Assembly (NCBI GenBank): GCA_017882705.1
Contig: JADGOZ010000107.1
Location: 1-46,318 of the forward strand
Source of the DNA: Candidatus Nanopelagicales bacterium
GTDB taxonomy: Bacteria > Actinomycetota > Actinomycetes > S36-B12 > CAIYMF01
Direction: 5' to 3'
Length of the DNA stretch: 46,318 nt
Shown here: positions 1 through 46,318 of the stretch, piece after piece
How the letters are laid out: each line of letters opens with the position of its first letter
Numbering within the stretch: position 1 is the stretch's first letter
The notes under the pieces: model-generated
The model's database searches: none
Seen by the model: only the letters and a program-made list of their open reading frames with translations
Told to the model about the DNA's origin: nothing
Program-made: the position numbers and the translations under genes

Positions 1-166
1 AAAGGAAATTACTACCTGTCCGATGGCGCCCTACGACGATTGTCGCGGTGCCGACCCATCTGACGGGGTTTGTTGGCATCGATTTTTGACACGCTGTTGA
101 GTTCTCAAGGAGCGGGCGCGCACCATCAACTCCACCGATTTCTCGGTGAGGGCCATCCGGGGCAAC
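1..166 (-). other. Leader of an rRNA operon (16S gene lies off the left edge)
   Basis: Read on the minus strand, this stretch carries the conserved actinobacterial pre-16S leader element around 81-112 (CTTGAGAACTCAACAGCGTG), which normally lies shortly upstream of 16S rRNA and takes part in antitermination and processing. A small hairpin CACCGA-GAAA-TCGGTG (133-148) with a GNRA-type loop lies between promoter P2 and this element. The 16S 5' end (GAGTTTGATCC) is not in the window, so the gene must start just beyond base 1. The element is seen; the assignment to an rrn operon is inference from its conservation. Confidence 0.85.
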
Positions 167-172
167 TCGCCT

Positions 173-201
173 AACTTAGCGGAACCGTGTGGCTCGGTCA
201 A
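173..201 (-). promoter_or_regulatory. rRNA operon promoter P2 (proximal)
   Basis: On the minus strand a -35 hexamer TTGACC (196-201) and a -10 hexamer TAAGTT (173-178) are separated by 17 bases, close to the primary sigma factor consensus. Transcription would start near base 166 and run leftward through the leader into 16S rRNA. The -35 sits in the same ATTTGACC context as P1, suggesting duplicated promoters. Confidence 0.8.
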
Positions 202-349
202 ATCGGAGCCTGGTTCCTCCCCACCCGCCGGAGCGGGCGCGCCGAAGTCCTCAAACCCTTGTGGGGCTTGCGGTTTCAACTGGGTGGTCCTGCCCCGGGA
301 CCGGCCACCGACTCGGTGTCCGTTCCTCCCTGACGGGCTGACGTCGTGA

Positions 350-379
350 ACATTAGGTGTCGGTGGCGGTTCAGGTCAA
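350..379 (-). promoter_or_regulatory. rRNA operon promoter P1 (distal)
   Basis: On the minus strand a -35 hexamer TTGACC (374-379) and a -10 hexamer TAATGT (350-355) are separated by 18 bases. It lies about 175 bases upstream of P2 and reads toward the off-window 16S gene. Multiple tandem promoters are usual for actinobacterial rrn operons. Between P1 and P2 there is only a much weaker third candidate (TTGAAA with a poor -10), which I do not annotate. Confidence 0.78.
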
Positions 380-381
380 AT

Positions 382-397
382 CGGGCACGGATGCCCG
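382..397 (-). terminator. Possible terminator between tyrS and the rRNA promoters
   Basis: On the minus strand CGGGCA-TCCG-TGCCCG forms a perfect 6-bp stem with a 4-base loop followed by ATTTG. It lies about 90 bases after the tyrS stop and directly before the P1 -35 box, a sensible place to stop tyrS read-through into the rRNA operon. The stem is short and the T run weak, so this is tentative. Confidence 0.4.
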
Positions 398-487
398 GGC
401 TGGGCCAGCGGTCGTCGCCCGGTAGCACCTGCACAGCAACGGTTTACGAGACCCGAGGAGCTCGCAGGTGGACCCCAGGAGCCCGGA

Positions 488-1828
488 TCAGGACCCCTCG
501 ACCTGGACGCCGCCGATGTGACGCCGACCACGTCGCAGCAGCACCCAACGGCCGTGGAGCAGGTCAGCGTCCCCGAGGACGGCCGTCTCGTCGGTGACGC
601 GGATGTTGGCGACGTAGGCGCCGCCCTCCGCGATCGTGCGCCGACCTGCCCCCTTGGAGGCGACGAGACCGGACCGCGCGAGCGCGTCGGCGACCGTGAT
701 GCCCTCGGCCCACTCCCCCGCAGTCACGACGGCGTGCGGCGCCTCCGCGAGCGCGGCGTCGAGGGTGGCCGGGTCGAGGTCGGCGACGTCGCCCTGTCCG
801 AACAGCGCGCTCGCGGCGGACTCGACCTTCTCCCGCTCCTCGGACCCGTGCACGAGGTCGGTGAGCTCCTGCGCGAGCGCCCGCTGCGCCTCGCGCGCCT
901 GCGGCCGATCGCGGAGGGAGGCCTCGAGCGCCGCGATCTCGGCGTGGTCGCGGAACGAGAAGATCCGCAGCAGCTGCGGTGCGATCGCGTCCTCGACGTT
1001 GAGCCAGAACTGGTACCAGGCGTACGGCGACGTCAGCGACGCCTCGAGCCACACGGTGCCGGACTCGGTCTTCCCGAACTTCGAGCCGTCGGACTTCGTG
1101 ACGAGCGGCGTGGTCAGCGCGTGGACGCGGTTGCCCGTGACACGGCGTACGAGGTCGACCCCGGCCACGATGTTGCCCCACTGGTCCGAGCCGCCGGTCT
1201 GCAAGGAGCAGCCGTACTGCTGGTGCAGCTGCAGGTAGTCGTACGACTGGAGCAGCTGGTAGCTGAACTCGGTGTAGGAGATGCCGGCGCCGGCCAGCCG
1301 GGCCGCGACGGCCTCGCGGTCGAGCATGCGGTTGACGCTGAAGTGCTTGCCGATGTCGCGGAGGAACTCCAGCGTGGAGAGCCCCTGGGTCCAGTCGTAG
1401 TTGTTGACCATGACCGCGGCGTTGTCCGGCGCGTCGAAGTCGTAGAAGCGCTCGAGCTGGGCGCGGAACTTCGCCACCCACTCCTCCACGAGCGCCTGCG
1501 GGTTGAGCACTCGCTCCCCGGACTCCTTGGGATCGCCGATGAGCCCGGTGGCCCCGCCGACCAGCGCGAGGGGCCGGTGCCCCGCGAGCTGGAACCGGCG
1601 TACGGTCAGGATCTGCACGAGGTTGCCCATGTGCATGCTCGGCGCGGTGGGGTCGAACCCGCAGTAGAGGGTCAGCGGACCCTCGGCTGCGGCGGCACGG
1701 AGCGCCTCCAGGTCGGTCGAGTCGGCGACGAGCCCCCGCCAGGCGAGGTCGTCGAGGACAGCCACACGGGCCCGGGCGGCGTCGTCGAGGCTGCTCGCGT
1801 CGAGCGTTCCCGCGGTTTCCTGCGTCAC
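488..1828 (-). CDS. tyrS: Tyrosyl-tRNA synthetase
   Basis: Charges tRNA-Tyr with tyrosine in the cytoplasm (class Ic aminoacyl-tRNA synthetase). The 446-residue product shows the family order: a Rossmann catalytic domain with the HIGH-like motif in PSMHMGN, the tyrosine pocket around YCGFDPTAPS, the KMSKS-equivalent KFGKTES, then a C-terminal S4-type RNA-binding region (ARSGLVASKGAGRRTIAEGG). I chose the GTG at 1828 because GGGAGG lies at proper spacing before it; the reading frame stays open upstream but overlaps mpg and shows no family similarity. It follows mpg by 4 bases, so the two are probably cotranscribed, as in mycobacteria, where mpg also precedes tyrS. It points toward the rRNA operon promoters. 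Confidence 0.97.
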   Translation of the reverse strand: MTQETAGTLDASSLDDAARARVAVLDDLAWRGLVADSTDLEALRAAAAEGPLTLYCGFDPTAPSMHMGNLVQILTVRRFQLAGHRPLALVGGATGLIGDPKESGERVLNPQALVEEWVAKFRAQLERFYDFDAPDNAAVMVNNYDWTQGLSTLEFLRDIGKHFSVNRMLDREAVAARLAGAGISYTEFSYQLLQSYDYLQLHQQYGCSLQTGGSDQWGNIVAGVDLVRRVTGNRVHALTTPLVTKSDGSKFGKTESGTVWLEASLTSPYAWYQFWLNVEDAIAPQLLRIFSFRDHAEIAALEASLRDRPQAREAQRALAQELTDLVHGSEEREKVESAASALFGQGDVADLDPATLDAALAEAPHAVVTAGEWAEGITVADALARSGLVASKGAGRRTIAEGGAYVANIRVTDETAVLGDADLLHGRWVLLRRGRRHIGGVQVEGS

Positions 1829-1832
1829 GGCG

Positions 1833-2453
1833 TCATCCTCCCGCACGCCGGGGGCGGCTGACGCACGGGTTCCCGGACAGGGAGAACCGCCACGGGGTGT
1901 CGACCGCCCTGCTGATCCCGACGCGCGGGCCGACCACCACGTCGGCGTCGGGCACCGCCGCCCCGGGTCGCACCCGCAGCCGCGAGCGGGAGGACGTGGT
2001 GTCGGTGTCGTTCCACTCCCCGTCGACGCCGAGCGCCGCAGCGAGGTTCGCCGGCCCGGACGCCAGCCGTGCCCTCGTCGGCTTCGGACCACGTCGCAGG
2101 CGTGCGACGTCCTCACCCTGCAGCACCTCGCCGGCACGCACGAGGACCGCCGACGCACGGCCGCGCGGCTCGCACACGAGGTTCAGGCACCAGTGCATGC
2201 CGTAGGTGAAGTAGACGTAGGCCCGGCCCGGTTCCCCGTACATCACCTCGGTGCGCAAGGTCGGCCCGCGCCAGGCGTGGGAGGCCGGGTCGTCCTCGCC
2301 GGCGTACGCCTCGACCTCCACGATGCGGACGACCACGACCCCCGCGGGCGTCCGTGTCTCGAGGCTGCACCCGAGCAGGTCACGAGCCACGGAGTCGGAC
2401 GGCCGCGCGAAGAACGACGCCGGCAGAGTGGCGTCACCGGGATCTGGTCGCAC
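1833..2453 (-). CDS. mpg: DNA-3-methyladenine glycosylase (Mpg/AAG type)
   Basis: Base-excision repair enzyme that removes alkylated purines such as 3-methyladenine. Family signatures are ARDLLGC, the catalytic region IVEVEAYAGEDDPASHA, the hydrophobic segment YVYFTYGMHWCLN, and the terminal part around GPANLAAALGV and SGNPCVS. With the GTG start at 2453 the product is 206 residues, normal for bacterial members. The frame is open about 50 codons further upstream, but that extension has no family similarity. The ribosome-binding site is weak (GGGAGAG about 14 bases upstream), so the exact start is uncertain. It lies 4 bases before tyrS and was probably cotranscribed with it. Confidence 0.93.
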   Translation of the reverse strand: MRPDPGDATLPASFFARPSDSVARDLLGCSLETRTPAGVVVVRIVEVEAYAGEDDPASHAWRGPTLRTEVMYGEPGRAYVYFTYGMHWCLNLVCEPRGRASAVLVRAGEVLQGEDVARLRRGPKPTRARLASGPANLAAALGVDGEWNDTDTTSSRSRLRVRPGAAVPDADVVVGPRVGISRAVDTPWRFSLSGNPCVSRPRRAGG

Positions 2454-2685
2454 TCGTCCGTCCAAGTCTCTCCCAAGAGGCGGGTGACACGTTCCGCTCC
2501 ACCTGTACCACGAGCGGGAGTTGCTGTGCCATGACGCTCGTTCGCAGCATGACGACGCGAGGGCCTGACGACGGAGCGCGATGGGCGGGTCGCTTCGCTC
2601 GATCATCCGTCCACCCTGGGGGCTGAGCCGCTAGGTGGCGAAGGCTTTCCCGGCCGCGTGCTGGAAGGGGCGTGCCCCGGACGCC
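2454..2685. other. Non-coding gap between mpg and copCD
   Basis: No gene is recognised here. It must hold the mpg promoter, but I find no convincing -10/-35 pair. Just after the copCD stop a short GGGG-CACG-CCCC stem (minus strand) might act as a weak terminator. Confidence 0.4.
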
Positions 2686-4112
2686 CTACAGACCCGGGCC
2701 GATCACGACGAGTGCCGCCGTCACTGCCAGCACGATCGCGGCGACCACGATCTCGAGCGCGACGTTGCACCGCAACGCCACGACCGACTCGGCGGGAGCG
2801 AGCACCTCGAGCGTCACGACGTCGCCCGACCGGCGAGGCGGCCGTGTCGTGCGCTCTCGCACCTCCGTGCTCGGCACCCCCGCGGTGGCGGCATGACGCG
2901 AGACCCAGCGGCGGGACACGTTGCCCAGCAGCAGGAGCGCCGCCACCGCGACCAGCTTGGCCAGCAGGACGCGACCGAACTCGGTGGACACCAGGCCCGA
3001 CGCGGATCCCACCTCGCGCCACGTCATGTAGGCGCCCGTCACCACCAGCGTCCCCGCCGTGACGAGGGCCACCTTCGAGAACGCGAGAAGGGCCGGCGCA
3101 CGGACCGTGGCGTGCTCATCGGTCGCCAGGCACGCGACGATGACGACAAGGCCACCAAGCCAGAGCGACATCGCGAGGCTGTGCAGCAGGTTCGCGAGAG
3201 TCGCCAGCAGGGGAACGGCGTCGACCGCGGCGTGGCTCACGAGGGGCCAGGTCGCCACCAGCGCGACCGTGCTCACGCCGGCCGTACCGGTGATCACGCT
3301 GCTCGGCCGTGCCGTTCTGGCGCTGCCGCGGCGCAGGGCGAACGCGAGCGCCACCGCCAGCGCGACGACCAGGTAGGCGCGTACGGCGTAGACCGTGTCG
3401 AACTTGCGGGAGTGCGTGTCGAGGCTCGCCGGGTCCAGCCAGAGAGCGCTGAACGATGCGCCGCTGGCCCAGATCCCCTGCAGCACCATGCCCCCGACGG
3501 TGCTCACGACGAGCATCCCCAGCCCGGTGAACGACAACCGTCGGACGCGTGCGTCCCGTGACCCGTCGGGCCAGATCAGCGGCAGCACCATGAGGATCCC
3601 GGGGCCGAGCACGAGGCCGACAAAGCCGACCCACCGCATGACCCCGAGCAGGAGCCCCGCGACGTCGTTGCGCTGGCTCGACGGGACGGCCGTGCTGACG
3701 GCGGACGCCACCAGCACGGAGAAGTGGAACGTGCCCGACACCGGGTGCGTGTCCTCGGAGCTGACGGTCCAGTCGACCGTGTCGGTGCCTTCGGCGATCC
3801 CGGGCTGCACCGCGACGCCGACCTTCTCGGGCTCGCCGGACGCAGCCGTGACAGCACTGGAGTCGATCCGACGACCGTGATCGTCATAGACCCAGATGGT
3901 GCTGCCCTCGAGCTCGATCGCGTCGTCGAAGTTCAGCTGGATTCGATCGGCGGCACTGTCAGCACGGCGCCGGCGGCGGGATCGCTCGACTGGAGCTCCG
4001 CATGGGCGGAGGCGGGAGCGACCCAGACCACCGAGGACAGGAGCGTGACGGCGACGGCGACGGCCAGGCGCAGAGCCCGGCGCCCTCCGGCTGCGCCAAC
4101 AGTGATCCCCAT
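2686..4112 (-). pseudogene. CopC-CopD fusion (copper homeostasis), broken by a one-base frameshift
   Basis: Resembles the periplasmic copper-binding CopC domain fused to the membrane protein CopD, as in YcnJ-like proteins. From ATG 4112 a signal peptide ends in APASA, followed by the mature CopC start HAELQSSDPAAGAVL with the N-terminal copper-ligand His. Near 3945-3955 the frame is lost: it runs into TGA after VPPIESS, while the continuation (IQLNFDDAIELEGSTIWV, then the CopC motif THPVSGTFHFSV, then about eight hydrophobic CopD helices with HSLAMSLWLGG) is in the next frame down to 2686. The total span is 1427 bases, one short of a multiple of three, so one restored base gives a 475-residue protein. 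This may be a real mutation or a sequencing error. Surrounding codon use is normal and both parts look conserved, favouring a recent event. Confidence 0.8.
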
Positions 4113-4352
4113 GCTCGGAGAGTAGGAGGGGCATCGCGGACGCGGTATCGCCGTGAACCGCAAACCTCGCCTGCACATCGCCGTCGCAGGATCGAGCTCG
4201 GACACCGAGCCGGTCGGCACCACCCTGCAGGGCGGCGAGCTACGGCCCCGGTCCAGCGTCGAACGCGCCGTGTCCTTCGTCGTGGCGCGCAACGGGACAC
4301 GGCTCGTCCGGCGCGCCCGCGGATGCGCACGCGAGGTGCCGCTGATGGCGGA
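4113..4352. other. Non-coding gap between argH and copCD
   Basis: Apart from the proposed leaderless promoter next to copCD I see no gene, no convincing argH terminator hairpin and no repeat in this stretch. Confidence 0.4.
4119..4124 (-). promoter_or_regulatory. -10 box for leaderless copCD transcript
   Basis: TACTCT on the minus strand lies 6 bases before the ATG of the CopC part, placing the transcription start at or next to the start codon. No Shine-Dalgarno sequence is present (the upstream stretch is CCTCC-rich), consistent with a leaderless mRNA. No clear -35 box is visible. Confidence 0.5.
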
Positions 4353-6990
<2,638 letters not shown>

Positions 6991-7029
6991 GGTCGTTCCT
7001 CTTTCTTGATGGGGTGTTCTCGAAGACGT

Positions 7030-7533
7030 TCATCGCCCGTTCTCCGCGAGACGGAGCATGACAGCGGCGACCTCGCGGCCGCCGTCCGGGTCGCGGGTGA
7101 CGAGCAGGACCGTGTCGTCCCCGGCGACGGTGCCGATGACGGACGGGAGCACGGTGTGGTCGATCGCCGACGCGAGGTACTGCGCGGCGCCCGGTGGCGT
7201 GCGCAGCACGACGAGGTTCGCCGAGCTGTCCGCCGACACCATCACCTCGCCGGCGACGCGCGCCAGCTTCGTGACGGCGGCCTCGTCGCCGACGGCCGCG
7301 ATGAGGGACGAGTCGCCACCCTGACCGGGCACGGCGTAGACCGCGGCACCGTCGGCGGCGACGACCTTGATCGCACCGACCTCGTCGAGGTCGCGCGACA
7401 GCGTCGCCTGCGTGACAGTGAGGCCGTCGGCCGCGAGCAGCTCCGCGAGACGCGACTGGCTCGGCACGGCGTGGTGCTCGAGCAGGTCGACGATGCGCGC
7501 GTGCCGCGCCGCCTTCGTGTTGGGCGTCGTCAT
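7030..7533 (-). CDS. argR: Arginine repressor ArgR
   Basis: Arginine-sensing hexameric regulator of arginine biosynthesis. The 167-residue protein has the N-terminal winged helix-turn-helix (RHARIVDLLEHHAVPSQSRL, recognition helix VTQATLSRDLDEVGA) and the C-terminal arginine-binding oligomerisation domain with GTVAGDDTVLLVTR. Its ATG overlaps the argD stop (ATGA). It sits inside the operon it presumably represses, with a candidate operator found upstream of argC (11871-11884). Confidence 0.96.
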   Translation of the reverse strand: MTTPNTKAARHARIVDLLEHHAVPSQSRLAELLAADGLTVTQATLSRDLDEVGAIKVVAADGAAVYAVPGQGGDSSLIAAVGDEAAVTKLARVAGEVMVSADSSANLVVLRTPPGAAQYLASAIDHTVLPSVIGTVAGDDTVLLVTRDPDGGREVAAVMLRLAENGR

Positions 7534-8735
7534 GTCACGGCCGCCAGCAGGTCGGGAAGTGCGGCGGCGAAGCGATCGGCATCAGCGACGCCGAGCACCA
7601 GCGGTGGCGCGAGCCGGATCGTGGTGGGGCGCACGGCATTCACAAGGAATCCGGAGTCGCGCGCCGCCGTCTCGAACGCGGGCGCGACGGGATCGGACAG
7701 CTCGAGCGCGCGCCACAGTCCCAGGCCGCGGTGCGAGGCGAGGAGCGGGTGGTCGACGGCGTCGAACGCAGCGGACCAGCGGTCGCCGACCGCGCGCACG
7801 TGCTCGAGAAGACCCTCGCGCTCGATCGTCGTGAGGACCGCGAGCGCCGCGGCGCACGACACCGGGTTCCCGCCGAACGTCGAGCCGTGGTCGCCGGGCT
7901 GCAGGACGAGAGCAGCGTCGCCGGTCGCGAGCACCGCGCCGATCGGGAGGCCCGCGCCGAGGCCCTTGGCCAGCGTGATGACGTCGGGGACGACGCCCTG
8001 CGCCACACTGAGCAGCCACTCCCCTGCCCGACCGATGCCGGACTGCACCTCGTCGACGACGAGGAGCGCACCGACGGAGTCGCAGATCTCGCGCGCCGCG
8101 GCCAGGTAGCCGACCGGCGGGATCACGACGCCGCCCTCGCCCTGGACCGGCTCGAGGATGACAGCGGCCGTGCGCTCGGTGACCGCGACGCGGAGCGCCT
8201 CGACGTCGGCGTAGGGCACGAACGTGACGGGGCCGGGCAACGGCTCGAACGGTGCGCGCTTCGCGAGGGTGCCGGTGACGGAGAGCGCGCCGAGCGTGCG
8301 CCCGTGGAAGCCGCCCTCGGTGCTGACCACCTCGCTGCGCCGACCCTGCATGTCCTTGCGCACGATCTTGAGCGCGGCCTCGTTCGCGGTGGCGCCGTCC
8401 TGGCACAGGAACACGCGCGCGCCGCCGGGGACCATCGCCGCCAGCCGTTCGGCCAGCGCGATCCCCGGCTCGTGCATCGCGAGGTTGCTCGTGTGCGCCA
8501 GGGTCGCGACCTGCTTCGACACCGCGTCGACGATCGCCGGGTGCGCGTGGCCGAGGGACGAGACGGCGATGCCGCCGAGCAGGTCGAGGTAGTCCCGGCC
8601 GTCGACGTCCCAGACGTGCGCACCGATGCCGTGCGACAGCGCGATCGGCGGCGTGCCGTAGTTGCGCATCATCACGGCGTCCCAGCGCGCCTGCATGGCC
8701 GCGGTGGCCGTGCCCGGGGACGCCGGGGTGGTCAT
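7530..8735 (-). CDS. argD: Acetylornithine aminotransferase
   Basis: PLP-dependent class III aminotransferase converting N-acetylglutamate semialdehyde to N-acetylornithine. The 401-residue sequence shows [57 protein letters not shown] and the PLP-lysine segment [16 protein letters not shown]. Overlaps argB upstream and argR downstream by 4 bases each (ATGA junctions). In mycobacteria and corynebacteria argF lies directly after argD; here argR follows at once. Confidence 0.97.
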
Positions 8736-9670
8736 GACGCGCCCCGCTCGTCGTCGTAGAGGGGGAAGGCGTCGGGAAGCACCATGGTGCCGACACCGGC
8801 ACTCGTCACGACCTCGAGGAGGACCGCGTGCGCCAGCCGGCCGTCGATGACGTGGGCGCGCGGCACGCCGCCGCGCACGGCTCGGACGCAGGCCTCCATC
8901 TTCGGGACCATGCCGCTCTCCAGCGTCGGGAGCAGCTCCTCGAGGTCGGAGACGGCGATCGTGCGGTAGACCTCGTCGCTGTTCGGCCAGTCGGCGTAGA
9001 GACCCTCGACGTCGGTGAGCACGACGAGCTTCTCGGCCTTGAGCGCCACGGCGAGAGCGGCGGCAGCCGAGTCGGCGTTGACGTTGTACACCGCGCCGTC
9101 CGCACCGCGTGCGACCGACGACACGACCGGGACGAGTCCGTCGTCGAGCAGCTGCTCGACGAAGTCGGCGCGGACCTCGACGACGTCGCCGACGAGCCCG
9201 ATGTCGACCGGCTCGCCGTCGACGATCACGTCACGACGCTCGGCCGTGAAGAGGTGCGCGTCCTCACCGGACAGTCCGACGGCGTACGGGCCGTGGGCGT
9301 TGAGCAGGCCCACGACCTCGCGCTGCACCTGGCCCGTGAGGACCATGCGCACGACGTCCATCGCCTCGGGGCTGGTCACGCGGTAGCCGCCGCGGAAGAC
9401 GCCCTCGATGCCCAGCCGGTCGAGCATCTGGCTGATCTGCGGCCCGCCGCCGTGCACGACGACCGGGCGCAGCCCGGCCATCCGCAGGAACATGACGTCC
9501 GCCGCGAACGCCTCGCCGAGCGCAGGGTCGACCATCGCGTTGCCGCCGTACTTGAGCACGACCGTCGCGCCGTGGAAGCGCTCGAGCCACGGCAGCGCCT
9601 CCGCCAGCACGGAGGCCTTGAGGAGGGCGACGTCGCGGTCCACGGACCCTGCGAGCGGCTGGGCGTTCAT
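8732..9670 (-). CDS. argB: Acetylglutamate kinase
   Basis: Phosphorylates N-acetylglutamate, usually the arginine-feedback step of the pathway. The 312-residue product contains the amino-acid kinase motifs [23 protein letters not shown] (glycine-rich phosphate loop), [13 protein letters not shown] and [10 protein letters not shown]. Start ATG 9670 is chosen because it overlaps the argJ stop (ATGA) and matches the family N-terminus; a long open frame continues upstream in the same phase but lies over argJ and is not real. The pathway is the acetyl-cycling type because argJ is present. Confidence 0.97.
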
Positions 9671-10818
9671 GACGAGTACGCCGAGTTCTCGTGGACGTAG
9701 TCGGCCGTGAGGTCGTTCGTCCAGACGGTCGCGGACGCCGTGCCCGCTCGCAGGTCCACGGTGATCGTCACCTCTCGTGCGCTCATGTCGACGAGGTCCC
9801 GGTCGTCGCCCGTCGCGCCGTCGCGGCACACCCACACGCCGTTGATCGCGACGTCGACGGCATCCGGCTCGAACGCAGCCGTGGTCATGCCGAGCTCGGC
9901 GAGGATGCGCCCCCAGTTCGGGTCCTCGCCGTGGATCGCGCACTTGACCAGGTTGGCGCGCGAGATCGAGCGGCCCGCGTCGACCGCGTCGTCCTCGGTC
10001 GCTGCGTTGACGACGTCGATGCGGATCTCCTTGCTGGCACCCTCGGCGTCGGCGACCAGCTGCCGTGCGAGCGAGGCGCACACCGCGGTGACCTGGTCGA
10101 GGAGGTCGTCGTGGTCCGGGGCGACGCCCGAGGCACCGCTCGCGAGGAGGAGGACCGTGTCGTTGGTCGACGTGCAGCCGTCGCTGTCGACGCGGTCGAA
10201 CGTCACGCGGGTCGCGGCCCGCAGCGCCGCGTCGAGAATGGCGGCGTCGGCGACCGCGTCGGTGGTGATCACCACGAGCATCGTCGCGAGCGACGGTGCC
10301 AGCATGCCGGCGCCCTTCGCCATGCCGCCGACGGTGAAGCCCGCACCCACCGCTACCGCCGTCTTGGGGACCGAGTCGGTCGTCATGATCGCGGTGGCCG
10401 CGACGTCGCCGCCGTCCGTCGAGAGCTGGGCGTGCGCGGCCTCGAGGCCGGCGAACAGAAGGTCGGTGGGGAGGCGTACGCCGATGAGCCCGGTCGAGCA
10501 CACGGCGACCTCGCCCGCGCCGATCTCCAGCAGCGCGCCGACGTGCTCGGCGGTCCGGTGCGTGTCGAGGAAGCCGTCGGAACCGGTGCAGGCGTTGGCC
10601 CCGCCGGAGTTGAGCGCCACCGCGCGGACGACGCCGGCGGCGAGGACCTGCTGGGTCCACAGGACCGGCGCGGCCTTCACCCGGTTGCGCGTGAACACGC
10701 CCGCGGCCGCGGCGAGCGGGCCGTCGTTGACGACGAGTGCGACGTCGTTCGCGCCGGTGGACTTGAGCCCGGCGGGGACGCCGGCGGCCCGGAAACCCTG
10801 TGCGGCAGTGACGCTCAC
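9667..10818 (-). CDS. argJ: Bifunctional ornithine acetyltransferase / N-acetylglutamate synthase
   Basis: Transfers the acetyl group from acetylornithine to glutamate, recycling acetate in arginine synthesis. The 383-residue precursor has the autoproteolysis segment [19 protein letters not shown], where ArgJ proteins cleave before the Thr of ATML, plus [17 protein letters not shown] and the C-terminal [14 protein letters not shown]-like end ([14 protein letters not shown]). The GTG start overlaps the argC stop (GTGA). Whether it is monofunctional or bifunctional cannot be read from the sequence. Confidence 0.96.
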
Positions 10819-11855
10819 GGCGCTACCCCGATCGCGGTGAGCCCTGCGGTCTCGTCGAGACCGAGGGCGAGGTTGGCGTTCTGCACGGCCGCTCCGGCCG
10901 CGCCCTTCACGAGGTTGTCGATGGCGGACACGACGACGGCGCGCCCCGAGTGCGGGTCGGCCGCCACTTGCAGGTGGACCGAGTTCGCGCCGAGCGTGGC
11001 GCCGGTCTGCGGCCAGGTCCCGGACGGCAGGACCGAGACGAACGGCTCGGCGGCGTAGGCGGCGTGCAGGGCCTCGTGCAGCTCCTCGGTGGTGACTCCC
11101 CGGGCGAGCCGTGCCGTGGTCGTCGCGAGGATGCCGCGCGGCATCGGCGCGAGCATCGGCGTGAAGGACACGGTGACCGGCTCCCCCGCCGCCTCCGCGA
11201 GCGCCTGCTCCATCTCCGGCGTGTGCTGGTGCACCCCGCCCACCTTGTACGTCGACAGCTGCCCCATCACGGTGCTGGCCAGCAGGGCGTCGCTCGACTT
11301 GCGGCCGGCGCCGGTCGTGCCGCTCGCCGCGACGACGACGACGTCGGCGGGCTCCACGAGCCCGGCGGCGAGCAGCGGTGCCAGGCCGAGGATCACCCCG
11401 GTCGGGTAGCAGCCGGGGTTGGCGATGCGCCGCGCCGCGGCGACCTGCTCACGGTGGCCGGCGAGCTCGGGCATCCCGTAGGTCCAGGAGCCGGACCAGT
11501 CGCCGCCGTAGTAGCGGGTCCAGGCGTCGGCCTGCTCGAGCCGGTGGTCCGCACCGAGGTCGATCACGATCGTGTCGGCCGGGAGCGCCGCGGCGATCGC
11601 ACCGGACTCGCCGTGCGGCAGCGCGAGGAAGACGAGGTCGGCGTCGCCGATCGTGTCGAGGTCGGTCGCGAGGAAGCTCCGGTCAGCCAGCGGCGTGAGC
11701 CCGGGGTGCAGGTCGGTGACCCGCCTGCCGGCGCTCCCGCCGGCGAGCAGCGGCCCGACCTCGAGCCCGGGGTGCCCGAGCAGGAGGCGCACGACCTCGC
11801 CGCCGGCGTACCCCGAGGCTCCGACGACCGCGGCGACGGGCTTGGCTGTGCTCAC
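10815..11855 (-). CDS. argC: N-acetyl-gamma-glutamyl-phosphate reductase
   Basis: NADPH-dependent reductase, third step of arginine synthesis and first gene of this operon. The 346-residue product shows the nucleotide-binding [16 protein letters not shown] and the catalytic cysteine motif ANPGCYPTG, with GAGRKSS and HQHTPEME downstream. I prefer GTG 11855 over an in-frame codon six residues earlier: it starts the family-like [15 protein letters not shown] and lies 7 bases after a TATAGT -10 box, so the mRNA is probably leaderless. No Shine-Dalgarno is visible. Confidence 0.95.
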
Positions 11856-11862
11856 GGGCAGG

Positions 11863-11868
11863 ACTATA
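11863..11868 (-). promoter_or_regulatory. -10 box of the arginine operon promoter
   Basis: TATAGT on the minus strand, 7 bases before the argC GTG, predicts a transcript starting at the start codon. A recognisable -35 hexamer is missing. The candidate ArgR palindrome lies 2 bases upstream, so a bound repressor would block polymerase. Confidence 0.6.
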
Positions 11869-11870
11869 CA

Positions 11871-11884
11871 CATATACCGATATG
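11871..11884. promoter_or_regulatory. Candidate ArgR operator (ARG box)
   Basis: CATAT-ACCG-ATATG is a perfect inverted repeat with 5-base arms and a 4-base centre, the same geometry as ARG boxes (5-4-5) and unusually A/T-rich for this genome. It lies just upstream of the argC -10 box, the expected place for an ArgR site controlling argCJBDRGH. The arm sequence departs from the E. coli consensus (TGAAT...ATTCA), so assignment rests on position, symmetry and the ArgR gene within the operon. Confidence 0.6.
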
Positions 11885-11898
11885 ACGGTCCGTGGGGG

Positions 11899-16363
<4,465 letters not shown>

Positions 16364-17203
16364 TCAGGCCTCCGAGAGCTGCTCCTGCTCCATGCCCATC
16401 GAGGACTCGAGCACCGTGAGGGTGCCGTCGCCGAAGGTGGGGTCCTGGCCTTGGGCGGCGAGGGCGGCCGCGCGGGCGGCGCGCTTCTCGGCGGCGAGCC
16501 GCTCGCCCTCGGCGAGCTGCTCGCCGGACAGCAGGTAGGACTCGACGTAGGACACGCCGTGGTGCTTCTCGATGTAGGCCTCGAGCTCCGGGCCGGACTC
16601 CCACGACGTGATGAGGCAGTAGCGCGGCTCGTCGCCCTGGTGCCAGACGGCGTGGTAGAGCCGCTGGGTGTCGACGATGAGCTGCGCGCCGGCCGGCAGC
16701 GGGATGCGCGTCTCCGTGGACGGGTCGTCCTTGTCGGTGCGCAGCACCATGACCGAGTCGGGGTTGTCGGTGAGGTTGAAGAAGCCGCGGACGATCCAGC
16801 CGGTGCCCTCGGGGTTGAGCCGGTTGTTGTCGTCGCGGTGGAAGTTGTAGAGCGTCTCGCCGTAGAGGTTCGGCAGCAGCTCGATGACGCGGCAGCGGCC
16901 GATGTTGGCACCGGGCTCCGTCGCGCGCTCCACGAGCTTCGGCGCCTTGTCGGCGTTGGCCGGCACCCAGACCCCGTCCTTGTCGGTCTTCGGCGGCGTG
17001 TGGTTCCAGAAGCCGTCGCACTCGAGGTCGCCGTAGGCGGAGGCCAGCGGGGCGAAGCGGGTCTCGCCCGAGGACTTCCAGTCGACGAACTCGATGTCCG
17101 TCCACTCCTGCGGGTCGGCCGCCTGGTCGTAGCTGTCCAGCACGACGTAGCCGTTCTCGCGGAAGGCCTCGAGCTTGGTGTAGCCGTTCTCGACGTACGA
17201 CAT
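16364..17203 (-). CDS. Putative Fe(II)/2-oxoglutarate-dependent oxygenase (paralogue A)
   Basis: Unrecognised at family-name level, but it has the marks of a cupin-fold Fe(II)/2OG oxygenase: an HxD pair (H122, D124 in NFHRDDNN) and a distal His (H184 in RLYHAVWHQ) followed ten residues later by R194 (DEPRYCLIT), a suitable 2-oxoglutarate anchor. 279 residues, no signal peptide or membrane helix, so cytoplasmic. The C-terminal 60 residues are a charged helix (EKRAARAAALAAQ) and a tail ending in SEA. Start ATG 17203 is supported by GAGGA 7 bases upstream. It is about two thirds identical by hand alignment, over some 195 residues, to the next gene upstream (17354-18121), so the pair arose by tandem duplication. 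Substrate unknown; it could hydroxylate a free amino acid, a small metabolite or a protein. Confidence 0.75.
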   Translation of the reverse strand: MSYVENGYTKLEAFRENGYVVLDSYDQAADPQEWTDIEFVDWKSSGETRFAPLASAYGDLECDGFWNHTPPKTDKDGVWVPANADKAPKLVERATEPGANIGRCRVIELLPNLYGETLYNFHRDDNNRLNPEGTGWIVRGFFNLTDNPDSVMVLRTDKDDPSTETRIPLPAGAQLIVDTQRLYHAVWHQGDEPRYCLITSWESGPELEAYIEKHHGVSYVESYLLSGEQLAEGERLAAEKRAARAAALAAQGQDPTFGDGTLTVLESSMGMEQEQLSEA

Positions 17204-17263
17204 GGGGTCCTCACTGTCCTGGTGCGTGCCGGGCCGTCCCATCATGCCGCACCCCACCGGAGC

Positions 17264-17279
17264 CTTAGGCGACCCTAAG
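17264..17279. promoter_or_regulatory. Palindrome CTTAGG-N4-CCTAAG upstream of oxygenase A
   Basis: A perfect 6-4-6 inverted repeat in the 5' region of oxygenase A. The TTAGG/CCTAA arms are those of DtxR/IdeR/DmdR iron boxes, but the spacing is shorter than the 19-bp canonical box, so it may be a variant site or belong to another regulator. It lies about 60 bases before the start codon. Confidence 0.45.
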
Positions 17280-17302
17280 CACGGGTGTGTCCCGGCTCAC
17301 GA

Positions 17303-17345
17303 CACAGGTCGACCCCGGGCATCAGCCGCCCGGGGTCGAGCTGTG
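17303..17345 (-). terminator. Strong terminator after the second oxygenase gene
   Basis: TCGACCCCGGGC and GCCCGGGGTCGA form a perfect 12-bp stem around a 7-base loop; after one G-G mismatch five more pairs (CACAG/CTGTG) extend it. It begins 8 bases after the stop of oxygenase B on the minus strand. Its strength suggests the two paralogues are transcribed separately rather than as a simple operon. Confidence 0.85.
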
Positions 17346-17353
17346 AGCTGGGG

Positions 17354-18121
17354 TCAGGCCTCCGACATCACGGTCGTCGGGTCGTAGCCGTAGTACGCCG
17401 TGCGCGCCGCGCGACGCTCCTGGGCGAGCACCTCGCCGGCGACAGCGCTGCCCTGGTCGAGGAACGCGCTCTCGGCGCGGGTCTTGGGCGAGTTCTCCCA
17501 GATCCACTTCTCGAGCTCCGGGCCTGACTCGACGGAGGTGATGAGGCAGTAGCGGGGCTCGTCGCCCTGGTGCCACACGGAGTGCCACATGCGCTCGGAG
17601 TCGACGACGAGCTGGGCCCCGGCCGGCAGCGAGATGCGGGTCTCGGTCGAGGGGTCGTTGATGTCCTCGCGCAGGATCATCACGCTGTCGGGGTTGTGGG
17701 TGAGCTGCATGAACATGCGCAGCACCCAGCCCTCACCCTCGGGGTTGATCCGGTTGTTGTCGTCGAGGTGGCTGTTGTAGAGCGCGTCCGCGTAGGAGTT
17801 CGGCTGCAGCTCGATGATGCGCACGCGGCCGACGTTGCAGCCGACTGCCTTGACCCGCTCGGTCAGCGTCGGTGCGGTCGAGGTCTGCGAATCGATCCAG
17901 ATCCCGTCCTTGTCCGGCTTCGGCGGGTCCTGGTGCCAGAAGCCGTTGCACTCGATCTGGCCGTACGCCGATGCGAGGGGCGCGAAGCGGGTGTCGCCGG
18001 AGGACTTCCAGTCGACGTACTCGAGGTTCTTCCACTCCGCGGGGTCGATCGGCTGCTGGTAGCTGTCGAGGACGACGTAGCCGGTCTCCTCGAGGATCGG
18101 GAGGTGGAGATGACGCGCCAT
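17354..18121 (-). CDS. Putative Fe(II)/2-oxoglutarate-dependent oxygenase (paralogue B)
   Basis: Paralogue of the downstream gene, 255 residues. It keeps the proposed metal triad H118-x-D120 (NSHLDDNN) and H180 (RMWHSVWHQ), and R190 (DEPRYCLIT) for 2-oxoglutarate. Shared stretches include YVDWKSSG, TRFAPLASAYG, NPEGxGW, DPSTETRI and ESGPELE. The C-terminal tail is shorter than in paralogue A but again ends in SEA. The ATG at 18121 has GGAAGG seven bases upstream. Its upstream region holds a good iron-box match (18250-18268). Residues next to the metal site differ (FHRD against SHLD, LYH against MWH), suggesting related but distinct substrates. Function not known. Confidence 0.75.
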   Translation of the reverse strand: MARHLHLPILEETGYVVLDSYQQPIDPAEWKNLEYVDWKSSGDTRFAPLASAYGQIECNGFWHQDPPKPDKDGIWIDSQTSTAPTLTERVKAVGCNVGRVRIIELQPNSYADALYNSHLDDNNRINPEGEGWVLRMFMQLTHNPDSVMILREDINDPSTETRISLPAGAQLVVDSERMWHSVWHQGDEPRYCLITSVESGPELEKWIWENSPKTRAESAFLDQGSAVAGEVLAQERRAARTAYYGYDPTTVMSEA

Positions 18122-18249
18122 GGGGAGACCTTCCTGACGGACGAGCCCCGGTCGAGCAGGGCCGCGAAGCGTGGACGTGGCCCCAGTGTTCCATGGCGAC
18201 CGTCCGCGCAAAGGCGTTGTGCGCGTTGACGTTTCGTTGGATCGATCAC

Positions 18250-18268
18250 TTAGGTGAGCCTGCGCTTA
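18250..18268. promoter_or_regulatory. Candidate iron box (IdeR/DmdR/DtxR-type operator)
   Basis: Read on the minus strand the 19-mer TAAGCGCAGGCTCACCTAA matches the actinobacterial iron-box form TTAGGTTAGGCTCACCTAA at 15 of 19 positions; the right half is perfect. It lies between the rRNA methylase stop and oxygenase B, about 130 bases before the B start codon, where it could make expression respond to iron. Binding is inferred from the match only. Confidence 0.6.
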
Positions 18269-18277
18269 CGCGACGCG

Positions 18278-19096
18278 TCAGCTCCGGCGCTGGGCCCGGG
18301 CGGAGGCGTAGAGGCAGACAGCGGCCGCCGTCGCGAGGTTGAGGCTCTCGGCGCGCCCGTGGATCGGCACCCGCACGACGTCGTCGCACAGGGCGCGCGT
18401 CGCCCCGGGGAGACCCCAGGCCTCGTTGCCGAACACCCACGCGGTCGGCAGGGCGAGCGAGCCGTCGTCGAGGAGGGCGTCGAGGTCGCGCTCCCCCGCG
18501 CCGTCGGCCGCGAGCACCCGCAGGCCGGCCGCGCGCAGCGCCGGCAGCAGGTCCTCGACGCTCGGGCCGGTCACGACGGGGAGGTGGAACAAGGACCCCG
18601 CCGAGGCGCGCACGGCCTTCGGGTTGAGCGGGTCGACGCTCGCCTCGGTGATCACGACGCCGCCGACGCCGGCGGCGTCCGAGCAGCGGATCACCGTGCC
18701 GACGTTGCCGGGGTCGCGCGCGTGCGCGAGCACGGTCACGAGGGTGGGCACGGTCGCGAGCAGGTCGTCGAGGGTGGCGTCGACCCGTGCGCACACGCCG
18801 ACCATGCCCTGGGGCGTCACCGTGCCGGACAGCGAGGCCACGACCTCGCCGGAGGCGCGCAGCACCTCGGCCCCGGCGGCACGGGCTGCGGCCACGATGT
18901 CGGCGTGGCGGTCGGCGGCGTCCGACGTGACGAACAGCTCGAGCAGGACGCCGGGGGTCGCGGCCGCTTCGCGGACCGCCTGCGGGCCCTCGGCGAGAAA
19001 ACGACCGTCCCGGTCGCGGAACGCACGCTTGACCAGCCGACGAGCCGCATTCACCCGCGGAGCACGGGTGGACGTGAGCTCGCTTGTGCTGCTCAT
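18278..19096 (-). CDS. SpoU/TrmH-family RNA 2'-O-methyltransferase
   Basis: SPOUT-fold enzyme that methylates ribose 2'-OH in rRNA (or tRNA) using SAM. The 272-residue protein has an N-terminal substrate-binding domain (FLAEGPQAVREA) and the three C-terminal SpoU motifs: HARDPGNVGTVIRCSDAAG, VFGNEAWGL and PIHGRAESLNLATAAAV, which form the SAM-binding knot. It corresponds in position to tsnR of mycobacteria (after rplT). The exact target base is not predictable. The start ATG 19096 gives the family-like N-terminus although its ribosome-binding site is weak. Confidence 0.92.
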   Translation of the reverse strand: MSSTSELTSTRAPRVNAARRLVKRAFRDRDGRFLAEGPQAVREAAATPGVLLELFVTSDAADRHADIVAAARAAGAEVLRASGEVVASLSGTVTPQGMVGVCARVDATLDDLLATVPTLVTVLAHARDPGNVGTVIRCSDAAGVGGVVITEASVDPLNPKAVRASAGSLFHLPVVTGPSVEDLLPALRAAGLRVLAADGAGERDLDALLDDGSLALPTAWVFGNEAWGLPGATRALCDDVVRVPIHGRAESLNLATAAAVCLYASARAQRRS

Positions 19097-19139
19097 GGGT
19101 GGCGTCCGGCGACCGGGACGGTCGGACGAACTACGTCGA

Positions 19140-19526
19140 TCAGGCTGCCGAGACCGGGGCGTTGACGTCGGCCGGGAGGGCCGCCTTCGCGATCTCGACC
19201 AGCGCGGTGAACGCGGCGGCATCGTTGACGGCGAGCTCGGCGAGCATGCGACGGTCGACCTCGACACCCGCGGCCTTGAGGCCCTGGATGAGGCGGTTGT
19301 AGGTCATGCCGTTGAGCCGGGCCGCAGCGTTGATGCGCTGGATCCAGAGGCGACGGAAGTCGCCCTTGCGCTTTCGACGGTCGTTGAACGCGTAGACCTC
19401 GGAGTGGAGCACCTGCTCCTTGGCCTTGCGGTAGAGCCGCGAACGCTGTCCGCGGTAGCCGCTTGCCTGCTCGAGGATCTCGCGGCGCTTCTTGTGGGCG
19501 TTGACTGCCCGCTTCACGCGTGCCAT
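19140..19526 (-). CDS. rplT: Ribosomal protein bL20
   Basis: Large-subunit protein needed early in 50S assembly. 128 residues with the family N-terminus [18 protein letters not shown], the RGQRSRLYR helix, and the globular RNA-binding C-terminal half ([13 protein letters not shown]). Third gene of the infC-rpmI-rplT operon; in many bacteria L20 represses this operon by binding the leader or intergenic mRNA. Confidence 0.98.
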
Positions 19527-19590
19527 GGGTCTTCTCCTGCTTCAGATCGGGCCGCACCGGCCCGGCGATGGACGTCGGGGGTTCGGCGTG

Positions 19591-19785
19591 CTAGCGGCCG
19601 AGAAGCTTCTTGACCTTCTGGGTGTAGGCGCCGGAGAGCTCACTGGTGCCGGCGAGGCGGCGGGTGCGCCTCGAGGACTTCACCTCGAGGAGGTGACGAC
19701 GGTTCGAGTGCTCGTGCATGATCTTGCCCGAGCCCGTCACCTTGAAGCGCTTCTTGGCGCCGCTGTGGGTCTTCTGCTTCGGCAT
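19591..19785 (-). CDS. rpmI: Ribosomal protein bL35
   Basis: Small basic 50S protein, 64 residues, starting [21 protein letters not shown] as in all bL35 proteins. It lies between infC and rplT in the canonical order. Confidence 0.98.
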
Positions 19786-19858
19786 GTCGCCGTTCTCCTC
19801 GTACGTCGGTCGTGCGGGTCGTCGTAGCGGGTCAGGTGACCCTGGTCGTGCGGGGCGA

Positions 19859-20593
19859 TCAGGCCTGGGCCGCGGTCTCCTCGACCACGTCCTCGGCCAC
19901 CGTCTCGACGACGGGCTGCTCGGCGAGCTCCTCGACGGCGTCGACCGTCTCGAGGGTGCCGACCGCGGCGGTCTCGCTGTCGCTGTCGTACGGCTCGTCG
20001 TGCGTCTCGTCGTAAGACGCGGCGCGCCGGCTGGCCTTCGCCTCGTCCTTCTCGGCCTGGGCCTCTGCCATCGCGTCGGCCTTCTTCTTCGTCGGGCCCA
20101 GCACCATGATCATGTTGCGGCCGTCCTGCTTCGGGGAGTACTCCACGAAGCCGTACTCGACGACGTCGTCGGCGAGCTTCTTGAGCAGACGGAACCCGAG
20201 CTCGGGACGCGACTGCTCGCGACCGCGGAACATGATCGTGATCTTGACCTTGTCCCCCGCCTTGAGGAACCGGACGACGTGACCCTTCTTGGTCTCGTAG
20301 TCGTGCGCGTCGATCTTGGGGCGGAGCTTCATCTCCTTGATGACGGTGTTGACCTGCTTCTTGCGGTCCTCACGCGCCTTCAGGGCCGACTCGTACTTGA
20401 ACTTGCCGTAGTCCATGAGCTTGCAGACCGGCGGCTTGGCCATCGGGGCGACCTCGACCAGGTCGAGATCGGCCTCGGCGGCCAGGCGGAGCGCATCCTC
20501 GATGCGCACGATGCCGACCTGTTCCCCGTTGGGGCCGACAAGTCGGACCTCGGGGACGCGAATCCGCTCGTTGATGCGGGGCTCGGCGCTGAT
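19859..20593 (-). CDS. infC: Translation initiation factor IF-3 (ATC start, acidic tail)
   Basis: Binds the 30S subunit and checks start codon-anticodon pairing. Core domains are typical: [27 protein letters not shown], the linker, and the C-domain [14 protein letters not shown] with [11 protein letters not shown]. No ATG or GTG lies at the family start; the only well-placed start is ATC at 20593 with GAGGAG just upstream, giving an N-terminus (M)[11 protein letters not shown] rare start codon for infC is well known and serves autoregulation by IF-3. An in-frame ATG at 20644 would add 17 residues and has no Shine-Dalgarno. The 244-residue product has about 60 extra C-terminal residues, strongly acidic ([13 protein letters not shown] and repeated VVE/AEE). 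Confidence 0.93.
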
Positions 20594-20828
20594 GGGCTCT
20601 CCTCGGGTCGTCCTGGTGCGTACGCCGCTCCGGGTCCCCGACATGGATCGAGGCCCCGCGCACACGCACGAGGCCTCGCAGTCGTCGGTGCGCACGCCGC
20701 GAGGCGGCACACCGTCGGCCCCCCCGTCGGGGGTGCCGCGACCTGGACCCGACGGCCCGGAGGTCGTGACGGGTGGGAGCGAGAACTCCGCTTGTGTGAC
20801 TCTCCCCCACGTCGGGGCGAGTCGGTCA
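20594..20828 (-). promoter_or_regulatory. Long structured leader of the infC-rpmI-rplT mRNA
   Basis: If transcription starts at the promoter at 20835-20864, infC has about 235 untranslated bases. The leader contains a large hairpin (20705-20738: CGGCAC/GTGCCG enclosing a C-run/G-run pair) and further GC-rich inverted repeats. Autoregulatory L20-binding leaders precede this operon in other phyla; whether this one has that role is an inference. No gene is seen in it. Confidence 0.4.
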
Positions 20829-20834
20829 GCGCAC

Positions 20835-20864
20835 AGCATAGCCGCAGGCGGCGTCCGGCCCCAA
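20835..20864 (-). promoter_or_regulatory. Promoter of the infC operon
   Basis: On the minus strand a -10 TATGCT (20835-20840) follows a weak -35 TTGGGG (20859-20864) at 18 bases. It lies just after the aquaporin terminator and before the long leader, the expected place. Confidence 0.55.
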
Positions 20865-20869
20865 ACCGC

Positions 20870-20907
20870 AGGTCGGGCCCGCTCCGACGCGCGGAGGGGC
20901 CCGACCT
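20870..20907 (-). terminator. Terminator after the aquaporin gene
   Basis: AGGTCGGGCCC and GGGCCCGACCT form a perfect 11-bp stem, with an inner CTCCG/CGGAG pairing, starting 15 bases after the aquaporin stop on the minus strand. It isolates the infC operon promoter that follows. Confidence 0.85.
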
Positions 20908-20922
20908 GGTCGCGCGAGGGGC

Positions 20923-21621
20923 TCAGGCCAGGTCGGCCTGGCCGGCGGCCTCGCCGCCGGCGCGGGTCACGCCGTAGACCAGTGCACCGAGGGCGCCGCC
21001 GACGAGCGGGGCGAGGATGAACAGCCACACCTGGCCCAGAGCGCCGTTGCCCGCGAAGAGGGCCGGGCCGAACGAGCGGGCCGGGTTGACCGAGGTGCCG
21101 TCGAGCGGGATGCCGAACGCGTGGATCGCCGTGAGCGCGGCGCCGATCGCCAGGCCCGCGGCGCCGGCGGTGGCGAACTTGTCGGTCACCAGCAGGATCA
21201 CGAGGATGAACGCCGCGGTGGCGAGCACCTCGAAGACGAACGCTCCCTGCAGGTTGATGTGCCCGTTGTTGTAGGCGTTGGTGCCGAGGCCGCCGGTCTC
21301 GTCGGTGACGCCGCCGGAGCTCACGAGGTACTTGAGCACGCCTGCCGCGACGATCGCGCCGAGGAACTGGGCGACCCAGTAGCCGACGGCCTCCTGGATC
21401 GTCTGGCGACGGGCGACGACCATGCCGAGGGTGACGGCGGGGTTGACGTGGGCGCCGCTGACCGGGCCGAACGCGTAGGCCACGAAGATGAGGACGAAGC
21501 CGAAGGCGACGGCGACGGCGATGACACCGGCGGACTTGAGGCCCGACACCGCCGCACCGACGGCGATGAACACGAGCAGGAAGGTGCCGACGAACTCGGC
21601 GAGGAGCTTGCGGGTCTGCAT
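20923..21621 (-). CDS. MIP-family channel (aquaporin)
   Basis: Membrane water or small-solute channel, 232 residues with six hydrophobic helices and both half-helix NPA motifs: HVNPAVTLG near residue 70 and [12 protein letters not shown] near residue 190. Short loops and overall size resemble AqpZ-type water channels more than glycerol facilitators, which usually have extra loop residues and D in the second motif (NPARD). The start [14 protein letters not shown] is typical; AGGGA precedes it. Followed by a strong terminator, so monocistronic or the end of an operon with the SseB-like gene 46 bases upstream. Confidence 0.93.
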
Positions 21622-21667
21622 GGGGAATCCCTGGATCGAGGACAGGACGTCCTGAGCATGATTCCGG

Positions 21668-22414
21668 TTACTCGTCGGTTGCGCCACCAGCCATGCCCAC
21701 GGCCACCCCGCGCGGGCAGGCGGCAGCGACGGCAGGGTGGGCCACCAGCCGCTCGGCCACCGCCCGGGCCAGCGACTCCGCGTCGGCCCCGGACGCCGGC
21801 CTGACGAGCACGACGAGGTCGGGGTCCTCGCCCGGATCGGGCGCCTCGAGCACGACGTCGGCGAGGCCGGGCAGCCCCGCGAGCGCCGCGGCCACGGCGG
21901 CGTGGACCGACGGGTCGGCGTAGGGCAGCGGCAGGGGCGAATCGGTGCCGAGCGCACGCAGCAGCGCACCGTCGATCGCGACGCGCACCGGGCCCGCGAC
22001 GTCGAGGAGCACGGCGTCGGCCGCCTGATCGAGCGCGCCTGCGGCGACCTTGGCGCCGAACGCCGGGATGCCGCGCGCCGCCGGGTCCCAGGCCGCCATC
22101 GCCTGGACCGAGCTGAAGGCGAGCAGACCGCGCCGACCGTCGGGCGACACGAGGCTCACCGAGGCCATGTGGCTCGACTTCTCCCGGCGCAGGCCCTCGG
22201 GCGACTCCTCGACGTCGTCGAGGACGGCCACGAGCGGGGTCATGAGCCGCGAGCCCGCGAGCACGACGGCGACGTCACGGATCGAGGCCAGGCTGTCGGC
22301 GTACGCCGCGAGGACCGCGCCGAGCGGGGGCTGGAGCGTGCCGTCGTCGTCGGCGAAGTCGGGCTCGGGCACGACGACGCCGGCGAAGCGTCGGTCGAGG
22401 TGCTCGTCGGTCAC
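21668..22414 (-). CDS. SseB-family protein, function unknown
   Basis: 248-residue soluble protein resembling the SseB N-terminal domain family, common near infC in actinobacteria. It has the LMTPLVAVLDD and GLLAFSSVQAMAAWDP segments typical of these proteins, followed by DAVLLDVAGPVRVAIDG. No catalytic motif, signal peptide or membrane helix. The biochemical role is not established; family assignment is by recognition of these segments. Confidence 0.75.
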   Translation of the reverse strand: MTDEHLDRRFAGVVVPEPDFADDDGTLQPPLGAVLAAYADSLASIRDVAVVLAGSRLMTPLVAVLDDVEESPEGLRREKSSHMASVSLVSPDGRRGLLAFSSVQAMAAWDPAARGIPAFGAKVAAGALDQAADAVLLDVAGPVRVAIDGALLRALGTDSPLPLPYADPSVHAAVAAALAGLPGLADVVLEAPDPGEDPDLVVLVRPASGADAESLARAVAERLVAHPAVAAACPRGVAVGMAGGATDE

Positions 22415-22472
22415 GGCCGAATCCTGGCCCAGGACTCGATGGCGCCGATCCCCGGGGCGGCCCCGAGCCTGC

Positions 22473-22478
22473 TATAAC
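22473..22478 (+). promoter_or_regulatory. -10 box upstream of the universal stress protein gene
   Basis: TATAAC is the only A/T-rich hexamer in the 114-base divergent region and lies about 50 bases before the plus-strand start codon. No -35 is clear. A GCCGGC-N5-GCCGGC hairpin follows in the untranslated leader. Confidence 0.4.
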
Positions 22479-22528
22479 CGCTTACATGCCGGCAGCCCGC
22501 CGGCCGAGGCTCTCGTGATGGAGGCGGC

Positions 22529-22918
22529 ATGACCGTCGTGGTGGGGTACGTCCGGACCGAGGAGGGCGAGGCCGCGTTCGCGTCGGCCATCGAGCTGCTG
22601 CGGGAGGGCGAGCAGCTCGTCGTCGTGCACAAGGCCGAGGCCGCCGAGCTGGTGGAGCACTCCGCCGAGCAGGACGCCGACGCGCTGCACCACGAGCTCG
22701 AGGCGCGCGGCGTGCACCCCGACATCGTGACCCTCTTCGCGGGCGACGAGCCGGCCGACGTGATCGTGGCGCAGGCCGAGCTGCAGGGCGCCCGGCTCGT
22801 GGTCATCGGGCTGCGCCGCCGCTCCCCGGTGGGCAAGCTGCTGCTCGGCAGCACCGCGCAGGCCGTGCTGTTCAACTCCCCGTGCCCCGTTCTCTGCGTC
22901 CGAGCCGCACGCGACTGA
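22529..22918 (+). CDS. Universal stress protein (UspA family)
   Basis: Single-domain Usp of 129 residues. Starts MTVVVGYVRTEEGEAAF, with the ATP-binding pattern G-2x-G-9x-G(S/T) visible as GLRRRSPVGKLLLGSTAQAVL near the C-terminus, though the first glycine is followed by basic residues. Such proteins bind ATP and support survival in stasis or hypoxia. GGAGGC precedes the ATG. Convergent with hisG, with a 12-base gap. Confidence 0.9.
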   Translation: MTVVVGYVRTEEGEAAFASAIELLREGEQLVVVHKAEAAELVEHSAEQDADALHHELEARGVHPDIVTLFAGDEPADVIVAQAELQGARLVVIGLRRRSPVGKLLLGSTAQAVLFNSPCPVLCVRAARD

Positions 22919-22930
22919 ACGGGCTGCGGG

Positions 22931-23776
22931 CTACAGCCTGCAGGCGTGGATGTCGGTGACGAGGATGCCTCGGGCGCCGAGGTCGTAGAGCTCGTCCATG
23001 ATGTGGTGGACACCCTTCTTGGGCACCATCGCGCGCACGGCCACCCAGCCCTTGTCGTGCAGCGGTGACACCGTTGGCGACTCGATGCCGGGCGTGAGGC
23101 GGCAGGCCTCCTCGACCCGGTCGACCTGGATGTCGTAGTCGACGAGGACATAGGCCCTGGCCACGATGACGCCCTGGAGCCGGCGCACGAAGGTCTGGAC
23201 CGCGACGCTCTGCGGGGCGCCCGCGCGCTGGACCAGCAGGGCCTGGCTGACGAGCAGCGGCTCGCCGAGGACGACCAGACCGGCCTGCTTGAGGGTGGTG
23301 CCGGTGGCGACGACGTCGGCGACCGCGTCGGCGACACCGAGGCGCACCGAGTTCTCGACGGCGCCGTCGAGCTTCACGATCGTGGCGTCGATGCCGAGCT
23401 CGGCGAGCCGCGTGCCGAGGAGACCGGCGTAGGACGTCGCGATGCGCAGGCCGGCGAGGTCGGCGACCGTCGCGGCGGCGCCTGCCGGAGCGGCGAAGCG
23501 GAACGTCGAGGGGGCGAAGCCGAGCTCGAGCAGCGTGTCGGTCTCGACACCGGAGTCGAGCACGAGGTCGAGGCCCGTGATGCCGATGTCGAGCTGGCCG
23601 CTGGCGACGTAGATCGCGATGTCGCGCGGGCGCAGGAAGAAGAACTCGACGTCGTTGTCCGGGTCCTGGACCACGAGCTCGCGGGCTCCGTGGGCGGCCG
23701 GGTAGCCGGCCTCGCGGAGCATCTCGCGGGACGGCTCGGCGAGCTGACCCTTGTTGGGCAGGGCGACGCGCAGCAT
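22931..23776 (-). CDS. hisG: ATP phosphoribosyltransferase (long form)
   Basis: First step of histidine synthesis, joining ATP and PRPP; feedback-inhibited by histidine. 281 residues, the long HisG form: catalytic part from MLRVALPNKGQLAEPS through the PRPP loop DAVADVVATGTTLKQ, then the C-terminal ACT-like histidine-binding domain (VAVRAMVPKKGVHHIMDEL). Lies 38 bases after hisE, its usual actinobacterial partner. The other his genes are not in this window. Confidence 0.96.
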   Translation of the reverse strand: MLRVALPNKGQLAEPSREMLREAGYPAAHGARELVVQDPDNDVEFFFLRPRDIAIYVASGQLDIGITGLDLVLDSGVETDTLLELGFAPSTFRFAAPAGAAATVADLAGLRIATSYAGLLGTRLAELGIDATIVKLDGAVENSVRLGVADAVADVVATGTTLKQAGLVVLGEPLLVSQALLVQRAGAPQSVAVQTFVRRLQGVIVARAYVLVDYDIQVDRVEEACRLTPGIESPTVSPLHDKGWVAVRAMVPKKGVHHIMDELYDLGARGILVTDIHACRL

Positions 23777-23814
23777 GGGGTCTCCGAAGGGGTCGACGGG
23801 ATGTCGGGGTGTCC

Positions 23815-24081
23815 CTACAGATGCCGGTAGACGTCCTCGAGCGACACGTCGGCAGCGAGCATGAGCACCTGGGTGAAGAAGATCAGCTGGGAGATCTCCT
23901 CGGCCGCCCGCTCCTTGCTCTCGAACTCGGCGGCCATCCAGGACTCGGCGGCCTCCTCGACGACCTTCTTGCCGATTCCGTGGACGCCGTCCTCGAGCAG
24001 GCGGGTGACCGTTCCGGACGTCTCGTCCTTCTCGGCCCACTTCGTGACGAGCTCGGCGTGCAGTTCCTCGAAAGTCTTCAC
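23815..24081 (-). CDS. hisE: Phosphoribosyl-ATP pyrophosphatase
   Basis: Second step of histidine synthesis, hydrolysing phosphoribosyl-ATP. 88 residues: [14 protein letters not shown], then the MazG-like helices with [12 protein letters not shown] and EEISQLIFF. The GTG start at 24081 overlaps the ribH stop by 4 bases, coupling the histidine pair to the riboflavin operon. Confidence 0.96.
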
Positions 24082-24575
24082 GACGCGAAGCCTACGGAAC
24101 CCTTCGGCGCGAGCCCACGGAGGGTCACGACCGTGGCCAGGGCAGCCTCGGCGGCCTCGCGCCCCTTGTCCTCGATCGAGCCGGGCAGTCCGGCGCGCGC
24201 GAGCGCCTGGTCCTCGTCGTCGCACGTCAGCAGCCCGAAGCCGACGGGTACGCCGGTCTCCGTGGCGACTCGCGCAAGCCCGTCGGTCGCGGCCTGGCAC
24301 ACGTACTCGAAGTGCGGCGTCCCGCCTCGGATCACCACGCCGAGCGCGACGACGGCGTCGAACCCCGCGACGGCGGCCGCCCGGGCGACGAGGGGGAGCT
24401 CGAAGGCCCCCGGCACCCGGATCAGCTCGTGCCGCACGTCGAGGCCGTCGAGCGTGCGGACCGCGCCGTCGACGAGGCCGTCCATGACCGTCTCGTGCCA
24501 GGACGCGGCGACGACCGCGACGCGCAGGCCGGCGACCCCGGCGACGTCGAGGGCGGGGGCTCCGGAGCCGCTCAT
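24078..24575 (-). CDS. ribH: 6,7-dimethyl-8-ribityllumazine synthase
   Basis: Condenses the pyrimidine and 3,4-dihydroxy-2-butanone 4-phosphate to lumazine, the penultimate step of riboflavin synthesis; forms icosahedral or pentameric shells. 165 residues with [13 protein letters not shown], the substrate loop [30 protein letters not shown] and [14 protein letters not shown]. Start ATG overlaps the ribBA stop (ATGA). The open frame extends upstream across ribBA but that part is not real. Confidence 0.97.
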
Positions 24576-25846
24576 GAGGGATTCCCTTCGAGGCTGTCGA
24601 GGTCGCCGGGCAGGTCGTGCCCCATCCGGTCGCGCTTGGTGCGCAGGTAGTCGATGTTGTGCCGGTTCGGCGCGATCTCGAGCGCCACGCGGTCCGTGAT
24701 CGCGAGACCGTAGCCCTCGAGCCCGGCCCGCTTGGCCGGGTTGTTGGTGAGCAGGCGCATCGTCCGCACGCCGAGGTCGGCCAGGATCTGCGCCCCCGTG
24801 CCGTAGTCGCGGGCGTCCGCAGGCAGGCCGAGCTCGAGGTTGGCGTCGACCGTGTCCGATCCGCCGTCCTGCAGCTCGTAGGCCTGCAGCTTGTGCAACA
24901 GGCCGATGCCGCGCCCCTCGTGCCCGCGCATGTAGAGGACCACTCCCCTGCCCTCGGCCGCGACCCGGCGCATCGCCGCGTGCAGCTGCGGTCCGCAGTC
25001 GCAGCGCCGCGAGCCGAACACGTCGCCGGTGAGGCACTCGGAGTGGACCCGGACGAGGAGGTCCTCGCCCTCGCCGATGTCCCCGTAGACCAGCGCCACG
25101 TGCTCGACGCCGTCGAGCCGCGACCGGTAGCCGACGGCCCGGAAGTCGCCGTACTCCGTGGGCATGAGCGTGTCGGCAGCCTTGTCGATCTGCCGCTCGT
25201 TGTGCCGGATGTGGGCGATGAGGTCCGCGATCGAGATCATCACGAGCCCGTGCGCGTCGGCGAAGGCGCGGCACTCGGGAGCCCGCATCATCGATCCGTC
25301 CTCGTTGACGAGCTCGCAGAGCGCGCCGGCGGGCGTCAGTCCGGCGAGGCGGGCGAGGTCGACCGCGGCCTCCGTGTGGCCGGCGCGGCGCAGCACGCCC
25401 CCCTCCATCGCGCGCAGCGGCACCACGTGGCCGGGGCGAGTGAGCTCCCACGGCTCGGTCGCCGTGTCCGCGAGCACCTTGATGGTGCGGGCGCGGTCCT
25501 CGGCCGAGATGCCGGTGGCCCTGACGTCGCGTGCGTCGACCGTGACGGCGTACGCCGTTCCCTTGCGGTCCTCGTTGACGAGGGTCATCGGCGGAAGGCC
25601 GAGCCGGTCGAGGTCGCGCCCGCGCATCGCCACGCAGATGTAGCCGCTCGTCCACCGGATCATGAAGCCGACGGTCTCCTGCGTCGCGCGCTGCGCCGCG
25701 AAGATCAGGTCGCCCTCGTTCTCACGGTCCTCGTCGTCGACGACGACGACGGGGCGTCCGGCGCGGATCGCCTCGATCGCGGCACCGACGTCGTCGAGGA
25801 CGACCCCCGTGCCCTCGGCGGTGTGCTCGGTCTCGTGCGTGGTCAT
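24572..25846 (-). CDS. ribBA: Bifunctional DHBP synthase / GTP cyclohydrolase II
   Basis: Makes both riboflavin precursors. The N-terminal RibB half (about residues 15-210) carries the acidic active-site loop [17 protein letters not shown] and the [10 protein letters not shown] and [10 protein letters not shown] motifs. The C-terminal RibA half has the zinc cysteines in [18 protein letters not shown] and the catalytic [11 protein letters not shown], ending [17 protein letters not shown]. 424 residues, standard for the fusion. Overlaps ribE upstream and ribH downstream by 4 bases each. Confidence 0.97.
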
Positions 25847-26439
25847 GAGGTCCTCCACTCGAGCATGCGCTCGACGTACTTCGCGACGACGTCGACCTCG
25901 AGGTTCACGGGGTCGCCGACCGTCTTGGACCCGAGCGTGGTGAGCCCGAGGGTGGTGGGGATGAGCGAGACGGTGAACGAGTCGCGTGCCGCCTCGACGA
26001 CCGTGAGCGAGACGCCGTCGACGGTGATCGAGCCCTTCTCGACGACGAAGCGACCGAGGTCGTCGGGGAGCGAGACCCGCACCACCTCCCAGTGCTCGCT
26101 CGGCGTGCGCGCGAGGATCGTGCCGGTGCCGTCGACATGGCCCTGCACCAGGTGCCCGCCGAGCCGTGCCTCGAGCGTCACCGGCCGCTCGAGGTTCACC
26201 GGCGATCCGGCCGCGAGCGCACCCAGCGACGAGCGGTCGAGCGTCTCCTGCATGACGTCGGCGGTGAACTCGCCGTCGCCGTGCTCGACGACGGTCAGGC
26301 AGACGCCGTTGACCGCTATCGACGCGCCGTGCACGGCGTCGCTCGTGACGACGGGTCCGCGGATCCGCAGGCGCACGGCGTCGCCCTGCGGCTCCACCCC
26401 GACCACGCTGCCGAGCTCCTCGACGATGCCGGTGAACAC
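25843..26439 (-). CDS. ribE: Riboflavin synthase (alpha subunit)
   Basis: Dismutates two lumazines to riboflavin and the pyrimidine. 198 residues made of two similar barrels; the family N-terminus [10 protein letters not shown] is present, with [11 protein letters not shown] in the first repeat and [11 protein letters not shown] in the second, plus [12 protein letters not shown] between. GTG start immediately after the ribD stop, with no gap. Also called ribC in some organisms. Confidence 0.96.
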
Positions 26440-27465
26440 TCAGTCCTCCTCGTGCGCCCGGAGCACCCGGGCATCGATGCGTACGTCGGCGCCGACGAGC
26501 GCGACGTCGGTCACCGTGAGACGCAACGCCTCGGCGATCGTGGACATGCCCGCGTCGGCGAGGGCGCTCGCGCCGGCACCGAGGAGCGCGGGCGCGACGT
26601 ACCACCGGACGGCATCGACGAGCCCTGCTCGGACGAACGCCGCGGCCAGGGTCGGACCGCCCTCGAGCAGCACGTGCTGCACGTCGAGCTCGACGAGTAC
26701 GGCGAGCACCTCGCGCGGGTCGTGCGTGCGCAGGTGCAGGGTCGGGGCAGCGTCGTCGAGGACGCGAGCGCCTGCGGGCAGGTCGCGCAGGCCCACGACC
26801 ACGCGCAGCGGCTGCCGCCCCGAGGAGATCTCGCCCTCGCGGCGTACGGCGAGGTGCGGGTCGTCCTCGAGCACCGTGCCGGTGCCGACGACGACCGCAT
26901 CGACGGCCGACCGGAGCGCGTGCACCTCGGCGCGCGCCGCGGGGGAGGTGATCCAGCGGCTCGTGCCGTCGGCGGCGGCGATCCGGCCGTCGAGGGTCGA
27001 GGCCGCCTTCCAGGTCACGAACGGCCGGCCGTGGGTGACGGCGAACGTCCAGGTCGGGTTCAGGGCGGCGGCCTCGTCGGCGAGCAGGCCGCCCTCGACG
27101 GCCACACCCGCGGCGCGCAGCGTGGCCGCTCCCCCGGCGGCGACCGGGTTCGGGTCGGCCTGGGCGTAGACGACCCGACGCACCCCCGCGGCGAGCAGGG
27201 CCCGCGCGCACGGCCCGGTGCGACCGGTGTGGTTGCACGGCTCGAGGCTGACGACCGCGGTCGCGCCGCGGGCGGCGGAGCCCGCGTGCGCGAGGGCGTC
27301 GATCTCGGCGTGCGGCGTGCCCGCACCACGGTGGTGCCCCTCGGCAAGCACGGTGCCGTCGGGCGCGAGCAGCACGCAGCCCACCCGCGGGTTCGGGCCG
27401 AGCGGGGCGTCGGGGCTCGCGGCGACCACGAGTGCGCGACGCATCGCGTCGGTCTCGGAGGCCAT
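26440..27465 (-). CDS. ribD: Bifunctional riboflavin deaminase/reductase
   Basis: Deaminates and then reduces the GTP-cyclohydrolase product. The N-terminal cytidine-deaminase-like domain has the zinc ligands in PHAEIDAL and [12 protein letters not shown]; the C-terminal DHFR-like reductase domain begins about residue 145 ([17 protein letters not shown]) and contains [13 protein letters not shown]. 341 residues. First gene after the FMN riboswitch, which is expected to switch the operon ribD-ribE-ribBA-ribH (and probably hisE-hisG) off when FMN is abundant. Confidence 0.96.
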
Positions 27466-27526
27466 GCGCTCACCGCCTGTCTCGGGTCGGCGCTCGGGGC
27501 GGAGGCGGACACGGGACGACGGACGG

Positions 27527-27550
27527 CGCCGGGACGGCGTGGTCCCGGCG
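27527..27550 (-). terminator. Hairpin of the FMN riboswitch expression platform
   Basis: CGCCGGGAC and GTCCCGGCG form a perfect 9-bp stem with a 6-base loop, 25 bases downstream of the aptamer and about 60 bases before ribD. It is the best candidate for the ligand-controlled terminator. There is no T run, as with other terminators here. Confidence 0.6.
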
Positions 27551-27575
27551 TACGACGATCGGCCGCGCGCGTCGC

Positions 27576-27727
27576 CTCCCATCCGGACTTTCACCGTCGG
27601 CTCCGGATGGCCTGCGCCGCTGCCGCGAGGCAGCGCGCGCGGGTTGACCGGATCAACCGGCCACTGGCTGTGGCCGGGTCGCGGGCTGACACCGCCGGTT
27701 CGGACTTGCACCGACCCCGGGACGCGC
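27576..27727 (-). ncRNA. FMN riboswitch (RFN element)
   Basis: The minus strand carries conserved RFN segments: GGGGTCGGTGCAAGTCC, then GAACCGGCGGTGTCAGCCCG, a variable stem, and the closing GCCGACGGTGAAAGTCCGGA followed by TGGGAG. Together they form the six-stem FMN aptamer. It lies directly upstream of ribD, the standard location, and should reduce expression of the riboflavin genes when FMN binds. Confidence 0.96.
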
Positions 27728-27753
27728 GAGCTTGTTGTGCTCGTACCCGTCGG

Positions 27754-27759
27754 AGTCTA
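27754..27759 (-). promoter_or_regulatory. -10 box for the riboflavin operon
   Basis: TAGACT about 25 bases before the riboswitch aptamer fits a -10 box. Its TAG is also the stop codon of rpe, so promoter and gene end overlap. No -35 consensus is seen. Confidence 0.45.
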
Positions 27760-28446
27760 CGCGGGCGCGCACCACCACGACGAGGAGGTCGCCGCCTGGG
27801 CCTGCGCCGCGAGCGAACGCACCGCGGCGGCCGGGTCCTCGGCGCCGTACACGGCGGACCCCGCGACGAACACGTCGGCGCCGGCCTCGGCGCAGCGCTC
27901 GACGGTCTCCGCGGACACCCCGCCGTCGACCTGGATCCACAGGTCGAGGTCGCGGCCGCGGACGAGCTCGCGGGCGCGGCGGATCTTCGGCAGCACGACG
28001 TCGAGGAACTTCTGGCCGCCGAAGCCCGGCTCGACGGTCATCAGCAGCAGCATGTCGATCTCGGGCAGCAGGTCGGCGTAGACGTCGACCGGGGTGGCGG
28101 GCTTGAGCCCCATGCCCGCCCTCGCGCCGGCGGCACGGATGTCGCGCGCCAGGCGCACGGGTGCGGCGGCGGCCTCCACGTGGAACGTGACGGACCCGGC
28201 ACCGGCCTCGGCATAGGCGGGGGCCCAGCGGTCGGGGTCCTCGATCATGAGGTGGCAGTCGACCGGGGTCGTGACGGCGGCGAGCAGCGCCTCCACCACC
28301 GGCAGCCCGAGCGTGAGGTTCGGGACGAAGTGGTTGTCCATGACGTCGACGTGCAGCCAGTCGGCCGCACCCGCGACCCGCGCGCACTCGTCGGCGAGGT
28401 GCGCGAAGTCGGCCGACAGGATGCTCGGGGAGATCTGGACGCCCAT
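27757..28446 (-). CDS. rpe: Ribulose-phosphate 3-epimerase
   Basis: Interconverts ribulose 5-phosphate and xylulose 5-phosphate in the pentose phosphate pathway. TIM barrel of 229 residues: [14 protein letters not shown], metal-site [40 protein letters not shown] and [10 protein letters not shown]. The last residues (SSSWWCAPA) are unusual. ATG 28446 begins the conserved part; seven bases before it is TAGCCT and there is no Shine-Dalgarno, so the mRNA is probably leaderless. Divergent from the GGDEF gene. Confidence 0.96.
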
Positions 28447-28453
28447 GTCGTGC

Positions 28454-28459
28454 AGGCTA
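28454..28459 (-). promoter_or_regulatory. -10 box for leaderless rpe
   Basis: TAGCCT lies 7 bases before the rpe ATG on the minus strand, placing the transcript start at the start codon. No Shine-Dalgarno is present. Confidence 0.5.
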
Positions 28460-28529
28460 TCGGGCACCGACGTCCGCCATCGGGACCCGCCCTGTGTCAC
28501 CATCGCCGTGACTCGAGGCGGAGGTGATC

Positions 28530-29750
28530 ATGGTCGGCGATCGTGCACCCGTGCGCCGGCTGGTCCGTGTCGACCATCCCGACGCGGGCACCCGGCTCCG
28601 CGGTCGCAACGCGCTCGTCGTCTTCTACGGCGTGATCGCCCTCGGCGTTCCCTCCATGATCGGTCTGTCGCTGATCCCCAACGGCCGGACCCTCGCCGCG
28701 ATCATCGCCGGCTTCCTGGTGCTCGCATGGGTCTGCACACGATTCGTCGCCGCCGGCCGCGTCGACCTCGGCGTCTGGACGTTCTCGATCGTCATCATCG
28801 TGGCGGAGGTCCTGTTCCCGTTCGTGACCGGCGACGCGCGACTGACGGCGATCTACCTCGTGATCCCGGTCGCCGTCGCCGGCGTCACGCTGGACCGGGT
28901 CGGAATCGCGCTGATCACGGGCATCGCGCTGGTCACCGGCGCCGTCGTGACCCTGGCCTACCCGCCGATCGACCCGCCTGTCGGGACGCTCGAGATCGTC
29001 CTCGCCGCGGTGGAGATCACCGCCTTCGTGGTCCTGGCGTCGCTCCTCGGCGTGGACGGCGTACGGCGCGAGGCGCAGCGAGCCGATGCCGCGGCGCGCA
29101 GGTCCGCCGACCTCGCGGACGGGCTCGCACGCTCCAACGCCGAGCTCGAGGAGCGGGTGGAGCAGCGCACGGAGGAGCTGCAGTTCGCCCTCGCACGCCA
29201 GGAGAGCGTCGTCGCCGATCTCGCCGAGCTCTCGTTGCGCGACCCCCTGACCGGTCTGCACAACCGACGCCACGCCGACCACGAGCTGCCCCGCCTCCTG
29301 GCGAGCGCGCAGCGCTACGGCCAGCCGCTGGCCATGGCGATGGCCGACCTCGACCACTTCAAGCAGGTCAACGACGACCACAGCTACAGCATCGGGGACG
29401 AGGTGCTGCGCCGGTTCTCGCAGATCATGATCGACAACGCGCGTGGCGCCGACGTCATCACGCGCTACGGCGGCGAGGAGTTCCTGCTCGTGATGCCGCG
29501 GACCTCGCTCGCGCAGGCGCACGTGGTCTGCGAGCGGCTCCGGAGCGAGGTCGAGCGCCACCCGTGGCACGAGGTCGTCGACGGCCTCCTCATCACGGTG
29601 AGCATCGGCATCGCCGACACCGTGCGCCACGACGGGCTCGTCACCCTCGTCGGCTCGGCGGACAAGGCGCTGCACGAGGCCAAGCGCGGCGGCCGCAATC
29701 GCGTCGTGCTGGCCGACGGCAGCAACGCCCCGTCGGACCTGCGGCGCTGA
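28530..29750 (+). CDS. Membrane-bound diguanylate cyclase (GGDEF)
   Basis: Makes cyclic di-GMP. 406 residues: six predicted membrane helices in the first 180 residues (for example NALVVFYGVIALGVPSMIG, LTAIYLVIPVAVAGV), a coiled-coil linker (ARSNAELEERVEQRTEEL), then the GGDEF domain with DPLTGLHNRRH, DLDHFKQVND and the active loop RYGGEEFLL. The product-inhibition I-site RxxD (RGAD) stands five residues before the loop, so feedback control is likely. The membrane part may sense a signal but is not a domain I recognise. I chose ATG 28530 because GGAGG ends 5 bases before it. It ends 1 base before the end of the convergent rsmB. No effector or phosphodiesterase gene is nearby. Confidence 0.93.
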   Translation: MVGDRAPVRRLVRVDHPDAGTRLRGRNALVVFYGVIALGVPSMIGLSLIPNGRTLAAIIAGFLVLAWVCTRFVAAGRVDLGVWTFSIVIIVAEVLFPFVTGDARLTAIYLVIPVAVAGVTLDRVGIALITGIALVTGAVVTLAYPPIDPPVGTLEIVLAAVEITAFVVLASLLGVDGVRREAQRADAAARRSADLADGLARSNAELEERVEQRTEELQFALARQESVVADLAELSLRDPLTGLHNRRHADHELPRLLASAQRYGQPLAMAMADLDHFKQVNDDHSYSIGDEVLRRFSQIMIDNARGADVITRYGGEEFLLVMPRTSLAQAHVVCERLRSEVERHPWHEVVDGLLITVSIGIADTVRHDGLVTLVGSADKALHEAKRGGRNRVVLADGSNAPSDLRR

Positions 29751-29751
29751 C

Positions 29752-31173
29752 TCAGCTGGTCCGGCGCAGCAGCGCCAGGAACATCCCGTCGGTGCCGTGC
29801 ACGTGCGGCCACAGCCGCAGGTCCGGTCCGTCCCCGAGGTGGTCGACCTCGGGGAGCAGGGGGCGTACGTCGAGGCGCTCCACCCCTCCGCTGCGGACCG
29901 CCGCGTCGACGACGACGTCGGTCTCCGCGAGGTGCGGAGAGCAGGTGGCGTAGCCGACGATCCCGCCCACCCGCACCGCGTCGATCGCCGAGGCCAGGAG
30001 CCGCGACTGCAGGGCGGCGAGCTCGGAGACGTCGACCGGGGCACGGCGCCACCGCGACTCGGGACGCCGGCGCAGAACGCCGAGGCCGGTGCACGGCGCA
30101 TCGAGCAGCACCCGGTCGAAGGTCGCCGGAGCCCACGGCCCGGCGGTGCCGTCGGCGGCCACGGTGAGGTGGTGGCCCGGTGCGCCGCGGAGGGCCTTCG
30201 CGACGAGCCCGGCGCGGTGCGGCGCCCGGTCGACGGCGAGCAGGCGCGCACCCCGCTCGAGGCCGAGGCCGGCGAGCAGCGCGGCCTTGCCACCGGGCCC
30301 GGCAGCCATGTCGAGCCAGGTGGTGTCGGGTCCGTCGATCGGGGCACGCGAGAGCGCCAGCGCGACGAGCTGGCTGCCCTCGTCCTGCACACCGGCGTCG
30401 CCGGAACGGACCTCCCGGATGGTGGCGGGGTCCCCGCCGTCGAGCGTGACGGCGAACGGCGACCAGCGACCCGGGTGCGAGCCGGGGAACTCCAGCAGGT
30501 CCTCGACGTCGCAACGACCGGGGCGAGCGACGAGCGTGACTCCGCCGCTCGTGTTGTCGGCCGCAAGCAGGTCCTCGGTGTCGCCCCACGACGCCGAGCC
30601 GCTCCACGACGAGAGCGCGTCGTGCAGCGCCTCGACGATCCAGCGCGGGTGCGACTGGACCACGGCGAGATGCCCGGCCGGGTCGACCCGCGCGTCCGGG
30701 GCGACGACGTCGATCCACTCGTCGAGGTCGCGCTCGCCGACGCGGCGCAGCACCGCGTTGACGAACTTCGAGCGGGCCTCGCCGCCCACGAGCCGGGCGA
30801 GCTGCACCGTCTCGCCGACGGCCGCGTGGGGCGGCGTACGCAGGAACAGCAGCTGCATCGCGCCGAGGCGCGCGACGTCGAGCACGCTGGGCTCGATCTC
30901 CGCGAGGGGTCGCGCGCTGCAGGCCTCGAGCACGGCGTCGAGGAAGCCGCGCCAGCGCAGCGTGCCGTAGGCGAGGGTGGTCGTGAAGGCGGCGTCGCGG
31001 CCGTGCAGGTCCGCGTCGGCGAGCACTCGCTGCGCGACGAGGTTGGCGTAGGCCGAGTCGAGGTCGACCGAGCGCAGGATGTCGTAGGCCGCGAGCCGCG
31101 AGGGATCGGTGGCCTTGCGGTCGGGTCGCCACTGGACCGGGCGGGTGCGGTGGCCGCGCGGACCGTCGGTCAT
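29752..31173 (-). CDS. rsmB: 16S rRNA (cytosine-5)-methyltransferase RsmB
   Basis: Methylates a cytosine (m5C967 in E. coli numbering) of 16S rRNA. 473 residues: N-terminal NusB-like RNA-binding domain (about residues 20-150, with AYDILRSV and SKFVNAVLRRV), then the SAM-dependent NSUN-type domain with LDMAAGPGGKAALLA and the two active cysteines in LLDAPCTGLG and YATCSPHLAETD. Ten bases after fmt, the usual actinobacterial partner (fmu in mycobacteria). Confidence 0.95.
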   Translation of the reverse strand: MTDGPRGHRTRPVQWRPDRKATDPSRLAAYDILRSVDLDSAYANLVAQRVLADADLHGRDAAFTTTLAYGTLRWRGFLDAVLEACSARPLAEIEPSVLDVARLGAMQLLFLRTPPHAAVGETVQLARLVGGEARSKFVNAVLRRVGERDLDEWIDVVAPDARVDPAGHLAVVQSHPRWIVEALHDALSSWSGSASWGDTEDLLAADNTSGGVTLVARPGRCDVEDLLEFPGSHPGRWSPFAVTLDGGDPATIREVRSGDAGVQDEGSQLVALALSRAPIDGPDTTWLDMAAGPGGKAALLAGLGLERGARLLAVDRAPHRAGLVAKALRGAPGHHLTVAADGTAGPWAPATFDRVLLDAPCTGLGVLRRRPESRWRRAPVDVSELAALQSRLLASAIDAVRVGGIVGYATCSPHLAETDVVVDAAVRSGGVERLDVRPLLPEVDHLGDGPDLRLWPHVHGTDGMFLALLRRTS

Positions 31174-31183
31174 CGGAGCGACC

Positions 31184-32119
31184 TCATGTCCCCAGCTTCG
31201 TCCCGGGCTCGGGGCGGGTGCCGCGCGCCCAGTCGGCCGCCGCCATCGCCTTCTTGCCCTGGGCGCGGACCTCACCGAGGACGACGGCGTGGCTCGCGGT
31301 GCCGACGCGCACGCGGTTCTTGTCGACCCCCATCTCGCCCGGGGCCAGCGACGTGTCCTCGGACAGCATCGAGACCGGGCCGAGCTTGATCCGCTCGCCA
31401 CCGAGCGTGGTCCAGGCACTCGGTGCGGGGGTGCAGGCCCGCACCTGGCGGTCGACGCGCACCGCGGGCTGCGACCAGTCGACCTCGGCGTCCTCGACGG
31501 TGATCTTCGGCGCGAGGGAGACCCCGTCGGCGGGCTGGCGGGCCGCGGCCATGATGCCCTGGTCGAGCGCGTCCATCGTCGCGACGAGAAGCCCCGCGCC
31601 GCTCACGGACAGCCGCGCGAGCAGGTCGCCGCTGGTGTCGGTGGGACGGATCGTCTCGGTCACGACGCCGAGGACCGGGCCGGTGTCGAGGCCCTCCTCG
31701 AGCAGGAAGGTCGACGCACCCGTGACGTCGTCGCCGTGCCACACCGCGTGCTGCACGGGGGCCGCGCCGCGCCAGGCCGGCAGCAGCGAGAAGTGCAGGT
31801 TGACCCAGCCGTGCCGCGGGATGCCGAGGGCCTCGCGGGGGACGAGCGCGCCGTAGGCGACCACCGGGCAGCAGTCCGGCGCGAGGTCGCGCAGCCGGGC
31901 GAGGAAGTCCGGGTCGCGCACCTTCTCGGGCTTGAGCACCTCGAGCCCGTGCTGCTCGGCGACCATCGCTACCGGCGAGGACCGCAGCGTGCGGCCGCGG
32001 CCGGCCGGCGCGTCAGGACGCGTGACCACCGCGACGACCTCGTGACGGGAGTCGAGGAGGGCCTGCAGCGACGGGAGCGCGACCTCGGGCGTGCCGGCGA
32101 AGACCAGGCGCACAGTCAC
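31184..32119 (-). CDS. fmt: Methionyl-tRNA formyltransferase
   Basis: Formylates initiator Met-tRNA with 10-formyl-tetrahydrofolate. 311 residues: [15 protein letters not shown], the catalytic region [19 protein letters not shown] (N, H) and D in LDTGPVLG, then the C-terminal tRNA-binding barrel. GTG 32119 overlaps the def stop (GTGA); a second GTG two codons later is a possible alternative. def-fmt pairing is typical: one adds and the other removes the formyl group. Confidence 0.96.
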
Positions 32120-32661
32120 AGCCAGCGCGAGGAGATGCGGTGCGGGGACATCTTCACCGGGGGTGCGTTCTCGCCGAACCACTCCGCCTCGCGGATCGCG
32201 CGCATGGCTTCCTTGCGCGTCTCCGTGTCGAGGCGGTCGATGAACATGATGCCGTCGAGGTGGTCGGTCTCGTGCTGCACGCAGCGCGCGAGCAGGTCCG
32301 AGCCCTCGATCACGACGGGCTCGCCGAACTCGTTCATGCCCTTGGCGACGACGCTCAGCGAGCGGCGGGTGTTGAACGCGAGGTCGGGCACCGACAGGCA
32401 GCCCTCGTCGCCCTCCTGCATCTCGTCGGAGAGGTCCAGGACCGGGTTGATCAGGTGGCCGATGACGTCGTCGACGTCGTAGGTGAAGACCCGCAGGCTG
32501 ACGCCGAGCTGCGGAGCCGCGAGGCCCGCGCCGGGCGCGTCCATCATCGTGTCGGTGAGGTCCTTGACGAGCTTGCGCAGCTCCTTGTCGAAGGTGGTCA
32601 CCTCCGCCGCCGGCGTGGTGAGCACCGGGTCGCCGAACAGGCGGATGGGCTTGACGGCCAC
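32116..32661 (-). CDS. def: Peptide deformylase
   Basis: Removes the N-formyl group from nascent proteins. 181 residues with all three motifs: [17 protein letters not shown] (metal Cys) and QHETDHLDG (two metal His and catalytic Glu). GTG start preceded by AAGGAG at 8 bases. A TAGACT -10 box lies 36 bases further up, so def appears to begin the def-fmt-rsmB unit. Confidence 0.97.
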
Positions 32662-32696
32662 GCGGGGCTCTCCTTCGTCGACGTGCGGGTCACCCC

Positions 32697-32702
32697 AGTC
32701 TA
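32697..32702 (-). promoter_or_regulatory. -10 box upstream of def
   Basis: TAGACT on the minus strand about 36 bases before the def GTG, in the 72-base gap after priA. No -35 consensus is visible. Confidence 0.45.
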
Positions 32703-32733
32703 GGGACGACGGGTCGCGCAGGACGAACGCGCG

Positions 32734-34830
32734 TCACGCCAGGACGACCGGGTCGATCCGCACGGCGACCGACCCCCCGTCCTTGTGCGCGCTGCGGACG
32801 GCGGCCCCGGCATGCAGCGCCGCGGCGAGCGCCGACCCGCCTGCGCGGCTCACGACCACGAGCGCCCGCATCTTCGGGGCTGTGGCGTCGGCGCCGCCGC
32901 GCCGCGGGACCGGGACGGGCACCGGGCCGAGCACCGAGGCGGCCGCCGGCAGGGCCGTGCGCTCCAGCAGGTCCTCGACGTCGGCCTGCAGACCGGTCAG
33001 CTCGGCCACCCGCCAGGCCGGCGGAAGGTGGAGGGTCTCCCGCTCGACGAGCTCGCGGGCGGCGTAGCCCGCCGGGTCGTGACGCACCACGGCCTGGACC
33101 GGGGCGAGCGACGGGTCGGCGAGCACCACGACCGTGCCGCCCTCGGACGCCGGGCGGACGAGGCTCGCGGCGGCGATCCACCGCCGCACCGTCTCCTCCC
33201 CCGCACGCAGGTCCGGACGGTCGAGCATGACCCGGCCGTCGAGGAGGAGGGCCGCGGCGTAACCCCCGTCGGCTCGCGGCTCCGCGCCCGGGGTCGCGAC
33301 CACGAGGGCCGGGGTGGCGTCGACCTCGGCGAGCACGCCGGCACCGCCGGGGTCGCGCCCGGAGACGCGCACCGGTACGCCGGGGAACGCCCGGCCTAGC
33401 TCCTCGGCTGTGCGCCGCTCCCCCACCGACACCGCGCGCAGGGTCGTCCCCGAGCAGCGCGGGCACACCCAGTCGGCGGCGAGCCGGCCGCACCAGGCGC
33501 AGCTCGGGAAGGCGTGCCCGCTCGCGACCCCGAGCGGGCCGTGGCAGTGGAGGCAACGGGCAGGCTCGCGGCAGGTCTGGCACGCGAGGGACGGGACGTA
33601 GCCCCGGCGCGGCACCTGCACCAGGACCGGGCCACTCGCGAGCGCGGACTTCGCCGTCTCCCAGGCCACGTGCGGGAGCCGGGCGCTGCGCGCCGCCTCG
33701 TCGCGCGCCAGGTCGGAGTCGCTGCCGGAGGTCAGCACGCGAGGACCGCGGCGCCGGAGCACCGCGCGCGGGAGGACGACCTCCCGCGCCCAGCCGCTGG
33801 AGACGAGGGCGGCGGCCTCGACCGACCGCGAGGTCGACCCGAGCACCAGCGCGGCCCCGGTCTGCACCGCACGCTGGGCCAGGACCTCGCGTGCGTGCCA
33901 GTACGGGGCGTGCGGCTCGGCGAGGGAGTCGTCGCCGTCGTCCCAGAGCACGACGAGCCCGAGGTCGCGCACCGGGGCGAAGACGGCGGCACGGGTCCCC
34001 ACGACGACACCGACGTGGCCGCGTCGGATCTCCAGGAACGCGCGGTAGCGGGCGGACGGTCCGAGGTCGGCGGTGAGCACACGGTGACGTCCCGGACCCA
34101 GCAGCGCGACGAGGGCCGCGTCGAGGCGCGCGACGTCCCGGGCGTCGGGGACGACGACGAGAACCCCGCGGCCCGCGGCCGCGGCCGCGGTCACCAGCGT
34201 GGCGAGCGCGACGGCCGGGTCCTCGCCGGGTCCGGCGGTCCAGACCGCGCGTGGGCCGGGCGCATCCGGACCGAACGCGAGGGACGGGTCGGCGAGCCGC
34301 GCGAGCAGCGCCGGACCACCGGAGTAGTCCGTCCAGGGCCCCGGTGAGGACGGCGGCTCGGGGGGCAACGGGATCGCGGGCGGTCCGGCCGCGTCGAGCG
34401 CCTTCTCCACGGCCGCATGCCGTGGGGGCACCGCGGCGCGCAGGACGTCGACGAGGCTGCCGGCCCATCGGTCCGCGACGGCGCGCGCCAGGGTGGCGAC
34501 CTCCGGCGTGAGCACCGGGTCGGGGCTGACGACCTTGGCGAGTCGCTCCATGCGGCCGGTGTGGTCGGTGTGCGCGACGCGCGCGAGGACCCACCCGTCG
34601 AGGAGGGTCCCCGCGAAGCGGACCCGCACGCGCGTCCCCGGGACCGCCGCGTCCGAGAGCGGCGCGGGGACGACGTAGTCGAAGGGGCGGTCGAGATGGG
34701 GCAGCGAGACGTCGACGGCGACCCGGGCGATGGGGTCGACCTCGGCAGGACCGGGCGGCTTCCTGGTCCTGGCCCTGCGCACCTGGGCGGCGACGAGCGC
34801 GAGCTGCTCGTCGGCCGGGCGCGTGGTCAC
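32734..34830 (-). CDS. priA: Primosomal protein PriA, lacking helicase motifs
   Basis: Replication-restart protein that recognises stalled forks. 698 residues: an N-terminal DNA-binding part (VDVSLPHLDRPFDYVVP, GTRVRVRFAG), the region of the helicase lobes, and the zinc-binding cysteine cluster (ACQTCREPARC, LHCHGPL, CAWCGR, CPRC). The Walker A GxGKT is absent (the position reads WTAGPGEDPAV) and the DEAH box reads LWDDGDD, so ATP-driven unwinding is unlikely. This loss is shared by actinobacterial PriA proteins and is not a sign of decay. Starts with GTG overlapping the GNAT gene stop (GTGA). Position before def and after metK is conserved. Confidence 0.93.
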   Translation of the reverse strand: MTTRPADEQLALVAAQVRRARTRKPPGPAEVDPIARVAVDVSLPHLDRPFDYVVPAPLSDAAVPGTRVRVRFAGTLLDGWVLARVAHTDHTGRMERLAKVVSPDPVLTPEVATLARAVADRWAGSLVDVLRAAVPPRHAAVEKALDAAGPPAIPLPPEPPSSPGPWTDYSGGPALLARLADPSLAFGPDAPGPRAVWTAGPGEDPAVALATLVTAAAAAGRGVLVVVPDARDVARLDAALVALLGPGRHRVLTADLGPSARYRAFLEIRRGHVGVVVGTRAAVFAPVRDLGLVVLWDDGDDSLAEPHAPYWHAREVLAQRAVQTGAALVLGSTSRSVEAAALVSSGWAREVVLPRAVLRRRGPRVLTSGSDSDLARDEAARSARLPHVAWETAKSALASGPVLVQVPRRGYVPSLACQTCREPARCLHCHGPLGVASGHAFPSCAWCGRLAADWVCPRCSGTTLRAVSVGERRTAEELGRAFPGVPVRVSGRDPGGAGVLAEVDATPALVVATPGAEPRADGGYAAALLLDGRVMLDRPDLRAGEETVRRWIAAASLVRPASEGGTVVVLADPSLAPVQAVVRHDPAGYAARELVERETLHLPPAWRVAELTGLQADVEDLLERTALPAAASVLGPVPVPVPRRGGADATAPKMRALVVVSRAGGSALAAALHAGAAVRSAHKDGGSVAVRIDPVVLA

Positions 34831-35426
34831 GAGTGAGTTCTACCGGACGGGTCGGTCGGCGCGGGCGGGTCGTCCGCAGCCGCGCGGTAGAGCACGTGCG
34901 GTCCCCACCACTCCCCGGCTGTGGCGCGCGGGTGGGCGAACACGCCGTCGTAGCGCAGGCCGAGGCGCTGCATGACCGCCTGGGAGCGGATGTTCGGCGG
35001 CACGGTGAAGGAGATGACCTCGGGCAGGCCCGCCTCGAGGAACGCGAACCGCAGCGCGGCACTTCCCGCCTCGGTGGCCAGGCCGAGGCCCCACCACGGA
35101 CGGGCGAGGCGCCAGCCGATCTCCACGCACGGGACCGGGTGCGAGAACGGCGGGTCGAAGGTGGGGCGCACCAGACCGAGGAAGCCGACGAACGGCGCGG
35201 CACCGCGGTCGGAGTCGAGGACCTCCAGTGCCCAGGCGGTGTAGCCGTGCTCGTCGTGGTGCGCGGAGAACCGGTCGATGCCCGCGTCGGACTGCTCGCG
35301 CGACATCGTCGAGGGGAACCAGCGCATGACCTCGGGGTCGGCGTTCATCGCGGCGTACGGCTCGCGGTCGGAGTCGCGCCAGGCCCGCAACGACAACCGG
35401 GGCGTCCGCAGCTCGTGTCGAGTCAT
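34827..35426 (-). CDS. GNAT-family acetyltransferase (RimJ/RimL-like)
   Basis: 199-residue acyltransferase with the RimJ/RimL-type layout: RTPRLSLRAWRDSDREPYA at the N-terminus, VEIGWRLARPWWGLGLATEA (acetyl-CoA pyrophosphate loop near residue 115), and IRSQAVMQRLGLRYDGVF near the C-terminus. Might acetylate a ribosomal protein N-terminus or a small molecule; substrate unknown. Overlaps priA by 4 bases. It lies in a 50-base gap after metK. Confidence 0.88.
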   Translation of the reverse strand: MTRHELRTPRLSLRAWRDSDREPYAAMNADPEVMRWFPSTMSREQSDAGIDRFSAHHDEHGYTAWALEVLDSDRGAAPFVGFLGLVRPTFDPPFSHPVPCVEIGWRLARPWWGLGLATEAGSAALRFAFLEAGLPEVISFTVPPNIRSQAVMQRLGLRYDGVFAHPRATAGEWWGPHVLYRAAADDPPAPTDPSGRTHS

Positions 35427-35476
35427 GCGGACGCCCCGGTGGTGTCGGTGCGGTTGCGGAGCGCGGTGTCGCCGGA

Positions 35477-36673
35477 CTACAGGCCGGCCGCGGCGCGCAG
35501 CGCCTCGGCGCGGTCGGTGCGCTCCCAGGTGAAGTCGGCCAGGCCGCGTCCGAAGTGGCCGTACGCCGCGGTCTGGGTGTAGATCGGGCGGAGCAGGTCG
35601 AGGTCGCGGATGATCGCCGCAGGGCGAAGGTCGAACGTCTCGAGCACCGCGGACTGGATGTCGGAGTCGGGACGGATCCCGGTGCCGAACGTCTCGACGA
35701 ACACGCCGACCGGGTGAGCCTTGCCGATGGCGTAGGCGACCTGGACCTCGCAGCGGCGGGCGAGCCCGGCTGCCACGACGTTCTTGGCCACCCAGCGCAT
35801 CGCGTACGCCGCCGAGCGGTCGACCTTCGACGGGTCCTTGCCGGAGAAGGCACCGCCGCCGTGGCGGGCCATGCCGCCGTAGGTGTCGACGATGATCTTG
35901 CGGCCGGTGAGGCCGGCGTCGCCCATGGGGCCGCCGATCTCGAAGCGCCCGGTGGGGTTGACCAGCAGGCGGAAGTCGGCCGTCTCGATGTCGAGACCGG
36001 CGAGCTCCGGGCGGACGACGAGCTCCTCGATGTCGGGCGTGAGCAGCGTCGCGAGGTCGATGTCGGCGGCGTGCTGGGTCGACACGACGATGGTGTCGAG
36101 GCGCACGGCCTTGTCGTTGTCGTCGTACTCGATCGTGACCTGGGTCTTGCCGTCGGGGCGGAGGTAGGGGATCGACCCGTCCTTGCGCACCTGGGCCAGC
36201 CGGCGCGCGAGGTTGTGCGCGAGGTGGATCGGCAGGGGCATGAGCTCGGGAGTGTCGTCGCAGGCGTAGCCGAACATGCGGCCCTGGTCGCCTGCGCCCT
36301 GGCGGTCGAGCTCGTCGATCGCCTCGCCGTCGCGCTCCTCGAGCGCGTCGTCGACGCCCTGGGCGATGTCCGGGCTCTGCGAGCCGATGGAGACCGAGAC
36401 GCCGCAGGAGGCGCCGTCGAAGCCCTTCTTGCTCGAGTCGTAGCCGATCTCGAGGATCCGCTCGCGCACGATGGTGGGGATGTCGACCCAGCCCGTCGTG
36501 GTGACCTCGCCGGCGACGTGCACCTGACCGGTCGTGATGAGGGTCTCGACGGCGACCCGGCTGCGCGGGTCCTCCGCGAGCATGGCGTCGAGGATGGAGT
36601 CACTGATCTGGTCAGCGATCTTGTCCGGGTGGCCTTCGGTGACCGACTCGGACGTGAACAGACGACGGGCCAA
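35477..36673 (-). CDS. metK: S-adenosylmethionine synthetase
   Basis: Makes SAM from methionine and ATP. 398 residues with the family hallmarks [48 protein letters not shown] and [13 protein letters not shown]. The start codon is TTG, with GGAG 8 bases upstream; no ATG or GTG lies at the conserved N-terminus ([10 protein letters not shown]). The gap to coaBC is only 42 bases and I see no SAM riboswitch. Confidence 0.97.
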
Positions 36674-36712
36674 GGCAGACGCTCCAGGTACGACGGGATG
36701 TGCGGTCGGGCA

Positions 36713-36718
36713 AGTCTA
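36713..36718 (-). promoter_or_regulatory. -10 box upstream of metK
   Basis: TAGACT on the minus strand about 40 bases before the metK TTG; it includes the TAG stop codon of coaBC. No -35 consensus. Confidence 0.4.
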
Positions 36719-37978
36719 ACGGTGTCGCGCCGCGGTGCTCGGCAGCAGTGCCGCGACGCGGTCCCACACGGCGTCGGCGATCGCGGCCTTGGAGCCTCGG
36801 GGCACCGTCGTCGACGTGCCGTCGGCACCGAGCACGACGACCTCGTTGTCGTCGGTCTCGAACCCCCGGCCGTCGCCGACCTCGTTGACGACGAGCAGGT
36901 CGCACCGCTTGCGGGCGAGCTTCGCGCGGCCGTGGTCGAGCACCGATCCTCCGGCGTCGCCGGTCTCGGCCGCGAACCCGACCACGACCTGCGCGCTGTG
37001 CGCAGCGTCGCGACGGGCGACCACCTCGGCCAGCACGTCGGCCGTGCGCTCGAGCGCGATCGGCGCCGGCACTCCCCCGGCGTCGTCCTTCTTGATCTTG
37101 TGGCCCTGGACCGACACCGGACGGAAGTCGGCGACCGCGGCGGCCATCACGACGACGTCGGCACCGGCCGCTGCCGCGTGGACCGCCTGCCGAAGGTCCT
37201 CTGCCGAGGTGACCCGCACGAGCGTGGCCCCGGCAGGGTCGGGCAGAGCGACGTTGGCCGACACCAGGACGACGGACGCGCCGCGCGCGGCGGCGGTCGC
37301 GGCGAGGGCGTAGCCCTGCTTGCCGCTGCTCCGGTTGCCGAGGAAGCGCACCGGGTCGAGGTGCTCCCGGGTGCCGCCGGCCGACACCACGACGGTGCGC
37401 CCCAGGAGGTCGGCGCTCTGCCCGGCGAGGATCTCCCGGCAGGCCTCGAAGATCGCGGCGGGCTCGGGCAGACGACCCGGCCCGGAGTCGGCACCGGTGA
37501 GCCGCCCGACGGCGGGGTCGAGCACCACGACGCCGCGCGACCGCAGCGTCGCGACATTGGCCCGGGTGGCGGCGTGCTGCCACATCTCGGTGTGCATGGC
37601 GGGCGCCATCACGACCGGGCAGCGGGCGGTGAGCAGGACGTTGGCCAGCAGGTCGTCGGCGAGCCCTGACGCGGCCCGCGCGAGCAGGTCGGCGGTGGCC
37701 GGCGCCACGACGACGAGGTCGGCCTGCTGCCCGAGGCGTACGTGCGGCACGTCGGCGACGTCGTCCCACACCTCGGCCGAGACGGGCTTGCCCGACAGCG
37801 CCGACCAGGTCGCCGCTCCGACGAAGTGCAGCGCAGCCCGGGTCGGGACCACGGTGACGTCGTGACCCGCCTCGGAGAACCGGCGGAGCAGCTCCGCCGC
37901 CTTGTACGCAGCGATCCCGCCACCGACACCCAGGACCACGCGGAGCGGTCGGGTGCCCGTGACGGGACCGGAGGTCAT
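36716..37978 (-). CDS. coaBC: Phosphopantothenoylcysteine decarboxylase/synthetase (CoaBC)
   Basis: Two middle steps of coenzyme A synthesis. The N-terminal flavin-dependent CoaC half has VLGVGGGIAAYKAAEL, VVAPATADLLARAA and VVMAPAMHTEMW; the C-terminal CoaB half begins about residue 190 with VVVSAGGTREHLDPVR, FLGNRSSGKQG and the CTP-site ADFRPV and KIKK segments. 420 residues, standard. Eleven bases after rpoZ in a conserved cluster. Confidence 0.96.
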   Translation of the reverse strand: MTSGPVTGTRPLRVVLGVGGGIAAYKAAELLRRFSEAGHDVTVVPTRAALHFVGAATWSALSGKPVSAEVWDDVADVPHVRLGQQADLVVVAPATADLLARAASGLADDLLANVLLTARCPVVMAPAMHTEMWQHAATRANVATLRSRGVVVLDPAVGRLTGADSGPGRLPEPAAIFEACREILAGQSADLLGRTVVVSAGGTREHLDPVRFLGNRSSGKQGYALAATAAARGASVVLVSANVALPDPAGATLVRVTSAEDLRQAVHAAAAGADVVVMAAAVADFRPVSVQGHKIKKDDAGGVPAPIALERTADVLAEVVARRDAAHSAQVVVGFAAETGDAGGSVLDHGRAKLARKRCDLLVVNEVGDGRGFETDDNEVVVLGADGTSTTVPRGSKAAIADAVWDRVAALLPSTAARHR

Positions 37979-37989
37979 GCGGGTCGCGC

Positions 37990-38286
37990 TCAGCCCACGG
38001 TGCCGGCGGCCTCGGCCTCGGCCTCGGGGTCGTAGGCGGTCGAGGTCAGCAGCCCGGCGTTGATCTCGCGGAGCGCGATCGACAGCGGCTTCTCCTGCAC
38101 GTGCGTCTCGACCAGGGGTCCGACGTACTCGAGGAGGCCCTCGCCGAGCTGGGAGTAGTAGGCGTTGATCTGACGCGCGCGCTTGGACGCGTAGATGACC
38201 AACGAGTACTTCGAGTCGGTGGCCTCGAGCAGCTCGTCGATCGGGGGGTTGGTGATGCCCTCGGGGGATGACACGGTGCCGGACAC
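37990..38286 (-). CDS. rpoZ: RNA polymerase omega subunit
   Basis: Small subunit aiding RNA polymerase assembly. 98 residues with [20 protein letters not shown] and [19 protein letters not shown], the mycobacterial-like omega pattern, and a short acidic C-terminus ([10 protein letters not shown]). GTG 38286 is chosen as GAGAGG lies 8 bases upstream; an in-frame GTG four codons later is possible. Confidence 0.95.
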
Positions 38287-38313
38287 GCGGGCGCCTCTCA
38301 GTTCACGGGAATG

Positions 38314-38333
38314 GTGCGGGCTGCTGCCCGCAC
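38314..38333 (-). terminator. Hairpin between gmk and rpoZ
   Basis: GTGCGGGC-N4-GCCCGCAC, a perfect 8-bp stem with a 4-base loop, in the 106-base gmk-rpoZ gap. Could be a terminator or attenuator; the rpoZ start is only 27 bases further on, so a role in modulating rpoZ expression is possible. Confidence 0.5.
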
Positions 38334-38392
38334 TGCCTGTCGCTGCGCCTGTCCCTGGAGCCGGGCGAGCAGGACTCACCGGAATCAGGACG

Positions 38393-38950
38393 TCAGGACG
38401 GGTTCAGACCCATCAATGCTACCAAGGACGCGGCCGCCTCCTCGACCGACGCGTTCACGATCGTCGCGTCGAACTCCGACTCGGCCGCCAGCTCGACGCG
38501 AGCCGTCTCCAGTCGGCGGGCGATGACGTCGGCCGCCTCGGTGCCCCGGCCGACCAGGCGGTGCACGAGCTCGTCCCACGAGGGCGGCGACAGGAACACC
38601 AGCAGCGCCTCCGGCATGCTCGCCCGCACCTGACGGGCCCCCTGCAGCTCGATCTCGAGGAGGACGGGCGTGCCCGCCTCGAGCCGGTCGAGGACCGGGG
38701 CGCGCGGCGTGCCGTAGAAGTTGCCCGCGAACTCCGCGTACTCGAGCAGCTCGCCGTGCTCGACCATGCGCGCGAACTCGGCATGGTCGACGAAGGAGTA
38801 GTTGACGCCCTGGGTCTCGCCCGGCCGTGGGCGGCGGGTGGTGGCGGAGACCGAGAGCCAGACGTCCGGGCGCACTGCCAGGACGGCACCCACGACCGTG
38901 CTCTTGCCGACCCCGCTCGGGCCGGACAGGACGGTCAGGCGCGCGCTCAG
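38393..38950 (-). CDS. gmk: Guanylate kinase (apparent CTG start)
   Basis: Phosphorylates GMP to GDP. The P-loop [12 protein letters not shown] is followed by [38 protein letters not shown] and [12 protein letters not shown]. No ATG, GTG or TTG lies in frame before the P-loop; the first such codon is the GTG at 38893, after the P-loop lysine. The only sensible start is CTG 38950, which overlaps the mihF TGA as CTGA and has AAGGAG eight bases upstream, giving a 185-residue protein (M)[12 protein letters not shown]. The product length is normal for the family. Confidence 0.9.
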
Positions 38951-39261
38951 GCGGAGAACTCCTTCTCGAGCGCCGCGATCTGGTGCGTGCCCAGGCCGCG
39001 GACGCGACGGTTCTCCGCGATCTGGAGGCGCTCCATGATCTCGGCCGCGCGGACCTTGCCGACACCCGGCATCGACTCCAGCAGGGCGGACACCTTCATC
39101 TTGCCGATGATGTCGTCGGACTGGCCCGCGGCGATCACCTCGCCGATGGACGCGCCGGACCGCTTGAGACGGTTCTTCACCTCGGCGCGGATCCGTCGCG
39201 CCTCGGCGGCCTTGGCCAGCGCGGCGGTGCGCTGCTCGGGGGTCAGGGGCGGCAGGGCCAC
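38947..39261 (-). CDS. mihF: Integration host factor, actinobacterial type (mIHF)
   Basis: Essential nucleoid-associated DNA-bending protein restricted to actinobacteria. 104 residues, starting [18 protein letters not shown], with the helix-two-turn-helix DNA-binding part [19 protein letters not shown] and RVRGLGTHQ near the C-terminus. GTG start with GAGAGGA six bases upstream. Immediately before gmk, the conserved position. Confidence 0.96.
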
Positions 39262-39292
39262 GATCGGTCCTCTCGTCGGGGTCTGATCATGG

Positions 39293-39321
39293 ACCCTAGC
39301 GAGATTCGCTCCACCCGTCAC
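39293..39321 (-). promoter_or_regulatory. Promoter of the mihF-gmk unit
   Basis: On the minus strand -35 GTGACG (39316-39321) and -10 TAGGGT (39293-39298) with a 17-base spacer, about 32 bases before the mihF GTG. It directly follows the terminator of the secreted-protein gene. Confidence 0.65.
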
Positions 39322-39359
39322 AGCGCGGCCCCGCCGACCGGCCGGGCGGGGCCGCGCTG
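39321..39359 (-). terminator. Terminator after the secreted-protein gene
   Basis: AGCGCGGCCCCGCC and GGCGGGGCCGCGCT form a perfect 14-bp stem (15 with the outer C-G pair) around a 9-base loop, starting 9 bases after the stop codon on the minus strand. It separates the gene from the mihF promoter. Confidence 0.85.
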
Positions 39360-39368
39360 CTCCACGGC

Positions 39369-39938
39369 TCAGACCGCAGGGATCCTGCGCATCACGACCG
39401 GGTTCACCGTCGCCGCGACCGCGGCGGAGCCGAGATGGATCCGCGAGGCCGCCACCTTGTGCCCGTCGGCGTACAGGGTGAACGACACCGTCGCCGAGCA
39501 GTCGGCGCCGATCCGGAGCGCGTCGAGCCCGCCGTAGTTCGTGAAGCGGAACGTCAGCGTCCGGTGGTTCGGCCCGACGACCCAGCGGTCGCCGTGCAGG
39601 CCGTGCTCGAGCTTCACGCCGGTCGCGCGCATCGGGTTGCTCGTCCGGACCACACCCGTGAGCACGACCTTGTGCCTCGTCGCGTGGGTGGCGGCCACGT
39701 GCCAGCCGGCCGTGTCGTGCCAGACCCAGTAGCCGAGCGGGAGCCCGGCCTTGAGCGCGGCCGGCTTGCCCCGGAACTGCGGCGGCACGGTGCCCGTGGT
39801 GCAGCCCGCCGTGGTCGTCGCGGCGGTCGTCGGCAGTGTGGCGGCGCCGGCCGAGGACGGCGCGGCGACGGCGAGACCCGCGGCGAGGCTCACGGCTCCT
39901 GCTGCGGCGTAGACCCGGCGACGTGTGGTGGTGGTCAT
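39369..39938 (-). CDS. Secreted protein of unknown function
   Basis: 189 residues. A clear Sec signal peptide (charged TTTTRRRVYAAAG, hydrophobic core, cleavage after SSAGA near residue 32) leads to a Thr/Ala-rich stretch and a globular domain of about 140 residues, rich in beta-type segments such as YWVWHDTAGWHVAATH and LTFRFTNYGGLDAL. Two Cys (AGCTTG and ADCSAT) could form a disulfide. No lipobox, sortase signal or known domain is recognised. ATG 39938 has GGAGGAGG seven bases upstream. It has its own strong terminator and is divergent from the glycyl-radical enzyme gene. Confidence 0.7.
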   Translation of the reverse strand: MTTTTRRRVYAAAGAVSLAAGLAVAAPSSAGAATLPTTAATTTAGCTTGTVPPQFRGKPAALKAGLPLGYWVWHDTAGWHVAATHATRHKVVLTGVVRTSNPMRATGVKLEHGLHGDRWVVGPNHRTLTFRFTNYGGLDALRIGADCSATVSFTLYADGHKVAASRIHLGSAAVAATVNPVVMRRIPAV

Positions 39939-40054
39939 GGTGTCCCTCCTCCGGGCACCGGGTCGTCCGGTGCTCACGTCGACGACGGTGCCGGTCGCGC
40001 GTTCCGTGCGCGTGGGCGTCAGGTCAGGGACGTGTAAGGGCGAGCCGGTGGGCG

Positions 40055-40060
40055 TAGCGT
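40055..40060 (+). promoter_or_regulatory. -10 box upstream of yjjI
   Basis: TAGCGT lies 7 bases before the GTG at 40068, consistent with a leaderless transcript. No -35 consensus is visible. Confidence 0.4.
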
Positions 40061-40067
40061 GGGCGCC

Positions 40068-41621
40068 GTGGAGATGCCCGAGTTCCGTGACCGCGCCCGC
40101 ACGCTCGTCGACACGCCCGCGCTGACCTACCGCCAGCGCGTCCAGGCCCTCGCCGGCCTGGCGGAGGAGTCGCTCGACGCGCCGAAGGTCTCGGCGGCGT
40201 GCGCGCACGCCCTCGCGACCGGCCTCGTGTGCGACCTCGCCGAGGGGCACGCGCCGTACCGCCCGCGCTACCTGCTCCCCGACTACTCCCGCGCGCTCGC
40301 GCACGGCTCGGAGTTCCTCGGCCTCGCGGCGCCGACCGACCTGTACGAGGCGATCGCGTTCCTGCTCTCGATGTACTCGCAGGTGCCCTCGATCACCGGC
40401 TACCCGGTCTACCTCGGCGACGTCGACCGCCTCCTCGAGCCCTTCGCGAGCGACGTCGACGACGAGACGCTGACCAAGCTCATGCGGCTCATGTGGGTCA
40501 CGATCGACCGCTCGCTGCCCGACGCGTTCACGCACGCGAACCTCGGCCCCGACGACTCACGCGTCGGGCGCACGATCCTCGCGCTCGAGCGGGAGCTGCT
40601 CCAGACGGTCCCCAACCTCACGCTGCGCGTCGACCCCACGCGTACGCCGGACAGCCTCGTGCTCGACGCAGTGCAGACCGTGTTCGCCTGCGGCAAGCCG
40701 CACTTCGTCAACCACCCCATGATGACCGCCGACCTCGGACCCGACTACGGCGTCGTGTCCTGCTACAACTCGCTCAAGGTCGGCGGCGGTTCCCACACGC
40801 TGGTGCGCCTCAACCTGGCCGAGTCCGCGAAGCGGCACTCCGGCGACATCGAGTCCTACATCGCCACGACCCTGCCCGCGCACGTCGCGATCAACGCCGA
40901 GCTGATGGCCGCGCGGATCACCTCGCTCGTCGAGGACGCGCGCTTCTTCGAGCACAGCTGGCTCGTGGACGAGGGGCTGCTCTCGCTCGACCGCTTCTCC
41001 GCGATGTTCGGCATCTACGGCCTCGCGGAGGCGGCCGACCACCTCGTCGCGCTGTCCGGCGGCACCGGCCGCTACGGCCACGACGCGGACGCGACGGCGC
41101 TGGGCTGGCGCATCGTCGAGCGGGCCGCCGAGCTCGTCTCGCGCACCCCGCTCCCCTACTGCGAGGGCAACGACGGCGTCGCGTTCCTGCACTCGCAGTC
41201 CGGGATCGACTCCGACCACGGCGTCACGGCCGGCACGCGCATCCCGATCGGAGAGGAGCCGCCGCTGCTCGAGCACCTGCGCGCCGTCGCGCCGAACCAC
41301 CGCTACTTCGCCTCCGGCGTCAGCGACATCGTGCACTTCGACGACACCGCGACGCGCAACCCGCAGGCGGTCGTGGACGTGATCCGCGGCGCGATGGCGA
41401 CCGGGATGCGCGACGTCACCTTCAACCTCGACAGCAACGACTTCATCCGGATCACCGGCTACCTCGTGCGGAAGTCCGACCTCGCGAAGCTCGAGGCCAC
41501 CGGAGTCGCACGGCACGGCAGCGACGTCCTCGCTGCCGGGTCCGTGGCCAACTCCCATATCACCGACCGTGTGGTGAAGAGGGTGATCAGCAGTGAGTCG
41601 GCTCCTCGCGTCGCCGGCTGA
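40068..41621 (+). CDS. yjjI: YjjI-family glycyl-radical enzyme
   Basis: Oxygen-sensitive radical enzyme whose reaction is not established. 517 residues, matching E. coli YjjI in length and landmarks: EGHAPYRPRYLLPDY, SITGYPVYLGDVD, RSLPDAFTHANLGPDDS, the active-site cysteine in GVVSCYNSLK (C232), HSQSGIDSD, YFASGVSDI and the glycyl-radical motif RITGY with G464 near the C-terminus. The radical would be placed on G464 by the activase encoded just downstream, overlapping by 29 bases. Start uncertain between GTG 40059, GTG 40068 and ATG 40074; I chose 40068 because a -10 box lies 7 bases before it. Much shorter than pyruvate formate-lyase or class III ribonucleotide reductase, which it is not. 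Such enzymes are unexpected in a mainly aerobic actinobacterium. Confidence 0.93.
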   Translation: MEMPEFRDRARTLVDTPALTYRQRVQALAGLAEESLDAPKVSAACAHALATGLVCDLAEGHAPYRPRYLLPDYSRALAHGSEFLGLAAPTDLYEAIAFLLSMYSQVPSITGYPVYLGDVDRLLEPFASDVDDETLTKLMRLMWVTIDRSLPDAFTHANLGPDDSRVGRTILALERELLQTVPNLTLRVDPTRTPDSLVLDAVQTVFACGKPHFVNHPMMTADLGPDYGVVSCYNSLKVGGGSHTLVRLNLAESAKRHSGDIESYIATTLPAHVAINAELMAARITSLVEDARFFEHSWLVDEGLLSLDRFSAMFGIYGLAEAADHLVALSGGTGRYGHDADATALGWRIVERAAELVSRTPLPYCEGNDGVAFLHSQSGIDSDHGVTAGTRIPIGEEPPLLEHLRAVAPNHRYFASGVSDIVHFDDTATRNPQAVVDVIRGAMATGMRDVTFNLDSNDFIRITGYLVRKSDLAKLEATGVARHGSDVLAAGSVANSHITDRVVKRVISSESAPRVAG

Positions 41622-42381
41622 CCTGGTGGTCTCCGACCTCGCGGTGGTGCACGACGTGGAACCGGTCGGCCTCGTCGCCGACGTCGTGCCGTTCTCCTGG
41701 GTGGACGGTCCGGGCAACCGCTTCGCCGTGTTCCTGCAGGGCTGCAACCTCGACTGCATCGCATGCCACAACCCGCACACGATGCCGCTGAAGACGCCGC
41801 TCGCACGCCGGGTCTCGGTGCCCGACCTGCTGGAGGAGGTGCGCCCGGTCGTGCCGTTCCTCTCCGGAGTCACCGTCTCGGGCGGCGAGGCCACCCTGCA
41901 GGCGCCCTTCGTCGCCGCGTGGTTCGCCGCGCTGCGCGAGGACCCGGCGACGGCACGGCTGACCCGCTACATCGACAGCAACGGCTGTGCCGACGGCTCG
42001 ACGTGGGACCTGCTGCTCCCCCACACCGAGGGTGTGATGCTCGACCTCAAGGCCCTCGACGTCGCAACCCACCGCGAGCTCACCGGCCTCGGCAACGCCC
42101 AGGTGCTGGACAGCCTCGACCGCCTCGTCGCCGAGCAGCGGCTCGCCGAGGTGCGTCTGCTCGTCGTCCCGGGGTACAACGACTCCGAGGCCGCGCTGCG
42201 TGCCACGGGTGACTACCTCGCGCGGCGCGCACCCGGGATCCCCGTGAAGGTGATCGGCTTCCGGCCGCACGGCGTGCGCGCCGCAGCGCGCCACATCCCC
42301 GCGCCGACCGCGGAGGAGCGCACGGCGTACGCCACCTGGGTCGCCGCATCCGTCGGCGACGATCTGGTCACCGTCGCCTGA
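41593..42381 (+). CDS. yjjW: YjjW-like glycyl-radical enzyme activase (radical SAM)
   Basis: Radical SAM enzyme that abstracts a hydrogen from the glycine of YjjI. 262 residues: DVVPFSWVDGPGNRFAVFL, the iron-sulfur cysteines C51, C55, C58 (GCNLDCIACHN), the SAM-binding VSGGEATLQ, and IDSNGCADG, LLLPHTEGVMLDLKA as in activases. It has no second cysteine cluster after the first motif, so it lacks the ferredoxin-like insert many glycyl-radical activases carry. Start GTG 41593 inside the end of yjjI; translation probably coupled. Confidence 0.92.
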   Translation: MSRLLASPADLVVSDLAVVHDVEPVGLVADVVPFSWVDGPGNRFAVFLQGCNLDCIACHNPHTMPLKTPLARRVSVPDLLEEVRPVVPFLSGVTVSGGEATLQAPFVAAWFAALREDPATARLTRYIDSNGCADGSTWDLLLPHTEGVMLDLKALDVATHRELTGLGNAQVLDSLDRLVAEQRLAEVRLLVVPGYNDSEAALRATGDYLARRAPGIPVKVIGFRPHGVRAAARHIPAPTAEERTAYATWVAASVGDDLVTVA

Positions 42382-42452
42382 GGCCGCGAGCGCCGGCCCT
42401 CCCGCATCCGCGTCTCTTCGTGTTGCATGGAGCTTCCGACGGAGGAGGGGCG

Positions 42453-43295
42453 ATGCCGAGCCACGACGAGATACGAGAGGCACAACGAGCCGCGTGGGCG
42501 GGGCTCTCCGCGGGCTGGGAGAAGTGGGACCCGGTCATCATGGACCAGCTGGGTCCGGTCACCACGGCGATGATCGAGCGGCTCGACATCGCCGATGACC
42601 AGCGACATCTCGACATCGCCTCGGGAACCGGCGAGCCCGGCTTGACCGTGGCCGGGCTTGCGCCGAGGGGGCACGTCGTCCTGACCGACCTCTCGGCCGA
42701 GATGCTCGCCGTCGCGACCCGACGTGCCCGTGCGCAGGGAATCGCCAACGTCGAGGCGCGCGTGTGCAGCGCCGACGACCTGCCGTTCGCTGACGCGACG
42801 TTCGACAGCGTCTCCGTCCGCTTCGGGTACATGTTCCTCCCTGACCTCGCCTCAGCGACGGCCGAGTTCAGGCGGGTCCTCACGCCGGGCGGACGGCTCT
42901 GCTCGTCGGTCTGGGTCAGGCCCGAGGAGAACCCGTGGACGTCGATCGTCATGGACGCGATCGCCGCGGAGGTCGTGCTGACGCCGCCGGACCCGGACGG
43001 TCCGAGCATGTTCCGGTGCGCTGCTCCGGGATGCGTCGGTGACCTGTACGAGGTGGCGGGGCTTCGCGACGTCGACGAGTGGGACGTCCGGGTGGAGCTC
43101 GTGACGAGATCGCCCGAGGAGTACTGGGCGATGATCAGCGAGCACGTCTCGCTGGCCGTCGCAGCGCTCGCCCAGGTCGACGGGCCGGCTCGCGAGCGGA
43201 TCGCGACCGCCGTCATCGCACGGGCGGGCGCTCACGAGGCCGACGGCGCGGTGCGCATCCCCGGCGTGGCCCGGTGCATCGTCGGCACGGCGTAG
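42453..43295 (+). CDS. SAM-dependent methyltransferase (class I), substrate unknown
   Basis: 280 residues. Motif I HLDIASGTGEPGLTVA, acidic motif near TDLSAEML, motif II region SADDLPFADATFDSVSVRF and RRVLTPGGRL place it in the Methyltransf_11/UbiE-like group. The N-terminus (EIREAQRAAWAGLSAGWEKWD) resembles small-molecule methyltransferases. GGAGGAGG stands before ATG 42453. It follows yjjW by 71 bases on the same strand and may be cotranscribed; whether its function relates to YjjI is unknown. Convergent with pyrF. Confidence 0.88.
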   Translation: MPSHDEIREAQRAAWAGLSAGWEKWDPVIMDQLGPVTTAMIERLDIADDQRHLDIASGTGEPGLTVAGLAPRGHVVLTDLSAEMLAVATRRARAQGIANVEARVCSADDLPFADATFDSVSVRFGYMFLPDLASATAEFRRVLTPGGRLCSSVWVRPEENPWTSIVMDAIAAEVVLTPPDPDGPSMFRCAAPGCVGDLYEVAGLRDVDEWDVRVELVTRSPEEYWAMISEHVSLAVAALAQVDGPARERIATAVIARAGAHEADGAVRIPGVARCIVGTA

Positions 43296-43320
43296 CAGCG
43301 CGACCGGTGCTCGGACTCCG

Positions 43321-44016
43321 TCAGCGGTGCGCGAGCCCTCGGGCGATGGCGGCGGCCGCGGCCGCGACGTCCGGGGCCGCGGTGATGGGACGCCCGATCA
43401 CGAGCAGGTCCGCGCCGTCGGCGAAGGCCTGCTCGGGAGTGGCGACGCGTGACTGGTCGCCGAGAGCCGTGCCGGCCGGTCGGACGCCGGGGGTGATGAG
43501 GACGGCGGCGTCGCCGACCTCGGCGCGGACCGCCGCGACCTCCTGCGGCGAGCACACGATCGCGCGCGCTCCGGCGGCGACCGCGAGGACGGCCAGCCGG
43601 CGCACGGCGTCCAGCGACGGGCCGAGCAGCCCGACCTCGGCGAGGTCGGCCTCGGACAGCGAGGTGAGCACGGTGACGGCCGTGACGAGGGTGTCGGGGA
43701 GCTCCTCGACCGCGGCGCGGACCATCGCGCTGCCGCCCGTGGCGTGCACTGTGAGGAACGCCGGTCTGAGGTGCGCCACCGAGCGTGCCGCGCCGGCGAC
43801 GGTGTTGGGGATGTCGTGCAGCTTGAGGTCGAGGAAGACGTCGCGCCCGCGAGCCGCGGCACGCACCGCCTCGACCGACGCGTCGCCGTCGCGCAGGAAG
43901 GTCTCGAGCCCGACCTTCATCGTCGATACGTAGGGGCCGGCAGCGCCGGCCCAGGCCGTGATGGTGGCGAGGTCGGGCCCGTCGAGCGCGACGGCGACCG
44001 GAGCGAGTGCGCTCAT
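43321..44016 (-). CDS. pyrF: Orotidine 5'-phosphate decarboxylase (short type)
   Basis: Last step of UMP synthesis. 231-residue TIM barrel with the catalytic [12 protein letters not shown] motif of the short type found in E. coli and Bacillus, [12 protein letters not shown] and [10 protein letters not shown]. Mycobacterial and streptomycete enzymes belong to the longer type with a DxKRGDIGxT motif, so this is a different subgroup. ATG overlaps the pyrD stop by 4 bases. Order carB-pyrK-pyrD-pyrF. Confidence 0.96.
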
Positions 44017-45092
44017 CCCTCCACCCCCGCCTCGACGGCGGTGTCGGGCGCGTCGGCGTCCAACGTGTGTCCGTGACCGGCGACGGGGCCGCCGGACGCG
44101 GGTGCCGGATCCGGCGCGCGGTGCGCGTGGCCGATCGCCTGCTCGAACGACTCGAAGCCGCGTTCGGCGAGCGCCACCGCCAGCTCGCGCGCGATCCGTG
44201 CCGGCGCACCCGGGTCGTGGAAGGTCACGGTGCCGACACTGACGGCGCTCGCACCCGCGAGGACGAACTCGAGAGCGTCGAGGCCCGTGCGGATTCCGCC
44301 CATGCCGAGGATAGGGACCTCGGGCAGTGCCGCGTGCACCTGGTAGACGCAACGCACCGCGACCGGGCGGATCGCCGGGCCGGACAACCCGCCGGTGATC
44401 CCTGCGAGAGCCGGACGCATCGTGTCGGTGTCGATCACCATGCCGAGCAGCGTGTTGATCATCGACAGCCCGTCGGCGCCGGCGTCGACCACGGACCGGG
44501 CGATCGCCACGATGTCGGTGACGTCGGGAGACAGCTTTGCCAGCACCGGGATCCCCGGGTTGGTGTTACGCCGCACCGCCGTGATGACCTCGGCCGCAGC
44601 GACCGGGTCGCACGCGAACACCTGCCCACGGTCCTCGACGTTCGGGCACGAGATGTTGACCTCGATCGCCGCGACATCGGTGACGTGGCGCAGCTTCGAC
44701 GCCAGCCGGGTGTACTCGTCGACGGACCCGCCGGCGATCGAGACGACCGCACGGGCGCCGCGCGCCCGCAGCCACTCGAGGTCCTTGTCGAGGAACGCGT
44801 CGATGCCGGGACCCTGCAGCCCGATGGAGTTGAGCATGCCGCTGGGCGTCTCCGCCATGCGCGGGGTCGGTCGACCCGAGCGAGGGTTGAGCATGATGCT
44901 CTTGGTGACGACGGCACCGATCGTGGTGATGTCGAAGAACTGGTCGAGCTCGCGGCCGGCCGCGGCGCAGCCGGACGCGGTCAGCACCGGCGACGGGAGC
45001 TCGAGACCCGCCAGCCACGTGGTCATGTCGATGTCGGGCACGTCGGCGGCAGCGTCGGGACGCGGCCCATGGGTGATCACGGCGCGGGTCAT
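44013..45092 (-). CDS. pyrD: Dihydroorotate dehydrogenase, catalytic subunit (class 1B)
   Basis: Oxidises dihydroorotate to orotate with FMN; class 1B enzymes pass electrons through PyrK to NAD. 359 residues: [24 protein letters not shown], the active-site cysteine in [13 protein letters not shown] (class 2 enzymes have Ser), [10 protein letters not shown], and [13 protein letters not shown]. About 35 extra residues rich in Ala, Pro and His follow the family end. Shares one base with the pyrK stop (TGATG). Confidence 0.96.
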
Positions 45093-45973
45093 CAGTGGCC
45101 TCCGCTCACGGGCGCCCCGAGGGTTCCCTCGGGGATCGTGCCGACCTCGTCCCAGCGCACCCGGTCGCCGCGGAACACCGGGCCGTCGACGCACGAGCGC
45201 AGCATGCGGGTCACCCCGTCGTCGCCCACGACGGGCAGGACGCACGACATGCACACGCCGATCCCGCAGGCCATCGACTCCTCGACCGCGCACTGGGAGT
45301 AGGCGCCGTGCTCGGTCGCGACCTTCGCCACGGCCTGCAGCATCGGCATCGGACCGCACGCGTAGACGACGTCGGCATCGGTGCGTTGGAGCACCGCGGG
45401 CAGGACGTCGGTGACCCGGCCGCGCTCGCCGGCGGATCCGTCGTCGGTCGTGATCGTGAGCGAGGCCGCGATCCGCTTCGCGTCCAGGACGCCGAACAGC
45501 TTGCTCTCGGTGGACGCGCCGAGCACGACGTCGACCCGGCAGCCGCGGGCGCGCAGGGCGTCGGCGAGGGCGAACATCGGCGCTGAGCCGTAGCCTCCGG
45601 CGACGAGCACGCAGGCGACCGGCTCCTTCGGCAGGGCGAACGGGCGCCCGAGCGGGCCGACGATGTCGACCTGGTCGTGGCGGTGCAGGCGCGAGAGCCA
45701 CTCCGTGCCCTTGCCGTTGACCGCGAACACGATCTCGAGGGTGCCGCCGTAGACGCCGCGGCTCTGGACCGAGTAGATCGAGAACGCGCGGCGCAGCAGC
45801 ATCGAGGAATGCTCGCCGCCGACGGCGAGCGCCACGAAGTGCCCGGGCCGGGTGAGGTCGGGGATGCCGCCCGCGGTGAGCGTGAGGACGTGGTACTCCC
45901 CTGCGCGGCGTAGCCCGATCACCTCACCGGTGACCTGGATGGCCCCCGACTTGCTGTGCCCTGTCGTCGTCAA
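45092..45973 (-). CDS. pyrK: Dihydroorotate dehydrogenase electron transfer subunit
   Basis: Flavin and iron-sulfur protein linking PyrD to NAD. 293 residues: ferredoxin reductase-like FAD domain ([11 protein letters not shown]), NAD domain ([17 protein letters not shown]), and a C-terminal [2Fe-2S] site with four cysteines in [13 protein letters not shown] and RMLRSC. The start is TTG overlapping the carB stop (TTGA), since no ATG or GTG begins the conserved N-terminus. It occurs between carB and pyrD exactly as in Bacillus. Confidence 0.94.
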
Positions 45974-46318
45974 CGCGCGCCGCCCTCATTCGCTCCGGAC
46001 CGTGTGGTGTCGGACGATCCTGTCCCCGTGGTGGCCTGCGCCGCACGCAGAGCCGCCAGATCGGCCGCCCATTCCTGCAGGGACCGTACGCCGGTCTCCC
46101 CCTTGATCAGCGCCTCGATGCCCTGGACCGTGGCCGCGAGGCCCTGGACCGTCGTGATGCACGGGACGCCGCGGGTCACCGCGGCGGTGCGGATCTCGTA
46201 GCCGTCGAGCCGGGTGCCGACGCCGAACGGGGTGTTGACGATGAAGTCGATGTCGCCGGCCATGATCGCGCCGACGGTCGTCTGCTCACCGTTGGGGCCG
46301 ACACCCTCACGCTGCTTG
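45970..46318 (-). CDS. carB: Carbamoyl-phosphate synthase large chain (3' end, partial)
   Basis: C-terminal allosteric (MGS-like) domain of the large subunit, incomplete because its 5' part lies beyond the right edge. Visible motifs: [20 protein letters not shown] and [20 protein letters not shown], followed by a short unstructured tail ([19 protein letters not shown]). Provides carbamoyl phosphate for pyrimidines and arginine. Overlaps pyrK by 4 bases. Confidence 0.96.

Follow-up and report, generated by a model that had tools for sequence, protein, structure and literature searches.

Among iron-regulated enzymes are the cytoplasmic Fe(II)/2-oxoglutarate (2OG) oxygenases PiuC, YbiX and CciO of Proteobacteria, which are controlled by Fur. 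To our knowledge, iron acquisition in actinobacteria of the aquatic group treated here is poorly known. The consulted part of PMC12004947 reports that cciO is Fur-regulated and that the function of CciT requires cciO, and leaves open the part that the cytoplasmic oxygenase takes in CciT-dependent iron uptake. The iron-box genes of actinobacteria are linked to DtxR/IdeR/DmdR1, and in the consulted part of PMC7174319 the DmdR1 sites, e.g. TTAGGTTAGGCTCgCCTAA, lie 25-115 nt before the ATG; that part describes no oxygenase of the type presented below (the OXY family) among the DmdR1 iron-box genes. A different iron-box oxygenase in another phylum would offer a second system in which to test the CciO-type question.

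The DNA analysed here (the window) is a stretch of 46,318 nucleotides, contig JADGOZ010000107.1 (C172 in our numbering) of a Candidatus Nanopelagicales bacterium (GCA_017882705.1; 3.56 Mb in 194 contigs). Two intact paralogous open reading frames, P1 and P2, lie on its minus strand where an initial annotation, made from the sequence alone, had placed them (Table 1). The insertion that it described, between an rRNA methylase gene and pheS, is borne out by the Pfam assignments of both flanking genes, and the conserved order infC/rpmI/rplT-SpoU-OXY-pheS-pheT is also found in relatives. The ATG start of P1 (17203) agrees with the homologues, a longer GTG start being available at 17257; P2 starts with the ATG at 18121. 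The two proteins are paralogues, at a slightly lower identity than the two thirds estimated earlier (62% in a local match, 60% over 254 aligned columns). The proposed divergence beside the metal site is real, with HRD in P1 and HLD in P2, but it points only weakly to different substrates, because the middle residue of HxD varies in the other homologues compared as well (R, P, K, L, Q). Downstream of both P1 and P2 lies a hairpin of high stability (-36.4 kcal/mol, z -6.7; -34.4 kcal/mol, z -4.2), so that the claim of a strong terminator for each gene stands for the hairpins, but not for a canonical signal, the terminator scan having found no T-run terminator on the minus strand. Together with the upstream boxes discussed below, the hairpins suggest that P1 and P2 probably form separate transcription units, each ending in a GC hairpin. 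Among the loci compared, six titled Bifidobacterium breve (L036, L045, L049, L052, L074, L077) and one titled Acidobacteria (L014) carry titles that look wrong, since they show the same SpoU-oxygenase block as aquatic actinobacterial metagenome-assembled genomes (MAGs).

Table 1. Features of the oxygenase locus (positions in the window)
Feature	Position	Strand	Remarks
pheS, flanking gene	15209..16276	-	PF01409, PF02912
GC-rich hairpin 3' of P1	16320..16350	-	without T-run
P1, A-type Fe(II)/2OG oxygenase (best reading)	16364..17203	-	279 aa, C-terminal end ...MEQEQLSEA
C-terminal SEA codons, P1	16367..16375	-	
DtxR/IdeR-like box of P1, CTTAGGGTCGCCTAAG	17264..17279	-	about 75 bp before ATG; 13/19 to DtxR/IdeR consensus
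GC-rich hairpin 3' of P2	17308..17340	-	without T-run; probable P2 transcript end
P2, B-type Fe(II)/2OG oxygenase (best reading)	17354..18121	-	255 aa, C-terminal end GYDPTTVMSEA; at PF05118 cut-off
C-terminal SEA codons, P2	17357..17365	-	
DtxR/IdeR-like box of P2, TAAGCGCAGGCTCACCTAAG	18249..18268	-	about 142 bp before ATG; 15/19 to DtxR/IdeR consensus
SpoU-family rRNA 2'-O-methylase, flanking gene	18278..19087	-	PF00588

The best reading of P1 and P2 is that they are non-haem Fe(II)/2OG oxygenases with a predicted fold like that of Asp/Asn and proline hydroxylases, in the neighbourhood of PF05118, and that they would be catalytically active. This reading, of which the initial annotation had put forward the oxygenase part, is supported by the predicted fold and by the conserved residues. 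AlphaFold2 yields a confident double-stranded beta-helix (pLDDT 90.2 / 83.9), for which the best solved fold matches are proline hydroxylases, followed by PHD2/AspH; the best 50 rows of each second look with VIA-align, which cover Foldseek's own candidates, are 2OG-type enzymes as judged from their descriptions. Both proposed metal triads, H122/D124/H184 in P1 and H118/D120/H180 in P2, are present and invariant. Twelve residues (P1 numbering) are identical in 182/182 homologues, namely the triad H122, D124 and H184, the 2OG-binding arginine R194, and R103, R105, N126, N127, R128, W136, R139 and D178. The HxDDNNR signature and an N-terminal WKS/FW region are nearly invariant throughout the OXY family.

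By sequence, the relationship to described families is distant. The members of PF05118 (Asp_Arg_Hydrox, which includes AspH, LpxO-like enzymes and proline hydroxylases) share the HxD...H...R pattern, the fold and a weak profile match with OXY, but differ from it in the near-invariant HxDDNNR and WKS/FW elements; P2 scores exactly at the gathering cut-off of this family (22.6) and P1 below it (15.9), and 15 of 94 OXY members match at E <=0.01. A profile-profile comparison with two PF05118 proteins was not significant (probability 0.4) and too weak for residue mapping. The OXY profile, built from an alignment (A1) of 94 of the 109 distinct proteins, matched no PDB sequence at E up to 10. The remaining matches are weak as well: P1 to EvdO2 in the PDB (E 0.097) and to three PHROGs (best E 0.05), P2 to MADS4 in NCBIfam (E 0.056) and, in the NCBIfam/PHROGs searches, one of the 94 members to ureidoglycolate lyase (E 0.0054). 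Beyond such weak matches, neither Pfam nor NCBIfam holds a specific family for OXY. A search of phages and plasmids with P1 gave no match at 1e-5, and none of 28 pattern matches of A1 in viral contigs was confirmed; the phage protein with the most similar fold is an uncharacterised Caudovirales protein (TM 0.57), followed by a Mycobacterium phage protein with an Asp/Asn/proline hydroxylase domain. The L-proline cis-4-hydroxylase (4p7w) and the proline 3-hydroxylase (1e5r) resemble OXY in fold alone (about 14% identity, Foldseek TM 0.46), and the C-terminal part that aligns with them is missing from the short forms of OXY.

The OXY family is highly conserved and has sharp limits: under the E-value thresholds applied, its presence is all-or-none, a genome yielding either a very strong match or nothing. 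The genomes compared are MAG-based and have gaps, and the gene calls in the neighbourhoods are crude; in this material, OXY occurs in 38/60 relatives of the window's genome, 43/394 genomes of its class, 19/396 of the phylum, 85/121 of family f69 and 64/296 of the class of G752. Such a bounded family, with twelve invariant residues and outside any specific Pfam or NCBIfam family, adds to the interest of the pair. Every member from beyond the window's class is a short form (208-253 aa), as is the single f23 member within it; the short forms mostly stop soon after the core and lack the C-terminal extension. Long forms are found in the window's order, in f26 and f39, in loci titled Herbiconiux and Aurantimicrobium and in a few others; their C-terminal extension consists of a helix, a linker of variable length and a conserved end. 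The earlier observation that both proteins finish in SEA extends to 109/121 long forms as compared to 0/61 others, counted after removal of ORFs cut at the C-terminal end. In a quick tree of 76 of the 182 sequences (thinned at 80% identity), short forms make up one side of a branch with an SH-aLRT of 100, and the A-type (including f39) and B-type sequences form separate clades with values of 99 and 94, so that the tandem pair is an old duplication. In the window's family and in some other loci, the two copies have stayed adjacent.

Each gene of the pair is preceded by an apparent iron-responsive switch. The first scan used a 19-mer that we take, with two loose positions, to be the DtxR/IdeR consensus. 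At least 14 matches to it were found in 21/121 upstream regions of long forms and in 0/59 of short forms; the mean best scores were 11.4 and 10.3, respectively, compared to 10.7 in shuffles, and the box of P1 reaches only 13/19, the best of shuffled regions averaging about 10-11. Compared to the iron boxes of DtxR/IdeR/DmdR1-controlled actinobacterial genes, the element matches the right 14 of the 19 bp, whereas its left arm, corresponding to the other 5 bp of the classical box, is degenerate and poorly kept. The 14-mer core and a 13-mer were derived post hoc, from sites already seen. With a threshold of at least 12, the 14-mer was found before 33/121 long forms and 0/60 short forms, in 48/5180 random 200-bp windows, some of which may include OXY upstream regions, and in 15/2420 shuffled regions. 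By groups assigned from locus and kinship, the hits fall on f39 (11/12), f1-like A (9/14), f1-like B (5/11), f3-like A (5/7) and Herbiconiux/L068 (3/3), with 0/58 for other A-type upstream regions (mostly f6, f4 and f7), 0/11 for other B-type regions and 0/5 for Aurantimicrobium-like ones. The 13-mer AGGSTNRCCTAAG has two matches in the window, one before each gene, and none in 100 shuffles.

Scanning of 2,445,502 bases around OXY loci, an OXY-centred and partly self-overlapping sample that represents neither a genome-wide count nor a control, revealed 20 distinct sites with a 14-mer score of at least 13, 19 of them no more than 260 bp upstream of an OXY match. A slightly stricter 19-mer gave 17 matches in the OXY-centred DNA, corresponding to 13 places (four in two registers), with 16 of the matches, or 12 of the places, upstream of OXY. 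The one strong 14-mer site elsewhere, in L172, has the best full-consensus score (16/19) and precedes a ferric-siderophore uptake operon (Peripla_BP_2, two FecCD, an ABC ATPase and SIP, a siderophore-interacting protein) that is separated from a second OXY copy of f39 by about 1.4 kb, including a zinc-dehydrogenase gene. In the OXY-centred DNA, the element is near-exclusive to OXY genes and this one siderophore-uptake operon. It is kept in quite different neighbourhoods, SpoU-pheS and GmrSD-DUF3145, which argues that it has a function of its own. On the other hand, the box is missing from many homologues, so that iron control would be a trait of some lineages rather than of the enzyme as such.

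Judging by its similarity to the known boxes, the element would probably bind a DtxR/IdeR-type regulator. We consider it improbable that it is instead a core promoter, with TAGGCT as the -10 hexamer, or the site of another regulator. A TANNNT motif does lie inside the core of the element, and within any one group its distance from the start codon is near-constant (62-67 bp in the main f39 copies), but the right arm CCTAA is kept although it falls outside any -10, a scan for sigma-70-type promoters gave no match at the locus, and the sole other strong site in the OXY-centred DNA belongs to siderophore uptake. Upstream of the A-type genes of L009, L084 and L056, the box lies within 26-bp palindromes, the flanks of which differ in sequence and stay complementary; these extended palindromes speak for the alternative. 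The RNA fold of the P1 element is unremarkable (z -0.4), which speaks against it. Among 59 short forms, a search for upstream dyads found none common to more than three.

The initial annotation had proposed a search of related genomes for neighbours that define a shared pathway; this produced cysD in f6 and a monooxygenase gene, c1, in the class of G752, but no common theme for the B copies of f3 and f6, which adjoin Tad/type II secretion, ABC transporter, PPDK and other genes. In f39, a divergent GmrSD-type gene is present in 9/12 loci and DUF3145 on the opposite side in 7; in L164:5097-8054, where the GmrSD_N/GmrSD_C Pfam assignment was made, and in eight more f39 loci this gene diverges from the main oxygenase copy, with a box-like element in the gap.

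The position between rplT-methylase and pheS might imply that OXY hydroxylates a protein, either a ribosomal one or a translation factor. OXY occupies this location in f1, f3, f5, f6 and f26 and adjoins an apparent ABC-F ATPase gene (identified by eye) in f4 and f7 loci, and protein hydroxylases (AspH, PHD2) are among the PF05118 and fold matches. Nevertheless, the link is weakened by the fact that in other lineages the gene sits away from translation genes, and in the window the hairpins and boxes of its own point to a separate unit; a role in translation is therefore less likely, and we regard it as very improbable. With an apparent iron-responsive switch before each gene, a role in iron scarcity is suggested rather than one in translation.

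A link to sulfur metabolism, such as release of sulfate or sulfite from organosulfur compounds or action beside PAPS-dependent sulfation, is likewise less likely, with a very small probability in our estimate. A CysD match follows OXY on the same strand in 11/11 f6 genomes, with gaps of 9-179 bp worked out by hand from the match ends, and in the f6 loci read cysNC comes after cysD; furthermore, in f93, which belongs to another class, OXY lies about 1.4-4 kb from cysH, cysD and cysN. Against this, CysD is absent (1e-10) from 7/38 OXY-bearing relatives, CysD occurs without OXY in six f4 genomes and in other cases the two genes are apart, no Sulfotransfer_1 match (the sulfotransferase family searched) was found in the window's genome, and, in the consulted part of PMC5301498, four streamlined acI strains are without assimilatory sulfate reduction. 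A connection with PAPS synthesis initially seemed strong, since in 42/81 sources compared (e.g. L125:8387-11190) the oxygenase gene and pheS are separated by cysD and a fused cysN-cysC, in an otherwise translation-related block; over 60 genomes it is constant in f6 only. The f93 set of OXY, Fe-alcohol dehydrogenase, cysH, cysD and cysN comes from two genomes of one genus (L214:6172-12240 and L215:6141-11780, with a siroheme synthase gene in L215).

The strongest alternative to the iron-supply reading, though still an unlikely one, is a catabolic hydroxylase, for which iron control in the window's lineage would merely match the iron demand of the enzyme. In a second class, that of G752, the short form travels with the luciferase-like monooxygenase gene c1 in what looks like a catabolic cluster, which counts against the iron reading. 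OXY might there add a hydroxyl group, an alcohol dehydrogenase would make the ketone, the luciferase-like (type II Baeyer-Villiger-like) monooxygenase would insert oxygen, and a hydrolase and an acyl-CoA dehydrogenase would finish the route. With a c1 cut of 65% identity, chosen after seeing the gap to 61%, 28/29 c1 genomes have OXY, far above its overall frequency in this class, although the Fisher p of 2e-20 ignores kinship; in the exception, G1010, c1 lies at a contig end. All 25 pairs of c1 and OXY that share a contig are co-directional and no more than 4 kb apart, 17 of them within 125 bp (one pair, in G964, rests on an OXY fragment), while 22 genomes have less similar c1-like genes, 7 of them with OXY and none with OXY within 20 kb. 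The closest solved relative of c1 is the 3,6-diketocamphane 1,6-monooxygenase; alpha/beta hydrolase, ACAD11-like dehydrogenase, EtfAB-like and Zn-dehydrogenase-like genes are found nearby, and in f93 a non-homologous Fe-alcohol dehydrogenase gene lies just 3' of OXY. However, c1 is present in only 1/60 relatives of the window, a genome (G005) without OXY, no NCBIfam model names c1 above its cut-off, and the cluster, delimited by crude gene calls, is partly a wider conserved gene-order block. G005 itself has five c1-like matches and is possibly a mixed or misplaced assembly. The catabolic and iron-supply readings can both be true in different lineages; since the two settings do not differ in the invariant residues, they probably have the reaction in common, with a different pathway around it.

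For the window, we favour the iron-supply reading and give an even chance to P1 and P2 being small-molecule hydroxylases that serve iron supply under a DtxR/IdeR-type box, in the manner of PiuC/CciO. With such a box before each gene, both are most likely repressed in plentiful iron and made in scarcity. Upon iron shortage, the DtxR/IdeR-type repressor would leave each box, and P1 and P2 would be made, each from its own unit. They might then hydroxylate a small, probably anionic metabolite, as the invariant R103, R105, R128 and R139 suggest, and the product could serve iron acquisition, for instance in making, modifying or breaking down an iron chelator. A more elaborate version is tentative, with appreciably less than an even chance: planktonic and soil actinobacteria would have their own counterpart of PiuC/CciO, a chelator-modifying iron-starvation oxygenase recruited from an old catabolic hydroxylase by gain of the iron box and the C-terminal extension, the conserved SEA end of which would dock to a partner, the old duplication having provided A and B versions for two substrates.

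The nearest functional analogue of P1 and P2 is thus most likely CciO/PiuC/YbiX, and the way of working would be the one proposed for these enzymes. The analogy would extend to an iron-regulated cytoplasmic 2OG/Fe(II) oxygenase, the iron regulation of OXY being suggested by its box, and includes the ferric-siderophore uptake operon near one f39 copy of OXY; beside the window genes, no siderophore gene was recognised in the ORF list and the Pfam scan. As for a TonB receptor partner, we know of none to be expected in actinobacteria. Unlike PiuC and YbiX, which are PKHD-type enzymes and which we take to be represented by PF13640, OXY falls outside that sequence family, PF05118 being the only match of P1 and P2 at E up to 10. 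Finally, the element before OXY is DtxR-like, whereas PiuC, YbiX and CciO are under a Fur-type one.
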